A stretch of DNA of 64,000 bases, taken from Mesotoga sp. BH458_6_3_2_1. GTDB taxonomy: Bacteria; Thermotogota; Thermotogae; Petrotogales; Kosmotogaceae. The stretch is taken from assembly GCF_003664995.1 (NCBI RefSeq), contig NZ_JFHL01000002.1:1-64000 (forward strand). The letters are read 5' to 3'. Position 1 is the first letter of the stretch; every line of letters starts with the position of its first letter. Under the pieces are notes generated by a model. It was not told the DNA's origin, did no database searches, and worked only from the letters and a program-made list of their open reading frames with translations. Shown here piece by piece: positions 1-64,000 of the stretch. The position numbers and the translations under genes were made by a program.

Positions 1-56
1 AAGTTACAGGTTCGTTTCCTTAACGCCCTTCTTTCAGTGAATACATGCGGATTAAC
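1..56. other. left edge, no gene recognised
   Basis: These bases lie downstream of the M16 peptidase stop on the minus strand. No reading frame long enough to judge and no terminator hairpin is visible, so the next minus-strand gene presumably starts outside the window. Confidence 0.4.
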
Positions 57-1328
57 TCAAATTTTGAAGCTCGCTTCTGAAAGGAATCTTGACTGCTGCT
101 TCTTTTCAGGAAGAAGGAGGGACACATTCCATTTGCCGGCAATATACTTCTTGATCGAAGCATTCACATCATCAATCGTGAGACGGTCAATTCTGGTTAT
201 CAAATCATCTAAAGAATCGGGCTTTCCGCAAATCACCACATCATCCAAGAATCGGCTTAAAGTTAGCAATGTTCCTTCGGTAGACATCAACAGCTTTCCT
301 CGAGCCCTTTCCTTTCCATAAGTGAACTGGGCCTCAGTTACTCCACGATTGATAAGGGTGCCCATTTCCTTTTTCAGAGAATCTACGAGGTTATCGAGAT
401 TCTTTGGACTGGTGGTGGCATTTATCATGAATGCGCCGGAATCTGCGTATGAAACGAATTCCGAGTTGATATTGTATACCATTCCAAGTTCTTCTCGAAT
501 ATTGTGAAAGAGTATGGAACTCATTCCGCTTCCGAAAAGAGTGTTGAAAATCTTAAATGCATCGAAGTCATCTTTGCACCTTCTACCAGGCGCGTCTCTT
601 GTCAGAAGAATATGAACTTGCTGGAGGTCCTTTCGTTTTTCCACGATCCACAAGGGATCTTTCGAAATCACCGGAGATTTAGGAGTGATTGTGGACTCAT
701 TTTTCTTCATCGATAGAAGTTTTTCTCCAGCGTTCTTCAGTAAGTCTGTCCCGTAATTCCCAGAGACAGCGAAAACAGCGTTGTTTGCCACATATGTGTG
801 GCCGTAGAAGTCGGCTACATTGTTTCTCTGTAGACCTTGCACGGTATTGTGATAGCCCAGAATAGGTCTTCCGAAATCCCGATCCCACACTTTTTCAATA
901 GTCATGTCGTATATTCTGTCGTATGGGTCGTCTTCTGCAGAGGCTATTTCCTCGAGAATTACACCTCTTTCGAGATCCAGGGACGCTTCATCGAAACGAG
1001 GCGAAGTGATCAAATCAAAGAGGATCTCCATAGCTTCCAGAGCATATGTGTCAGGGACCTTTGCATAATATACCGTAGAGACTCTCCCAGTGTATGCGTT
1101 GAGGCTACCACCAATTCTCTCTATCGGTTCCTTGATTTCGAATGCATTTCTTCTGAGAGTTCCCTTGAATAGAGCATGCTCTATGAAATGAGAAACTCCG
1201 CTGATGACATCATCTTCATCAGCGGAACCTACCTTCATGGCGAAAGCCATTGAAACGGTTCTTGTCTCTTGCTTTCGCTCTCCAATAATTACTGCACCGT
1301 TTGGCAGTTCAATATATTGATTATTCAT
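57..1328 (-). CDS. M16 family zinc metallopeptidase (processing-peptidase-like)
   Basis: Predicted zinc peptidase of the pitrilysin/mitochondrial processing peptidase family (M16B), about 423 residues, the usual length for the single-chain bacterial type. The inverted zinc motif HFIEH lies at about residues 47-51, inside the typical context of a conserved glycine and serine before it and ALFKG after it. A downstream acidic stretch (VILEEIASAEDDP, around 120) supplies the expected distal glutamate. The second half holds the degenerate M16 repeat. There is no signal peptide, so it is probably cytoplasmic. I chose the ATG at 1328; a GTG one codon earlier (1331) is equally in frame. It follows pnp by only a few bases, a pairing seen in many bacteria, so it is probably co-transcribed with pnp. 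The substrate is unknown. Confidence 0.9.
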   Translation of the reverse strand: MNNQYIELPNGAVIIGERKQETRTVSMAFAMKVGSADEDDVISGVSHFIEHALFKGTLRRNAFEIKEPIERIGGSLNAYTGRVSTVYYAKVPDTYALEAMEILFDLITSPRFDEASLDLERGVILEEIASAEDDPYDRIYDMTIEKVWDRDFGRPILGYHNTVQGLQRNNVADFYGHTYVANNAVFAVSGNYGTDLLKNAGEKLLSMKKNESTITPKSPVISKDPLWIVEKRKDLQQVHILLTRDAPGRRCKDDFDAFKIFNTLFGSGMSSILFHNIREELGMVYNINSEFVSYADSGAFMINATTSPKNLDNLVDSLKKEMGTLINRGVTEAQFTYGKERARGKLLMSTEGTLLTLSRFLDDVVICGKPDSLDDLITRIDRLTIDDVNASIKKYIAGKWNVSLLLPEKKQQSRFLSEASFKI

Positions 1329-1334
1329 CACTAC

Positions 1335-3518
1335 CTACTTTCTATTTCTATCTCCTCGATTTCTATCATTTCTTGGAAAGGGCTTTCTAGTGTCTCTTCT
1401 CTTTTCCTCAGTCACTTCCACGCCTTCGAGCTTGAGACTTATCTTGCCCATCTGGTCTGTTCCGGCGATTTCAACAGCAATCATGTCTCCGACCTTATGG
1501 GCTTTCAAGAAGTCCTTACCGTCTGCGCCCATCTTGGAGATGTGAAGAAGGCCTGTCTTTCCAGGTGCGATCTCTACAAAGAAGCCATAGGCTTCGGCCC
1601 TGGTGATCTTTCCTTCGAAAAGCTGTCCCGGTTTGACTTCGGAAATTATCGCATCTATTACCTTTTCGAGTTGATCTAGCTTTTCTCTGTTGCTTCCAAC
1701 GATCTTAGCCTGAGACTTCTCGTCATCAATGAATATTGTAGAGTCATAATCGCTTGAAAGCCTCTTAATGACCTTTCCTCCGGGGCCAATGATTTCTCCG
1801 ATCTTCTCATATGGAAGATTGATCGTCCTGATAATTGGTGCGTAATCGGAGACGTATTCTCTCGGTACAGGAACGACTTCATACATGAGTTCGAGTATCT
1901 TGAGCCTGGCGGTTTTTGCCTGTTCAAGCGCCTTTGTCATTATTTCGCTGGATACACCCGCGACTTTGACATCCATCTGGAAGGCAGTAATCCCATCTCG
2001 CGTCCCTGTAACCTTGAAATCCATGTCACCCATGTGATCTTCATTTCCAAGAATGTCCGTCAAAACAACCGTTTTCTGAGGTTCCTGAATCATACCCATT
2101 GCAACGCCCGCGACATGTTTTTCCATAGGAACGCCGGCAGCCATCAGAGCCAATGACCCGGAGCAAACAGTCGCCATTGAAGAGGATCCGTTTGATTCCA
2201 GAACCTCGGAGACCACTCTGATAGTGTATGGGAAAGACTCACCTTTGGGAACGATGTTCTTCAGTGATCTCTCTGCAAGATGTCCGTGCCCTATCTCCCT
2301 TCGACCGGGACCTCTCAGTCTCTTGACTTCCCCAGTGCTGAATGGAGGGAAGTTGTAGTGGAGCATGAATGACTTTGAACCTTCCTCAAACATAGTATCC
2401 ACAATCTGCTCGTCCATTGTCGCACCAAGAGTTACTATACCCAGACTCTGGGTCTCTCCACGCGTAAATAGAGCGGATCCGTGGGCTCTGGGAAGAAGGT
2501 CGAGTTCGATGTTGATCGGCCGAATCTCGTCGTGCTTTCTTCCATCCATCCTCACGTCATTTTCGATAACTCGCTTTCTCATAACTTCTTTCTCTATGTC
2601 GTGAAAGAGATCTTTCACAAAACCAGTATTCGCTTCGATCTCTTCTTCAGACCAAGTTTCCTTTGCCTTCTCGGTGAAGAGTTCGATCATCTCGTCTCTA
2701 TATGTCTTTAGAGCCCTGTCTTTGTTTTTCTTACCTGGAGTTAGCATAATCTCAGCAAGCTTATCTCTGTCTACCATTGCATTGAATGGTTCGAGGAAAC
2801 CCTCGGGAGCGACTGGGATTTCTGCTACCCACTTTTCTACCGCGAACTCGCTTATGATTTCCTTCTGGAAGGCAACGAGAGACTTAATTGCTTCATGAGC
2901 AGCTTCTAAAGCTCCAATCATAACTTTTTCGGAGACTTCTTTTGCCTCTCCTTCAACCATCGCAACTGCGTTCTCGGTTCCTGCGACTACTATATCGAGT
3001 TCTGATCTGTCGAGTTCTTCCGCTGAGGGGAAGATAACATATTTTCCATCAACGTACCCAACCTGAACTCCGGCAACAATTCCTTCAAAGGGAATAGGCG
3101 AAATATTCAGTGCAAGCGAAGAGCTCGTTATTCCCCAAATGTCGGGTGGATTGTCCGGATCGGCCGAGAGAACGGTTATGATGACCTGTATCTCGTTTCT
3201 CATTCCATCAGGGAAGAGAGGTCGGATAGGCCTGTCAATTATTCGAGCGGAGAGAACCGCGTTGTCACTCGGTCTGCTCTCTCTTTTCAGAAATCCCCCA
3301 GGAATTTTTCCGGCGGCGTAGAACTTTTCCTGATATTCAACAGTTAGCGGTAAAAAGTCAGTTCCAGGCATTGCCTTTTCATTTCCATTTACTGTAGTAA
3401 GCAAGACTGAATCGGCATATTTGAGAAGTACAGCTCCATCAGCCTGTTTGGCCATTTTCCCGTTTTCTATGACGAGTTTCTGGCCGAAGAATTCCCTTTC
3501 CCATCTCTTGTAACTCAC
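1335..3518 (-). CDS. pnp: polyribonucleotide nucleotidyltransferase (PNPase)
   Basis: 3'-to-5' phosphorolytic exoribonuclease that degrades mRNA using phosphate and can run in reverse to add tails. At 727 residues it has the full bacterial architecture: a first RNase PH domain (about 1-145), an all-helical linker, a second and catalytic RNase PH domain (about 310-540), a KH domain with the motif IIGPGGKVI (about 575), an S1 domain (about 625-695) and a basic tail rich in Arg and Asn. It starts at a GTG behind AGAGGTG. Upstream lie the rpsO terminator and a good promoter (TTGCGT, 17 bases, TATAAT), so pnp can be expressed separately from rpsO although the rpsO-pnp order is the classical one. 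Confidence 0.98.
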   Translation of the reverse strand: MSYKRWEREFFGQKLVIENGKMAKQADGAVLLKYADSVLLTTVNGNEKAMPGTDFLPLTVEYQEKFYAAGKIPGGFLKRESRPSDNAVLSARIIDRPIRPLFPDGMRNEIQVIITVLSADPDNPPDIWGITSSSLALNISPIPFEGIVAGVQVGYVDGKYVIFPSAEELDRSELDIVVAGTENAVAMVEGEAKEVSEKVMIGALEAAHEAIKSLVAFQKEIISEFAVEKWVAEIPVAPEGFLEPFNAMVDRDKLAEIMLTPGKKNKDRALKTYRDEMIELFTEKAKETWSEEEIEANTGFVKDLFHDIEKEVMRKRVIENDVRMDGRKHDEIRPINIELDLLPRAHGSALFTRGETQSLGIVTLGATMDEQIVDTMFEEGSKSFMLHYNFPPFSTGEVKRLRGPGRREIGHGHLAERSLKNIVPKGESFPYTIRVVSEVLESNGSSSMATVCSGSLALMAAGVPMEKHVAGVAMGMIQEPQKTVVLTDILGNEDHMGDMDFKVTGTRDGITAFQMDVKVAGVSSEIMTKALEQAKTARLKILELMYEVVPVPREYVSDYAPIIRTINLPYEKIGEIIGPGGKVIKRLSSDYDSTIFIDDEKSQAKIVGSNREKLDQLEKVIDAIISEVKPGQLFEGKITRAEAYGFFVEIAPGKTGLLHISKMGADGKDFLKAHKVGDMIAVEIAGTDQMGKISLKLEGVEVTEEKRRDTRKPFPRNDRNRGDRNRK

Positions 3519-3552
3519 AATAACACCTCTTTTTCAATTCATCAAATAAACA

Positions 3553-3581
3553 ATTATATCAGCTGTGTGAAATCCACGCAA
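3553..3581 (-). promoter_or_regulatory. sigma-A-type promoter of pnp
   Basis: On the minus strand TTGCGT (3576-3581) and TATAAT (3553-3558) are 17 bases apart, and the -10 is preceded by TG in extended form (TGATATAAT). The -35 box overlaps the U-run of the rpsO terminator, so the two signals are interleaved. The predicted leader is about 30 bases. Confidence 0.6.
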
Positions 3582-3604
3582 AAAAGGAGCGGTATCCCGC
3601 TCCC
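3580..3604 (-). terminator. rho-independent terminator of rpsO
   Basis: The minus strand reads GGAGCGG, a four-base loop, CCGCTCC, then six T. It lies 17 bases after the rpsO stop codon. Confidence 0.85.
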
Positions 3605-3620
3605 GGTGATTTCTACTCTA

Positions 3621-3881
3621 TCAACCTCTCAGCCCGAGTTTGCTTATCAGTTCTAGATATACTTCAGGCTTCTTGGTCTTTATGTATCTCAACATCTTTC
3701 TTCGTCTTCCGACCAGCTTGAGAAGTCCTCTTCTGGTATGAAAATCCTTTGGATGCTTCTTAAGATGCTCGGTGAGATGTCTGATTCTCGCAGTCAATAT
3801 GGCAATCTGTACTTCGGTTGAACCGGAGTCGTTTTCGTGAATCTGAAACTCCTTGACCAATTCTTGTCTGTTGACTTCCAT
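3621..3881 (-). CDS. rpsO: 30S ribosomal protein S15
   Basis: S15 binds the 16S rRNA central domain and helps form bridge B4 to the large subunit. At 86 residues it is close to the family length of about 88. It has the conserved stretches [38 protein letters not shown] and [12 protein letters not shown]. The start ATG at 3881 lies behind AGGAGG. It has its own terminator and sits directly upstream of pnp, as in most bacteria. Confidence 0.98.
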
Positions 3882-3963
3882 GTATCTGCCTCCTAATATA
3901 ATCCTCTATCCAGGAATGGGCTACACCTCAAACCGAGAATAGGGCAAGGCAATTCTAAACCGT

Positions 3964-4845
3964 TCAGTCTTTCTTGTCAACTCCACCGAGAAAATCGGCC
4001 ACCATCTTCTTGGCGGTGTGAGTTATCGCTATTCCGCCTCTGGCTGTTTCTTTCAGTTCTTCGGGCAATCTTCTTCCAACTCTTCCAAGCGAGTCTGCCA
4101 CTTCCTCAAAGGGTATAGCCGATTTTATTCCGGCAAGGGCGAGCTCCGCTGCCGTGAAGGCGATCGATACTCCGAAAGCATTTCTTTTTACACAGGGGAT
4201 CTCGACGAAGCCACCTACGGGGTCACAGACAAGACCCATCAAAGATTTAAGAGCAAGCGCCGGAGCGTTTTCCAGTGCATCGTACTCTTCGGGGTGCGTT
4301 GCATAGATTATCGCTACAGAGGCCATTGCAGTGGCAGTACCCACTTCTGCCTGACAACCAGACATTGCTCCGGAAATGGAAGCCCTTCTTTTGATCCTTT
4401 CTCCAACTGCTCCGGAAACGAGCAAAGCATTCCCAAGGGTGTCAAGATCAATACCCAGATTCATATGAAGTGAGAGCAGTGCTCCTGGAACGACTCCACA
4501 GGCGCCCGCTGTTGGGCAAGCGACGATCTTTCCCATGCTTGCATTGTGTTCTGACATTGAAAGAGCAATGCTTACTCCCGAGAAAACCAGCGGACTAAGA
4601 AATTCGGGCGTGTGACTCCTTGCCTTTGCATCATTATCTCCAACCCATCCAGTGAGAGATTTCTCCGGTCTTTCCAATCTGCTCTGGTAGGAACTCAACA
4701 TTTCTCTCACTAGTCCTCTAGAGGTCTCTTCGGCAACTTTGGGATCATTTCCTGTGTTCATCATGTACCAGTCAGACACCACTTTATGCAGAGCTGTCGT
4801 GGTGTCCCTTGCAGTCTTCACAAGATCTTCGAACTTCATTATCAT
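3964..4845 (-). CDS. sdaAA: L-serine ammonia-lyase, iron-sulfur-dependent, alpha subunit
   Basis: Alpha subunit of the two-chain, oxygen-sensitive [4Fe-4S] L-serine dehydratase, which converts L-serine to pyruvate and ammonia. At 293 residues it matches the family. The cluster cysteines are visible in CPTAGACGVVPG (about residue 110), SGCQAEVGTA (about 160) and CDPVGGFVEIPC (about 210-220). The ATG at 4845 overlaps the sdaAB stop codon (ATGA), implying translational coupling; a second in-frame ATG lies two codons later. Together with sdaAB it makes a complete enzyme feeding serine carbon into pyruvate. Confidence 0.95.
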   Translation of the reverse strand: MIMKFEDLVKTARDTTTALHKVVSDWYMMNTGNDPKVAEETSRGLVREMLSSYQSRLERPEKSLTGWVGDNDAKARSHTPEFLSPLVFSGVSIALSMSEHNASMGKIVACPTAGACGVVPGALLSLHMNLGIDLDTLGNALLVSGAVGERIKRRASISGAMSGCQAEVGTATAMASVAIIYATHPEEYDALENAPALALKSLMGLVCDPVGGFVEIPCVKRNAFGVSIAFTAAELALAGIKSAIPFEEVADSLGRVGRRLPEELKETARGGIAITHTAKKMVADFLGGVDKKD

Positions 4846-5510
4846 ATTGACGAATCCAGCCTTTCAAGATAGGATACTTTCTTGACTACCTGCAGCCTTT
4901 TGATCGCACTTAGCAAGCTTTCGCCTGGTTCATTATCGAGTTCAACGACACAAAGGGCCTCTCTTCTGAAAGGATCAACCCTTGAGAGGAAGAGGTTGCT
5001 GATGTTCATATCGCTTGAAGAAATCTCTCCTACTATCTGGGAGAGTGCCCCGGGGATGTCAGAGTTCAAGATCACGAAGGAAGGGTATTTACCAGAGACG
5101 TCTGTATCAAAATCATTTATTGAAGTGATCCTTATCGAACCACCGCCGATCGAGGCACCGGTCATGCTGAGAAATAGCTCTCCGGTGTTTCCGTTGATTC
5201 TAACAGTATTTGGGTGAAGATCTCCCATATCTTCTTCCTCGAATGTAAAATATATGCCCTTTTCTTTGGCTATTCGGAAAGATTCTCTTAGCTTTGGATC
5301 TGCTTCCTTTATTCCCATTATCCCGCCTATGAGTGCCCTGTCAGTCCCGTGACCTCTAAAGGTTGCGAAGAGGGGGGCATTCAAAGTGAATCTAACTTCA
5401 CTGGGTACTCCAGAAAATAGGGATCGAAAGGCTCTGCCGAGCCTTGCCATCCCCGCTGTATGGGAACTAGATGGTCCAACAATTGCAGGCCCAATTATGT
5501 CCAGCAACAT
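4842..5510 (-). CDS. sdaAB: L-serine ammonia-lyase, iron-sulfur-dependent, beta subunit
   Basis: Beta subunit of the same serine dehydratase, about 222 residues. The N-terminal half has the family motif GPAIVGPSSSHTAGM. The C-terminal ACT domain (about 145-220, FVILNSDIPGALSQIVGEI) probably senses amino acid. I start it at the ATG at 5510, which has GGAGG six bases upstream and begins exactly at the conserved MLLDIIGPAIVGPSSSH; an in-frame ATG at 5540 lies inside the eno terminator hairpin and is rejected. It overlaps sdaAA by four bases. Confidence 0.95.
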   Translation of the reverse strand: MLLDIIGPAIVGPSSSHTAGMARLGRAFRSLFSGVPSEVRFTLNAPLFATFRGHGTDRALIGGIMGIKEADPKLRESFRIAKEKGIYFTFEEEDMGDLHPNTVRINGNTGELFLSMTGASIGGGSIRITSINDFDTDVSGKYPSFVILNSDIPGALSQIVGEISSSDMNISNLFLSRVDPFRREALCVVELDNEPGESLLSAIKRLQVVKKVSYLERLDSSI

Positions 5511-5520
5511 TGCATGCCTC

Positions 5521-5554
5521 CAATTAAAACGCGGAACCATTACGGTTCCGCGTT
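5521..5554 (-). terminator. terminator after eno, immediately upstream of sdaAB
   Basis: An 11-bp perfect stem (5528-5538 with 5544-5554) with a five-base loop, followed on the minus strand by TTTAATT. It ends transcription after eno and lies just 5' of the sdaAB ribosome binding site, so it could also act as an attenuating structure for sdaAB-sdaAA. No clear promoter separates the two. Confidence 0.75.
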
Positions 5555-5568
5555 ACAATACAGATTAC

Positions 5569-6852
5569 TTAAAGATTATAGAAAGAGGCCGTTCCTTTGA
5601 ACTCGGCCTGTTCTCCAAGCTCCTCTTCAATTCTTAGAAGCTCGTTGTATTTGGCAATTCTGTCTGTTCTTGATGCAGAACCGGTCTTTATCATCCCGGT
5701 GTTAGCGGCGACGGCAAGATGAGATATAAAAGTATCTTCGGTCTCTCCCGATCTGTGGGAAATAACACAAGTCATCCCGTGCTTTTGTGCATATTCGATT
5801 GTGTCAAGCGTCTCTGTAACCGATCCTATTTGATTCAACTTTATTAGGATTGAATTGGACGCTTTCTCTTCCACTCCTCGCGCCAGTCGCTTGATGTTTG
5901 TCACGAAGAGGTCGTCTCCAACAATCTGAATAGTGTCTCCCATCTCTCTCGTGAACTTTGCAAAGTTTTCCCAGTCCTCTTCGGCAAAGGGATCTTCAAT
6001 CGAGATTATCGGATACCTCTTTGTAAGATTTGTATAGTATTCGATAAGCTGATCGGGTGTCAGTTCATTTCCGTCTACACTGTATAGACCTCTTTCTTCA
6101 CTGTAAAACTCATTTGCCGCGCAGTCGAGAGCTATCATTATCTCTTCGCCTGCTTTGTAACCGGCCGCGTCAATTGCGTTGATTATGTATTTCAGCGCAG
6201 CTTCGTTGTTCTCAAAACTTGGAGCAAATCCTCCTTCATCGCCTACAGCCGTCACGTGGCCGTTATCCTTAAGTATCTTCTTCAGATTGTGGAAGACCTC
6301 GACTCCAGCCCTGAGGGCATCCTTGAAATGATCGAACCCTGCAGGGACTATCATGAATTCCTGAATGTCCAGGTTGTTGTCGGCATGTTTGCCGCCGTTT
6401 ACGATGTTCATGAATGGGACAGGGAGGGTCTTAGAATTGACTCCACCAAGATACTTGTATAGCGGCGTGTCGATACTGTCAGCTGCAGCTCTTGCAACAG
6501 CCATGGAGACTGCAAGAATGGCGTTTGCTCCAAGTTTATCTTTGTTCTCGGTTCCATCGAGTTCGAGAAGAGCTGCGTCAAGACCCGTCTGGTCAAAGCC
6601 ATTCATTCCGATAATCTCCGGGGCGATTATTTCGTTAATATTTTCAACTGCCTTAAGCGTTCCCTTTCCGAGGTATCTCTTCTTATCTCCGTCTCTGAGC
6701 TCAAGGGCCTCAAACTTGCCTGTTGATGCACCCGAAGGGACAATCGCTCTTCCGTGGCCTCCATCATCCAGCCAGACTTCGGCTTCAACCGTTGGAGTTC
6801 CCCGAGAATCTAGAACCTCCCTAGCTACTAGATCAACAATCTGAGCGTACAT
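5569..6852 (-). CDS. eno: enolase (phosphopyruvate hydratase)
   Basis: Glycolytic enzyme converting 2-phosphoglycerate to phosphoenolpyruvate; magnesium-dependent. At 427 residues it matches bacterial enolases. Key motifs seen are [14 protein letters not shown] at the N-terminus, [33 protein letters not shown] with the catalytic Glu, [12 protein letters not shown] and DDLFVTN with metal ligands, and [17 protein letters not shown] near the end. I start it at the ATG at 6852 ([18 protein letters not shown]) behind GGAGG; the in-frame extension to 6903 would add a non-conserved 17 residues overlapping the end of pyrH. It lies 13 bases after pyrH. Confidence 0.98.
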
Positions 6853-6865
6853 TTCTCCACCTCCA

Positions 6866-7567
6866 CTAATCAGGTAAAACCACCGTACCTGTTTTCCCGC
6901 CAATTATAGCATCGAATAGATTGCCCTTGCTAAAGAAATCGATAACTCTGACTGGCAGACCGTACCTTTGACAAATCGAAAAGGCTTCTACATCCATGAT
7001 TTCAAATCTGCTCTTGATCGCTTCTGAAAATGTTGTTCTCTCAATTCTTCTGGCGTCTTCATTAGTTTTCGGATCCTTATCATACACTCCGTCAACCTTT
7101 GTCCCCTTAATGAGAACGTCCGCCCCAATTTCCACCGCCCTTACTGCCGCGGCCGTATCCGTTGTGAAAAAAGGCAGGTATGTGCCCCCACCAAATACTA
7201 CAATCTTTCCAGTGTTGAGAGCATCTTCTATTGTATCGTACCTGTGCTCAAGAAGAGACGGAATTCCTGCAATCGAGGAAATTGCTATCGCTTCAAACCC
7301 ATTCATACAGAGAGATTCCTTCAAGTAAAGCGAATTCATTATTGTCCCAAGAATACCCAATTCGTCGGCTCTTGAACTCCTCATTTCGGAAAGCTCGCGA
7401 CCCCTTATTATATTGCCAGCCCCGATAACTATCGCGAGCTGAATCCCCTTTTCAACTACAGGTCGGAGCTCTTCTATGAGGAAACGGGTTCTTTCTGAAG
7501 CGAATCCTCTTTCGCCTTCTCCGCTCAAGACTTCTCCGCTGAGTTTCAAGAGTACTCTACTATACAT
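6866..7567 (-). CDS. pyrH: UMP kinase
   Basis: Hexameric bacterial-type UMP kinase (amino-acid-kinase fold) making UDP from UMP. 233 residues from the ATG at 7567, preceded by GGAGG at five-base spacing; a longer in-frame start at 7579 is less likely. Motifs include RVLLKLSGE at the N-terminus, a glycine-rich [13 protein letters not shown], the [22 protein letters not shown] phosphate-binding region and [13 protein letters not shown]. Gene order tsf-pyrH is the common bacterial one, but frr does not follow: eno comes next. Confidence 0.97.
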
Positions 7568-7580
7568 AAGCGCCTCCAAT

Positions 7581-7608
7581 AAAAAAGGTGAGCACTGGGC
7601 TCACCTTT
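7581..7608 (-). terminator. terminator after tsf
   Basis: The minus strand reads GGTGAGC, a five-base loop, GCTCACC, then six T, just after the tsf stop and 5' of the pyrH ribosome binding site. pyrH may be expressed by read-through. Confidence 0.8.
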
Positions 7609-7613
7609 CTAAC

Positions 7614-8219
7614 TCAGTTCTCTGACTCTCCGACTTGCCAGCGGACGAATCTGCTAACTTTGATATTTTCGCCAGTCTTGGCAATCAACTCGATGAGTAA
7701 ATCGTTGATCGTTTTCTCGCTCTCAAATACGTATTCCTGCTCTAGCAGGCAGTTATCTTTATAGAAGCTTTCAAGCTTGCTTTCTACAATTCTTTCGATT
7801 ATGTTTGCAGGCTTACCGCTTTCTTTCATCTGTTCGGCATATATTTCCTTTTCCTTGTCGATTACCTCCTGAGGCACGTGTTCACGGGAGATAAATCGAG
7901 CTCCCATCGCAGCCAGCTGAAGGGCTATCTTGTGGGCAAGTTCTTTGAATTCCTCCATTCTTGCCACGAAGTCTGTTACGCAGTTAAGCTCAAGGAGCAC
8001 TCCTAGCTTGCCATTGTGATGAATATAAGAGTAAACGAGTCCCTCTGCAGTCTCTCTTCCCGAAACCTTATCTGCCTTGAGTATGCCCTTCTTTCTCAGA
8101 TAATCCTTTGCCTGGTCGAAATCGCCATCTGTTTCGACAAGTGCTCTCTTGCAATCCATCATGCCTGCTTGAGTGGCATCACGGAGCTTCTTTACCATAT
8201 CGCTGGTAATATTTGCCAT
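7614..8219 (-). CDS. tsf: translation elongation factor Ts
   Basis: Guanine-nucleotide exchange factor for EF-Tu. At 201 residues it is the short form found in Thermotoga- and Thermus-like lineages rather than the roughly 280-residue E. coli type. The N-terminal UBA-like segment (VKKLRDATQAGMMDCKRALVE) and the core ELNCVTDFVAR motif are clear. The ATG at 8219 follows GGAGGAGG. rpsB, often the upstream partner of tsf, lies about 47 kb away at the other end of the window. Confidence 0.97.
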   Translation of the reverse strand: MANITSDMVKKLRDATQAGMMDCKRALVETDGDFDQAKDYLRKKGILKADKVSGRETAEGLVYSYIHHNGKLGVLLELNCVTDFVARMEEFKELAHKIALQLAAMGARFISREHVPQEVIDKEKEIYAEQMKESGKPANIIERIVESKLESFYKDNCLLEQEYVFESEKTINDLLIELIAKTGENIKVSRFVRWQVGESEN

Positions 8220-8297
8220 CTTATATGTCCTCCTCCACTAAAATTCCAAGAAAAATTATAACTCAGTTGAGCAAATAATAATTTCCGCGATGTTAAG

Positions 8298-8774
8298 TCA
8301 TCTTCCGAGTTTCTTTTTGAACTCTTCACGTACGCAGGGAGGAACCCATTTTGAAATGTCACCCCCGAACGCCGCAATCTCCCTTACCATGGACGAAGAT
8401 ATGAAGGAGTTTGTGGTCTCAGTCATGAGAAAGAGGGTTTCGAGTTCAGGAAGCATTGCTTTGTTCGCATGGGCCATTTGAAGTTCTAACTCGAAGTCAG
8501 ACACAGCCCTAAGTCCACGAATGACTACCTTAACATCGTTCTCTCTGGCAAAGTCAACGAGCAGACCGCTGTGAGTTGTGATCGTAACGTTCCTTAGATG
8601 AGACACTCCGCTTCTAACCATACCAATTCTCTCTTCATGGTTGAAGAAATGTCTCTTATTAACGTTTTCCATAACCAGCACTACAACTTCGTCGAAGATT
8701 TCGCTACATCTTTCGACAAGATCTATGTGTCCATACGTTATGGGATCGAAAGAACCTGGATAAACGGCTTTCAT
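8298..8774 (-). CDS. coaD: phosphopantetheine adenylyltransferase
   Basis: Penultimate step of coenzyme A synthesis: 4'-phosphopantetheine plus ATP gives dephospho-CoA. 158 residues, typical length. The nucleotidyltransferase motif is [18 protein letters not shown] (the TxGH form of HxGH, about residues 5-22), and the second ATP-binding motif [10 protein letters not shown] lies at about 126-135. The conserved [12 protein letters not shown] is also present. It sits downstream of the Rrf2-type regulator and upstream of tsf on the same strand. Confidence 0.97.
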
Positions 8775-8835
8775 CTTAAATAGCGCCTATTCGCCTCGAA
8801 TTGCTTGAGATAGGCACTCCTCCTTTCATAATCTA

Positions 8836-9300
8836 TTACTCTGTATTCTCCGATATTTTGTAAGACCCCGGGGGAGTCTCGCTAATCTTGTCGCCGTATA
8901 TGAGAAGATCTTCAAGCGTCATTGAACCCAATTCCCTCATCATTGCGTTATATAGTCTGAACCATACATACTTTACTGTGCAGTTGGGATCTTCAAGGCA
9001 CTTGCCGTTCTGCTGAAGACAGGCATACGAGTTCATTGGTCGGTCGAGTTTGAGTATCACGTCTCTCAGAAGGATCTCATTGGCTGGTCTTGCCAGACAA
9101 TATCCTCCGTATCTGCCTCTAACTGCCTTTATTATTCCAGCTTGTCTCAACTCTCCGAAGATCTTCTCCAAGAAATCTCTTGGGATCTCATTGCCCTGCA
9201 CGATCTCGACAAGCGAAAGTTTTTCCTTTCCTTCACGGCCCGACTTTGCCATCTTATAAAGCGCTCTTAGCGCGTAACTGCTCTTCAGCGTAAAACCCAT
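8836..9300 (-). CDS. Rrf2-family transcriptional regulator, IscR-like with Fe-S cysteines
   Basis: Predicted dimeric winged-helix repressor/activator, 154 residues. The N-terminal helix-turn-helix region shows SYALRALYKMAK, IPRDFLEKIFGELRQAGIIKAVRGRYGGYCLAR, which is typical of the family. The dimer region carries CLQQNGKCLEDPNC (about residues 93-106), three cysteines in the loop that binds an Fe-S cluster in IscR and RsrR, so an iron-sulfur or redox sensing role is likely (inference). The gene starts two bases before the ftsY stop and may share its transcript. No isc/suf genes are adjacent, so the targets cannot be named. Confidence 0.88.
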   Translation of the reverse strand: MGFTLKSSYALRALYKMAKSGREGKEKLSLVEIVQGNEIPRDFLEKIFGELRQAGIIKAVRGRYGGYCLARPANEILLRDVILKLDRPMNSYACLQQNGKCLEDPNCTVKYVWFRLYNAMMRELGSMTLEDLLIYGDKISETPPGSYKISENTE

Positions 9301-9301
9301 T

Positions 9302-10216
9302 TCAAACCTCCTCTGAACTCTCTTCCCCGGAAGATAGAAGAGCGTTCACGAATTCCCTGCTATCAAAGGGCTTCAAGTCGTCTTCCTTTTCTCCGACACC
9401 TACGTATCTCACCGGTATACCCAGCTCCTTGACGATTGCAAAGATTATTCCTCCCTTTGCCGTGCCATCGAGTTTAGTCAAAACAATACCGGTTACGTCA
9501 ACAGCCTCTTTGAATTTCTTTGCTTGCACCAGGCCGTTCTGTCCAGTAGTGGCATCCAGAACAAGCAAAACTTCACTTGGAGCTCCGGGTGATGCCTTTC
9601 CTATCACTCTATGGACTTTCTTCAGTTCTTCCATCAGGTTGCTTCTCGTATGCAATCTCCCCGCAGTATCGATTATTACGACATCTTTCCCTTTGCTTAC
9701 CGCATGACTTATTGCGTCGAAAGCAACGGCGGCAGAGTCGGCACCCTGTCCTTGGTTTATGAAATCAACATTTGCCCTCTCGCTCCAGATTCTCAGTTGT
9801 TCTACGGCAGCAGCTCTGAAAGTATCGCATGCCGCAAGGACAACCTTCTTTCCGCTCATGGAGTAAAGCTTTGAAAGCTTGCCTATTGTCGTGGTCTTTC
9901 CAGTGCCGTTTACACCTACTACAGAAACCACGTATGGTTTAGCTTGAGGAACTTCAAACGGTATGTCAAGAATATCGATAAGAACTTCCTGTAAGATCTC
10001 TACAGGCTCACTACCTTTCTCAGTTCTCTCTCTAAGAGCTTCAATTACCTCTTCGACAGTTTCAGAGCCCATATCTGAAAGTATAAGTAGCTCCTCTATC
10101 TCTTCAAGGGCATCTGCATCAAGCGTTTCGAAAGAGAGGAGCCTCTTTACTCTCTTGAAAAAGCCTTCTCTTGTTTTCTTCAGGCTATCCTTTAACTTGG
10201 AAAAGACACCCATCAA
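9302..10216 (-). CDS. ftsY: signal recognition particle receptor FtsY
   Basis: SRP GTPase receptor that docks ribosome-SRP complexes at the membrane. 304 residues, the short form lacking the long acidic A domain of E. coli. The N domain is helical (about 1-95). The NG GTPase domain has GVNGTGKTTTIGKL (P-loop, about 103-116), DTFRAAAVEQL, IIDTAGR and VLTKLDGTAKGG. The start at 10216 overlaps the proS stop, implying translational coupling; a second ATG follows directly. Confidence 0.97.
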   Translation of the reverse strand: MMGVFSKLKDSLKKTREGFFKRVKRLLSFETLDADALEEIEELLILSDMGSETVEEVIEALRERTEKGSEPVEILQEVLIDILDIPFEVPQAKPYVVSVVGVNGTGKTTTIGKLSKLYSMSGKKVVLAACDTFRAAAVEQLRIWSERANVDFINQGQGADSAAVAFDAISHAVSKGKDVVIIDTAGRLHTRSNLMEELKKVHRVIGKASPGAPSEVLLVLDATTGQNGLVQAKKFKEAVDVTGIVLTKLDGTAKGGIIFAIVKELGIPVRYVGVGEKEDDLKPFDSREFVNALLSSGEESSEEV

Positions 10217-11955
10217 TCGTTCCCCATTATGCTAATTGGTTTATACACTGCCAACTCTTTCCTTATCTCCTCAAGAAGAAAGTCAAATCCTTCATGGATA
10301 CTGACTTCAAGCGGTTTCTTTTCAGTTCTGGCTTTGACCTCAACAATGTCTTGCTGAAGTTTCTTTCCCAGAGTGACTCTTATGGGAATCCCAATAAGAT
10401 CGGCATCCTTGAACTTCATTCCAGGTGAAATCTCCCTATCGTCAAGGAGAACGTCGTAGCCCTCCTCAATCAGAAGTTCATATATTTCCTCAGATTTCTT
10501 CAGGACATCTGGGTCCTTAACATTTACGGCAGTAATTATTACTTCAAACGGAGTGACAGACAGAGGCCATATTATTCCGTTTTCGTCGTACAGTTGCTCA
10601 ACTACGGCACTAATAGTTCTAGAAACGCCCCAGCCATAGCAACCCATAATATAATGAATACTATTACCCTGATCATCGGTTACGTATCCGTTCATTTTCT
10701 CCGAATACTTGGTTCCAAGCTTGAAGATGTGGCCCACCTCTATGCCTTTAGCCGACTTCATTGGATTTCCACATTTAGGACAAGGATCTCCCTCTGTCAC
10801 CATTTTCAAATCATGCCAGGATCCTATCTCGAAATCACGGCCCGGAAGAACACCAAAGTAGTGGTATCCTTCCTTCAAAGCTCCGCAAACAGCTTTATTC
10901 AAACCTTTTATTGTATGATCGGCGATTATTGCAACATTCTTGGGAAGTCCAATCGGTCCAACGAAGCCGATTGGCACCCCTAAAAGATCCAGTACTTCTT
11001 GAGGGCTCGCCATGGCAAGAGTCTGATCTTCAATTGCAGCCTTGAGCTTCGATTCGTTAAGTTCTTCGTTTCCACGAATTAGAGCCATATAGTACCCTTT
11101 TCTGCCCTTATATATTAGTGATTTCACAATGTCCTTTGGTGTTACGCTCAGGCAGTCTGCCACTTCCTCCACAGTCCTAGAATTCGGCGTGGGAACTAGC
11201 TGTAGATCTGAGATCTTCCTTTCCTGGGTTTCCTCCTTCAAGAGGTACTCCGCCTTTTCATCTGAAGCAGCGTATCCGCAGTCACAGTAAAGCAAAGTCG
11301 ACTCTCCGTAATCAGCAAGCACGTTAAATTCATGAGATTCATTTCCACCTATTGCTCCAGAATCGGCTTCTACAACCAGGAATTCGAGTCCTATTCTCTC
11401 CAAAACTTTACTGTAAGCTCCATAAAACTGTCTATATGTTTCGTCAAGAGAAGTCCATGAATCGTGAAAACTGTAGGCATCCTTCATCAGAAACTCTCTT
11501 GATCTCATGAGGCCGAATCTTGGACGAATCTCATCCCTATATTTCATAGCAATCTGGTAGAGAGATACAGGAAGCTGTTTGTAAGATTTAAGTTCATTCC
11601 TTAGCAAATGAGTGATGATCTCTTCATGAGTCGGACCCAGGGTGAAGAACCTTTCGTGCCTGTCCTGCATTCTCATCATTTCGGGGCCATAATCGTCCCA
11701 TCGGCCAGTCTCGTGCCATAATTCTGCCGGCTGTATGATTGGCATCAGAATCTCTTGAGAACCGATCGCATTCATCTCTTGACGGACGATCTCTTCAATC
11801 TTCTTGAGAACGCGAAGACCAAGCGGAAGGAATGAGTAGATACCGGCGGCGACTTTTCTGACAAATCCGCCTCTAACAAGAAGTTTAATACTTACTAGGT
11901 CGGCATCGGCCGGAGCATCTCTTAACGTTGGAGCATAAAGTTGTGAAAACCTCAT
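10213..11955 (-). CDS. proS: prolyl-tRNA synthetase, bacterial type
   Basis: Class II aminoacyl-tRNA synthetase charging tRNA-Pro. At 580 residues it is the bacterial form with an editing insertion. Motif 2 is seen in YRDEIRPRFGLMRSREFLMKD (about 140-160). The INS editing domain spans about 230-390 and carries the conserved GNEELNESKLK segment. Motif 3 is GCYGWGVSRTISAVVEQ (about 440). The anticodon-binding domain follows. It heads the proS-ftsY-Rrf2-coaD run. A CPKCG pair at about 395 (PCPKCGNPM) is usual in this type. Confidence 0.98.
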   Translation of the reverse strand: MRFSQLYAPTLRDAPADADLVSIKLLVRGGFVRKVAAGIYSFLPLGLRVLKKIEEIVRQEMNAIGSQEILMPIIQPAELWHETGRWDDYGPEMMRMQDRHERFFTLGPTHEEIITHLLRNELKSYKQLPVSLYQIAMKYRDEIRPRFGLMRSREFLMKDAYSFHDSWTSLDETYRQFYGAYSKVLERIGLEFLVVEADSGAIGGNESHEFNVLADYGESTLLYCDCGYAASDEKAEYLLKEETQERKISDLQLVPTPNSRTVEEVADCLSVTPKDIVKSLIYKGRKGYYMALIRGNEELNESKLKAAIEDQTLAMASPQEVLDLLGVPIGFVGPIGLPKNVAIIADHTIKGLNKAVCGALKEGYHYFGVLPGRDFEIGSWHDLKMVTEGDPCPKCGNPMKSAKGIEVGHIFKLGTKYSEKMNGYVTDDQGNSIHYIMGCYGWGVSRTISAVVEQLYDENGIIWPLSVTPFEVIITAVNVKDPDVLKKSEEIYELLIEEGYDVLLDDREISPGMKFKDADLIGIPIRVTLGKKLQQDIVEVKARTEKKPLEVSIHEGFDFLLEEIRKELAVYKPISIMGND

Positions 11956-12002
11956 CAGATCTCTCCTCTCGAAATTCAGCTAATCAGGACTAATTCAGTG
12001 AG

Positions 12003-12008
12003 ATTATA
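12003..12008 (-). promoter_or_regulatory. -10 box of the proS promoter
   Basis: TATAAT on the minus strand, 47 bases upstream of the proS start. No good -35 box is seen. It lies next to, and divergent from, the -10 box of the purine nucleoside phosphorylase gene. Confidence 0.4.
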
Positions 12009-12040
12009 GCATAGTTCCAGCAAGCTGTTTGGTGTTTTGA

Positions 12041-12046
12041 TATAAT
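12041..12046 (+). promoter_or_regulatory. extended -10 promoter of the purine nucleoside phosphorylase gene
   Basis: TATAAT preceded by TGA, an extended -10 element, 30 bases before the start codon. The -35 region is weak. It shares the short 120-base divergent interval with the proS promoter. Confidence 0.45.
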
Positions 12047-12075
12047 AAAGTATATGACTAATAAGGAGGACGAGC

Positions 12076-12924
12076 ATGAGTATTTCTGTACTTCAAGAAG
12101 AGCTCAGGGATTATGTTGAGAACGTAAAGAGAGCTGCTCGTTTCATTGAAAAGGAAGTTGAGCTGAAGCCGAAAGTCGCAGTGATTCTAGGCAGTGGACT
12201 TGGAGACGTATCAAATAGCCTTGAGAACGCCGTATCAATTCCTTACGATGAGATTCCCGGCTTCCCGTTGTCAACGGCTCCCGGTCATAAGGGAGAACTA
12301 ACTTTCGGAAATGCCCTCCACCACAATGTGATGCTTATGAATGGGCGTTTTCATTTTTACGAAGGTTACTCCATGAAAACTGTGACATTCCCAATAAGGA
12401 TAATGCAGGAATTGGGCGTAGAAGTACTCTTGATAACCAATGCTTCGGGCGGTCTGAACCCTGATTTCGAGGTAGGGAGAGTCATGCTGATAAAAGACAT
12501 CATCAACTTTATGGGCGACAATCCTCTGATAGGTCAGAATGTTGATGAATGGGGTCCACGGTTCCCGGATATGAGCGAACCCATCGACAGGGATCTCTTG
12601 GACAAGGCGCTTATTTCTGCCAAAGAGCTTGGCATAGGTGTCTATGAAGGAGTTTATGTTGGTGTCGCGGGGCCGAATTTTGAGACTCCTGCCGAGCTAA
12701 GGATGATGAGAAGATTTGGCGCAGATGCTGTGGGTATGTCGACCGTACCGGAAGTTATAGTGGCGCGTCACGCAGGCATCAGGGTGCTGGGCCTTTCCGC
12801 GATATCGGACAGAGCCGTTCCGGACGACTTGAAGCCTCTTACAGCTGAAGAGGTCCTTGAAATGGCTAAGAGAGCAGGAAGCGAAATGAGTAAGTTGATA
12901 CTCAAGACTCTGGAAAAAATATAG
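12076..12924 (+). CDS. punA: purine-nucleoside phosphorylase (trimeric type)
   Basis: Phosphorolysis of inosine/guanosine nucleosides to base and ribose-1-phosphate in purine salvage. 282 residues, the length of the low-molecular-mass trimeric class. Motifs include VAVILGSGLGDV (phosphate loop), STAPGHKGELTFG, MNGRFHFYEGY, LLITNASGGLNPDFEVG and GVYVGVAGPNFETPAELRM, followed by ADAVGMSTVPEVIVARH. The ATG is behind AAGGAGG. It is monocistronic, facing the tRNA-Val gene with a shared bidirectional hairpin between them. Confidence 0.95.
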   Translation: MSISVLQEELRDYVENVKRAARFIEKEVELKPKVAVILGSGLGDVSNSLENAVSIPYDEIPGFPLSTAPGHKGELTFGNALHHNVMLMNGRFHFYEGYSMKTVTFPIRIMQELGVEVLLITNASGGLNPDFEVGRVMLIKDIINFMGDNPLIGQNVDEWGPRFPDMSEPIDRDLLDKALISAKELGIGVYEGVYVGVAGPNFETPAELRMMRRFGADAVGMSTVPEVIVARHAGIRVLGLSAISDRAVPDDLKPLTAEEVLEMAKRAGSEMSKLILKTLEKI

Positions 12925-12942
12925 GGAGAGTAACACTCTCCC
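12914..12942. terminator. bidirectional hairpin between punA and tRNA-Val
   Basis: GGGAGAGT, a three-base loop, ACTCTCCC, a perfect 8-bp stem. On the minus strand it is followed by TATATTTTTT, so it is a good terminator for the tRNA. For punA it lacks a T-run. Confidence 0.7.
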
Positions 12943-12945
12943 ATC

Positions 12946-13020
12946 TGGTGGGTGCGGTAGGGATTGAACCTACGGCCTCTTCCTCGTCAAGGAAGCGCTC
13001 TTCCACTGAGCTACGCACCC
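12946..13020 (-). tRNA. tRNA-Val (anticodon GAC)
   Basis: Read on the minus strand, the acceptor GGGTGCG pairs with CGCACCC. The D arm is GCTC...GAGC, the anticodon arm CTTCC-TTGACGA-GGAAG, and the T arm GTAGG-TTCAATC-CCTAC. The anticodon is GAC (valine). The 3' end ACCA is encoded in the DNA. All four stems are perfect. It stands alone between two protein genes. Confidence 0.97.
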
Positions 13021-13120
13021 GAACAAGATTGATTCTACCACCGTCTTAAGAGCGTTGTCAATACAATAATTCGCGAAGTTGATTTGGACTGCGAAATAAT
13101 ACGTACAGGTTAACGGCATT

Positions 13121-13149
13121 TTGAATTTATAGGCTCCATAGATTATAAT
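13121..13149 (+). promoter_or_regulatory. sigma-A-type promoter of the Opp/Dpp operon
   Basis: TTGAAT (13121-13126), a 17-base spacer, TATAAT (13144-13149). The GTG start of the binding-protein gene is 44 bases after the -10 box. This is one of the clearest promoters in the window. Confidence 0.75.
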
Positions 13150-13192
13150 TGTACTAACACACTCATCTCTATTTTGAAAGGGGGCAACATTA

Positions 13193-15034
13193 GTGAAAAA
13201 GATTTTACTGGTAACACTTACTATGCTCTTCTTAGCGTTTACTGCGTTTGCAAGCGACCCAGACACTTTCGTTTCTTTGACTATTGGCGAACCGGAGACT
13301 CTCGATCCTATTCAGTCCTACGATACTGCAAGTGGTGAGGCGATTCAGAATCTATATGACAACTTGATTCAGTATGACGGCCAGTCATTGAGCGAGTTTT
13401 TACCGATGATCTCCACGGAAGTGCCTTCGGTTGAGAATGGACTTCTTTCTGAGGACGGAAGAGTCTACACTTTCCCGATAAGGGAAGGCGTTAAGTTCCA
13501 TACTGGCAATACTCTCACCCCGGAGGATGTTGAATACTCTTTCGAAAGATATATTCTTGGCGATCCTTCTGGCGGTCCTCATTGGATGATTATCGAGGCA
13601 TTCACGGGAGCAAATTTTGCCAGCATCGAAGGTTTGTTCGCCGATTATGCTGGAATGCCCTATTCGGAGGCTGTCGATGTTGACAGGAATCCAACGTCCG
13701 ATGAAGCTAAGGCAAAACTAATTTCTTTCTATGAGGAAGTCGTTGATCCTCTAGTAGAGGTAGTAGACAACACTGTAGTCTTCACTCTTGAAAGTCCTTT
13801 TGCACCGTTCATGAACATTATTTCCCATTTTGGTTCTTGGAGCGCAATTGTGGACTCTAGCAAAGTGAAGGAACTCGGCGGCTGGGATGGACAGGCCGAT
13901 GGCTGGTGGAAGTGGCACGACCTCCAGGTTGAAGAGTGTGTACTTCACAACTACGATGCCGGTTCAGGACCATTCAAGCTTGTTGAATGGGACAGAGCAC
14001 AGCAGAAGGTCATTCTTGAGAGATTCGATGAGTACTGGGCAGGCCCTGCGAAGCTCAAGACAGTAGTCATTTGGGGTGTTGACGAGTACTCGACTAGAAA
14101 GTCAATTTTCGAAGCCGGAGATGCAGACATTGTTTATGTGCCTGCTCAGTATCTCGATCAAGCTAGAGGACTTGAAGCAGAAGGCAAGGCAATCGTTACT
14201 CTAGGCTACCCTCAGGCATCCATTACTTCACTTCACTTTAACTGGTTAGTCGTCGAAGGCAGCGAATATGTTGGTAGTGGAAAGCTTGATGGAAACGGTA
14301 TTCCAAGAGATTTCTTCTCCGATATTCATGTTAGAAAGGCCTTCACTTATGCCTTTGATGGACTCACATTTATCGAAGAGGTAGCAATGGGTCAGGGTAG
14401 GCTTGTACCTACAGATCTTCCTGAGGGATTCCTTGGTTTCGATGAGACCCTACCTCTTACAGAATTCGACCTAGCTAAGGCAGCAGCAGAGTTCAAGCTT
14501 GCCTGGGGCGGAGAAGTGTGGGAAAAGGGCTTTGCATTGCAACTGATGTACAATACTGGTAATGATGCCAGGCAGACTGCTTGTGAAATGTTGGCCTACT
14601 TCATAAATTCACTTAATCCGAAGTTCAAGATTACCACTCTTGGTGTTCAGTGGCCGACATATCTGAGTACTTATCAGAACGGACTGCTTCCAGCATTTGT
14701 TATAGGCTGGCAGGCGGACTATCCCGATCCTCATAACTTCATCGCTACCTACTATGCCAGCAATGGAGTTTATGGCGGACCTCAGGGCGAGCTGTATCAG
14801 GAATGGGCAAGAGAGAATGTCGATGAGTTGATCAGTAAGGCAATCAAGGCAACTGACAATGACGAACGAGTTGCCCTCTACCGAGAGGTACAGGAAAACG
14901 TGATAGAAGCTGTTGCTGGATTGCCAATTTACCAGCCCACCGGAATCAATGTTAGAGCTCCTTGGGTTGAGGGTTGGTATCCAATGCCCGTAAGATCCAA
15001 TCTTTACTACTACCATCTTTCGAAAACCAATTAA
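13193..15034 (+). CDS. ABC transporter substrate-binding protein, peptide/oligosaccharide family 5
   Basis: Secreted solute receptor of the Opp/Dpp class, 613 residues. An N-terminal signal peptide (MKKILLVTLTMLFLAFTAFA) has no lipobox cysteine, so it may be free in the periplasm (toga space). The body fits family 5: GEPETLDPIQSYDTASGEAIQNLYDNL near the N-terminus, the YTFPIREGVKFHTGNTLTPEDVEYSFER signature, and WQADYPDPHNFIATYY near the end. The start is GTG behind GGGGG. It is followed by a terminator and then the permease genes. In Thermotoga several such receptors bind sugars rather than peptides, so the substrate is open. Confidence 0.92.
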   Translation: MKKILLVTLTMLFLAFTAFASDPDTFVSLTIGEPETLDPIQSYDTASGEAIQNLYDNLIQYDGQSLSEFLPMISTEVPSVENGLLSEDGRVYTFPIREGVKFHTGNTLTPEDVEYSFERYILGDPSGGPHWMIIEAFTGANFASIEGLFADYAGMPYSEAVDVDRNPTSDEAKAKLISFYEEVVDPLVEVVDNTVVFTLESPFAPFMNIISHFGSWSAIVDSSKVKELGGWDGQADGWWKWHDLQVEECVLHNYDAGSGPFKLVEWDRAQQKVILERFDEYWAGPAKLKTVVIWGVDEYSTRKSIFEAGDADIVYVPAQYLDQARGLEAEGKAIVTLGYPQASITSLHFNWLVVEGSEYVGSGKLDGNGIPRDFFSDIHVRKAFTYAFDGLTFIEEVAMGQGRLVPTDLPEGFLGFDETLPLTEFDLAKAAAEFKLAWGGEVWEKGFALQLMYNTGNDARQTACEMLAYFINSLNPKFKITTLGVQWPTYLSTYQNGLLPAFVIGWQADYPDPHNFIATYYASNGVYGGPQGELYQEWARENVDELISKAIKATDNDERVALYREVQENVIEAVAGLPIYQPTGINVRAPWVEGWYPMPVRSNLYYYHLSKTN

Positions 15035-15053
15035 TTGGTAAAATGGTGTTTAG

Positions 15054-15085
15054 GAGCCGGGAGTTTTCTGCCCGGCTCTTTTTTT
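15054..15085 (+). terminator. terminator between binding-protein and permease genes
   Basis: GAGCCGGG (15054-15061), a nine-base loop, CCCGGCTC (15071-15078), then seven T. It probably lets the receptor be made in excess over the membrane components. A TATAAT at 15101-15106 just downstream may add internal initiation, though no -35 box is evident. Confidence 0.85.
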
Positions 15086-15147
15086 GACCCAACTTTAGGC
15101 TATAATTGTGTGTGCGATTTCTTTTTGTAAGAAGGGGTGATACTTAG

Positions 15148-16182
15148 GTGACTGCCTATATAATCAGACGGCTACTGTTAATGCCGCTAATTTTGATTGG
15201 TGTTACTCTGGTGATTTTCACTATGATATGGGCACTTGGACCAGACAGACTACTAGCTTCGTACATTAAAAGTCCAGAGGCATTAAAAACACCTGATGCG
15301 GCAGAGAGACTAATCAGAAAATATGGATTGGATGAGCCGATGCCTGTGCAGTACATTAAGTGGCTGGGCAATATTCTTCAGGGCGATTTTGGGTATTCCA
15401 TGGTTGGAAAGAAGGGAGTTCTTCCGGCTATGCTTGAACGTTTCCCACATACCCTGGAGTTGACAATTTATGCGATTATTCCCGTAATACTTGTCGCGGT
15501 ATGGTTGGGGGTGATCTCAGCGGTTCATCAAAACAAGTTCATTGACCAGTTCATTAGGGTAGTTGCTCTAGTAGGTTGGTCACTTCCTGATTTTGTCTTT
15601 GGGCTCTTGCTGCTTATGCTTTTTTACTCAATTCTGGGGTGGTTCCCACCGGGAATGGCCAGCACTGAGTTTGATCTTGTAATGAGGGGTGCAGATTGGA
15701 AGACAATAACTTCCATGACGACATTTGATGCGTTGCTGAATGGAAGATTAGACATATTCATTGATGCATTGCGCCACATCTTTCTTCCCGTATTGACTCT
15801 AGCGTATTTGTGGTGGGCGTATCTTCTGAGAATTACGAGATCAAGTATGCTCGAAGTTCTCAGAAAAGACTATATAAGGACAGCAAGAGCAAAGGGAGTA
15901 TCTGAAAGAGTGGTAATAAAGAAGCACGCAAGAAAAAATGCCTTAATTCCCGTCATAACAGTTGCGGGGGCGTCGATCATAGGGCTTCTCGGTGGAACTG
16001 TATTTGTTGAAACAATATTCTCAAGGGTCGGTATGGGCCGCTTCATTGCAGACGCTGCTAGTCTCCTGGACTACTGGTCGATTATTGGTGGGGCATTGTT
16101 CTTCTCCTTCATAATGGTTGTTGGAAACTTAGTCGTAGATGTTTCTTATGCTTTAGTTGACCCAAGAATCAGGCTAGAGTAA
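15148..16182 (+). CDS. ABC transporter permease, DppB/OppB type
   Basis: Integral membrane subunit, 344 residues. An N-terminal helix (IIRRLLLMPLILIGVTLVIF) is followed by a large loop with GLDEPMPVQYIKWLGNILQGDFGYS, the OppB/DppB signature, and five more helices. The EAA coupling loop is DYIRTARAKGVSERVVIKKHARKNALIP (about 248-275). It starts at a GTG behind AAGGGGTGA. It is the first of four tightly packed genes (gaps of 14 and 13 bases, then a 4-base overlap). Confidence 0.95.
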   Translation: MTAYIIRRLLLMPLILIGVTLVIFTMIWALGPDRLLASYIKSPEALKTPDAAERLIRKYGLDEPMPVQYIKWLGNILQGDFGYSMVGKKGVLPAMLERFPHTLELTIYAIIPVILVAVWLGVISAVHQNKFIDQFIRVVALVGWSLPDFVFGLLLLMLFYSILGWFPPGMASTEFDLVMRGADWKTITSMTTFDALLNGRLDIFIDALRHIFLPVLTLAYLWWAYLLRITRSSMLEVLRKDYIRTARAKGVSERVVIKKHARKNALIPVITVAGASIIGLLGGTVFVETIFSRVGMGRFIADAASLLDYWSIIGGALFFSFIMVVGNLVVDVSYALVDPRIRLE

Positions 16183-16196
16183 GGGGGAAGATGTAG

Positions 16197-17078
16197 ATGC
16201 CAGCGAAGAAAAAAAGCGAATTTAGAAAAGTAATGAAGAAATACTGGACTAATGGCACAGCTGTTTTAGGTACATCCCTTCTCGTTTTCTTCATCGTTAT
16301 TGCGATATTTGCTCCTCAAATAGCGGGAGTCAACGAGCTTGGTGATAACTATCAAATACCAAGAGTTTCGTGGTCATCTAGGCCAGAAGCGCCTTCCCCG
16401 GAGCATCCCTTCGGAGTCATCGGAGGCAGAGATATTTTTTATGGTGTGGTTTGGGGAACAAGAACTGCCTTCAGATTGGGTTTAATTATAACTGGATTTG
16501 CCGCACTTGTTGGAGTTATTGTCGGCTCAATATCCGCTTATTTTGGCGGCTGGGTTGATGAAGTACTCATGAGGATAACTGACATCTTTTTGTCGATTCC
16601 ATTTTTAGTTGCGGCGATGGTCTTAACCACGATTCTGGGTAAAGGATTGGACAAAGTAATAATCGCGTTAATAATCTTCGGTTGGATGAGCACTGCACGT
16701 CTTATCCGGGGAAATATTCTTCAAGCAAGAGAGGAACAATATGTTCTTGCTGCCAAGGCTTTGGGTCAGAAAGACTGGAAGATCATTATGAAGCATATAC
16801 TCCCCAACACGATTTTTCCAGTCGTTGTTCAGATGTCAATGAGAATTGGATCTTATGTCATAACTGCAGCAGGACTGAGCTTTCTAGGAGTTGGTGCAGA
16901 ACCGGGATATGCCGACTGGGGAACGATACTTTCTTATTCGAGAAACTGGATGACGATGCTTGACCAGTCATGGTTTGCTATTGTCTTCCCCGGTACTGCC
17001 ATGGTGCTCTTCGTTCTTGCATGGAATCTTGTTGGAGATGCCCTGAGGGACATCTTTGACCCGAGAATGAGAAGCTGA
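16197..17078 (+). CDS. ABC transporter permease, DppC/OppC type
   Basis: Partner permease, 293 residues. The N-terminal helix (AVLGTSLLVFFIVIAIFAP) and the DEHPFG-like region EHPFGVIGGRDIFYGVVWGTRTA are typical of OppC/DppC. The EAA loop is EEQYVLAAKALGQKDWKIIMKHILPN (about 180-205). It ends in GDALRDIFDPRMRS, the usual tail. The ATG is preceded by AAGGGGGAAG. It forms the heterodimeric channel with the preceding gene product. Confidence 0.95.
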   Translation: MPAKKKSEFRKVMKKYWTNGTAVLGTSLLVFFIVIAIFAPQIAGVNELGDNYQIPRVSWSSRPEAPSPEHPFGVIGGRDIFYGVVWGTRTAFRLGLIITGFAALVGVIVGSISAYFGGWVDEVLMRITDIFLSIPFLVAAMVLTTILGKGLDKVIIALIIFGWMSTARLIRGNILQAREEQYVLAAKALGQKDWKIIMKHILPNTIFPVVVQMSMRIGSYVITAAGLSFLGVGAEPGYADWGTILSYSRNWMTMLDQSWFAIVFPGTAMVLFVLAWNLVGDALRDIFDPRMRS

Positions 17079-17091
17079 GGAGGTTTGAGTC

Positions 17092-18108
17092 ATGGATGAA
17101 AAAAAAGCACTGTTGCAGGTTGAGGATTTAAAAACGTATTTCCATACAGAGGATGGGATAGTGAAAGCCGTAGATGGAGTCACATTCGACGTCTTCCCTG
17201 GTGAAACTCTTGGAATAGTCGGTGAATCGGGCTGTGGAAAGAGCGTGACATCGCTCTCTATTATGAGACTTCTTGATGAAAAGGGCGAGATAGCGGGTGG
17301 CAGGATATCATTTGACGGCGAAGACGTCCTGGCTATTCCTGAATCCAAGATGATGAAGATTAGAGGAAACGACATGGCCATGATCTTTCAGGAACCTATG
17401 ACTGCTCTCAATCCAGTATTTACGATAGGATTCCAGATCATGGAGGCTATTCTGCTTCATCAGGATGTTGACGAAAAGAAGGCACGTGAGATGGCAATAG
17501 ATATGCTTAAGAAGGTTGGAATTCCCGAACCTGAAAAGCGGATCGATGAATATCCCCACGAACTCTCTGGAGGGATGCGCCAAAGGGCGATGATAGCGAT
17601 GTCTCTCTCCTGTAATCCCAAACTGCTTTTCGCGGATGAGCCCACGACTGCTCTTGACGTGACTATTCAGGCGCAGATACTTGAGCTCATGAAGTCTCTT
17701 CAGGATCAGTACGGAATGGCTCTCGTAATGATCACTCATGATCTGGGAGTAATTGCGGAGATGGCCCAGAGAGTCGTAGTGATGTACGCCGGAAAGGTAG
17801 TTGAATATGCCGATGTACATACCCTCTTCAAGAATCCAAGGCATCCATATACATGGGGGCTTATGAATGCGATTCCCAAGCTGGATGAAGACAAAGAGGT
17901 TCTCTACAACATTCCCGGTGTGGTTCCCGACCCTCTCGATTTTCCCGATGGATGCAGGTTTAACACGAGATGTCCTCTCTCTACTGACAAGTGCCGAAAG
18001 GAAGAGCCGCCTCTAGTGGAAATTGAGAGTGAACACACTGCTGCCTGCTGGCATATAGATAAGCTCATTGAAACGATCAAAGTATCGAGGGCAGGTGAGA
18101 GCGCATGA
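17092..18108 (+). CDS. ABC transporter ATP-binding protein, DppD/OppD type
   Basis: ATPase subunit, 338 residues. Walker A is GESGCGKS (about 44-51), the Q-loop IFQEPMTALNP, the signature LSGGMRQRAMIAMSL, Walker B LLFADEPTTALD and the H-loop MITHD. The C-terminal oligopeptide-transporter extension has cysteines in CRFNTRCPLSTDKCRKEEPPL and a final ACW; in related proteins such cysteines hold a [4Fe-4S] cluster. The stop overlaps the next start (ATGA). Confidence 0.95.
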   Translation: MDEKKALLQVEDLKTYFHTEDGIVKAVDGVTFDVFPGETLGIVGESGCGKSVTSLSIMRLLDEKGEIAGGRISFDGEDVLAIPESKMMKIRGNDMAMIFQEPMTALNPVFTIGFQIMEAILLHQDVDEKKAREMAIDMLKKVGIPEPEKRIDEYPHELSGGMRQRAMIAMSLSCNPKLLFADEPTTALDVTIQAQILELMKSLQDQYGMALVMITHDLGVIAEMAQRVVVMYAGKVVEYADVHTLFKNPRHPYTWGLMNAIPKLDEDKEVLYNIPGVVPDPLDFPDGCRFNTRCPLSTDKCRKEEPPLVEIESEHTAACWHIDKLIETIKVSRAGESA

Positions 18109-19304
18109 GCATTCCGAACCAAAACAAGTTGCTTCTGAGAGCAGATGAACTCGTGAAGTATTTTCCAGTAAAAGCTGGAGTCTTCAGAAGAGTTGTTGCG
18201 CAGGTTAAGGCCGTAGACGACGTTAGTTTCGATATCTACGAAAAGGAGACACTCGGATTGGTCGGCGAATCTGGCTGTGGCAAGACTACTGCCGGTATGA
18301 CTGTTCTCAGGCTTTACGAACCGACCTCAGGTAGAATAATCGTTGGAGATGAGGATACAACACATTTCTTCATGCCCTTGTTGAAGGCTAGGAAATACTT
18401 GAAAAAGACATACGTCGAAAAGTTTTCCGACTTGAAAGCAAAATCAGGCTCTGTTGAAGGGGCTTTGAGCTCTTTTGACAATGATTTCGACAAAAAGATG
18501 GCCGAGAAGTACTTCAAAGAGTTTAACGAAGATAGCGGTGAATTCATGAAGAGTCTTCTGGGAGACAGGGAAGACAAGAGAAAGGCATTCAGAAGAGATG
18601 CTCAGATTATCTTTCAGGACCCGTTTTCTTCTTTGAATCCAAGAATGAGAGTCAAGAATATTATCGGCGAAGGCGCAAGAATTCACGGCCTCGCTACAGG
18701 TAGAGATGTAATGGATAAAGTGGCCGACATCATGACAAAAGTCGGTCTTTCAAAGGATCACATGTCAAGATTTCCTCACGAGTTCAGCGGAGGCCAAAGA
18801 CAGCGAATAGGTGTCGCAAGAGCGCTGATTCTTAATCCGCGACTCATCGTCTGTGATGAAGCCGTTTCTGCACTTGACGTGTCGATCCAGGCCCAGATTC
18901 TCAATCTTCTAAGCGATCTGCAGAAGGAGTTTGGACTAACATATCTGTTCATTGCGCACGATCTTGGAGTCGTGAAGCATGTAAGTAAGCGTGTTGCCGT
19001 GATGTATCTCGGAAAAATCGCCGAGCTCGCAGATAAGAAGAAGCTCTTCGATAACCCGCTCCATCCTTACACGGTTTCTTTGATGTCTGCAATTCCCGAA
19101 GCCAATCCTGAGAAGAAGAAACAGAGAATACTACTTGAAGGCGATGTTCCCAGTCCGATAAATCCACCTTCTGGCTGCAGATTCCATCCGAGATGCCCAA
19201 TTGCAAAGGATATCTGCTCGAAAGAAGAACCTAAACTGCAAGATGTAGGTGGAGGTCACTTCGTTTCCTGTTTCTTCCCGGGAGAACTGAAAAGAGGACT
19301 ATAA
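18105..19304 (+). CDS. ABC transporter ATP-binding protein, DppF/OppF type, with internal insertion
   Basis: Second ATPase subunit, 399 residues against about 320-330 for the family. Walker A GESGCGKTT has its lysine at 60, but the Q-loop glutamine (IIFQDPFSSLNPRMRV) is at 171, roughly 110 residues later instead of about 45. The extra 65 or so residues (about 85-150) are highly charged and predicted helical (for example FDKKMAEKYFKEFNEDSGEF). Signature FSGGQRQRIGVARAL, Walker B LIVCDEAVSALD and H-loop IAHD are intact, so the enzyme should be active. The C-terminal cysteine extension (CRFHPRCPIAKDICSKEEP) is present. Confidence 0.93.
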   Translation: MSIPNQNKLLLRADELVKYFPVKAGVFRRVVAQVKAVDDVSFDIYEKETLGLVGESGCGKTTAGMTVLRLYEPTSGRIIVGDEDTTHFFMPLLKARKYLKKTYVEKFSDLKAKSGSVEGALSSFDNDFDKKMAEKYFKEFNEDSGEFMKSLLGDREDKRKAFRRDAQIIFQDPFSSLNPRMRVKNIIGEGARIHGLATGRDVMDKVADIMTKVGLSKDHMSRFPHEFSGGQRQRIGVARALILNPRLIVCDEAVSALDVSIQAQILNLLSDLQKEFGLTYLFIAHDLGVVKHVSKRVAVMYLGKIAELADKKKLFDNPLHPYTVSLMSAIPEANPEKKKQRILLEGDVPSPINPPSGCRFHPRCPIAKDICSKEEPKLQDVGGGHFVSCFFPGELKRGL

Positions 19305-19305
19305 A

Positions 19306-21582
19306 CTACACTATTCCGCCGATGCCGTTGATAATAATCTGGATATCGGCGGGATGTTTCTTCTGTATCTTCTGGAGAAATTCGCAGTTCGCTTCTGGCG
19401 GAAGTTTAACCGTGATTTTCATTCTGTAGGAATTCTTGAGCTTTGAAAGAAGCGGAGCAATAGGGCCAAATACCTCGATGGAATCGATTCTCGCTTTTCT
19501 TATTTCTTCTGCGATCTTTTCGGCCAACAGTCCGCTCTCGTCCTCAGTCTCTCCGTAACATATCACTTCAGCAATTTTACTGAAAGGTGGGTTATTCAAC
19601 TCTTTTCGGAGAGCTATTTCATCTAAATAGAAAGTCTCATAGTCTCTTTCGAAGGCAGCTTTCATTATTCTGTTGTTTGGATTGAAGCTCTGAATAAATG
19701 CTTTTCCTATGCTTGCCCTGCCGGATCGTCCGCTGACCTGGGAAATGTGCTGAAAAGCGTTTTCCGGACTATCATAGCTTGGGAAACTCATCAACCTATC
19801 GGCGTCAACAATCAGAACCATCTCAACATCGGGAAAGTCAAGGCCTTTAGTTATCATCTTTGTTCCCACAATTATCTGACATTCCTTTCTTGAGATTTCT
19901 AGCAATGCCTTTTCATATGAAATGGGGTTGTCGATCGTCTCTCGGTCCATTCTCATAATTCTTGCTGAAGGGAAATACTTTTGCAGATCATGTTCTACTC
20001 TCTCTGTGCCGAAGCCACGTGCAGAGAGGGTCATTGAGCCGCAGACGGGACAAGACTTTGGTATAGGTTCTTTGTAGCCGCAGTAATGGCACTTAAGGGA
20101 ATTGTCTGCTTTGTGGTAGGTCATGGACACCGAACAATGCGGACAGCTAACTGTGTTTCCGCAAGTGTAGCAGACCACATAATTTGAATATCCTTTTCTG
20201 TGGACAAAAACAAAGACTTGCTTTCCTGCAGAAATCGTTTGTGTGATTTCCTCAAGTGCCCTCTTACTGATTATTGGGTTCTTCTCTTCTTTCATATCGA
20301 TTATCTCGATTGTGGGAAAGGACCCGACGGGTCTCTCTGTTAGTCGTAGTAGAGATAATCTGTCAGATTCAACCAGGTGATAGTGTCCAACTCTCGGTGT
20401 CGCAGACCCAAGAATGACAGGTATATCTAGCAGCTCCGCCTTTTTTAAGGCAGCTTCAACTCCATCATAATAAGGCAGACTCTGCTGGTAGAAACTTGAA
20501 TCGTGCTCTTCATCAACCACTATCAAACCCGTGTTCTTCATCGGCACCCATAGTGAACTCCTTGTACCGACAAGAATATCCACATTCTGCTCCACAGCAT
20601 CCAGCCAGATCCTCTGACGCTGGTTTCTCGGCATGTAGCTGTGGTATTGTCTCACATCCCTTCCCGGGAAAGCGCCTCTTATTCTTGCAAGGAGTTGGGG
20701 TGTCAGCGAAACTTCCGGAACCAGGTACAGGATCTGTCGACCTCTGTTGAGCCAGTATTCCATGACTTTGAAATAGACCTCTGTTTTGCCTGTACCAGTC
20801 AATCCGTGAAGTAGAAAAGCCTTTGATTCGCTCTCCATTATTTTTCTATAGACTTCTCTTTGGCTTGCGTTAATTTCTTCTACCGCCGGGATTACCCAGT
20901 GCGAATCATCTTCCTCACTTTCCTCGGTCTTGAGTATTCCCTTAGAAATCAGTGTTTCGATCGGGCTTCTGCTTCTTAGTTCAAGTTTCTTTTCAAGCTC
21001 GGATATTTCCTCTGATTCGACAGAAAGGAGATAGTCAACTATGATCTGCCAAAGGGGTGTTAGGTCTTGATTCAGTAGCCCGGTCTTCTTTGTTAATGAT
21101 ACTCGCCTTGTCTTGCGCTTTTTTGGAGTCTTCCTTTCGAAGCTGTGCATGATCTTGACTTCTCGTGAAGCCAGAAGCTCCTTGAGCTTCCCTTCGCCGA
21201 ATTCTTTGACGAACTTGTCCTTTGAAGTGGGGGAAAATTCAAAGCTTTCGGAAAGGGGGACGATGAATTCATCTACAGCCAGAAGTTTTCCGGGCGGGAA
21301 GAAAAGGTCCAATACTTTACCTGGAGGCGCAAGATACTCCTTCATTACATACTCCGCAAGCTTAATATCCTCTAATGAAAGGAAGGAACGTTCATCGACT
21401 TTCTTGTTGATACTCTTGATTCTGTAATTCCCCGTCTTACCTTCCAGCGATACAACATAACCTATAGTGTTGCGTCCGGCGAAATTGACTTCGATCCTCT
21501 CACCAGGTTCGACGGGTTCATCAGTCTTGTAAGTGTATGTGTCGTATAGAGGCGAATTTGAGATCGCGACCTGAATTAGCAT
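19306..21582 (-). CDS. priA: primosomal protein N' (replication restart helicase PriA)
   Basis: 3'-to-5' superfamily 2 helicase that reloads the replisome at stalled forks. 758 residues, full length. The N-terminal DNA-binding domain (about 1-200) precedes the helicase core: Walker A GLTGTGKTEVYFKVM (about 259-273), DEEH box VVDEEHDSSFYQQ, LGSATPRVGHY. The zinc-binding insert has four paired cysteine groups, CYTCG, CPHC, CHYCG, CPVCG (about 475-520). Motif VI region is QVSGRSGRA. It converges with the dppF gene with no visible terminator in the one-base gap and is three bases downstream of tmcAL. Confidence 0.97.
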   Translation of the reverse strand: MLIQVAISNSPLYDTYTYKTDEPVEPGERIEVNFAGRNTIGYVVSLEGKTGNYRIKSINKKVDERSFLSLEDIKLAEYVMKEYLAPPGKVLDLFFPPGKLLAVDEFIVPLSESFEFSPTSKDKFVKEFGEGKLKELLASREVKIMHSFERKTPKKRKTRRVSLTKKTGLLNQDLTPLWQIIVDYLLSVESEEISELEKKLELRSRSPIETLISKGILKTEESEEDDSHWVIPAVEEINASQREVYRKIMESESKAFLLHGLTGTGKTEVYFKVMEYWLNRGRQILYLVPEVSLTPQLLARIRGAFPGRDVRQYHSYMPRNQRQRIWLDAVEQNVDILVGTRSSLWVPMKNTGLIVVDEEHDSSFYQQSLPYYDGVEAALKKAELLDIPVILGSATPRVGHYHLVESDRLSLLRLTERPVGSFPTIEIIDMKEEKNPIISKRALEEITQTISAGKQVFVFVHRKGYSNYVVCYTCGNTVSCPHCSVSMTYHKADNSLKCHYCGYKEPIPKSCPVCGSMTLSARGFGTERVEHDLQKYFPSARIMRMDRETIDNPISYEKALLEISRKECQIIVGTKMITKGLDFPDVEMVLIVDADRLMSFPSYDSPENAFQHISQVSGRSGRASIGKAFIQSFNPNNRIMKAAFERDYETFYLDEIALRKELNNPPFSKIAEVICYGETEDESGLLAEKIAEEIRKARIDSIEVFGPIAPLLSKLKNSYRMKITVKLPPEANCEFLQKIQKKHPADIQIIINGIGGIV

Positions 21583-21585
21583 TGG

Positions 21586-22869
21586 CTACCGCTCCTGTCT
21601 GTGGTAAACAACTTGTGATAATAGGTCAGAGCCTCTTGCTCTGCTTTCGGGATACTTGTAGAGACTTGAGTAAAAGCTGACTGCAGTGAAATCCCTCTTC
21701 AGCTGTGCCTCAAACAAGTCAACATCAATCTTGATTTCTTCTTTGAGAGATTTGTCTACCACTTTTCTCCAAAGGGAGGTAGTGGTTATTACTGGAATTT
21801 TCATTGATCGCTTAATCCGCGAAAGATGGAATCTTCCTCTTTCATTGAAGGCCAAAACTCGAATGTATTGAGGACCAAGTTCGTTGCTTTTTCTTATTAG
21901 ATTATCGGTGAATCTTAAGACGGGATAGTACATAAGCCTCCTGATTCTAGATAAGGTGAACCGCTTAGATTTGACGCAGCGGAGAAACCTTTCAAGACTT
22001 CCTTCCATGGAACACTCTTGAAATCTTGCGTCAAGACCTTCGGCGAATCCATAGTATCTGCAATAATCTTCTCTTGATAGTAGTCTGAAGAAGGGAATGA
22101 AAAAGGATTCAACATTCTCCTTGAAAACGGGACCTCTTCCAGATCTGATTTCCCGAAGAATCACATCAAGGGATTCCTTTGGCATTGATTGAGAAGCGCT
22201 CTCGATATCGCCATTCTGAATCAGCCTTCTGATTGCCGTAGCAGAAGAAAACTCTCCACGATGCTCTTCATCAGTATAAGAAGCTCCGACTCTCATTATT
22301 GAGTGTGGGGTCATCTTACTCTTTATCTCTTGAATCGCTCTCAAGTATTCCACACCCAGGATGTTGTTGGATGAACCTATCTCTTCTATTCGATGTGAAA
22401 AAGTTGAGTTTTCAGTATGTATGAAGTCCCTCAGGGCATACTTTCGGGCATTAGGAAATGAATGACCTGTCTTTAGATGTTTCTTCAAGAGATCATGATA
22501 GTGTTCGGGTTCTTTGATCAGAACTTCGGACACTGCTTTCATGAGGTCTATATCGTCTGTCTCGCTTCCGAAAACGACATCTGTCACTCCCACATGGTCA
22601 AGTGTCCATATTGATCCAGTTGCGAATCCTCCTGCGTCCTGTATTGAATACACTACTGGCAATTCTAGAACTAGATCTACACCTTGCACTAGGGCTGTTT
22701 CTGCCCTTGCAAACTTCTCGACAATCGCTGGCTCTCCTCGCTGAACAAAATTACCGCTCATTACCGCAACGGTGACATCCGGCTTCACAATCTCTTTCGA
22801 TTGTGAAAGATGATAAAGGTGGCCATTATGAAAGGGATTGTATTCAACAATGAGACCAAGTACTTTCAT
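21586..22869 (-). CDS. tmcAL: tRNA(Met) cytidine acetate ligase (YlbM family)
   Basis: Predicted enzyme that acetylates the wobble cytidine of elongator tRNA-Met using acetate and ATP, by similarity to B. subtilis TmcAL. 427 residues. The nucleotidyltransferase motif is at the N-terminus, GLIVEYNPFHNGHLYHL, followed by VMSGNFVQRGEPAIVEKFARAE, both strongly conserved in this family. It is upstream of priA on the same strand with a three-base gap, suggesting co-transcription. The 1.2-kb repeat region lies immediately 5' of it, so its promoter must be within or before the repeats. Confidence 0.92.
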   Translation of the reverse strand: MKVLGLIVEYNPFHNGHLYHLSQSKEIVKPDVTVAVMSGNFVQRGEPAIVEKFARAETALVQGVDLVLELPVVYSIQDAGGFATGSIWTLDHVGVTDVVFGSETDDIDLMKAVSEVLIKEPEHYHDLLKKHLKTGHSFPNARKYALRDFIHTENSTFSHRIEEIGSSNNILGVEYLRAIQEIKSKMTPHSIMRVGASYTDEEHRGEFSSATAIRRLIQNGDIESASQSMPKESLDVILREIRSGRGPVFKENVESFFIPFFRLLSREDYCRYYGFAEGLDARFQECSMEGSLERFLRCVKSKRFTLSRIRRLMYYPVLRFTDNLIRKSNELGPQYIRVLAFNERGRFHLSRIKRSMKIPVITTTSLWRKVVDKSLKEEIKIDVDLFEAQLKRDFTAVSFYSSLYKYPESRARGSDLLSQVVYHRQER

Positions 22870-23100
22870 TTGTGGACCTCCGATAAAAGAAGTTCGTCGT
22901 TCTGCGAGAGAAAGATCCGTTGAGCGCTGCGAAAAGCCGTCCTTGGTCCTTCGCCCAAGGTCGTATACCCGTCCTTCGAAAGAGCCGCTGCACGCTTAAG
23001 AACAAAAAACCGCTGGTCGCTGCGCATCCAAGTTTTCGGTTCTTTGTCGAGAATTCCGTCATGCTGAACTTGTTTCAGCATCCAGCTCTCTCTTTTGGAA

Positions 23101-23265
23101 GAACTTTTCAATGGACATTGATTTCCCCACTCTTCCTACCACCGACATGCAACCCGCAACCACGATTTCTCAAAAACCCAGATCCCGGATCAAGTCCGGG
23201 ATGACAGTGTTTTGTGATTGCAATAACGTCACATCCTGTCATGCTGAACTTGTTTCAGCATCCCG
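23101..23265 (+). repeat. composite repeat block X, copy 1
   Basis: About 165 bases, nearly identical to 23702-23866 at a constant 601-base offset. It contains one minus-strand GC-rich hairpin (23184-23200) and one plus-strand hairpin (23238-23264). Differences are scattered point changes. Confidence 0.8.
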
Positions 23266-23558
23266 GGGGGTTCTCCGAAAACGTTACATACAGTCATTCT
23301 GAACTTGATTCAGAATCCCGACGTTTCTTTCTAGTCGCCCATAGTCTTTTCGGATAACGGAGAACCGCTCAACAATCAACCAGTTTCTCTTGCTCTTACG
23401 AACCCGCCACCTGCTACCACGGATCACGTTTCTCATAAGCCCAGATCCCGGGTCAAGCCCGGGATGACGTCTTCATTAGCACTGATAATTGGTGAAGGTA
23501 CTGGGCCGTTTCGATTGCCAGACCCTAAACCCCAGATCCGAGACCCGGTATTAATTCC

Positions 23559-23701
23559 GTCATTCTGAACTTGATTCAGAATCCCGCTCTTCTGTTGAAT
23601 GTCAGTAACGTACTTACTTCATCGCCTTTAGAAAAAGGTCTTCTTTCTTCTTCTTGCAACTTGCATCTTGGAACTTGCAACCGTTCTTTTCTGAGAACGT
23701 A
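23559..23701 (+). repeat. composite repeat block Y, copy 1
   Basis: A hairpin copy followed by a run rich in CTTGCA and TTCTTC motifs. It matches 23894-24030 at a 335-base offset, with a small internal deletion in the second copy. Confidence 0.75.
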
Positions 23702-23866
23702 GAACTTTTCAATGGACATCAATTTCCCTGCTCTTCCTACCACCGACCTGCGACCCGCAACCACGATTTCTCAAGAACCCAGATCCCGGATCAAGTCCGG
23801 GATGACAGTGTTTTGTGATTGCAATAACGTCACATCCTGTCATGCTGAACTTGTATCAGCACTCCG
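23702..23866 (+). repeat. composite repeat block X, copy 2
   Basis: Second copy of the block at 23101-23265, inserted directly between the two Y blocks, so the order is X, Y, X, Y. Its plus-strand hairpin (23839-23865) has lost one stem pair. Confidence 0.8.
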
Positions 23867-23893
23867 GCGGGCCTTACGAAAACATCACATCGC

Positions 23894-24030
23894 GTCATTC
23901 TGAACTTGATTCAGAATCTCGCTCTTTTGTTGAATGTCAGTAACGAGCTTACTTTATCGCCCTTTAGAAAAGGTCTTCTTTCTTCTTCTTGCATCTTGGA
24001 ACTTGCAACCGTTCTTTTCTGAGAACGTAG
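23894..24030 (+). repeat. composite repeat block Y, copy 2
   Basis: Second copy of the block at 23559-23701, lying just 3' of miaB. Confidence 0.75.
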
Positions 24031-24114
24031 GACAATTCGACGGTGATTTACTCGCTTGCTCTTCCAACCTCTGACCACCGACCTCTAACCTCGTTCCCAT
24101 CCGTCTTCAAACGT

Positions 24115-25419
24115 CTATCTGACCAAGACTCCATACAAGGGTCCGGCAGAAACCCTTTCAATTCTGATCTTAACAGATTTGCCTATCAGTTCAGGCTGCG
24201 CATCGTAGATGACGATTTTGTTGTTCATTGTCCTTCCGTAGATCTTGCCATTCCCTTTGATCTTGCCTTCACCAATTACATCTATGATTCTATCGAGGTA
24301 CTTCTCGTTCTCTTCCCTGTTTATGTGTTTTTGCAGAGCGAGAAGATCATTCAGTCTTCTGGTTTTCACTTCTTGTGGAACATCATCAGCCATATTTCTG
24401 GCAGATAGTGTGCCTTCTCTGGGTGAATACATTGCCAGATTGATGCGCTCGAATCTAATTTCTTTTACCAAAGAGACTGTTTCTTCATATTCTTCTTCAG
24501 TCTCTCCGGGGAAACCGATAATGAGATCTGTACTGAGAGTCGCATTAGGTATTCCGTTTTTCACGCGGTCAATTAGATCGAGGTAGTATTCTCTAGTATA
24601 GCCCCTGTTCATTGCTTTCAGAATTCTATTGCTTCCCGATTGGACTGGGAGGTGAATTGAGCGCGATATCTTATCGGATGACGCAATTACGTCAATCAAC
24701 TCGTCGCTGAAGTCTCTTGGGTATGAAGTGAGAAACCAGATTCTCTCAATTCCATCTATCTTAATCGTCTCTCTTATAAGATCTGCAAGTGAAGATCCAT
24801 CCTTCAAGTCCTTACCGTATGAATCGACATTCTGTCCAAGGTAGGTTATTTCTTTATAGCCTTTTGCAACAAGTCCCCTTGCCTCAGAAAGGATGTCGTT
24901 CATGTTCCTACTCTTTTCTCTGCCTCTTGTATAGGGAACTATGCAGTAAGAGCAGAATTTGTCGCAACCGAAGATGATTGTGATCCATGCATGGTGTGAA
25001 CTGGTTCTCACTCTAGGGGTATCTGAATCGAGCTCATCTATAAAATCGCCCATCTCGATAAATCTCTCTCCCAATTCCGCCCTCTTTAGTAGTTCGTCAA
25101 CTCTCGTGATCGCTCTCGTCCCGAAAACGAAGTCAACTTCTTTATGAGTAAGCAGTTCCGTCGCATTTTTCTCAGCAACGCAACCGCACACTCCAACAAG
25201 CAGATTCCCTTTCCTTTTCTTTAGGGCTTTAAGCTGTCCCAGCTTTCCATAAAGCTTGTCTTCAGACTTTCCTCTAACAGCGCAAGTATTTACGATAACT
25301 GCATCTGCTTCTTCTTCGCTACTGGCTATTTCATGTCCTGCATCAGATAGGACACCCATCATTGCTTCTGTATCATTGATATTCATCTGACAACCAAAGG
25401 TTCTGAAAGCTACTTTCAA
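24115..25419 (-). CDS. miaB: tRNA-2-methylthio-N6-dimethylallyladenosine synthase
   Basis: Radical-SAM methylthiotransferase that adds the ms2 group to i6A37 of tRNAs. 434 residues. The N-terminal UPF0004 domain has its three cluster cysteines in FGCQMN, NTCAVRGK and CGCVAEK. The radical-SAM motif is CDKFCSYCIVPYTRGREKS (about 150-168). The C-terminal TRAM domain covers about 370-434. The start ATG at 25419 has a modest upstream purine run. It is divergent from the serine protease gene. Confidence 0.95.
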   Translation of the reverse strand: MKVAFRTFGCQMNINDTEAMMGVLSDAGHEIASSEEEADAVIVNTCAVRGKSEDKLYGKLGQLKALKKRKGNLLVGVCGCVAEKNATELLTHKEVDFVFGTRAITRVDELLKRAELGERFIEMGDFIDELDSDTPRVRTSSHHAWITIIFGCDKFCSYCIVPYTRGREKSRNMNDILSEARGLVAKGYKEITYLGQNVDSYGKDLKDGSSLADLIRETIKIDGIERIWFLTSYPRDFSDELIDVIASSDKISRSIHLPVQSGSNRILKAMNRGYTREYYLDLIDRVKNGIPNATLSTDLIIGFPGETEEEYEETVSLVKEIRFERINLAMYSPREGTLSARNMADDVPQEVKTRRLNDLLALQKHINREENEKYLDRIIDVIGEGKIKGNGKIYGRTMNNKIVIYDAQPELIGKSVKIRIERVSAGPLYGVLVR

Positions 25420-25589
25420 GAAATCACTCCTATTCCGATATCATTGCTCAGCTAAATTGTACCGCATTAGCCAAGAGCGATATACCACGTTATGTTACCA
25501 TTCTATTGGGATGAATTTTCCTGACCTTATTACAATGAACAGGCTAATAATATCAAGGAAGAACCCGAGCAATAAAACGGAGGTGCATT

Positions 25590-26369
25590 GTGTTTTCGGA
25601 AGCGTTCAGAATTGCAGGTCAGTTCACAAGACCAGTTGTGGTCCTAACTAGAAGTGGTTTGGGAAAGGTAAACGCAACTTGCGGAACATTCATGATACTT
25701 AACAGAGAAGGCTGGATAATAACCGTTGCACACCTCTGGCAATCATACTTCATGTATAGACAACAGCAGGCAAAGCAGGATATTGAGCCAGAGAAGAAGA
25801 TAGAGAATCATTCGTTCTGGTGGGGGGGAGATGGAAAGGTTCTGAAAGACATCAAGCCCTTTCCTGAATTTGATCTGATCATTGGAAGGCTTGAACCCTT
25901 TGATCCAGAAGAGATTTTCGAGTATCCCGTTTTTGCGACAGTGGATGAGCTAAAAATAGGGAGCAGTCTTTGCAGGATTGGCTACCCCTTCTCGAGAATA
26001 CGCGCTTCTTTTGACGAGAAGAAGTCAAGATTCATGATGGATGGAAATAGTCTTCCGCACCTCTATCCTATAGAAGGGATCTATACGAGAACTGTCTCCG
26101 CTTCCGCTTTCAAGGGAGCAAAGAAGACCACAAAGTTTATCGAGACTTCATCACCAGGTTTGCTGGGACAGAGTGGCGGCCCTATCCTCGATACGAAAGG
26201 GAGAGTTTGGGGAATTCAAAGCCGGACCGTACACCTGCCGCTGGGCTTCAGCCCAAAGGTAAAAAAAGGCAGAGAGGAAATCGAGGAAAATCAATTCCTC
26301 AACGCCGGCTGGGGAGTTCACGTAGAGAAGATCAGGGAAGTCCTGCACCACATCAATAACCCGAACTAA
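25590..26369 (+). CDS. trypsin-like (S1/HtrA-fold) serine protease, no signal peptide
   Basis: 259 residues with a complete chymotrypsin-fold triad: His48 in ITVAHLWQ, Asp95 in EFDLIIGR and Ser195 in [12 protein letters not shown], followed by GRVWGIQS. It has no signal peptide, membrane segment or PDZ domain, so it looks cytoplasmic, or its export is by another route. The start is GTG at 25590, four bases after a perfect GGAGGTG. About 110 bases separate it from the lipoprotein operon on the same strand. A role in clipping or quality control of the neighbouring surface proteins is possible but unproven. Confidence 0.85.
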
Positions 26370-26479
26370 AGCACTGCCAGTGGAGTCATCTCACTTTGTT
26401 GAATAAGATGACAACATGGTAAAATATCTTAATAGCAGGTATTCTAAAATTACATATTTCCTTCAAGGAGTAGATTTCT

Positions 26480-29400
26480 GTGAAAAAGACTTCATCAGTT
26501 TTAGTGGCTATTTTGCTTGTTCTTGTGCTTTTCTCAACCCAAGGTTGCTTTCTTTTTCGAAACGTAACTCTGTCAATAGAAAATTCTGAGCTGTCAATTG
26601 GAATCGGTGAGTCGGAGCAGATACAAGTTAATGTGAAACCCGATGATGCTGCCTTGAAGTTCTCTTCCAACAACGAATCGGTAGCGACAGTCTCAACTTC
26701 TGGTCTGGTGACAGGTGTCTCTGCCGGAGAGGCAGAGATTACAATTGAGGCGACCAAGGACAAATACAAGAGCGCTTTGAAGAAAGTCAGCGTTCAGGTT
26801 GTCGGGGTAGAATCGTTTTCCGTAACTTTTTCAGTTAGCGATTCTTCTGGAGCTCTCCAAGGAGCGAACGTTACTTTCAATGGCGAGATAAAGGCCACAG
26901 ACGTGGATGGTGAAGCCGTGTTCGCTGGTGTGTTGGCGGGGAACAAGGATTATACTGTGAGCAAGACAGGCTACAACGAAGCTACCGGAAGCATTAATGT
27001 GGATGAAGACAAGACAGTAGACATCACCCTCGAAAAGAAGACCTACATTATAACTGCAACAGCCGGTACCGGAGGAAGCATCGATCCTTCGGGAAGTGTT
27101 TCTGTTGAGCACGGATCGAGCAAGACATTCACTATGAATCCTTCAGAGGGCTACAGTGTGGAGGATGTTCTTGTAGACGGAGAATCCGTTGGGCCAAGAG
27201 CTACTTACACCTTTAACAATGTAACTTCAAATCATACGATAACTGTTAGTTTCACGACCTTGCCTCCCGATACGTACACAGCTACCTTCAACGTGAGTGA
27301 TTCATCTGGAGCCGTGCAAGGAGCGAACGTCACTTTCAATGGCGAGATGAAGTCCACAGACGTTGATGGCGAAGCCGTGTTCGCTGGTGTGTTGGCGGGG
27401 AACAAGGATTATACTGTGAGCAAGACAGGCTACAATAACTCAACTGGAACCGTTAACGTTGATAGCGACGAGAACGTCAATGTCACGCTAACTAAGAAGA
27501 TTTATACTATAACGGCGAGTGCGGGGACTGGTGGAAGCATCGATCCTTCGGGAAGTGTTTCTGTTGAGCACGGATCGAGCAAGACATTCACTATGAATCC
27601 TTCAGAGGGCTACAGTGTGGAGGATGTTCTTGTAGACGGAGAATCCGTTGGGCCAAGAGCTACTTACACCTTTAACAATGTAACTTCAAATCATACGATA
27701 ACTGTTAGTTTCACGACCTTGCCTCCCGATACATACACAGTTACCTTCAACGTGAGTGATTCATCTGGAGCCTTGCAAGGAGCGAACGTCACTTTCAATG
27801 GCGACACAAAGGCCACAGACGCCCAGGGGAAGGCTGTTTTCACGGGGGTGCTTTCGGGAAGTAGGTCTTACACGGTCAGCAAGGAAGGATACAACAACTC
27901 AACTGGAAATGTCAACGTCGATAGCGATGAGAGCGTGGACGTAACACTTACCAAGAAAACATACACCCTCACAGTGAATACTGTCGGTGAGGGGACAGTC
28001 ACCAAGATTCCCGACAAGGCGACATACACTCACGGAGAAGTCGTGCAGCTCACCGCCAATCCTGCGGATAACTGGAATTTCACGGGTTGGAGTGGAGATC
28101 TTGCCGGCTCGGCCAATCCGGAGAGCATCACAATGAATTCTGACAAAACGGTGACTGCGAACTTCTCTATAGTACAGTACACGATTACCGCTTCTGCAGG
28201 AACCGGAGGTACCATAAGCCCTTCGGGACAAGTGAAGGTCAATCATGGATCGAATCAGAGCTTCAGCATAAGTGCCAATACAGGCTATGATATACAAGAC
28301 GTAAAGGTCGACGGAGCTACTGAGGGAGCTATTGGTTCATATACATTTAGCAACGTGACAAGCGATCATACAATTGCTGCAACCTTTAAGATAAAGACTT
28401 ACACGGTAAGCGTCTCTTCAAACCCCGCGGAAGGGGGCAGTGTTAATGGAGGCGGAACATATAATCATGGTGCTCAAGTAAGTTGTCAGGCGACCGCAAA
28501 TGAAGGATACAGATTTGTCAACTGGACTGAAGGCGGAGTGGTCGTGAGTGATAACTCTACCTATACTTTCAACATCACCTCCAACAGAAATCTGGTTGCC
28601 AATTTCGTCAGGGTCTACTCCGTTACATTCAACGTTGTCGACTCTGAGGGAGTTTTGCAGGGGGCAGAGGTATCCTTTAACGGAGAAATTAAGGTTACGG
28701 ATGTTCAGGGGAAGGCCGTTTTCACCGGCGTTGTCACTGGCAGCAAAGCATACACTGTCAGCAAAGAAGGCTACAACAATGAAGCTGGAACAGTTGACGT
28801 AGATAGTGACGAGAGTGTCGATATCACTATGGTGAAGAAGACTTACACTCTTTCAGTGAGCACCGTTGGGCAGGGAACGGTAACAAAGAATCCCGACAAG
28901 GCAACCTACACACATGGTGAAGTTGTTCAACTGACTGCTAATCCGGACTCTGGCTGGAACTTCGATTCATGGAGCGGCGATCTTACAGGATCGACCAATC
29001 CGGTAAACATAATAATGAATGAGAATAAGACGGTTACAGCGAATTTCAGCGAGATAACATACACTGTAACGTTCAGCGTGAGCGATTCGGAAGGAGCTCT
29101 TCCGGGAGCAAGTGTAACTTTCAATAGTGAGACAAAGACGACAGATAGTCAGGGTAAAGCCATATTCACTGGTGTAACAGCTGGCGAAAAGCAGTATGCA
29201 GTGAGTAAAGATGGCTATGGCGACGTCTCGGGGAGTATCGTTGTTGATTCTAGTAAAACTGTAAATTTAACTCTGGTGAAAAAACCTATGATTGAAGTAG
29301 TGAATCGAATCATGCAGATAGATGACCCACTCCCGATAAGTGTTAGGGCTCAGAATCTTGGAGATGTCAATCTCATTGAAGTGGTTATTCAGTATGATCC

Positions 29401-29716
29401 TGAATACTTTGAAGATTTATGGTTCTACACCGTTAGGTTACCGGACTGGGAAGGAATACGGAAAGACCCTGGGAATGGGATTGTTCACGTCGTATTAGCA
29501 GCTGGCGCGGAAGCCGAGAAAACAATAGATGCTTTAACCGAAATTTTTCGAATTGAATTAACACCTAAGAAGACTGGTACTACCGAGCTTTCATATACGA
29601 GTTACACCGCAGAAGGTGGCGTTTTTTTTGAGACGAATATTATCACCACTGAAGAAACGAGACTCAGCGGTTCTGATCTGATTCTTCAAGAAGGGACTAT
29701 AACCATCACAAACTAA
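26480..29716 (+). CDS. large lipoprotein: Big2 domain, InlB-type and PEGA-like repeats, C-terminal cohesin-like module
   Basis: 1078 residues. The signal peptide ends at Cys23 (FSTQGC), an imperfect lipobox. Residues 30-110 resemble a bacterial Ig-like Big2 domain ([22 protein letters not shown]). Eleven modules of 70-77 residues follow, of three kinds: five carboxypeptidase-regulatory-like (GANVTFNGE...[12 protein letters not shown]), three '[10 protein letters not shown]' and three InlB-type ([12 protein letters not shown]...GWSGDL). From about 937 to the end is a domain with cohesin character: [15 protein letters not shown], a mid segment, [18 protein letters not shown], and a closing GTITI strand. 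The start is GTG. It heads a four-gene lipoprotein operon (gaps 19, 33 and 25 bases). Confidence 0.85.
26820..27737 (+). repeat. 459-bp in-frame tandem duplication
   Basis: Two consecutive 459-base units (153 codons) encode modules 1-2 and 3-4 of the large lipoprotein. About 195 bases (27075-27272 against 27534-27731) are identical including third codon positions, so the duplication is recent or kept uniform by gene conversion. Confidence 0.85.
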
Positions 29717-29735
29717 CTTTTGAGAGGCGATAATT

Positions 29736-30458
29736 GTGAAGCGAGCTATCAAGATCTGCCTGATTTCAGCATTTTTCATCTCAATTATCTCATTGACTGG
29801 GTGTATAAAGCCAACATTTCAGGTCGCAGTACAGATAACACCGGCTGGTGGGGGCAATGTTACAGGAGACGGAAGCTACAAGAAAGGCGAGACGGTTACA
29901 TTGAATGCAATTCACTCCGAGGGCTATCGTTTCTTGTATTGGAAAAGCGATGGTGTTTTCCTTACAGACCAGAACCCATACTCTTTCAATATCACTAGTA
30001 ACGTCAGCTTCGAAGCGGTTTTTGTCGCTGACGCAGGCGAAATATCGATTGCTGACGCCAATTTTGTAGTTGATGAAGAGGGCCACGTAAAAATAAACGG
30101 AGTTGGGCTTGGGGCAGTAAATCTGATTGAAGTTGTAATTGAGTATGACCCTAATGTCCTCAGCTGGGAAGGTAGTAGTTGCAGAATTGCCGGTTGGATA
30201 ACCATTGAAAAAAACCCCTCGCCCGGAATAGCCCACATAGCTATATCAGGCGCATCAACCGACATAAGCGAAGAGAAAGAGTTAGTTCGTATGTATCTTT
30301 TGCCGAAGAAAATAGGCTCTAGCGAAATCGAATTCACAACCTACGAGAGTGAGGGTGGCGTGTTTTTTGAGACAAACTGCATCACTGCGGGAGGCTTGAA
30401 GAAGACTTATCCTGAACTCGAGCTTACGAAAGGTGTAATAACAATAAATGAAAACTGA
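29736..30458 (+). CDS. lipoprotein with InlB-type repeat and cohesin-like module
   Basis: 240 residues. Signal peptide with lipobox SLTGC (Cys23). Residues 30-100 are one InlB-type repeat (GSYKKGETVTLNAIHSEGYRFLYWKSDG). Residues 102-240 are a second cohesin-like module clearly related to the C-terminus of the preceding protein: [44 protein letters not shown], then [14 protein letters not shown] and a final GVITI strand. The start is a GTG. It is in effect a minimal, one-repeat version of its upstream neighbour. Confidence 0.85.
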   Translation: MKRAIKICLISAFFISIISLTGCIKPTFQVAVQITPAGGGNVTGDGSYKKGETVTLNAIHSEGYRFLYWKSDGVFLTDQNPYSFNITSNVSFEAVFVADAGEISIADANFVVDEEGHVKINGVGLGAVNLIEVVIEYDPNVLSWEGSSCRIAGWITIEKNPSPGIAHIAISGASTDISEEKELVRMYLLPKKIGSSEIEFTTYESEGGVFFETNCITAGGLKKTYPELELTKGVITINEN

Positions 30459-30491
30459 TTCTGAGGAATTCATTAATGGGGGCGTGCGACC

Positions 30492-31538
30492 ATGAAAACA
30501 TTCAGAAGTTTTGTTTTTGTACTTCTCATGGCGATCTTACTTTCCGGTTGCTACATCAAGCTTTATGAAGAGAACGGTTTGGAAACAAGGTTAGATGGCA
30601 ACGACATGGTTTTCATACTAAAATCTGAAGCTGGTGCGATTGAGTTGCTAATTGACGAGACGATAGATTTCTCAGCACTACTTGTACCTGATGACTATCT
30701 GAAGATAGTCAAACACATTGATGAGAGTACTCTTATTGCGCTTGCAAGGGGGTCAACGATTAACCAAGGTGAAGAGATATTAAGGATTGAAGGACTTACA
30801 GAAAAGAGCCTGATTACTTCGATTAAGATATGGAATATCTGCGATACCTACCATGAATCAAACGGGACTGAACCAGAACTGCTTGGTGATTTCACAGGAG
30901 ATGGTCAGGTCGAGGGATTCGATTTCATACCATTTGCTCAGAGTTATGGAAATGCCGTTGGTTCTCCAGGTTATGACTCAATTTATGATATGAGTTCATT
31001 GGAAAACCCAGCGGGCAAAGCATTTTCAGGAATATGGGCGAAGATTTATTCTCAGGAAGGAGTTCCAGACGGAAAGATAGATGGTCCGGATTTCATCGTA
31101 TTCGCCAACAACTACGGATTCGCCAATCCATATCTTGGAACTTGGACATTCACCGGAGCAATTGACTATGAAAGTTCTTCATTCGGACAGGTCGATGCAA
31201 CTGGAGAAGGTACCGCAACTATTCAGTCTTCAAATTTCAACTTGGTTGGAAATGTGACGATGTATTTTGAGGCTGATTATGAAGATGAAAGTGGAAATCC
31301 ACTTCATTCAGAGATGACCACAACTATTAACAATGTCAGCTTTGATTTCGATAATCTTATTATGACAATTGACGCAACAGTTGAAGATCCCACAGGTTCA
31401 GGCAGTACATACGATGTTCGGTTGAGAGGTGCGCTAAGAACCGTCGGCGATGCGCTGTATGCCGAAGTGCCTTCAGGGGATATCTATCTTCTGAATCCCG
31501 AAAGAAAAGTCGGCACATGGTCTGGAAGCAAACAATGA
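30492..31538 (+). CDS. lipoprotein with dockerin-like module
   Basis: 348 residues; lipobox LLSGC with Cys20. Residues 25-125 are of unknown fold. Residues about 130-210 look like a type-I dockerin: the first calcium loop D133-F-T-G-D-G-Q-V-E-G-F-D144 followed by FIPFAQSYG, a linker, then a second loop with PDGKIDGPDF (Asp193, 197, 200) followed by IVFANNYG. The two copies are symmetric, as in true dockerins. Residues 215-348 are a beta-rich domain ending KVGTWSG, shared with the next gene. Its position right after two cohesin-like lipoproteins suggests a binding pair. Confidence 0.85.
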   Translation: MKTFRSFVFVLLMAILLSGCYIKLYEENGLETRLDGNDMVFILKSEAGAIELLIDETIDFSALLVPDDYLKIVKHIDESTLIALARGSTINQGEEILRIEGLTEKSLITSIKIWNICDTYHESNGTEPELLGDFTGDGQVEGFDFIPFAQSYGNAVGSPGYDSIYDMSSLENPAGKAFSGIWAKIYSQEGVPDGKIDGPDFIVFANNYGFANPYLGTWTFTGAIDYESSSFGQVDATGEGTATIQSSNFNLVGNVTMYFEADYEDESGNPLHSEMTTTINNVSFDFDNLIMTIDATVEDPTGSGSTYDVRLRGALRTVGDALYAEVPSGDIYLLNPERKVGTWSGSKQ

Positions 31539-31563
31539 GACTTTGCAAGAGAAGGTGGAGATT

Positions 31564-31998
31564 TTGAAGCGAATACTTCTGTTATTGGTTGTAGGAATTG
31601 TGTTTCTGCTGTCGGGGTGCATTTTCAAGTCCAATCCGGCAGGCTTTGTTGAGATCGCAGGTACTTGGTCACTCAACGGTAGAGTAGTGTACGGCGAGAC
31701 TGATCTGACAGGAAGTGGGACTCTATACATTACAAAACAGGATGGCAGCACTTTCAGCGGTACCGGATGGTACTTTGTCCTCAGTGCGCCTGTAGAAGGA
31801 ACAGTCTCCGAAAGACCCGAAAACTATCTTGTAATGCATGCTACGGTTACGTATGGCGGTCAGGAAAGGACAGTCTATTTCGTAGGACATGTCAAGGAAT
31901 TCGAGAGCGAAATCTCTGTCGAGGATGGCGAGATATTCCTTGATAATCTTACGAAAAAAGTTGGCACTTGGACCGGAGAGAGGACAGTTGCACCGTGA
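31564..31998 (+). CDS. small lipoprotein with KVGTW-ending beta domain
   Basis: 144 residues from the TTG at 31564, chosen because AGGTGGAG lies just upstream and the protein then begins MKRILLLLVVGIVFLLSGC, a perfect lipoprotein signal (Cys19). An in-frame TTG at 31543 has no ribosome binding site. The mature part (GTWSLNGRVVYGETDLTGSGTLYI...) is beta-rich, ends KVGTWTG and is paralogous to the last third of the preceding protein, without a dockerin. The function is unknown; a ligand-binding barrel is possible. It is the last gene of the operon; no terminator is visible. Confidence 0.8.
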   Translation: MKRILLLLVVGIVFLLSGCIFKSNPAGFVEIAGTWSLNGRVVYGETDLTGSGTLYITKQDGSTFSGTGWYFVLSAPVEGTVSERPENYLVMHATVTYGGQERTVYFVGHVKEFESEISVEDGEIFLDNLTKKVGTWTGERTVAP

Positions 31999-32733
31999 TA
32001 GAAATACACTCTTGTCAGTTCTTTCCTCATAATATTGTGAAGTAGTCCCCGCATTATTGCTTTTTGATGCTCTAAATTCTTCTCATTAGGCTGCGAGTTC
32101 AGAAAGTTAGATGACTCGGCACTAGAATCATGTTGTTCGTTGGTTCTAGCGGTCTCTTGCAGAAACTATTCGCACAATGAAGAGCTTCAAATCTTCGAGA
32201 ATAATCGATTCAATCAACACCTCACAATCTTTGCCGAAAATCTTTCGAATCGCTCCTGGAATGCTAGTTCTTCGAAGCACGATCACTTCTCGAATCTCAG
32301 CACTACCATAATTCTCGGACATCTCTGTGTTTAGACATAAGAGTAATCAATAGTCCGATGTGAAATTCGCAGTTGTTTCTCTTCGGATTGTCTGCACTTT
32401 GTGTGTTTTTCAGAGCAAAATGAAACCACAGGACAGACAAATTATTCGTGTTATGTCTTCATTAAGGCAGCGTAAAGAATTCGTATATCACGCAAATTGT
32501 GCGCGAGTAAAAAATCATTCGTACGTATTCTCGATAGACTATCGCAATTGTCCTTCCTCTAATGAGGTGCATATAGACATAAGGCAGTTAAAAAGAGCTG
32601 TACTATGTCAATTGAGAAGTGGGTCACTTGATTATATCTTATGTATAGATCGATGTAGTAATACTTATGTATGAATCGTATATAATAGACCTGTACACCC
32701 GGTTAATCCACCACCGGTTCGGAGGAGAACTTT
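31999..32733. other. 735-base gene-free interval
   Basis: AT-rich interval between two lipoprotein genes. Two small plus-strand reading frames (32140-32334 and 32360-32674) have no ribosome binding site and no recognisable product, so I do not call them. It ends with a -10 box and GGAGGAG ribosome binding site for the next gene. No RNA gene or terminator is recognised. Confidence 0.5.
32681..32686 (+). promoter_or_regulatory. -10 box of the metallopeptidase lipoprotein gene
   Basis: TATAAT 47 bases upstream of the ATG; the -35 region is weak. Between it and the start lies an inverted repeat (CCGGT...ACCGG) just before the ribosome binding site. Confidence 0.4.
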
Positions 32734-35700
32734 ATGAGAAGATACAGGAATACGATTCTAATAAGCGTTTTATTTTCCATAGCCTTGATATTCAGCAGCT
32801 GCGTGCCCAGGGTTCAGATGTTTACCGTTGAGGTTGTTTCAGAACCCAATCCGATTTCTGTTGCTCTGCTGAAAGATATCGAGCAGGCAGATTTCGAGGT
32901 CTCGGATCTTCAAAAGACTCCGCTTGTTCTAAACCTCAGACCTGAAGAGACGGTAATTGTTAAGGTGATAGATGAAGAACCTTCAGATGAAGTCGACTCC
33001 ATTCAGCTGTTTGATAGCTGGGCAGATGGATCTATCGCAAATCCGAGAGTCATTACTGCCGATTCCAACAAGAAACTAGCCGTTAAGACAAAGACCAATG
33101 TGAGAGTCTCCGTAACTACTGATCCAAAGAACCTCGTAGAGATCGACGGAAGCGGGTTCTATGAAAACGGTTCGCTGCTTACATTTGTCGCTCCAGCCGA
33201 GATTGGGGAGTACAGCTTTTCCAAATGGAAAGTCAATGAGACAACGGTGCTTGATCGAGAATTGTCGTTGAAACTTGAGGGACCGACGAAGATCGAAGCG
33301 GTTTATGAACTGAAGTCGATAATTACGCTTAAGGTTGAGACAGAACCGGCTGGACTAAGTATTACGGTGGAGGGCGATGAAGTATCTACACCCTACATTA
33401 CTGAATCGGAAAGCGGTACTTTATATTCTCTGGGATTTCCCCTGCAAGAAAAAGACCTAAGTGATTTAGTGGCAGGAGCAGATACTCGCTATGGTTTTGA
33501 AAGGTGGAGCGATTTCGAAACAGACAATCCCAGGTCGTTAACTGTGGACAGCGACCTCTCATTGAAAGTGATTACAGAAACGGAATACCTTGTTGAAACC
33601 TCAACCTTCCCTGAAGGAGTTGCAGAGATTCCTGGAAGTGGCTGGAAAGTCAAAGGTTCTTCTTTTTCTTATGAGTCAAGTGATTCAGTCGGTTATGCAT
33701 TCTCTCATTGGGAAGTGAACGGAGAGCGTCTGGATGGAAACAGTATTTCACTGATTATTGATTCTCCGAAGAGTATCATCGCCCATTATGAAGTCATCGG
33801 CTATGTCCTTTCCGTTAATACAGATCCTTCTGGACTTGAGGTAAAGATCGGTGGAGAAGAAAAGATTTCTCCTGCTTCTGTTTCGGCCACACATGGTAGC
33901 TCGGTGAGTGTTGAGATTCCAATTACACAGATAAGGGATGAATCGAATTTTGTCTCAGGAGGCGACGCTCGTTATACATTCAGCGAGTGGAGTGATTCGA
34001 TTACTTCCAATCAGGTAACAATACTGATGGATTCGGATAAATCAATTTCCGCGAATATGGAAGTAGAGTACCTTGTTGAGACGTCTACCCTTCCTGAGGG
34101 ACTGAATGAAATAACAGGCGCAGGCTGGAAGCCTAAAGGCTCTTTATTTTCTTATGAGTCAAGTGATTTAAGCGATTATACTTTCTCGCATTGGGAAGTT
34201 AACGGAGAGCGCGTAGACGGAGAGAATCTTGATTTAGTAGTTGAGAAACCTATGAAGGTCGTAGCGGTCTACAAAAGCAAGGAACAATCTACTCTTGAGA
34301 TAGTGTCAAATCCTGAGGGTTTGGTGTTTAGCCTCAACAATGAGTTGTATTCAGCTCCGAAGAGCTTCGTCTTCGGAAGTGGAACCTCCGTCGAGGTTTC
34401 TTTCCCGGCTTCACAGGAGAAGGATGAAGATGAACAGGTATCGGGAAACGATACAAGATTTCTCTTCTCAAAATGGGCCGATGGATGGGCTGAAAATACC
34501 AGAACTGTTGAATTAATCGAAGATACCAGACTTGAAGCCATTGCAAATACGGAGTATCTAGTGGAGGTGTCATCGGAAATCTCTCAAATCGGAGGAACTG
34601 GTTGGTACAGGAAGGGCTATTCGCTTAATATAACCGCGCCAGAGGTTTCAGGATACAGATTTGTTTCCTGGAGTGTTGATGGAGCAAATGCAGTCGGAAA
34701 TCCCTTATCTATAACCGTTGATTCTCCGAAGAAGATTGTTGCAGTCTACGAAGAAACAGTTGTTAGCAACAAGACTCTGACTGTTTCCACTACCCCTGAA
34801 GGACTGCTTGTCAAGATTGACAACAATCAAATGATTTCACCGTGCCAGATCACTGCTGCAGAAGGGTCCTCACACTCAATATCCACGATTACTCCTCAAG
34901 AGAAGGACATTTCAACACAGATTGTTGGCAACGATGTCAGATATGTCTTCTCCGGTTGGAATGACGGAAGTAATTTAACTACGAGAACAATAGAGCTAAA
35001 CTCCAATCTATCTTTCACTGCAGCTTTCGACGAAGAATTCAAACTCGAGACAGTGGCGCAACCCTCCGGTATAGTTCAGATTGGTGGCGCAGGATGGTAT
35101 CCAGATGGTGAGACAGTTATATTGAATGCAGTAGAAGCGAAAGGTTACAACTTCCTTTACTGGTCGGTCAACGGAGTGAAGGCCGGAGAGAGCTCAACTA
35201 TAGAGTTCATCGTTGATAAGCCGACCGCAATAGAAGCAGTTTACAATTCACTTCCAACGATTTCACTTGAAGATCGAGAGGTTTCCGAGGGCGGAGTTTT
35301 GGAGTTGCTGCTAAGCGAACATTCGGCAGATGTGGATGGTGATACGCTCTCTTACTCGCTTTTATCGGGTCCTGGAAGTATTTCAGGCGGAACCTATTCA
35401 GTTGACACGAGTGAACTGGATGCGGGTACCTACGAGATCACAATAGAGGTTAGCGACGGCAGAGGCGGATATGCAACGGATGGATTTACCATGACAGTGA
35501 CAGAGCAGAACAATCCACCAGCCGTTCCCGGCACACCATCTCCCGCAAGTGGTTCTGTCGATCAGGAGTTATCCATAGAGCTTTCCTGGACTTGTTCAGA
35601 TTCAGACGGCGATGCTCTGGTCTTTGACGTGTATTTTGGTACTTCTTCAAGTCTGGAAAAAGTTGCATCAGATATCCTAGCCAATAACTGGCAGTCTGCG

Positions 35701-37065
35701 AACTTAAGTGAAGGGGTCACATACTACTGGAAGATCGTCGCAAAAGACAGCAAGGGAGCTACTTCTGAAAGCCCTGTATGGAGCTTCTCGACGAAGAATC
35801 CCCTTCCAGTGGATGGAGTCGACAAGGTGGGACCCGTTTACAGCGGAGAAGTCTTATTGGTCAGTAACGAGAGTGATAGCGGGACTAGCAGGGCATTTAC
35901 CGGGACGCTATCGGAGGACTTCCTTCCAACTTCATTCACCCACTCCGATAGTCTTGAGATGGAAGCCTTCATGGTCAATCCCGAGATTCCGCTTCCATAC
36001 GATGCCTTCCCCGAAAACATTGCAGTTCCGGGAGATACATTTGAGTTATCCAGCATAGGTGATACAAGAGAATTCTGGGTACTGGATTTCGCGACTAACA
36101 AGTATTACCAACTGACGGCTACGCTTCAGTATGCCGGGCAGCATTCGGAGGTCTGGGTAGAGAACACCGAGTTGATAACAGCAGCGAAAGCCTCAGAGCT
36201 TGGAAGCGAATTTGATGATGCAATCTATCCCCTCGTAGCTGAATACTTTTACACACCTTCCGATGTAGACGGAAACGGAAGAGTCCAGATTCTCTGTTTT
36301 GACATCCAGGACAACTTCGCAACAACGGGAGCATATGTTGGCGGTTACTTCTCCTCTGGTGATCTCTTCAACATCAGTAACTCCAATAAGTCAGAGATCT
36401 TCTACATAGATACCTATCCAACCATGTACTATCCAAAGGACAAACCTGTAGATGTATCAAGGGCATATTCGACTCTTGCTCATGAATTCCAACACATGGT
36501 GAATTTCAACAGGAATTACCTGGTAGAAGGCGGAGACCCAATGCCTTCCTGGATAAATGAAGGACTCTCGATGGCAGCTGAACACCTGTATAGCGGGGTT
36601 CTCACGAGAAGGATCTCCTACTACAACTCCTCGACAAATATTCAGAACGGTCACTCACTGGTTTACTGGGGTGATAACAACGACACATTATCTAACTACG
36701 CACTATCTTATCTCTTCCTGCAGTACATACGAGCTCAGGTGGGAACGGAAAGCGTGTACAAAGACATGCTTCTTGACAAGAATAACAATTCGGCAGCTAT
36801 CACAAATGCTTTTGCCAAATATGGAATTGCGAAAACACTGGGAGAGATCATGACTGATTTCAGACTTGCACTTCATCTCAAGAATTCAGCAGGCCCCTAC
36901 GGTTTCAACGGAGACTCTGACTTCGACGGAATAATCGAGAGGCTTTACACGGGCTCGTCAAAAGAGCTAAGAGGAGGATCTGCGATCTTCAAGAGCATAT
37001 CTGATTCATATACGGAACCAGGTGACCAGGGATCCACGATACAGTATGCCGGAATAACTGGGTAA
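32734..37065 (+). CDS. giant lipoprotein zinc metallopeptidase (M30 hyicolysin-like) with InlB-type repeats
   Basis: 1443 residues. Lipobox IFSSC (Cys23). Residues 30 to about 845 hold about ten alternating InlB-type repeats of two flavours (RYxFxxWxDG and GYxFxxWxVNG). One cadherin-like domain (about 850-930: SADVDGDTLSYSLLSG) and one fibronectin-III-like domain (about 935-1030) follow. The C-terminal catalytic domain has DVDGNGRVQILCFDI, then the zinc motif H1250-E-F-Q-H1254 and the third ligand in W1273-I-N-E1276-GLSMAAEHLY, matching the gluzincin pattern of peptidase family M30. It should act at the cell surface on extended substrates. It ends in a bidirectional terminator shared with the opposite giant gene. 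Confidence 0.85.
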   Translation: MRRYRNTILISVLFSIALIFSSCVPRVQMFTVEVVSEPNPISVALLKDIEQADFEVSDLQKTPLVLNLRPEETVIVKVIDEEPSDEVDSIQLFDSWADGSIANPRVITADSNKKLAVKTKTNVRVSVTTDPKNLVEIDGSGFYENGSLLTFVAPAEIGEYSFSKWKVNETTVLDRELSLKLEGPTKIEAVYELKSIITLKVETEPAGLSITVEGDEVSTPYITESESGTLYSLGFPLQEKDLSDLVAGADTRYGFERWSDFETDNPRSLTVDSDLSLKVITETEYLVETSTFPEGVAEIPGSGWKVKGSSFSYESSDSVGYAFSHWEVNGERLDGNSISLIIDSPKSIIAHYEVIGYVLSVNTDPSGLEVKIGGEEKISPASVSATHGSSVSVEIPITQIRDESNFVSGGDARYTFSEWSDSITSNQVTILMDSDKSISANMEVEYLVETSTLPEGLNEITGAGWKPKGSLFSYESSDLSDYTFSHWEVNGERVDGENLDLVVEKPMKVVAVYKSKEQSTLEIVSNPEGLVFSLNNELYSAPKSFVFGSGTSVEVSFPASQEKDEDEQVSGNDTRFLFSKWADGWAENTRTVELIEDTRLEAIANTEYLVEVSSEISQIGGTGWYRKGYSLNITAPEVSGYRFVSWSVDGANAVGNPLSITVDSPKKIVAVYEETVVSNKTLTVSTTPEGLLVKIDNNQMISPCQITAAEGSSHSISTITPQEKDISTQIVGNDVRYVFSGWNDGSNLTTRTIELNSNLSFTAAFDEEFKLETVAQPSGIVQIGGAGWYPDGETVILNAVEAKGYNFLYWSVNGVKAGESSTIEFIVDKPTAIEAVYNSLPTISLEDREVSEGGVLELLLSEHSADVDGDTLSYSLLSGPGSISGGTYSVDTSELDAGTYEITIEVSDGRGGYATDGFTMTVTEQNNPPAVPGTPSPASGSVDQELSIELSWTCSDSDGDALVFDVYFGTSSSLEKVASDILANNWQSANLSEGVTYYWKIVAKDSKGATSESPVWSFSTKNPLPVDGVDKVGPVYSGEVLLVSNESDSGTSRAFTGTLSEDFLPTSFTHSDSLEMEAFMVNPEIPLPYDAFPENIAVPGDTFELSSIGDTREFWVLDFATNKYYQLTATLQYAGQHSEVWVENTELITAAKASELGSEFDDAIYPLVAEYFYTPSDVDGNGRVQILCFDIQDNFATTGAYVGGYFSSGDLFNISNSNKSEIFYIDTYPTMYYPKDKPVDVSRAYSTLAHEFQHMVNFNRNYLVEGGDPMPSWINEGLSMAAEHLYSGVLTRRISYYNSSTNIQNGHSLVYWGDNNDTLSNYALSYLFLQYIRAQVGTESVYKDMLLDKNNNSAAITNAFAKYGIAKTLGEIMTDFRLALHLKNSAGPYGFNGDSDFDGIIERLYTGSSKELRGGSAIFKSISDSYTEPGDQGSTIQYAGITG

Positions 37066-37088
37066 ACAAGGTCGATAGGACAGAACAG

Positions 37089-37118
37089 AAAAAAGGCCCT
37101 CTAAGAGAGCCTTTTTTT
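37089..37118. terminator. bidirectional terminator between convergent giant genes
   Basis: Stem GGCCCTC/GAGAGCC with one mismatch and a three-base loop, flanked by six A on the left and seven T on the right, so it works in both directions. Confidence 0.85.
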
Positions 37119-37164
37119 GATCAATGCGTATTGGGTTTCCTTTGAAGTGCCATACTGAACTGAA

Positions 37165-40100
37165 CTAATCTCTTACTTCAACATCCATGTGAATAGCATA
37201 GTAACGATAGTCTGGAACATTGTAGATCATCAGTTCTGTCCCCTTATAGATGTTGGTAGTTCCCATGCTGGGTCTTGAGTCTGGGAGTTCTCCCTCATCA
37301 TAACCGGAGATCTTCACCGTTTCAGAACCAGCTTGCAAACGCATATTAGGTCCAAGTACTATCTTGAGAGTATTGCTATTATCGCTATAGATAACTGAAG
37401 CTCCAGAAACTAGGTTATCGCCGGCATAGATTGCTTGAGTTGAAGGTCCATCTGCATCGAAATAGTACCACCAAGAAGACCCTCCACCTGTATAATTGCC
37501 TCCCCAAGCTGTTTCCTCGCCCCAAGTCTCAGGATCTGTTGGAGTCAGCATAATGTAAACTACCGCATCGTCCCAGAGTTCATCAGTCTCGGTTACAAGA
37601 GTTGCCGTGTTCTCAAGTGTGAACTCCTGCACTTCGCAAGACAATACTGCTTCCAGTATCAGGTTCTGCTTGTTTGAACTCAATGCACTTATGAGAATCA
37701 CATCACCACAGCCTGGAAGGAAGTCGTCTTCAGCAGTGTCAATAATTGCTTGAACTATTGGTCTGTCTCCATCAGGTACATCAGGACTGAACATAGTCCT
37801 CCATGAGCTCCAGTTGAGAGAACCTTCCATTATCGCCCAGATAGCAAGCTGAATGTGCCTGTAATCAACTCCAGGATAATCGCCGTCTCTGAACCTGTTG
37901 AGAATGTAGTTGATCTTGGCCATCTGTGTACTTGGCGCGCCACCCTCATAAATGTCCAGTATTGTGTATGGACCACTAATTCCAGAAACATTTACTTGGG
38001 TACACCAGCCAGGATATGTTCCTTCCATGTAACCTGAGACTGTTGCACTTATGTAGGCATCCGCGCCCATTTCATAAGTGATTCCGCCTACTCCGTCGAA
38101 TGAGAACTTTCTCAACGTGATTGAGAATTGAACGACCGCTGAATCAGTTAGCTCCTTAGGGAAGGGAAGTGGGTCGGGATCTGTCCCGACTATCTGGAAT
38201 CCGTCAGGAATATACGTGAATTCATCGTCCAGAGTTGCTGTGGCATTTGTTGACTCACTCGATGTGATCTGGAGCATCGAACTGTAGAAATCATCGGCGG
38301 TGTTTGCTGGTGCATCGGCCGAAGCTACCACTGTTATCTTGTGTTCCGCGGAAACATCAACCGGAGTGAAGACTGAAGGTCCGAAGTTGTGAACGGTAGA
38401 CGATCCAGATGCCAGATTCCCGAGAGAGACTTGTGGAAGCGTCTCAATAGTGATCCAGTTAGTGCCATTGTAGTATTGAAGTTCTATGAGCAGTTTCACA
38501 TTCTGAGCTTCACTCAGGCCGCTATTAGTAACCGTTACGGCCCCTTGATAAGAGTGCTCACTAACATCTGATTCAAGTGTCCTCGTTGCCGTTATTGTGT
38601 AGTTGATTTCCTTTTCGAATTCATCCACGTCGTAGGTTATAGAACTTGGATTAACTTCCTTGTCTATCTCCCATGAATATAGCTTGCTTCTATTCCAGAA
38701 GAATTCAGCTTCAACTTCAGCTTCTAGTGTGACTGTATCTGGAACGATTATAGTCACAGTCTCGTCGTCAGTATCATATTTTGTATCCGTATCTTTACCA
38801 AAGATATCGGCTGTGTTGTGTAGATAGTATTGACCTGGAGCAGCGCCTGAATTGGCCACTGAGACAGAGTAGGACTGAGTCCAGCTAGCAGTCGTCACAG
38901 ACCACTCTCTGTACTCGTTGCCCAGAAGAGTAAGTCCTGCAACTGAGAATGGATCAAAAGTATCCTGTACATATGCGTTCTTATCTATCTCGGTTAAATG
39001 AGGAGATGGAACAATCTGAGTTGTTTCAAGAGTATCGGAAGCACCATCCGTAGCTTCAACTAAGACCTTGAAATTGGGAGTGAATGAACTTGGATCGAAC
39101 CCTTCAAAAGAGTATGGAATAGCCTGTTCACTACCAGGAGTCAGAGACGGAATTGATGTGCTATAGCTGCCAATGGTAGTTCCATTAGCATCCTTAAGAG
39201 TAATAACTACTGAGATATTGGTGAGTGTAGTATTACCGGTATTGGAAATAGTTGCCACACCGGTAAGAGTTGCGATGTTTGTCTCCTCAACCGACCTGGT
39301 AGCCACTAGGGTGTAATTGAAGGTACCGGATTCGCCCGTATCCAGAGTCAGACTCTGCGGGGTAACACTCTTATCTATTATCCAGCTGTACTCCTTCGTC
39401 TTATCCCATTCCATATCATGTTCGTTCTCTATTTCCAGGTCGTTGTCTGGAGGAACAATAATGAGAACGCTTTCTTCATCACTATCGTGTATTTCTTCAG
39501 AATCCTCACCGTAGATATCTACCGTGTTATCAAGAGGGTATTCATCAGGTGCAGCTCCCGTGTTGGTAGCTGTCACGCTGTAGTTTACACTCCAGCTGTT
39601 AGTGAGAGAATTCCAGTCTGCACTTTCTATTATGTTGAACCAATCACGATAGATGTTTCCTTCGATCTCAATTCCAGACACAGTGAATGAAAGGAAGGTA
39701 TCCTTTACAAATGCATCTTCATCATACTTTGTGACATTTGGAATCGGCAAAGACTGATCCGTCTCAAGATCATCTGAAGCTCCGTCAGTTGCCTTTGCAA
39801 ATACCTTGAACGGTGCCTTGTATGAGGTAGGATCAAATGTGAAAGAATAGGGGAATCCCTTCTCTGCTCCAATTGCCAGAGTAGCTATTGTGTCGGTGAA
39901 AGTGCCTATCTCCACACCGTCCGCATCTTTAAGAACTATCTCAACATTTATGCCCGTGAGAGCCACATTACCCGTGTTAGTAACAGTGGCAAGGCCTGTC
40001 AGAGTTGCGATATTCGTCTCTTCCAGGGTCCTGGTTGCCAGAAGGGTATAGGCGAAGGTTCCGTCTTCTCCTTCATTCAGTTCTACACTTTCAGGTACTG

Positions 40101-43100
40101 CGCTCTTTTCAATTTCCCAGCTGTACTCCTTCATCTGATCCCATTCCATATCATGTTCGTTCGCTATCTCTAGATCTTTGTCTTCAGGCACGTTGATTGT
40201 CACTGTTTCATCGTCAGTATCATATTTTGTATCCGTATCTTTACCAAAGATATCGGCTGTGTTGTGTAGATAGTATTGACCTGGGGCAGCGCCCGAATTG
40301 GCTACTGAGACAGAGTAGGACTGAGTCCAGCTAGCAGTCGTCACTTGCCAATCTCTGTACTGGTTGCCCAGAAGAGTAAGTCCGGCAACCGAGAATGGAT
40401 CAAAAGTATCCTGTACATATGCGTTCTCGTCTATCTCGGTTACAACAGGAGATGGTACTGTTTGAGTTGTTTCAAGAGTATCGGAGGCACCGTCTACTGC
40501 ATTTGCTACAACCTTGAAAGGAGCAACGAAGGCGCCGGGATTGAACCCCTTAAAGGAGTATGGAATAGTCTGTTCGTTCCCAGGTGCGAGAGAAATGATT
40601 ATCGTATTATAACTCTTGATTGTACTTCCGATGGCATCCTTAAGAATTATCGTTACAACTATATTGGTGAGTGTAGTATTGCCGGTATTGGAAATAGTTG
40701 CCACACCGGTAAGAGTTGCGATGTTTGTCTCCTCAACCGACCTGGTAGCCACTAGGGTGTAATTGAAGGTACCGGATTCGCCCGTATCCAGAGTCAGACT
40801 CTGCGGGGTAACACTCTTATCTATTATCCAGCTGTACTCCTTCGTCTTATCCCATTCCATATCATGTTCGTTCTCTATTTCCAGGTCGTTGTCTGGAGGA
40901 ACAATAATGAGGACTTTTTCATTATCACTATCGAGTATTTCTTCAGAATCCTCTCCGTAGATATCTACCGTGTTATCGAGAGGGTATTCATCAGGGGCAG
41001 CTCCCGTGTTGGTAGCTGTAACGCTGTAGCTTACACTCCAGCTGTTAGCGAGAGAATTCCAGTTTGCACTTTCTATTATGTTGAACCAATCACGATAGAT
41101 ATTTCCTTCGATCTCAATTCCAGGCACAGTGAATGAAATAAAGGTATCCTTCACAAATGCGTCTTCATCATACTCTGTGAAATTTGGAAGTGGCAAAGGC
41201 TGATCCGTCTCAAGATCATCTGAAACTGCTCCGGTAGTTGCCTTTGCAAACACCTTGAAGGGTGGATTGCTCAAGCTAGGATCAAATGTGAATGAGTAAG
41301 GGAATCCCTTTTCCACTCCGATTGCCAGAGTAGCTATTGTGTCGGTGAAAGTATCTATCTCCACACCGTCTGCATCTTTAAGGACTATCTCAACATCTAT
41401 GCCCGTGAGAGCCACATTACCCGTGTTAGTAACAGTGGCAAGGCCAGTCAGAGTTGCTATATTCGTCTCATGCAGGGTCCTGGTTGCCAGAAGGGTATAG
41501 GCGAAGGTACCGTCTTCTCCTTCATTCAGTTCTATACTTTCAGGTACTGCGCTCTTTTCAATTTCCCAGCTGTAATCCTTCATCTGATCCCATTTCATCT
41601 CGTGTTCGTTCGCTATCTCTAGATCTTTGTCTTCAGGCACATTGATCGTCACTGTTTCATCGTAAGTATCCTTTTCTCCTGTATCGTCTTCGGTAACGGT
41701 AGCAGTATTGGTTAAGTAATATGGACTGCCGGTTGGCAAGGCTTCGTCATTCTTCAGTGTCAAGGAGTAAGTCTTTGTAGCCGAATCGGTCAGCGGCCAG
41801 TCTCTGTTGAGAGTGGAAGGAGTGATGGAGAATCCAGCCGGTACATTAGTAATTAAGTCTTCAAGATCGGCTGTTTCATCCACATACTCGACGATGTTCG
41901 GATCAGATGGAGTGTCTGCAGTATCGCTAGCTGAAGGACTGCCAGCATTACTGGAAGTCACCGAGAGAACGGCGGTGTAACTAGGACTGTAAGTCTTCGT
42001 TGTGAAAGTCTTGGTGTAAGTCTTTTCCTCGCCTACGGCCATAGTAATACCGTCTTCAAGAGTAACTTCAGTAGCGGCCTCAGTTATCTTGAGTACTATC
42101 TTTACACCGAGAGCGGAGCCTGGGCCAGTGTTCTTGACCTTGGCATCCACAGTTATAGTGTAGGTGCTATCTACGGTTTCCCATGGTTCTCTGGTTACTT
42201 CTATCGTGTAATCTATAGGAGCTTCTTCACCCAAACCCAGAGTGACCTCGGTCGGACTGGCGCTCTTGTCTATAGTCCAGTCATACTCAACCTTGTCTTC
42301 TCTGCTCACTTCTGCGTCTACTATAGCGTTGAGTCCTGGAGAAGGAACAAGAATCTTTACTTCCGCATTATCGGAAGAGTATTCGCCTGTGTCGTCTTCG
42401 GTAACTGTAGCTGTGTTAGTCAAGAAGTAAGGACTACCCGAAGGCAGAGCACTTTCATTCTTCAAAACCAATGAGTAAGTCTTTGTAGCCGAATCGGACA
42501 GATCGGGCCAGCTTCTGTCGAGTGTGGAAGGATTTATAGAGAAGCCTGCCGGTACACTGGTTATTAAGTCTTCAAGATCGGCTGTCTCATCTATCTCCAC
42601 CACTTCTTCAGGGTCCTCAGGAGATGTCTGGGTATCACTGTCCGAGTCAGGCCCAGTTTCATCTGAATCAGCATTCGCACTTATCGTGAATCCGGAAATT
42701 GGAGTGGTGCTCTCGACAGCGAAGGAGAACATTAAATCTTGATTCGCTCCTATTGTAAGGGAAAACGGACCAAAGTTATTTGACTTACTCGGATAACCAT
42801 CCAGAGAGACTGAACCTGAGATATTGGTAAGATCAATATCTCCTGTGTTTTCAACAGTAACTGTACCGGAAATCGTGTAAGTGTAAGTTGCATCGCCTGT
42901 AGTCCTTTCAGTTTCTATTGTGTATTGGATGGAAGACTCCTCGCCTATGCCTAGTGTGATTAAAGTTGGAGTTGCCTCCTTCTCAATATTCCAATCGTAC
43001 TCGAGAGTCTTGACCCAGGTTATCGTTGAATCTACTGTGACGTTCAAGCCTGGAACGAGGATCGTCACAGTGGCATCATCGCTTCTTTCTTGCTTTGTAT

Positions 43101-45129
43101 CATCTTCAACGAGAGTCACAGTATTTGGAACTTTGTACTCTCCGTTCTCTTTATCCATATTCATAATATTAAACGTATAGGTAGTTGCCACCGGTGTCTC
43201 TGAAAGCAGCCATGGCCATACATAATCGGAGTCGGGAGTGACGTCAAATCCCACCGGTACCATGTATGCATCGTTCACAGTGGCAGTCTTGTCGAACTCG
43301 ATTAGGCTTGTGGGCGAGATCGGACCGGCAAGAGCTCCCGTATTGGACTTGGATACAGCGCCGGAGAGGACTTCTGCTTTCACCCTGTAGTAGTAACCAT
43401 TCTTAAAAGCGTAGCTCGAGAAATCAAAGGTTTTCGTAACTACGTCTCCTGGGGCAAGGTCAACAATTGGTTGGGTGCTGGTTTGAGCAACGACAAACGT
43501 TCCGCCGTCACTGGACTCCAGTAAGGTTATGGTAAGTGATACCCCAGAAGCTGTGAGATTAGAAATAAGAGAATTGCCTACTTCAACTTCACCTTTATAG
43601 AAGAATGTGTCAGTTGAATTGTCCGTCAAAGTCCTTGTTGCATTAACTGAATATGTTACATCTTCATCTTCCTCAATATCAAGATAAATTGTTTCAGGAG
43701 TGACAGATTTTTCAATTTCCCAGTCATACTCGATCTCCCTACTCCATCTGAAAGAACCTGTCACGGTTGCTTCAAGAGTGAGAATATCTTCCTGGGGTTC
43801 TGGAGTTGTAATCAAAACTCTGGCAAAATCCTCCCTCTTTTCTGAGGTGTCGTTTTCTGTCAAAGTGGCATCGTTTGTCAACGTATAGCTCCCAAGAGGG
43901 GCATCGACATTCGTGATAACGATTGAATACTTCTTTGTACCACCGGTAACGTCGTCCAAAATCCAGGGGGAAACGTTCCATGGCCAGGTGCCTGTATGAT
44001 CTACAGAGAATCCATAATTCTCGAACTCAACGAGATTTCTGGGCATATCGACTATCGAAGCGCTTTCATCTATAAAGGTCTGTGACGATGGGGAAATTGG
44101 AATAAGATAATCTTCAGAGTCATCCACTAATTCCGGCCAATTGTCTACTGCCTCAGCAATTATTCTGACTGTAGCATAATTACCTGGATTGAAAACGAAA
44201 GTGAATGGCTTTCCAATTCCAATCAAGTCGCTTGCAGCTACAGTCGTATTTGAACTCGTAAGTATAAGGGTCTTATAATCCATCTCAATCCAGTCGCCAC
44301 CGTTCTTCCCCAAAAGAAATACTTTAAGTCCAACCTGTTCGGCCTGAAGAGAACCTTCGTTGGTAACGGTAGCGATACCTGTTAGCGTGTAGGTATCAGT
44401 TGCCTCGGGGGTAAGCCTGGTAGCGGTCAGAGTATATTCCACACTTGCTGAATCACCCTGCTTGAGATTGCTTATTGCCTCGGGACTTGCCTCTTTAGTT
44501 ATCTCCCAGTCGTAATCAGTTACTCTGGAAAGATCAACTTCGCCTTCAACATCCACTTGAAGTATTGGCCTAAGTTCTACAACGGGCTCAGTGTAAATAA
44601 CTGCGAAGTATATACAAGGGGCAGTTATACCTATCTGAGAGAAATACTTGCTTTCATTACGAAGTGCCTCCGCATATGCCGAGAAATAAATCTTTGTGGT
44701 TCCTTCACCGACAAAATCCAGAGGAATCGTGAACTTAGAAACGCCTGCAGCGGGATTATGGTAGTTAGCATTTGGATAGTAATCAGGATCCAATCTTCCC
44801 GTCACCGGGTTTCGTGGTAGATCGCCTATTGCAAGTGCGGTAGCCACACGTGTTTCTGTCAGCAACCACCCATTTTCTGTAGCATAGAACTCGATGTACA
44901 GAAGCTTGTCGTCATTATCTACCCAATAGTCTATACGTCCAATGACTGTGTCGGCCCCAACAATCAAGTCAGAACTATAAACCCCACTGGACGACTGAAT
45001 AGCAAATATCACATTCTCTGCAGCATCTGTGGGTGGAACCAGTTTTTCGACCTCGGTTTTGGGAACCATACAACTCGAGATGATAATGAGAATTGAAAGA
45101 ATAACCAATAGAAATGAAAGTTTCCTCAT
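37165..45129 (-). CDS. 2654-residue stalk lipoprotein with nine repeats and a thioester-like domain
   Basis: The largest protein in the window. Lipobox IISSC (Cys20); ATG behind TAGGAGG. After an N-terminal domain, nine copies of a unit of about 240 residues each start with YDWxIxKSxxPxxxxL and contain a YTLxATR strand; the type resembles DUF11-like surface repeats. Repeats 5-6 and 7-8 are near-identical pairs. Near the C-terminus (about 2340-2500) is a domain with PGW-Cys2376-TQ and, 51 residues later, HI-Gln2427-LAIW inside KINYILNRF...DYRHIQLAIWAIMEG. This is the Cys and QxAxW pattern of thioester (TQXA-type) adhesin domains. A glycine-rich tail follows. Probably a long fibre anchored at the N-terminus with the reactive domain at the tip. 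Confidence 0.85.
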   Translation of the reverse strand: MRKLSFLLVILSILIIISSCMVPKTEVEKLVPPTDAAENVIFAIQSSSGVYSSDLIVGADTVIGRIDYWVDNDDKLLYIEFYATENGWLLTETRVATALAIGDLPRNPVTGRLDPDYYPNANYHNPAAGVSKFTIPLDFVGEGTTKIYFSAYAEALRNESKYFSQIGITAPCIYFAVIYTEPVVELRPILQVDVEGEVDLSRVTDYDWEITKEASPEAISNLKQGDSASVEYTLTATRLTPEATDTYTLTGIATVTNEGSLQAEQVGLKVFLLGKNGGDWIEMDYKTLILTSSNTTVAASDLIGIGKPFTFVFNPGNYATVRIIAEAVDNWPELVDDSEDYLIPISPSSQTFIDESASIVDMPRNLVEFENYGFSVDHTGTWPWNVSPWILDDVTGGTKKYSIVITNVDAPLGSYTLTNDATLTENDTSEKREDFARVLITTPEPQEDILTLEATVTGSFRWSREIEYDWEIEKSVTPETIYLDIEEDEDVTYSVNATRTLTDNSTDTFFYKGEVEVGNSLISNLTASGVSLTITLLESSDGGTFVVAQTSTQPIVDLAPGDVVTKTFDFSSYAFKNGYYYRVKAEVLSGAVSKSNTGALAGPISPTSLIEFDKTATVNDAYMVPVGFDVTPDSDYVWPWLLSETPVATTYTFNIMNMDKENGEYKVPNTVTLVEDDTKQERSDDATVTILVPGLNVTVDSTITWVKTLEYDWNIEKEATPTLITLGIGEESSIQYTIETERTTGDATYTYTISGTVTVENTGDIDLTNISGSVSLDGYPSKSNNFGPFSLTIGANQDLMFSFAVESTTPISGFTISANADSDETGPDSDSDTQTSPEDPEEVVEIDETADLEDLITSVPAGFSINPSTLDRSWPDLSDSATKTYSLVLKNESALPSGSPYFLTNTATVTEDDTGEYSSDNAEVKILVPSPGLNAIVDAEVSREDKVEYDWTIDKSASPTEVTLGLGEEAPIDYTIEVTREPWETVDSTYTITVDAKVKNTGPGSALGVKIVLKITEAATEVTLEDGITMAVGEEKTYTKTFTTKTYSPSYTAVLSVTSSNAGSPSASDTADTPSDPNIVEYVDETADLEDLITNVPAGFSITPSTLNRDWPLTDSATKTYSLTLKNDEALPTGSPYYLTNTATVTEDDTGEKDTYDETVTINVPEDKDLEIANEHEMKWDQMKDYSWEIEKSAVPESIELNEGEDGTFAYTLLATRTLHETNIATLTGLATVTNTGNVALTGIDVEIVLKDADGVEIDTFTDTIATLAIGVEKGFPYSFTFDPSLSNPPFKVFAKATTGAVSDDLETDQPLPLPNFTEYDEDAFVKDTFISFTVPGIEIEGNIYRDWFNIIESANWNSLANSWSVSYSVTATNTGAAPDEYPLDNTVDIYGEDSEEILDSDNEKVLIIVPPDNDLEIENEHDMEWDKTKEYSWIIDKSVTPQSLTLDTGESGTFNYTLVATRSVEETNIATLTGVATISNTGNTTLTNIVVTIILKDAIGSTIKSYNTIIISLAPGNEQTIPYSFKGFNPGAFVAPFKVVANAVDGASDTLETTQTVPSPVVTEIDENAYVQDTFDPFSVAGLTLLGNQYRDWQVTTASWTQSYSVSVANSGAAPGQYYLHNTADIFGKDTDTKYDTDDETVTINVPEDKDLEIANEHDMEWDQMKEYSWEIEKSAVPESVELNEGEDGTFAYTLLATRTLEETNIATLTGLATVTNTGNVALTGINVEIVLKDADGVEIGTFTDTIATLAIGAEKGFPYSFTFDPTSYKAPFKVFAKATDGASDDLETDQSLPIPNVTKYDEDAFVKDTFLSFTVSGIEIEGNIYRDWFNIIESADWNSLTNSWSVNYSVTATNTGAAPDEYPLDNTVDIYGEDSEEIHDSDEESVLIIVPPDNDLEIENEHDMEWDKTKEYSWIIDKSVTPQSLTLDTGESGTFNYTLVATRSVEETNIATLTGVATISNTGNTTLTNISVVITLKDANGTTIGSYSTSIPSLTPGSEQAIPYSFEGFDPSSFTPNFKVLVEATDGASDTLETTQIVPSPHLTEIDKNAYVQDTFDPFSVAGLTLLGNEYREWSVTTASWTQSYSVSVANSGAAPGQYYLHNTADIFGKDTDTKYDTDDETVTIIVPDTVTLEAEVEAEFFWNRSKLYSWEIDKEVNPSSITYDVDEFEKEINYTITATRTLESDVSEHSYQGAVTVTNSGLSEAQNVKLLIELQYYNGTNWITIETLPQVSLGNLASGSSTVHNFGPSVFTPVDVSAEHKITVVASADAPANTADDFYSSMLQITSSESTNATATLDDEFTYIPDGFQIVGTDPDPLPFPKELTDSAVVQFSITLRKFSFDGVGGITYEMGADAYISATVSGYMEGTYPGWCTQVNVSGISGPYTILDIYEGGAPSTQMAKINYILNRFRDGDYPGVDYRHIQLAIWAIMEGSLNWSSWRTMFSPDVPDGDRPIVQAIIDTAEDDFLPGCGDVILISALSSNKQNLILEAVLSCEVQEFTLENTATLVTETDELWDDAVVYIMLTPTDPETWGEETAWGGNYTGGGSSWWYYFDADGPSTQAIYAGDNLVSGASVIYSDNSNTLKIVLGPNMRLQAGSETVKISGYDEGELPDSRPSMGTTNIYKGTELMIYNVPDYRYYAIHMDVEVRD
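38755..41646 (-). repeat. about 1446-bp tandem duplication within the stalk gene
   Basis: Two adjacent units of about 1446 bases (482 codons) encode repeats 5-6 and 7-8. Long tracts are identical or nearly so at a constant 1446-base offset (for example 39317-39514 with 40763-40960); towards one end the offset changes by one codon. Confidence 0.85.
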
Positions 45130-45197
45130 AGCCCATACCTCCTAATATCTTCCACCCCAAAGCTCAAAATATAAAAATAATGAAGTTACTTGGATCA

Positions 45198-45203
45198 ATT
45201 ATA
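45198..45203 (-). promoter_or_regulatory. -10 box of the stalk lipoprotein gene
   Basis: TATAAT on the minus strand, 69 bases upstream of the ATG. The -35 region is poor. Confidence 0.4.
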
Positions 45204-46736
45204 GTCTATTGCTGTATAAATACCAGCCGTTTGATTGAGAATTCCGGTAACAATATATAAGTGTAATACGTAAATGATAAGTTAACGAAGAGACAAGGCG
45301 TCATTACGATAATGATTTGTGATTCCCATTATAAGCTGTATAGAATGGTATTAGTAATCGAAGCTGTTTCTGAAAGCCCTTTCTGAGTGATCAATCATAA
45401 TGATTCAATGAATATGGTAAACGACTGATATAAACATGTTTGCGATTTCAACCGTTCGCATTGTTTTGGAAGGCTTGTGCTCTGCAGACTGCATAACGGA
45501 TAAGGAGAGTGGCTTCGTATGAGAATCTCCTCCCTAATCTTCATAGCCAAGCGTCAGATCGAGATCTCTTTTGCTATCGTTTCAAACCTTGAAATGACTT
45601 ATAAAGGAGTCATTTGAATCTCTCTTTGAAGAAAACCAACTCGCTTTTTCGAGTAGTGAGTGCTTGTTCTACTAGAATTACAAGTTGTTGAATCAAGAGA
45701 ATGGCGAAAAAACTGGGCTCACTCAGTTCATCAGGAATCGGCAAGCGGGGATTGAGCTCTGAGCATGTTAATTGTCTTTCTTTGCTCAATGCATAGTGAT
45801 TTCGAGCGAGATTTGTGAATCGGTGAGGTTTAGGTGGATCGTATACTACAGTCTAAGTGTCCGGCAGAAATGTAGGCCAAACACATGATGGGGTCCTTCA
45901 AGAGCGAAGTAATCTCAAAGAGTCGATGATATATATAATGAATAGAAAAGCGATTTCTTTCACCAAAGCAGTTTTCATGAACAGCAGTTAGCTAAGAAAA
46001 CGGCGATGACTTGTTAGCGAGAGTAACAGAAGTCAGCTGGTTGTTTTCTACATGAGTACCAAAGACATGACTTGGTCAGGAATGAGTCGGTCGAAGTTTC
46101 AATGATTATGTAGATGAACCTAGTGATTAAGAACTAAATATCTCTTGCAAAAAGCACTACCAGCGCGAACAGGTCTCAGAGATCTCCAGTTATAGCAAGT
46201 AAAGAATGTTAAGTGCAGAATTCTCATGTGTGGTGCTTGTCATCAAGAGGTGAAAACGGATCAGATTAACGGCTAGAGTGGGTTACTCTCCGGGTTGGGG
46301 AGCGAGTAGTTGGCACAAAAAATCCGTACCCTCACCACACCATTTTCTTGAGCCGCCAGACAAAGTATGTGTGAGCAAACATCCTGTCAGTGGAAGTATG
46401 AAGCACCTGAAGAGATTGCTGACGGCGAGAAAGAGATTAAGTTTGGACACTAAGAGTCATCGAATCTGCGAGTAACGAAGATCGTGGGGAATAAGGATCG
46501 TATTCGAAAAGTCCTTCAGATGGAGGCGAACTTCTCCGCAGAGCTGCTTGATAATCCGGGAGCAAGTATGATTTATGCTTTGTCTATGAGCATTGTTTGT
46601 GGTAATAATCATTTATAGAATAGATGAATTACATCATCAAGCAGAGGGGGAATATCGAGCGGTTCATTATCCATTCCATTTCAGTCACCAGAGTTTCTAT
46701 GAGCACTACCCAATGCGCTATTGTGCTTGAAAATAG

Positions 46737-46766
46737 TTGACATTGGTTTGTTGTAAGTGGTAGAAT
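46737..46766 (+). promoter_or_regulatory. strong promoter of the cysteine-rich lipoprotein gene
   Basis: Consensus TTGACA (46737-46742), an 18-base spacer, TAGAAT (46761-46766). It would give a leader of about 205 bases. A second TATAAT at 46801-46806 could start a shorter transcript. Confidence 0.65.
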
Positions 46767-46980
46767 AATCCCAGACAAGTTTCTCTTGCGGTATTTGGTG
46801 TATAATTGGCAATGTCGAATGCTGTATTTCTTTGGTATTTTTCTGTTTAATATGTTTTTCCGGGTCTTTTTTTGACGTTAGAGCTCTTCGAAATCAAGTT
46901 AGTTCTTTAAGGTTGATATACTCTAAGCTATGTGAGGAAGAAAATATTCACAACCAAACGCCTTATAGGGGGTGTGTGCA

Positions 46981-49900
46981 GTGGCAAAGAAACTCTTGAA
47001 ATTAACCACATTGCTAGCTATTCTACTCCTCGTGTTCATGCTGACTGGCTGTCCCAAGCCACCGGCTGAAGAGTACACGTTAACGATTGAGAAGACTGGC
47101 AATGGAACCGTTACTGCCGATCCTGCACCCAATACAAGCGGCAAGTACACGGCTGGAACAGAAGTAACATTGACAGCCGTAGCCGATGCAGGATGGCAAT
47201 TTGTTAAGTGGGTAGTCGGTGAAACAAATGTGACAGAGAATCCTGGAGTAGTCACAATGGACGCCGACAAAACTGTTGAAGCGGTCTTTGAGGAAGAGGA
47301 ACCACCAATTGATAAGTATACTCTTACAATTACAAAGACCGGTGAGGGAACCGTTGATCCAGCTGTGGGAGCTCATGAGTACGACGAAGATGCCGAAGTC
47401 GTCCTTACCGCAACTCCTGCCGAGGGATGGTATTTCAGCAAGTGGGTTGTTGGTGGTACTGATGTTTTCGAAAATCCGACAACTGTAGTAATGACTTCCA
47501 ACAAGAGTGCCGAAGCCGTATTTGTGGAAGAAGAACCGCCAGTTGGTCCATTCCCAAAGGTTACCAATCTCAGTTTCACAACTGCAAACTTCATGGTTCT
47601 TCAGCCCTGTACCGAGAATCTTGAGATAAGATTCCAGGTTGCGGTTGATGATCCTGAAAGCGAACTCGTTGCAGCAGAGTACAAGGTTTCGCACGTGGCT
47701 TCCGGCGAGTTCTTTGCAGTAGAGATTCCGGAAGACAACTGGGGCGCACCGTGGACCTACACAGTATCGGAACCGATACTCCGCAGCAATTTCGTTCCTT
47801 TGAACGGTGGAAGGTACGATATCACTGTGACAGCAACAAACACAGAGGGAAATGGAACTAGCGATACAATCTCCTTCTATGTGAAGCAGTATGTCGCTCC
47901 GTCTTTTGATGCAATCGATGTTGGAATTGTGGACTCTGATGAAGACCAGATACAAGAAGCTGACGGTCTTTGTGTAGTTACAACAGATGGCTTACCTGCA
48001 ACTGTTGAAGCTACTTTCACCTACGATTCCAAGATAACGGTCAGAGTATATTTGATCGAGAAAGATGCTGTCGATGGTATTACAGGAATGCTGGAAGACG
48101 AGAGTACTGAGCTCATTGTAGAAGAACCATTCTTAACTGATGAGCTTACAACAGAGAAAGTCACAATTGGTCTTCCTGACCTGAGACCCTACATGGATGC
48201 TGGAGTGGAATACAAGCTTCTTGTTGTTCTCTTCACTCCTGAATGTGGAGCCTTAGGATGCGTAGACTGTGGAATTGAGGCTTACAAGCTAGTCGATTGT
48301 GATTTCATTAAAGATCTCACTCCAGAGCTTGAATGTCTGCCATGCGAATGCGAAAATCCATGTGATCCATGCTTCAAGGGTTACGAACCAGGATTACTAA
48401 TCAAGAATCTGCTAGTCACGAATCCAGCTGAATTCGATATTACTCTGACGATCAACGACACCGTCTTCACCAACGAAGATTTCACATTTGCCGAAGACGA
48501 TGGAGAACTTGAAGTCAGGATTCTTATCGAAGAGGGAATGGTAACACCCGAACTCAGCGGAGAGACTTATCTGTACTGGGAGGTAGTAACACCGACAGAA
48601 GTTGAACTAGATGCTACCTGCACAGTCATGATAGATTTCGAAGAACCTGAAGCGGAAATAGTCATTGAGAACTGCTGTGTAAACGAAGGTATAACCGAAA
48701 CAACCTTCACGGTTACCTTCTCCGACAACATCGGTCTTCAGAGAGCCAAGATCTGGGGTTCCGAGGGCATCACCGTAGAGCTTCCTGCCGGTAAGACAGT
48801 TGGCGACTGGTTTGCACTCTCTGGAACTGAAGTCACCGTGGCTGGAACAATTACCGGTATTGACGGTGAATACACTCTGTACGCAGTAGTTGAAGACGAA
48901 TACTGTATAGAATCAGAATGGGATAAGGAATGCGGAATTAACGTTCCTCCTCTAGTCGACTTCGGACCCTGGTGCCACCTGACCGAGTGCCCGCCAAGCT
49001 GCGATGCAACCGAGATCGAGCTCCAGTGGGGAATCGTAGATACTCAGGGTGACTTTACAGACTTCGATATCTTAGTTAGCCATGGAGACCTTGATACCTT
49101 TGACCATCAGAAGATGGAAGGTCACGTAACCTGGACTCTTGGAGACATCGACTGTGAGACCGTCACGGCTACTATAGTTGCTCACGACGATTGCGAAGGC
49201 ACTCTGAATTCCACAACAAAGAGTTGGACATCTCCATATCCAATGGACAATGTGAAGCCTGAGATTGATCTCACATTTGCAGACTGTGGCGAACCCGAAG
49301 AATGCGCAACCTCTGCCGTTCTTGCTTGGGATGCCTCTGACGCATGTCTTGACTTCGTCTTCATCATGGTCATGCAGGGAGAACTGATATGGCCCGATGA
49401 AGGAATTATTCTGGAAAATGGTAAGCTCGATTCCATTGGTGTAGATTCAGATAGCATCATGAGTTACTACGCAACGACAACTGCAATCGGCGAAATTGAA
49501 TGGGAATTTGAAAATGCTGTTGACTGTGAGAACCTAGAGGCAGTTGCAATTGCAGTTGATACATGTGTAAACTGTAACTATGACGTGTTGGTAAGCGAAA
49601 ACGTGATAGATAACATGGAGCCATATGTGGAGCTTGGTATCTTTGGACTTGGTTACAACAGGCCATCACAGTTGGAAGTGCTCGGTAATCTGAGCGAATT
49701 TGATCTTGATGAATTCGTAGACGAAGGCTTCATAACCGATCTCTGTACAGACGCCACCTGTCTGGGTCTTATCTGGATAGTTGAAGAGAACTGTGTCGAA
49801 GACATCTGGTTGACGACAAACTACCCGCTCAATCCATGTGGCAACGAAATAATGGAAAGACCTGTAGGAAACTATACGTACGATCCGAAGCACCTCAGCT

Positions 49901-51534
49901 TGTGGTGGGATACTCTGACACCAGAAGACTGCTGGATGCTCGACAGAGACGTGACAATAGGATTCATTCCATTCTGTCTACCGTTGATCGACTGTGAAAC
50001 ATTCGAAGCGACCTTGACGGCGGATGATATCTCCGACTGCACGGATGAAGTCAGTGATTACGCAACCATTACCGTTGACAACTACCCGCCGGAGACAACG
50101 CTCGAATGGGATCTCACACCATGTTCAACTGAAGTAATACTGACATGGTCTATTCAGGACGAATCATTCCCATGTGGAACATGTGATAGCGATTTGGGTT
50201 GCCCAATAGGTAGGCTTGTTCTTAATGTTGATGGAGAGATAGAGGGATACCTTGATATCTTCTTAGACAGTCTTGGAAATGCTACCTATGATGGAATGTT
50301 CGTAGATCCAGAATGGGAGATCGATTTTGATCCTGTTACTTTGACCGCTTACGGAACAATAACTGGATCTGATGAAGAACTCGACTGTGTTGAGATTGAA
50401 GTTGAGCTCTATGCAGCCGGTTGCTGCTGCGGCGGACTCACGCCACTCAGCGAGCCGATGGAAGTGCTGACTGAAACTGTAGACAATGTGAAGCCCGAAC
50501 TGGATGTTACACTCAGTGGCTTGATTGTGACAGAGCTTCCGTACTGCAAGGGTGAATTCACTTCAGACGCAACGGAAGTCACGATAACAGTTCTCGCGAC
50601 AGACAATTGTTTTGATGAACTCGTTATCGAAGTAACTCATGGAACGATAGATGGTCAGATAACTCCATGGGCGACCAATCTTACTGGTCCATTCTCTGTA
50701 GTTTGGAATCTGGAGAATCTTGGCGAACTGATTGATTGTGAAGAAGTTGAACTCACGGTGACCGCATACGATGACGCTGCATGTGATCCTACCGAATTTG
50801 CAACATCCTTCATAATCGATAACATGCCACCAGAGATTGTTCAATTCGAGTTTGACGCAGAGACACTTACTTGTGGTGCAACATCTGTATTGATTGACTA
50901 CTGCATCTCGGATGAGTGTTTGACATGTGGAACTTGTATCGATATTATGGTTGGATACGTAGAGCTCAGTGAACCAATGGCTACAGGTCCATACGCTGGG
51001 CTCACTAGAGTTCCGATATCTGCGCCATGCGGATGTGACTTGCCACTATGTGGAACTGTAGAGTGGACCCTTGAAGGTATGGATTGTGGTGAGACTCTGG
51101 GTGCTACCCTCGTTGTTTGGGATACTTCCGGCAACAAGAGCACGAAGTATATTGAGATCGAGGATGATCCGGACGATGACATACCAGGGTTCGACAATAA
51201 GGCTCCAGTGGTCATGACCTTCATGTTCGATGGTTCAAGTGTTATTACTTGGGACGCAACAGATAACTGCTTTGACAGAGTCAGTATCTGGGTAAGTCAC
51301 GGTACTCTACCAGACATTTCTGTAGAACCAAAAGATGAATTTGTTGAATCTCAGACTGAGATGGCACCAAAGATCTTCTCAGATCAAGGGATTTCGATGT
51401 CCCCTGCTGGGACGACTACTTGGGATATAACTGGCTTTGAGAACGAGACGCTAGTTGCAACCCTAATTGCATATGATTATTGTTGCAATGAGGAACTTGC
51501 AGTGTATCCTCCAGGTGTGGAGCCAGCAGAATAG
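46981..51534 (+). CDS. 1517-residue cysteine-rich lipoprotein with Ig-like repeats
   Basis: I start it at the GTG at 46981 behind AGGGGGTG, giving MAKKLLKLTTLLAILLLVFMLTGC, a clear lipoprotein signal (Cys24). Two InlB-type repeats (about 30-185) are cysteine-free. The remaining 1300 residues contain about 60 cysteines by eye count. From about 545 on there are roughly eight Ig-like units, most opening with DNxxPxxxL and containing LxWxxxDxC, VSHG, then DCExVxATxxAxDxC. Between them, at about 415-470, is a cluster (LECLPCECENPCDPC). The spacing looks like structural disulfides rather than iron-sulfur clusters. It has its own strong promoter and a perfect terminator, and lies just upstream of the CcdA-like redox gene pair. 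Confidence 0.85.
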   Translation: MAKKLLKLTTLLAILLLVFMLTGCPKPPAEEYTLTIEKTGNGTVTADPAPNTSGKYTAGTEVTLTAVADAGWQFVKWVVGETNVTENPGVVTMDADKTVEAVFEEEEPPIDKYTLTITKTGEGTVDPAVGAHEYDEDAEVVLTATPAEGWYFSKWVVGGTDVFENPTTVVMTSNKSAEAVFVEEEPPVGPFPKVTNLSFTTANFMVLQPCTENLEIRFQVAVDDPESELVAAEYKVSHVASGEFFAVEIPEDNWGAPWTYTVSEPILRSNFVPLNGGRYDITVTATNTEGNGTSDTISFYVKQYVAPSFDAIDVGIVDSDEDQIQEADGLCVVTTDGLPATVEATFTYDSKITVRVYLIEKDAVDGITGMLEDESTELIVEEPFLTDELTTEKVTIGLPDLRPYMDAGVEYKLLVVLFTPECGALGCVDCGIEAYKLVDCDFIKDLTPELECLPCECENPCDPCFKGYEPGLLIKNLLVTNPAEFDITLTINDTVFTNEDFTFAEDDGELEVRILIEEGMVTPELSGETYLYWEVVTPTEVELDATCTVMIDFEEPEAEIVIENCCVNEGITETTFTVTFSDNIGLQRAKIWGSEGITVELPAGKTVGDWFALSGTEVTVAGTITGIDGEYTLYAVVEDEYCIESEWDKECGINVPPLVDFGPWCHLTECPPSCDATEIELQWGIVDTQGDFTDFDILVSHGDLDTFDHQKMEGHVTWTLGDIDCETVTATIVAHDDCEGTLNSTTKSWTSPYPMDNVKPEIDLTFADCGEPEECATSAVLAWDASDACLDFVFIMVMQGELIWPDEGIILENGKLDSIGVDSDSIMSYYATTTAIGEIEWEFENAVDCENLEAVAIAVDTCVNCNYDVLVSENVIDNMEPYVELGIFGLGYNRPSQLEVLGNLSEFDLDEFVDEGFITDLCTDATCLGLIWIVEENCVEDIWLTTNYPLNPCGNEIMERPVGNYTYDPKHLSLWWDTLTPEDCWMLDRDVTIGFIPFCLPLIDCETFEATLTADDISDCTDEVSDYATITVDNYPPETTLEWDLTPCSTEVILTWSIQDESFPCGTCDSDLGCPIGRLVLNVDGEIEGYLDIFLDSLGNATYDGMFVDPEWEIDFDPVTLTAYGTITGSDEELDCVEIEVELYAAGCCCGGLTPLSEPMEVLTETVDNVKPELDVTLSGLIVTELPYCKGEFTSDATEVTITVLATDNCFDELVIEVTHGTIDGQITPWATNLTGPFSVVWNLENLGELIDCEEVELTVTAYDDAACDPTEFATSFIIDNMPPEIVQFEFDAETLTCGATSVLIDYCISDECLTCGTCIDIMVGYVELSEPMATGPYAGLTRVPISAPCGCDLPLCGTVEWTLEGMDCGETLGATLVVWDTSGNKSTKYIEIEDDPDDDIPGFDNKAPVVMTFMFDGSSVITWDATDNCFDRVSIWVSHGTLPDISVEPKDEFVESQTEMAPKIFSDQGISMSPAGTTTWDITGFENETLVATLIAYDYCCNEELAVYPPGVEPAE

Positions 51535-51577
51535 GAAAATTGCTCAAGAGTTGTGGAAATTGTCCTTGATAGAGAGT

Positions 51578-51603
51578 ACCCGCGGCCGAGGCCGCGGGTT
51601 TTT
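51578..51603 (+). terminator. terminator after the cysteine-rich lipoprotein gene
   Basis: A perfect 10-bp stem ACCCGCGGCC/GGCCGCGGGT with a two-base loop and a T-run. It is the strongest terminator in the island. Confidence 0.9.
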
Positions 51604-51627
51604 CTTGTGATGAGAGATTCGCTTTTG

Positions 51628-51636
51628 TGATATAAT
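51628..51636 (+). promoter_or_regulatory. extended -10 promoter of the beta-helix/CcdA operon
   Basis: TGATATAAT at 51628-51636, the same extended -10 as at pnp and punA. It follows the preceding terminator by 25 bases. No good -35 box is seen. Confidence 0.5.
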
Positions 51637-51676
51637 TTATCGTAATTAGCTCTATTCATTCTCAAGAGGTGATCTT

Positions 51677-53425
51677 ATGAGGCGAATGCTTTTTTTTCTT
51701 CTTGTTATTTTAATCACAATTATGGTCATTGGTTGCGGTGCGAAGATAAAGTTTTCCGTTCCGGACCAGCGGGTTTCTCAGGGTGAGGTCCTCACTCTTG
51801 ATCTGAATGACTACATCGATGATTCCGGTAATTCGACAGTGTATTTCTCTTTGGTATCGGGAATTGGACGAATAGAGGGGAGTAGGTTCGAGCTGTTTGC
51901 TGATAAGTCATTGTCTGGTAGTTCAACGGTCGAAGTCGCTTCTTTTACAAAAGGCGGTGAACCTGTCGTCTCATCATTCAGGGTTACAATCGAAGAGACT
52001 GATTTTCCGCCAGAAGGAACAATCGGAGATATTTCTGTTCTTGAAGGAGAGTCACTTAGTTTGCCTCTTGATGTATTTATTATAGATCCGGAGGGTTCAG
52101 AGGTTAGTCATGAACTTTCGGGTGATTATGAAGAAGGATTTGCGAGGATAGAAGAAGGGGTCCTCTTTGTTCAGCCGAGATATGTGGATTCGGGAAGGAA
52201 CGAGCTGAAGATAATTTCTTCGGATTCCAATGGGAATTCCAGCGAATTGACTTTCGTCGTAGAAGTCAAAACTACAAATTCGGTTCCGATAATGAACATA
52301 GATGACCAGATTGTGCAGGAACATAGGGCACTAGTAATCGATCTCAAGCAGTTTGCAAGCGATCCAGATGGCGATGAACTGAGCTTCGAGGTCATTGAAC
52401 CAGTGAATTCTGAAGTAAGTTCCGGAATCTTCACGTATGAAGCGGGAAGTTATTCTGAGGAAGCAGTTGCCGTATCAATAAAGGTGGTAGATTCAAAGGG
52501 TGCTTCAACACAGGAATCATTTGAGATAAGCATCGTTAAGGCACCAGATGTGGCCGAGGGAGTGCTGACCGTTGGAGCGATGGGACAGTATGCCACGATT
52601 CAAGACGCAGTTGATGCGGCAAAAGACGGTGATACCGTCAAGATACTCCCTGGAGCTTATCGAGAGAATGTCACTGTAAGCAAGAACATAGCAATCATTG
52701 GTTCTTCGAGGGAAGAGGTAACGGTTGTTGCTGAAAGTGAATCTTCTCCAGTGCTCTTTGTAAGAGGTGTGGAGGACTTTGTTGTTGATAGTGTGTCCTT
52801 CCAGTCAGGCGGGTCTGTGATTAATTTCTCTAGATCTTCTGGTCAGGTGGTCAACTGCAATATTGCAGGAGGAAGATTTGGAATTTCTTTCAGCGGAGAC
52901 GGAAGAACGCTTAGGGTTGCAGACTCATATATTACAAGTCTTATGGGGGTAGGCAACGATGAGTACCTAAGCACAAGGTTGGTAGGGATATATGCATACG
53001 GAGAGGCCACATTGATAGTAGAAAACACCGTCATTGAAAGAACAGGAACGGGTGTGAATTTCTCTAACGGTTTGAACTATATAGTCAAGAACAGTACTTT
53101 CAATAGAAACACAGTTGGAGTCTCTCTTAGCGGTGCGTCTACAGGATCTCTCATCGAAAACAAGATAACTGGAAACGTTGATAATGGTGTGCTCGCCAAT
53201 ATCACTTCTACTGCAACTCTTACTGACAATGTTTTCTACGCGAATGTGAGACATGGACTTGATCTTTATCTAAAGAACTGCACTGACTGCGGATGCGGTG
53301 GAACGACTTTCAAAGGAACTGTGTTGGGATCTGGGAATGTCTTTGATTCCGAAGAAGAAATCTGCCCACTCGATTATTGGGATGAGACTTTCTACAGCTT
53401 CGATGAGACTCTTGGGAAAGACTGA
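51677..53425 (+). CDS. lipoprotein with cadherin-like domains and a right-handed beta-helix
   Basis: 582 residues; lipobox VIGC (Cys20). Three cadherin-like or Ig-like domains span about 25-290 (for example FASDPDGDELSFEV). From about 297 a pectin-lyase-type parallel beta-helix begins with the classic opening GQYATIQDAVDAAKDGDTVKILPGAYRENVTV, then turns rich in N, G and S (SFQSGGSVINFS, YIVKNSTFNRNTVGVSLSG, GNVDNGVLANITSTATLTDN). A cysteine group NCTDCGCGG sits near the end. No clear catalytic residues; probably carbohydrate binding or structural. It is 24 bases upstream of the redox gene and almost certainly co-transcribed. Confidence 0.85.
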   Translation: MRRMLFFLLVILITIMVIGCGAKIKFSVPDQRVSQGEVLTLDLNDYIDDSGNSTVYFSLVSGIGRIEGSRFELFADKSLSGSSTVEVASFTKGGEPVVSSFRVTIEETDFPPEGTIGDISVLEGESLSLPLDVFIIDPEGSEVSHELSGDYEEGFARIEEGVLFVQPRYVDSGRNELKIISSDSNGNSSELTFVVEVKTTNSVPIMNIDDQIVQEHRALVIDLKQFASDPDGDELSFEVIEPVNSEVSSGIFTYEAGSYSEEAVAVSIKVVDSKGASTQESFEISIVKAPDVAEGVLTVGAMGQYATIQDAVDAAKDGDTVKILPGAYRENVTVSKNIAIIGSSREEVTVVAESESSPVLFVRGVEDFVVDSVSFQSGGSVINFSRSSGQVVNCNIAGGRFGISFSGDGRTLRVADSYITSLMGVGNDEYLSTRLVGIYAYGEATLIVENTVIERTGTGVNFSNGLNYIVKNSTFNRNTVGVSLSGASTGSLIENKITGNVDNGVLANITSTATLTDNVFYANVRHGLDLYLKNCTDCGCGGTTFKGTVLGSGNVFDSEEEICPLDYWDETFYSFDETLGKD

Positions 53426-53449
53426 TATTAAGACATTGGGTGACGGTTT

Positions 53450-54607
53450 ATGAAGAAGTACTTGACATCTCTCTTATTGTTGCTTTTTGCGGTGGCTCTC
53501 AATGCAACCGTTGTTATCGATTTCTTTGGAGTTTCGACCTGTCAGGAATGTTTTGAAGCCGAAATGATGATCGAAAGCCTGAAGTATGAAATTGAGGATG
53601 AAGTCGTTCTGAACAAGTTTATGTTGAGTGAATCAGAGAATCAGCTACTGAAATTGAAGTATGCGATGGTCTATGGAGTCGATGAAAGTGAATATGACCT
53701 CTATCCAATGTTGTTTGTTGGAAAGGCTGCCTTCACTCCATCGAATCTTGAACCGGGCGCCTTACTTGAGAGTATGGAGAACTACTCTCAGGAAGAAAGA
53801 GAGTCGAAGCTAAGCGAGATTAATGCTTTGAGCGAAGATGTGGGCCAAAGACTTACCGAGAGATACGAGCAGTTTGGTTTCCTTGTAGTCCTCGGAGCAG
53901 GTTTGATTGACGGAATAAACCCATGCGCTTTTGTGGTACTGATTTTTCTTGTTTCATATCTGTACTACGTTGGGCGGGGAAGAAACGAGATCCTCGTGTC
54001 GGGTCTCTTTTTTGCCATCGGTATTTTCGCAGCTTATCTCTTGATGGGGACGGGGCTCCTCGGAGCCGTGGGTTACATCGAGAGTATTTCCAGGATTTTC
54101 CAATTCATATTCTATCCGGCTATGGCAATTTTCACCGGAGTGCTCGCAATTCTCTCCATCGTTGATTTCTACAGGATGAGGTATAAGAACAAGAAGGCGA
54201 TTCTAGAACTATCAGCGGGCTTGAAAAGAAAGACTCACGAAATAATCAGAAAGAATGCAAGGGCGAAAACAATATGGATCGCTTCTTTAGTCACAGGAAT
54301 TCTTGTTTCTTTTGTAGAGTTTATGTGCACCGGGCAGGTTTATTTACCTACGATCGTCTATATTATAAACAGTGCAGGTCTTTCAGGTAGGGCTCTGGGC
54401 TTTCTGATGATCTACAATTTAGGGTTCACGGTTCCGATTATAGGTATAACGCTAATAGCATATTTCAGTTCCTCAACGAAGAGAATTCAAGAATTCATGA
54501 CCTCGACACAAGCTGCCGCGAAAATCAAGCTGTTAATGGGGGCTTTGTTTGTTGTCTTCTTTGTGATAATGCTGAATATTACTCTCAAGACCTTCAATTT
54601 GATTTAG
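53450..54607 (+). CDS. thioredoxin-like/CcdA (DsbD-type) fusion, membrane disulfide reductase
   Basis: 385 residues. A signal peptide (1-19) precedes a thioredoxin-like domain with C31-Q-E-C34 in VIDFFGVSTCQEC. The membrane half starts near residue 140 and has six or so helices with the paired cysteines of CcdA/DsbD: Cys159 in DGINPCAFVVLIF and Cys293 in FVEFMCTGQVYLPT. These two carry electrons from cytoplasmic thioredoxin across the membrane. The external thioredoxin domain would then reduce or reshuffle disulfides outside. Such fusions occur in anaerobes. Its neighbour is a lipoprotein with about 60 cysteines, a plausible client (inference). Confidence 0.9.
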   Translation: MKKYLTSLLLLLFAVALNATVVIDFFGVSTCQECFEAEMMIESLKYEIEDEVVLNKFMLSESENQLLKLKYAMVYGVDESEYDLYPMLFVGKAAFTPSNLEPGALLESMENYSQEERESKLSEINALSEDVGQRLTERYEQFGFLVVLGAGLIDGINPCAFVVLIFLVSYLYYVGRGRNEILVSGLFFAIGIFAAYLLMGTGLLGAVGYIESISRIFQFIFYPAMAIFTGVLAILSIVDFYRMRYKNKKAILELSAGLKRKTHEIIRKNARAKTIWIASLVTGILVSFVEFMCTGQVYLPTIVYIINSAGLSGRALGFLMIYNLGFTVPIIGITLIAYFSSSTKRIQEFMTSTQAAAKIKLLMGALFVVFFVIMLNITLKTFNLI

Positions 54608-54648
54608 CCAGAGCTTCTCCCAGAACTCATAGATGGTGCCGATAATAC

Positions 54649-54707
54649 AAGCCCGATGGAATACGAGATTAGTCATGTATGATTCCATCTGGCTTTTCCA
54701 TTTTTTT
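54649..54707 (+). terminator. terminator of the beta-helix/CcdA operon
   Basis: AAGCC and GATGGAAT (54649-54662) pair with ATTCCATC and GGCTT (54682-54695), with one mismatch, around a 19-base loop; T-rich sequence follows, including seven T at 54701-54707. Confidence 0.7.
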
Positions 54708-54849
54708 GAAGCTTTCTATTGCGAGGATTTGTTTGTCATAGCTCACACATAAGAAACCTCATCATTACCCACAAGCCAGGGAGTTAAATGCGAAGAATAT
54801 GCGGAATCTTGTTTGAATGTGTATTTGACTCCTTATGATCCTGATCTCA

Positions 54850-54893
54850 AATCCTCCCTTGAGGGAGGAGGGTCACATGACGGCGGAGGGTTT
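54850..54893. repeat. palindromic GGGAGGA element
   Basis: TCCTCCCT (54852-54859) and AGGGAGGA (54862-54869) form a perfect 8-bp stem with a two-base loop, followed by GTCACATGAC (54872-54881) and GGCGGAGGGTTT. It has the look of a dispersed intergenic repeat and is not followed by a T-run. Confidence 0.6.
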
Positions 54894-55242
54894 GCGTCTC
54901 TGAAGAGCAGAAATCTCGTTCGTACATTAGTGCATTAGTCTGACTTACTGAAGAACTGTCGCGAGCCTTTCAGAAAGAAATGCATCTTCGATTTTGAAAA
55001 GGACATACGGTTGAAAAAGCGCTTCAGAAGAGGTCGCTCAAGAGATGGTGTGGTGTCTGCGCAGACCTTGTGAGTTCAGGCTGGTTACTACTCTTCGGGA
55101 GAGTGTGTCCCACTCAAGTGGCGACTGAGATCAAGTGCTTATGGATTCGTGAAGCCGCATTTACTTGATAATTATGACTGATTCCGGAACTAAGGAACAA
55201 GTTGATTGATCTCCAGGGAAAATGATGTGGGTAGTGATGAGC

Positions 55243-55272
55243 AGAAGAAACGGGGAGCCTAGCAGCTCCCCG
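55243..55272 (-). terminator. terminator of rpsB
   Basis: The minus strand reads CGGGGAGC, a six-base loop, GCTCCCCG, then TTTCTTCT. It lies 27 bases beyond the stop codon. Confidence 0.75.
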
Positions 55273-55299
55273 AAGTACTAAAGGCGTAAGTTGCTTCTG

Positions 55300-56109
55300 T
55301 TATTCATTGTCCTCTGAATCATCTGAGTCATCAACCTCTTCTCCAGAAGGTTTCTCTTCATCTGAGGAGACTTCGACGGTTTTTTCGTCAGTTGATTCTT
55401 TCTTTGTCTCGAGAGCAGCTGCGTTAAGACCCTCTCTGCCCTCAAGAATAGCATCTGCCATCGTATGTACTATTAGCTGAATGGCTCTGATTGCGTCATC
55501 ATTTCCGGGGATAATGAAATCGATGACGTCAGGGTCGCAGTTAGTATCTGCAATTCCGATGACTTTTATTCCGAGTTTGTTGGCTTCTGCAACGGCGATT
55601 TCTTCCTGTTTTGGGTCAACAATAAAAATCACGTCTGGGAGCTTCTGCATCTCCTTGACACCACTGAGATTCTTTCTCAGTTTGTCGAGTCTCTTATTTA
55701 TCATGCTCTGTTCTTTCTTGGGAAGAGCTGCAAGTTTTCCGGACTCTTCCATTTCCTCGAAGTTCTTTAATGCTTCGATTCTTTTCTTGATCGTGGTGAA
55801 GTTCGTAAGAAGTCCGCCGAGCCAGCGATTGTTGACGTAAAAAGAGTCGCATCTCTTCGCTTCTTCCTGTACGATCTGCTGAGCCTGTCTCTTAGTGCCA
55901 ACAAAAAGGAACGTTGCACTTTCCTGAGCTGAATTCCTCACATACTCATAAGCCTCTTCGATGAGCTTCAAGGTCTTCTGAAGATCCACAATGTAGATGC
56001 CTTTTCTCTCACCATAGATATACGGTTTCATCTTGGGGTTCCATCTTCTCGTTCTGTGACCGAAGTGAACTCCGGCTTCGAGAAGCTGCTTCATTGATAC
56101 TACCGACAC
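55300..56109 (-). CDS. rpsB: 30S ribosomal protein S2
   Basis: Ribosomal protein S2, 269 residues from the GTG at 56109, which has GGAGGTG at five-base spacing and gives the conserved start [37 protein letters not shown]. An in-frame TTG 24 codons upstream would add a non-conserved stretch. The central [33 protein letters not shown] is typical. The C-terminal tail (about 35 residues) is strongly acidic ([22 protein letters not shown]). tsf is not adjacent but about 47 kb away. Confidence 0.97.
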
Positions 56110-56397
56110 AAATACACCTCCGTTTTGGTTTACCTCCGGCTTCGTCAACGATCGACCCCAGTAAGCTCCAGAATTACTCAATACTCTTCTTCTAGTACCT
56201 CTCCTGAAGAGCGTCTCTACCGATAGATGTGTCGATTCAGTGATTTCCTAATGAACTATCTTCTCAGATAGAAAGAACACACCCTGCCGCAATCTGTCCA
56301 CCTCGTTCTAGTGGGGTGAAGACCGAGAGCGAGCAAATCTCAAGTAGTTCTAAAGAGCAACGACTAGCGCTTATTGGGGCACCGGGATCGATAACGA
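56110..56397 (-). other. rpsB leader region, possibly structured
   Basis: 288 bases between rsfS and the rpsB start. On the minus strand it holds CTATCT-GAGA-AGATAG (56266-56281), a perfect hairpin with a GNRA loop, and complementary CACCC/GGGTG tracts around 56285-56325. It could be a leader recognised by S2 or an unrelated small RNA; I cannot match it to a known family. Confidence 0.35.
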
Positions 56398-56766
56398 TTA
56401 TTGCCGTGTGTTGTCCCCGTCTTTGACGAGATCTCTATATGTGTATCTCTTTGCGTTCAACCAAAGATCTTCGAGAGAGTAAAACTCTCTGCCCTTCCTG
56501 CTAAATATGTGGACGATAAAATAACCACCATCGATTACCATCCAGTCATACCCCTTTCCTTTGTCGTAGAAGATGATCTGGACTGCTTCTCTTTCAACAT
56601 ATTCCAGTATTCCCTCTCTGAGGGCGTCCATGTGTGGATCGGAATTTGCTGTTGTCACAACAAAGTAGTCAGAAAGATTTGACACTTTGGAGACGTCGAG
56701 TACAATTATCTCTTCTCCGTGCTTTTCGTCAAGTATCTCTACAATTTCCTTCACTACGTTATCCAA
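56398..56766 (-). CDS. rsfS: ribosomal silencing factor RsfS
   Basis: Binds ribosomal protein L14 and blocks subunit joining when nutrients are scarce. 122 residues, typical length. Conserved segments are VLDVSKVSNLSDYFVVTTANSDPHMDAL, GYDWMVIDGGYFIVHIF and YSLEDLWLNAKR. It is downstream of glmS on the minus strand, separated from rpsB by the leader region. Confidence 0.93.
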   Translation of the reverse strand: MDNVVKEIVEILDEKHGEEIIVLDVSKVSNLSDYFVVTTANSDPHMDALREGILEYVEREAVQIIFYDKGKGYDWMVIDGGYFIVHIFSRKGREFYSLEDLWLNAKRYTYRDLVKDGDNTRQ

Positions 56767-56889
56767 GATAGATTCTCCTGTTCATATCATGGTCATCCGT
56801 TGGGGGTTCACCGTTCTCCGCAAAACCTAAGAAAACGAATCAATCAAGATGATTTCGAAAATCGAGTCTAGCAATAATCTTGATTCTAC

Positions 56890-58716
56890 CTATTCAACAG
56901 TGACGCTCTTCGCAAGATTCCTGGGTTTATCTGGATCAAGATCTCTCCTGACGGCGACGTAATATGCGAAGAGCTGTAAATATGGCGACATTACTAACGG
57001 GTACAAGGGTTCCAGGACTCCAGGTACTTCAATTCGACTGTTGACTGCCTTTGCAACTTCCCTGTCATTCTCAGAGCAGATGGCTACGACTTTGGCATCC
57101 CGTGCTTTGGTTTCCATAATGTTGGAAATCATTTTGGATTTGAGTTCATCCTCGGGAACTATAGCAAAGACTGGGAAATCATTGTCGAGAAGCGCGATTG
57201 GACCGTGCTTCAATTCGCCGGCCTGATAACCGCTAGCATGAATATAACTGATTTCTTTGAGCTTCAGAGCGCCCTCAAGGGCGGTCGCGTAACTGTATCC
57301 TCTGCCGATGTACATGAAGTGTTTGTAGGCAAAATACTCTCCCGCAAGTCTGCTGCACTGTGCGTTTGCTATTGGCAGAGTGTTCTCAAATATCGTGGGC
57401 ATACCTTCCAGTTCATTAACGATCATAGCAATATTGCTTGTACTAGAGTCCATAATCTTCGCTATGGCTGCCCCCAAAAGAATAAGTACTGCGAGCTGCG
57501 CTACATAAGTCTTCGTAGCCGCCACGCCTATCTCTGGGCCTGCATTTATATAGATCACAGCATCGCTTTCTCTTGATATCGTAGATCCGACAACGTTTGT
57601 CAAGGATATTACTTTAGCTCCCATCTTTCTTGCCTTTCGGATACCTTCGAGAGTGTCTGCGGTTTCTCCTGATTGGGAAATCGCAATGACCAAGTCGGCG
57701 AAGTTCTCCGATAGCCTTCTATAACGGAACTCTGAAGCAACCTCCACTTCTGCGCGGATATTTGAATAATCCTGAATGAATCTCTGAAAGACGAGGCCTG
57801 CATGGTAACTAGTTCCGCATGCCAGAACGGTAATAGATCTGGCCTTCTTTATATCATCCTGCAAATTCTCGACTTCTTTGAAATTGGGCGAACCGGCCTT
57901 GATTCTTCCCGTAAGAGCGTTTCGGAGAGTCTGTGGTTCTTCGAATATTTCTTTAAGCATGAAATGAGCATAGCCGCCCTTTTCCGCAGAGTCCTCGCCC
58001 CATGTGATTCTCGTTGCAGACTTCTTGACGATAGACCCATCAATCCTGGTTATGTTAATACTCTCCGGCCTAATTATCGCCAGTTCTCCGTCATCTACGA
58101 AATAGACGTCACGAATGTACTTGAGTAAGGGAGTAACGTCAGAAGCAAGATATCCAGCCTGTTCTGCAGAACCTACGACAAGAGGGCTACCTTTACGCGC
58201 TGCCACGATCACATTGGGATGGTCCTGATGTACTACTCCAATTGCGTAAGCGCCCTCCAGATCCACTAACATATGTCTTACAGCGGCAACAATGTCTCCC
58301 GAATAGTGATCTTCAATCAGATGGGCGATTACTTCCGTGTCGGTTACCGATTTGAATATGTGACCTTTCTTTTCAAGCTCGACCCTCAATTCGTCGAAGT
58401 TCTCAATTATCCCGTTGTGAACGACTGCAATTTTTCCGGTGCAGTCAGTATGGGGATGAGCGTTGAAATCAGACGGGCCTCCGTGGGTTGCCCACCTTGT
58501 ATGGGCTATTCCCTGTACAACAGATGAATCAAGATCTCCGTCCAGAAGCTTCTCAAGGGAGGAGATCTTCCCAACGGCCTTCATCACTTTCAATTCATTT
58601 CCGTTATTCACTGCGACACCGGACGAATCATATCCCCTGTACTCAAGCTTCTTCAAAGCGTCGACCAGTTTCCTAATTGTAAGGTCTTTGCCCACCATTC
58701 CAACTATGCCGCACAC
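56890..58716 (-). CDS. glmS: glutamine--fructose-6-phosphate aminotransferase
   Basis: First committed step of UDP-GlcNAc synthesis: fructose-6-phosphate plus glutamine gives glucosamine-6-phosphate. 608 residues from the GTG at 58716, chosen because it puts the catalytic Cys directly after the start Met (MCGIVGMVG) and has GGGGGA upstream; an upstream ATG at 58743 would bury the nucleophile. The glutaminase half has KLEYRGYDSSG and HTRWATHG. Two SIS sugar-isomerase domains follow, with TVLACGTSYHAG and ISQSGETADT. It abuts the plsX stop. No glmS ribozyme is seen upstream. Confidence 0.97.
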   Translation of the reverse strand: MCGIVGMVGKDLTIRKLVDALKKLEYRGYDSSGVAVNNGNELKVMKAVGKISSLEKLLDGDLDSSVVQGIAHTRWATHGGPSDFNAHPHTDCTGKIAVVHNGIIENFDELRVELEKKGHIFKSVTDTEVIAHLIEDHYSGDIVAAVRHMLVDLEGAYAIGVVHQDHPNVIVAARKGSPLVVGSAEQAGYLASDVTPLLKYIRDVYFVDDGELAIIRPESINITRIDGSIVKKSATRITWGEDSAEKGGYAHFMLKEIFEEPQTLRNALTGRIKAGSPNFKEVENLQDDIKKARSITVLACGTSYHAGLVFQRFIQDYSNIRAEVEVASEFRYRRLSENFADLVIAISQSGETADTLEGIRKARKMGAKVISLTNVVGSTISRESDAVIYINAGPEIGVAATKTYVAQLAVLILLGAAIAKIMDSSTSNIAMIVNELEGMPTIFENTLPIANAQCSRLAGEYFAYKHFMYIGRGYSYATALEGALKLKEISYIHASGYQAGELKHGPIALLDNDFPVFAIVPEDELKSKMISNIMETKARDAKVVAICSENDREVAKAVNSRIEVPGVLEPLYPLVMSPYLQLFAYYVAVRRDLDPDKPRNLAKSVTVE

Positions 58717-58717
58717 G

Positions 58718-59716
58718 CTACTTTCCCCCAAGCTTGTTTTCAAGGTTCTTGACTAGGCCACCATTAACCCCTTGATACGCTACTCTGATCGCATTCTTTA
58801 TCGCGAGAGCGTTTGAATTTCCGTGAGCTTTAACGACAGCCCCTTTAACTCCGAGAACGAAGGCCCCGCCGTATTCACTTGGATCCATTGCCTTCTTAAG
58901 TCTTCCCAGTGCTCGCTTAAGAAAAAGAGCACCAATAAGACCAAATAGGCCGCTATTCTTGATCTCTCTCTTAAGAGTCTCGGAAATCAACTTCCCCGTT
59001 CCTTCCATTGCTTTCATTGCAATGTTTCCGTCGAATCCACTGCAGACAACTACATCAACGTCGCCATAATTTATATCTCTGCCCTCAACATTTCCAATGA
59101 AATTGGTTCCTAACTCGTTTTCCAAGTATTCATAAGCCAGTTTCGTCAGTTCTGTACCCTTTTCCTGCTCTTCTCCTACATTGAGTAGACCGACTCTGGG
59201 GCTATCTCTTCCAAGAAGATTAGCATATTCATAGCCCATCGTGCCAAAATCGCGCAGATGTTCTGCTCTGACCTCCGCATTTGCGCCTGCATCAATGAGT
59301 ACGGTAAAACCGTTCTTAGAAGGAATAAGAACAGCAATGGCACCGCGATCGACACCCTTTATCCTGCCAACAACAAATAGTGCCGCAGCAAGAACTCCGC
59401 CTGTGTTACCTGCTGATACAAGAGCATCGACTTTTCCTTCCTTCACTTGCAGGGCGGCTTTGTATAGGGAAGTGTCTTTCTTTCTCAACAAAAGAGAAGG
59501 CTTCTCCGACATCGGAAAAACCTCTCTTGCATCAACTATTGAAATTCTTGAGGTCTCTGGAGTCCTTTTCAGCAGAAGCTTCAGTTCTTCTTCTCTGCCG
59601 ACCAGAACTATCTCGAGATCCTGAAACTCCTTAAGAGCAAGAAGAGAGCCATCTATGTTGACTTCTGGGGCACTGTCTCCACCATAAGCATCGAGGGCAA
59701 TCTTTATGCCTTGCAT
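58718..59716 (-). CDS. plsX: phosphate acyltransferase PlsX
   Basis: Converts acyl-ACP and phosphate to acyl-phosphate for phosphatidic acid synthesis, a peripheral membrane enzyme. 332 residues. Motifs include IALDAYGGDSAPEVNIDGSLLAL, VSAGNTGGVLAAALF, DAGANAEVRAEHLRDFG and VVCSGFDGNIAMKAMEGTG. It is the third gene of the YceD-rpmF-plsX cluster, the standard bacterial arrangement, though fabH does not follow here. Confidence 0.97.
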   Translation of the reverse strand: MQGIKIALDAYGGDSAPEVNIDGSLLALKEFQDLEIVLVGREEELKLLLKRTPETSRISIVDAREVFPMSEKPSLLLRKKDTSLYKAALQVKEGKVDALVSAGNTGGVLAAALFVVGRIKGVDRGAIAVLIPSKNGFTVLIDAGANAEVRAEHLRDFGTMGYEYANLLGRDSPRVGLLNVGEEQEKGTELTKLAYEYLENELGTNFIGNVEGRDINYGDVDVVVCSGFDGNIAMKAMEGTGKLISETLKREIKNSGLFGLIGALFLKRALGRLKKAMDPSEYGGAFVLGVKGAVVKAHGNSNALAIKNAIRVAYQGVNGGLVKNLENKLGGK

Positions 59717-59719
59717 CTA

Positions 59720-59902
59720 CTACTCACCGATCTCAAGAATCTGTCTTCCTCCGTAAAAACCACAATGCAAACAAACTCTGTGTGGTTGTTTTGGTTCTCC
59801 ACAGTTTGGACATGTAGAAACAGCAACCTTGATCGGGCTATACATCTTTACGCGTTTCAAGTGGGTTCTGCTTCTGCTTCTTTTTTGCTTTGGAACGGCC
59901 AC
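59720..59902 (-). CDS. rpmF: 50S ribosomal protein L32
   Basis: 60 residues. It begins MAVPKQKRSRSRTHLKRV and has a zinc ribbon of the four-cysteine type, CPNCG...CLHCGFYGG. It is three bases upstream of plsX and follows the YceD-like gene by 17 bases. Confidence 0.97.
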   Translation of the reverse strand: MAVPKQKRSRSRTHLKRVKMYSPIKVAVSTCPNCGEPKQPHRVCLHCGFYGGRQILEIGE

Positions 59903-59919
59903 TCTAATCCCTCCTATAT

Positions 59920-60456
59920 CTAACTCTTCAATTTCGATTTGAGCTCAGACACCGCTTTGTGCCAGCCATCGGGAAGTTCTTCCTTCTTCTGGCACGAGTG
60001 ATTTGGCTCCTCATTTAGATTTGCTCCGCAATACGGGCAAAGTCCCGCGCAATCTTTCCTGCAGAGAACCTTCTGAGGAACCTCAACAATTATAGCCTCT
60101 ATAACGCGTTCTGACAAGTCCAGAAGATCTCCTTCAAACTGCAGAAAATTCTCCAGATCATCGCTTGTTCCCTCTTTCATAAGTGGAAGAGAATCCTTAT
60201 GAACATAGGTGGCCTCGATTGTCCCTTCAATAGGAATTGACACTTCCTTCAAGCATCGAGCGCAATTGTCTTCGATAACCGTCCCAACTGAACCTGTCAC
60301 AATAATCGAATCTTTGTCTTTGAATAACTCAACGTGAACGTTCACCTGACCTGAAAGTCTTAGCTCTTCGGTGAAGTCAGGATCTAGTACTACGTCTATA
60401 GTCTTGTTGAACTCAAAACTATTCAGATCAACGATCAATTCATAAACTTTTGACAT
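59920..60456 (-). CDS. YceD/DUF177 family protein
   Basis: 178 residues. The family is linked to 23S rRNA metabolism in plants and bacteria and typically sits upstream of rpmF. The conserved DNCARCLKEV (about 73-82) and CRKDCAGLCPYCGANLNE (about 135-152) cysteine motifs are present. It is co-directional with rpmF and plsX. Confidence 0.9.
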   Translation of the reverse strand: MSKVYELIVDLNSFEFNKTIDVVLDPDFTEELRLSGQVNVHVELFKDKDSIIVTGSVGTVIEDNCARCLKEVSIPIEGTIEATYVHKDSLPLMKEGTSDDLENFLQFEGDLLDLSERVIEAIIVEVPQKVLCRKDCAGLCPYCGANLNEEPNHSCQKKEELPDGWHKAVSELKSKLKS

Positions 60457-60514
60457 TCAAATCACCTCTGTGCCAGCAAATATTACAACAAGGGTATTTC
60501 AAATTACGCACGTT

Positions 60515-61204
60515 TCATTGAACAAATGAAGAAGATTCCTTCATTCTGGATAGCAGATCTCTGGCAATTTTATCTTTCTCATCCGGGCTTCTTTCAACAG
60601 GATTTCCAAGGTGTATGGACTCGATCTTCGAAAATTTGTCCCGCACAAGCATTATATCTGTAGAGAGTCTTGCTGCTTCGGATGGATCATGAGTCACCAT
60701 AATTACGCTGATCTTCCTATCGATCCAGATTTTCTGGATGTCATCGATTAGGCTATCTTTTATGACGATATCGAGGGAGCCAAAGGGCTCATCCATAAGA
60801 ATGAGATCGGGATTGAAGGCCAGTGCCCTTGCTATGTTAAGTCTCCTTCTCATTCCACCGCTAAGCTGAGAAGGATACTTGTCTCCTTGCCCCTTCAGTC
60901 CCACAAATGAAAGAAATTCGACCGGATTGCTTTCTGGAGCAACAATAGAGATGTTCTGAGCTGCCGTTAACCAAGGGACGAGCCTGTCGTCCTGAAAAAC
61001 GAATCCAAGCCGCTCACTGTGAACATCCACCGTGCCCCTTTCGGGTTTGAGTATACCGCTGATAATTCTCAATAGAGTTGTTTTACCGCTCCCAGAGCTA
61101 CCCAGAATTGTCAGAAAGAAGTTACCTTCCAGCGAATAGCTCAGGCCGTCAATTATCTTTTCGCCATCGAATCCTTTATGAAGGTTCTCAATTCTTAAAC
61201 GCAT
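60515..61204 (-). CDS. ABC transporter ATP-binding protein, NitT/TauT type
   Basis: 229 residues. Walker A GSSGSGKTTLLRI (about 34-46), Q-loop VFQDDRLVPWLTA, signature LSGGMRRRLNIARAL, Walker B LILMDEPFGSLD, H-loop MVTHD. It resembles SsuB, TauB and ThiZ ATPases. It overlaps the permease stop by 17 bases. The binding protein shows no diagnostic ligand, so sulfonate, nitrate, or a thiamine precursor are all possible. Confidence 0.9.
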   Translation of the reverse strand: MRLRIENLHKGFDGEKIIDGLSYSLEGNFFLTILGSSGSGKTTLLRIISGILKPERGTVDVHSERLGFVFQDDRLVPWLTAAQNISIVAPESNPVEFLSFVGLKGQGDKYPSQLSGGMRRRLNIARALAFNPDLILMDEPFGSLDIVIKDSLIDDIQKIWIDRKISVIMVTHDPSEAARLSTDIMLVRDKFSKIESIHLGNPVERSPDEKDKIARDLLSRMKESSSFVQ

Positions 61205-61949
61205 AACGACTACCCCTTCTGACTATCAAGTCGAGAAGTTTCTCAGTTAAGATGCCCAGAATAATCAGAATCAAAGTGTACGCGAAGACTCTTTCGATGT
61301 TGATAGAATATTTCGCATCAGATATTGCTCTCCCTATTCCCGAAGTTCCTACCATAAACTCCGCAACGGCGACGGATTTCCACATTATTCCTATTCCCAC
61401 TCTCATTGAGGATACGATGAAAGGAAAAGCCGAGGACAGATAGATCTTTCTGAGAACAATATCTCTTGGCAATTTGTAAATCCTCGCCATCTCTACCAAT
61501 TTCTTGTCTACATTTCTCACTCCCTCGGCGATGTTTATGGTGAAGATAGGGAACAAAGTCAAGAACACAATATTGACAGGAGAAGTGAAACCGACTCCCC
61601 ACCAGAAAATTGCCAGTGCAAGCCAGGAAACTATGGGTATGGACTGAAGAATAACGACAACAGGTCTTAGAAGATCATAGAGAGCATCCAGCAGTCCCAT
61701 CAAGAATCCAGCAACAAGAGCAAACCCAAGAGCAAGAAATAGCCCGATAAATGCCTTTAAGCACGTCTCGGCAATATTCGACCAGCCTCTTGCGCTTGAA
61801 ACGATCCTTGCCAATTCATTTGCGGTCTCGCCAGGACTCGGTAACAGGAGACTGCTTGACACAAGTCGTGAAGCAACAAACCAGATCAGTACCAGAAAAC
61901 CAACTGAGAGAATCGGTGCAAGATACTTTCTCTTAGAAGAAGAGAGCAT
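61188..61949 (-). CDS. ABC transporter permease, NitT/TauT type
   Basis: 253 residues with about six membrane helices. N-terminal VGFLVLIWFVASRL and the EAA coupling loop with LPRDIVLRKIYLSSAFPFIVSSMRVGIGIMWKSVAVAEFM fit the SsuC/TauC group. It overlaps both flanking genes by 17 bases, so the three are translated from one message. Confidence 0.92.
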   Translation of the reverse strand: MLSSSKRKYLAPILSVGFLVLIWFVASRLVSSSLLLPSPGETANELARIVSSARGWSNIAETCLKAFIGLFLALGFALVAGFLMGLLDALYDLLRPVVVILQSIPIVSWLALAIFWWGVGFTSPVNIVFLTLFPIFTINIAEGVRNVDKKLVEMARIYKLPRDIVLRKIYLSSAFPFIVSSMRVGIGIMWKSVAVAEFMVGTSGIGRAISDAKYSINIERVFAYTLILIILGILTEKLLDLIVRRGSRYAFKN

Positions 61950-62853
61950 CTAGGTCAACATCACCTGTCAGTTCGGGATTCAGTTCCCGAAGCTTTTCAA
62001 GATAGATGACGGTTTCTTTCTTTGCCTCTTCAGCGGTTAGGAAGAGAAAACCTGCCGTGTCCATTGCCTTATGCAATACGGGAATTGGAAATCCGCCCAT
62101 CTTTTCCGATACAATCTGTGCAGTCTTCTCCCGGTTAGCTATAGAGAGGTTCATAGACTGCTGGTACAGGAGCAAGAATGACTCTACAACTCCTCTATCC
62201 AGACTACCGCTCACAAATATTCCCGAAGTAGGGATCCTGATTTTCTCATCATTGAAACTGCTCCATAGATCTTCGATAGGCATGGATCTTATAACTCCCT
62301 GCACACGCGTTTCGGCGAGCGAGGCAAAGGGTTCAGGTACAAGGATGACCTTTGCTTTTCCACTTGCAAGAAGTTGAACAGCTTCTGCTCCTCCAACGTA
62401 AACAACTGTCACATCTCTTCCAACTTCGTATCCCTTAGATTCAAGTGCGCCTCGCAGAATAGTATCGGCCGTCTGACCCGGAGCTTGAAGCGTGTAGACT
62501 TCGGTGCCAACTAGATCATCTATTATGACTATTCCCTTTTCCAAAGACATGAAATAAAAGCCGTTCCACATGCTAACTGCGGCGAGTTTTATGTCTACCC
62601 CTGACGCCGCAAGTTTGACCCCAACGGTGACGGGAAGAAGGCTGATCTGAGCCTGTTCAGTCACCAACAAGGATATTGCCTCGTCAACGCTTCTCCAAAG
62701 ATTCACTTCGAGGCCGGGTATTTCTTCGGAGATGTTTGAAGACAGCAATTCTGCGATCGGAATAAGTGTGGGACCGACTGGATTGATGTAATTTACCCCG
62801 AAAGAAATTACGGTAAGGAACAGCAACAAGAATACAATTATGACTTTTTTCAT
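61933..62853 (-). CDS. ABC transporter substrate-binding protein, NitT/TauT (NMT1-like)
   Basis: 306 residues from the ATG at 62853, behind GGAGGTGG, giving the signal peptide MKKVIIVFLLLFLTVISFG. The body has the family layout: GPTLIPIAELLSS, ISLLPVTVGVKLAASGVDIKLAAV, DLVGTEVYTLQAPGQTADTILRGAL, ILVPEPFASLAET. The first gene of the importer operon. No TPP or other known riboswitch motif is seen in the 200 bases upstream. Confidence 0.88.
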   Translation of the reverse strand: MKKVIIVFLLLFLTVISFGVNYINPVGPTLIPIAELLSSNISEEIPGLEVNLWRSVDEAISLLVTEQAQISLLPVTVGVKLAASGVDIKLAAVSMWNGFYFMSLEKGIVIIDDLVGTEVYTLQAPGQTADTILRGALESKGYEVGRDVTVVYVGGAEAVQLLASGKAKVILVPEPFASLAETRVQGVIRSMPIEDLWSSFNDEKIRIPTSGIFVSGSLDRGVVESFLLLYQQSMNLSIANREKTAQIVSEKMGGFPIPVLHKAMDTAGFLFLTAEEAKKETVIYLEKLRELNPELTGDVDLDALFF

Positions 62854-63007
62854 AGAGAACCACCTCCACTGACAATTATACACTCATTTTTCAAGCGTGG
62901 CGATGGCTTATCAGCTTTGAAGGCCAAATCGAGAGCTCATAAGCGAATTAGGACTCTTATGGCGGGTTTCTTGCTTGAGAAGGCCAAAATCGCCCTCTAT
63001 AAGGAGT

Positions 63008-63036
63008 TTGGTAATTTAGGCTCTGAGTGGTAGAAT
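63008..63036 (+). promoter_or_regulatory. promoter of the HU gene
   Basis: TTGGTA (63008-63013), a 17-base spacer, TAGAAT (63031-63036), 33 bases before the ATG. Confidence 0.6.
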
Positions 63037-63069
63037 AATAGCGACATCTCATGCGAAGGGGGGAACAGT

Positions 63070-63342
63070 ATGAACAAAAAAGAACTCATCGCTGAAATCG
63101 CTGAGAAAACGGGTGTTACTAAGAAGGATGCTGGAAAAACCCTGGACACGGTGATCGAGATTATTGAAAAGACACTGTCTAAGGGTGACGTTGTGAGACT
63201 GGTTGGCTTTGGCACATTTATGGTAGCTTCAAGAAAGGCCAGAAAGGGTGTCAATCCTAGAACCAAGAAACCCATCACGATTCCGGGTGGAAAAGTTCCT
63301 AAGTTTGTACCTGGAAAGGAACTGAAGGAAAAGGTAAAATAG
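63070..63342 (+). CDS. hup: DNA-binding protein HU
   Basis: 90-residue histone-like DNA-bending protein. Helical N-terminus MNKKELIAEIAEKTGVTKKDA, then VVRLVGFGTF and the arm signature ARKGVNPRTKKPITIPGGKVPKFVPGK. GGGGGAAC precedes the ATG. It ends in a strong terminator. Confidence 0.97.
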   Translation: MNKKELIAEIAEKTGVTKKDAGKTLDTVIEIIEKTLSKGDVVRLVGFGTFMVASRKARKGVNPRTKKPITIPGGKVPKFVPGKELKEKVK

Positions 63343-63355
63343 TGTCGTAGACTCT

Positions 63356-63387
63356 GCGGCGGCCAGAGTAGCCGCCGCTTTTGTTTT
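63356..63387 (+). terminator. terminator of the HU gene
   Basis: GCGGCGGC (63356-63363), a seven-base loop, GCCGCCGC (63371-63378), then TTTTGTTTT. It lies just upstream of the next gene's ribosome binding site. Confidence 0.85.
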
Positions 63388-63399
63388 GGAGTGAAAAGC

Positions 63400-64000
63400 T
63401 TGAAAGGAATCTGGGTTCTTCTTATTGTCTTTGTTATTATCGTGGCTTTGGGTGCTTTCTTCAACATCTACTTTCTTAAGCAGTTTGGCGATCAGATGAT
63501 CTCGAGCCTCAGCACCAAGGAAATCGAAAACAAACTTCAAATCATGTCAGAAAGGCTTTCCCAACTCAATCTCAATCTCGATTCACTTTCATCAATCGAG
63601 GTGAGAAGTGATCTCTCGGGAATCATCTCGGATTTCGAAGTAATCGTTTCAGCGATGAATTCAGCGTCAAATTCCATGAGTAGTTCTGCTGTTGTCGATT
63701 CACTTACGAAATTGTCCGCAGATGTCAAGAACATTCAAAATGCTATTGGCTCGCTCGATAAGGGAGATAGTATTGATTACTCATCTCAGATAGAAGGGAT
63801 TAGGGGGAAAATCGTCTCGCTTGAATGGCAGGTAGAAGATTTGAAGACATTGCTCGAAACAAGTACAGTTGATCTGAAGAAATCTGTAGAGAGCGTGAGA
63901 GCTTCGTCAAGTTCTGCAAATGAGTCTTTCGATGAAGAAGTTGGAAAAGGTGTTCGGATTAGAATAGAATCGGGCTTTAAAGGGAGCAGCATACTTCACG
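63400..64000 (+). CDS. membrane-anchored coiled-coil protein, partial (runs off the right edge)
   Basis: About 200 residues are visible with no stop before the edge. The start is the TTG at 63400 with GGAG eight bases upstream; a GTG at 63391 is the alternative. The N-terminus KGIWVLLIVFVIIVALGAFF is a single membrane helix, followed by a long helical region with regularly spaced Leu, Ile and Ser (KLQIMSERLSQLNLNLDSLS), consistent with coiled coil. The start of a possible catalytic domain may lie beyond the edge (GVRIRIESGFKGSSILH). The early layout resembles membrane-anchored signal peptide peptidase-type or envelope proteins, but I cannot name it. Confidence 0.75.
   Translation, partial: MKGIWVLLIVFVIIVALGAFFNIYFLKQFGDQMISSLSTKEIENKLQIMSERLSQLNLNLDSLSSIEVRSDLSGIISDFEVIVSAMNSASNSMSSSAVVDSLTKLSADVKNIQNAIGSLDKGDSIDYSSQIEGIRGKIVSLEWQVEDLKTLLETSTVDLKKSVESVRASSSSANESFDEEVGKGVRIRIESGFKGSSILH

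Follow-up and report, generated by a model that had tools for sequence, protein, structure and literature searches.

Cohesin and dockerin modules in neighbouring Mesotoga lipoprotein genes: a probable non-cellulosomal assembly unit of the cell envelope that recurs in Thermotogota

The window, which is the whole stretch of 64,000 nucleotides analysed here, belongs to a 3.23-Mb Mesotoga genome in 36 contigs. Four of its genes, A, B, C, and D, follow one another in the same orientation on the + strand, separated by 19, 33, and 4 bases, and 735 bases beyond D comes the gene of a large protein that contains B-repeats and matches Peptidase_MA weakly. The genes and their modules are located as follows.

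26480..29716, + strand: gene A, 1078 aa, with an N-terminal signal, an imperfect lipobox (STQGC), and a C-terminal cohesin
Within 26480..29716, + strand: stalk modules of A, namely Big_2, six B-repeats, and five CarboxypepD_reg
29279..29710, + strand: cohesin domain of A, residues ~934-1077
29736..30458, + strand: gene B, 240-aa lipoprotein (LTGC) with one B-repeat and then a C-terminal cohesin
30042..30455, + strand: cohesin domain of B
30492..31538, + strand: gene C, 348-aa lipoprotein (LSGC) with an N-terminal domain (NTD), a dockerin, and a C-terminal beta-barrel
30579..30821, + strand: NTD of C, approximately residues 30-110
30870..31133, + strand: dockerin module of C, residues 127-214
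30888..30923, + strand: calcium loop 1 of the dockerin, D133-D144
30987..31091, + strand: calcium loop 2 of the dockerin, D166 and D193-D200, with an insert at 167-192
31134..31535, + strand: C-terminal domain (payload) of C, a predicted nine-strand up-and-down beta-barrel
31543..31998, + strand: gene D, 151-aa lipoprotein (LSGC) related to the barrel domain of C, without a dockerin

The order A-B-C-D is kept in G001, G004, G003, and G008, of which G003 is a genome of the same genus. The original prediction, made from the DNA letters, had placed cohesin motifs in A and B and dockerin motifs in C, and all of them were found where it had put them. It had also regarded all partners as membrane-anchored, which agrees with the canonical lipoboxes of B and C, but less well with A, where the lipobox is imperfect; the lipobox of D is canonical as well. 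Gene D, the fourth gene of the interval, contains neither a cohesin nor a dockerin, and it matches the profile of the C-terminal domain of C with an E-value of 1.2e-25.

Dockerin and cohesin are two interlocking halves, like plug and socket, and are most familiar from complexes that degrade cellulose. Single-sequence searches of Pfam and NCBIfam call neither module above cut-off in A, B, or C, and B alone reaches only E 0.051 against the cohesin family PF00963, which is below cut-off. Relatives were gathered from fetched loci, giving a cohesin family of 45 matches, and a profile (A2) was built from 28 of the domains. When this profile was compared with all PDB sequences, 23 of 23 matches were cohesins, the best being 3l8q (E 4.6e-8), and PF00963 is matched by 17 of the 28 family members at E<=0.1 (best 1.4e-8). 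The domain of A is a member of this Thermotogota family, with E-values of ~1e-21 and 8.7e-32 in two profile searches. The closing strand reads GTITIT in A and GVITIN in B, which also has the motif LLPKKIGSSE. The domain of B was predicted by AlphaFold2 from few related rows with a pLDDT above 90 across nearly the whole domain (~95), and it adopts the beta-sandwich jelly-roll fold of cohesins. In a Foldseek search with this model the top 50 matches are all cohesins, with a TM-score by target of up to 0.75; the best is the Clostridium perfringens cohesin 2vo8, and the Archaeoglobus fulgidus cohesin 2xdh is also listed. The proposal of C-terminal cohesin modules in A and B is thus confirmed by PDB matches that comprise only cohesins and by the predicted fold of B, which the analysis establishes as that of a cohesin.

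For C, no dockerin is called above cut-off in Pfam (PF00404) or NCBIfam, whose dockerin_GC model gives an E-value of 9e-5, below its own cut-off. Residues 127-214 of C alone match the dockerin 2y3n_B in the PDB with an E-value of 8e-4. A profile (A3) built from 25 relatives places cellulosomal dockerins first (2y3n_B, E 4.9e-6; 2b59_B, 3e-4; 6kg9, 8e-4), and EF-hand and unrelated proteins appear only among its weak matches. In addition, the half-repeats GDGQVEGFDFIPFAQSYG and PDGKIDGPDFIVFANNYG are identical at 10 of 18 residues, a level reached by 0 of 300 shuffles; some relatives show this internal duplication less clearly. The dockerin module expected in C is therefore borne out by a PDB list headed by dockerins and by the duplicated motif, and the identity of the modules can be considered established.

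The loops of this dockerin depart in part from what had been expected. Both of the calcium-loop/helix motifs described before are present, as D133-F-T-G-D137-G-Q-V-E-G-F-D144 and D193-G-K-I-D-G-P-D200, and helices are predicted after them at 142-151 and 198-207 in a separate fold of C of moderate confidence. Their supposed symmetry is not simple, because loop 2 carries an insert of about 26 residues. D133, D137, and D144 are invariant in the orthologues of gene C, while among 25 members of the dockerin family D133, D144, D166, and D200 are invariant and D193 is nearly so, which fits two calcium loops, the second one interrupted. Hence the first acidic residue of loop 2 is probably D166, followed by the insert of 26 residues before D193, for which the family pattern is typically YDIGPA...GIWxxIY...PDGxI. 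It is chiefly by this insert that the module differs from the solved dockerins that were matched, and since they lack it, calcium and cohesin binding could differ in C. Both modules are under purifying selection, as deduced from dN/dS values relative to G004 and G001 of about 0.13-0.16 for the cohesin of B, which is 89-90% identical in these two genomes, and of about 0.05 for the dockerin of C.

A total of 103 Thermotogota genomes were searched with the cohesin and dockerin profiles. A cohesin was found in 23 of them and a strong dockerin in 21, and all 21 dockerin genomes also have a cohesin; the Fisher p-value of this co-occurrence is 6e-20, which overstates the evidence because related genomes were treated as independent. 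More weight is carried by the adjacency of the two modules, which holds in ten genera: for 56 of 58 cohesin domains a dockerin is encoded within 6 kb, and both exceptions are at contig ends. As the survey profiles had been built partly from loci fetched through dockerin matches, the cohesin search was repeated with PF00963, which was not built from these loci, and 23 of 25 cohesins again have a neighbouring dockerin, the other two being at contig ends. Judged from sequence, the pairing of cohesin and dockerin is a conserved operon pattern in Thermotogota. The pair of the window, designated type II, was absent from G005, G006, G007, and G009 of the same genus in the profile survey, and so it is not essential. 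Two single-protein queries found no relatives on viral contigs.

The usual type II unit consists of an upstream gene ending in a cohesin, followed by a lipoprotein with an NTD, a dockerin, and a variable payload, and this lipoprotein often has a second, internal cohesin directly before the dockerin. The window is a variant with two upstream cohesin genes, A and B, and a beta-barrel payload, for which no significant match was found among PDB folds (best E 8e-3). In the cohesin tree, upstream-gene and internal cohesins are clustered, with 3 changes compared to 9.7 in shuffles. The cohesins of A and B are sisters (SH-aLRT 97) of the upstream-gene kind, and the idea that the cohesin of B is a split-off internal cohesin was accordingly rejected. 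Besides the conservation of the operon, the loci show that payloads are swapped. An SBP_bac_5 payload occurs twice in the Kosmotoga genome G011, with OppB- and OppC-like genes downstream; a caspase-like C14 peptidase is the payload at L065; a beta-helix is found on another contig (C29) of the window's own genome and in G004; and an LRR/fn3 payload is found in G046. A further arrangement occurs in family f5, where a dockerin-bearing beta-propeller protein is encoded upstream of an fn3-cohesin protein. In the cluster proteins that were scanned, neither a tandem-cohesin scaffoldin nor a glycoside hydrolase domain above cut-off was detected, only a marginal Pectinesterase match on a beta-helix; the combination that defines a cellulosome, a tandem-cohesin scaffoldin together with dockerin-bearing glycoside hydrolases, is thus not present in them.

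The same genome also has a second operon type, type I. Its first gene, on contig C17, encodes a lipoprotein of 446 aa that ends in a cohesin-like domain, and 8 bases further on starts the gene of a papain-like protease, whose signal peptide is of the ordinary kind and whose C-terminus bears a dockerin (PF00404, 26.2 bits). A comparable pair is found in G062, G056, G046, G040, G012, G026, and G005. In the PDB, 11 of the 12 matches of the type I cohesins are cohesins, at modest E-values, and 6 of 9 members match PF00963. In this pair, the protease lacks a lipid anchor of its own and would acquire one via the cohesin lipoprotein; as an account of the whole system, such anchoring through the cohesin is the simplest in functional terms.

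The recurrence of this pairing across the phylum makes it probable that its role is to assemble protein complexes on the cell envelope. We consider it probable that A, B, and C form a non-cellulosomal, lipid-anchored assembly unit of the envelope that is likely to depend on calcium; its binding, calcium dependence, membrane side, and barrel function are what we infer here. In such a unit, A would be lipid-anchored, and its roughly twelve small beta-modules would form a long stalk with the cohesin at the tip; B, also lipid-anchored, would display its cohesin on a short stalk. The lipid-anchored C would bear the dockerin beside its N-terminal module, followed by the barrel payload. The dockerin would fold around two calcium ions, and the cohesin of B, of A, or of both would capture it, so that the payload of C and the stalk proteins would be clustered at the membrane. 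The design across the phylum would then be one cohesin-ended protein and one dockerin lipoprotein with an interchangeable payload, such as a peptide-binding protein, peptidase, beta-helix, or LRR protein.

The modules could be genuine and yet be paired differently, so that A and B hold another dockerin, for instance that of the C17 papain-like protease or of the two dockerin proteins on C29, and the cohesin that captures C is encoded outside the operon, giving a mixed network. The genome does contain at least six cohesins and four dockerins, and the specificity of cohesins for dockerins cannot be read from sequence. However, the partner module lies in the adjacent gene or in the same chain in nearly every genome, in both operon types, and the cohesins of type I group apart, with no more than a weak hhalign match to the type II family (6.7%), which speaks against cross-binding. 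A mixed network is thus unlikely, if the least so of the alternatives.

Less probable still is a lack of mutual binding, in which the cohesin-like domains would be beta-sandwiches that bind glycans or peptides, and the dockerin-like module a calcium-stabilised linker. Cohesins and some carbohydrate-binding modules belong to one fold class, and the insert in loop 2 would also be compatible with this explanation. Moreover, an AlphaFold2 co-fold of the cohesin of B with C, in which the stop codons between them were read as residues, gave a confident cohesin, a dockerin with a pLDDT of ~55, a pTM of 0.43, and no confident interface; with the dockerin so poorly modelled, this outcome does not decide for or against binding. 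Against this, the co-occurrence and adjacency of both modules are near-perfect, cohesins are the closest matches in both sequence and fold, and known non-cellulosomal pairs bind strongly (PMC9705933).

A comparably small chance is given to adhesion between cells or outside the cell, with cohesin lipoproteins on one surface binding dockerin lipoproteins on another: stalks of B-repeat, Ig, and fn3 modules are typical of adhesins, and an adhesin role in syntrophic consortia has been proposed for cohesin/dockerin proteins of syntrophic sulfate reducers (PMC10553843). On the other hand, a single operon of a single cell supplies all partners, and a periplasmic face suits payloads like the oligopeptide-binding protein encoded beside OppB/C genes. 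The original prediction had suggested that binding could crosslink the membranes or hold the toga; within the preferred reading of an envelope assembly unit, the OppB/C association in G011 points to a possible recruitment of uptake proteins and enzymes no less than to attachment of the sheath. That the stalk cohesins and the dockerin lipoprotein sit in opposite membranes, so that a calcium-dependent bond would tie the outer toga to the inner membrane as a new type of envelope tether, is a long shot.

Non-cellulosomal cohesin-dockerin pairs are already known in other organisms. The pair ORF2375/ORF2376 of A. fulgidus shows strong, specific binding (PMC9705933) and resembles that of the window in being non-cellulosomal, with its modules on two consecutively numbered ORFs; unlike the latter, it is archaeal, and its description there mentions no stalked lipoproteins with exchanged payloads. 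The C. perfringens glycosidase cohesins (2vo8, 2jh2, and 2w1n) are likewise single cohesins outside a cellulosome, but they are joined to glycoside hydrolases, whereas the cohesins of the window are on lipoprotein stalks. In ANME archaea, dockerins are found on OppA/NikA-type substrate-binding proteins (PMC9012536), which resemble the SBP_bac_5 dockerin proteins of G011; in contrast to the Thermotogota loci, where none such were seen, some ANME proteins have up to five cohesins. Type I and II cohesins and dockerins of cellulosomes (e.g. 2y3n and 3l8q) are homologous to the modules of the window, but the Thermotogota cluster proteins scanned include neither a tandem-cohesin scaffoldin nor a cellulase. 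A scaffoldin-based cohesin/dockerin system with peptidases has been described in Cloacimonadota (PMC8542988). A literature search found nothing that names Mesotoga together with a dockerin and nothing relevant in titles and abstracts on the wider Thermotogota, although the non-cellulosomal survey of Peer et al. 2009 may list a Thermotogota protein.

If the proposed assembly is true, many Thermotogota would attach binding proteins and peptidases modularly to lipid-anchored stalks without cellulosomes, which may help explain how their outer sheath and periplasmic proteins are held. The two-gene pairs, some of them derived from thermophiles, lend themselves to direct tests and could find use as new binding pairs that are orthogonal or heat-stable.

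The NTD of C is itself a conserved module, found before a dockerin or a cohesin-dockerin across Thermotogota. It had no match in a PDB search, and AlphaFold2 gave no resolved structure for it. Its weak similarity to cohesins, with an hhalign value of 60.7% (E 8.2e-5) against the cohesin profile, is at most suggestive of a shortened cohesin.

The genome that carries the window encodes two further sets of such genes (L numbers denote loci from this or the compared genomes).

C17:39916-42737 (L054:4917-7738), - strand: cohesin-like lipoprotein and dockerin protease pair
C29 (L053:4635-15367): paralogous cohesin-dockerin cluster

In the pair on contig C17, the lipoprotein has a C-terminal cohesin-like domain and the papain-like protease a C-terminal dockerin, and this two-gene unit is found in at least seven further Thermotogota genomes. 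On contig C29, a stalk lipoprotein with a terminal cohesin is followed by two lipoproteins combining the conserved N-terminal module (NTD), cohesin and dockerin, one of which has beta-helix repeats.

31543-31998: gene D, related to the barrel domain of C, without dockerin

From this relationship, the barrel payload of the dockerin lipoprotein C occurs free and would also occur docked. Other payloads and dockerin-like modules were found elsewhere.

L079:4510-7290, L080:2787-5531, L081:2013-4562, L082:611-3352: 850-927 aa proteins with a weak C-terminal dockerin match
L068:718-2301 (Thermotogae MAG): M6-type peptidase whose C-terminus bears a dockerin-like module
L060:2-14150 (genome G011): two SBP_bac_5 oligopeptide-binding proteins and permease genes
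L065:7052-11803 (genome G039): cohesin-dockerin protein whose payload is a C14 peptidase domain of caspase-like type

The 850-927 aa proteins, some of them beta-propeller proteins, are from other Thermotogota families, and no adjoining cohesin was found at the four loci. In both SBP_bac_5 proteins, NTD-cohesin-dockerin precedes the oligopeptide-binding part, and OppB/OppC-like permease genes come after them.
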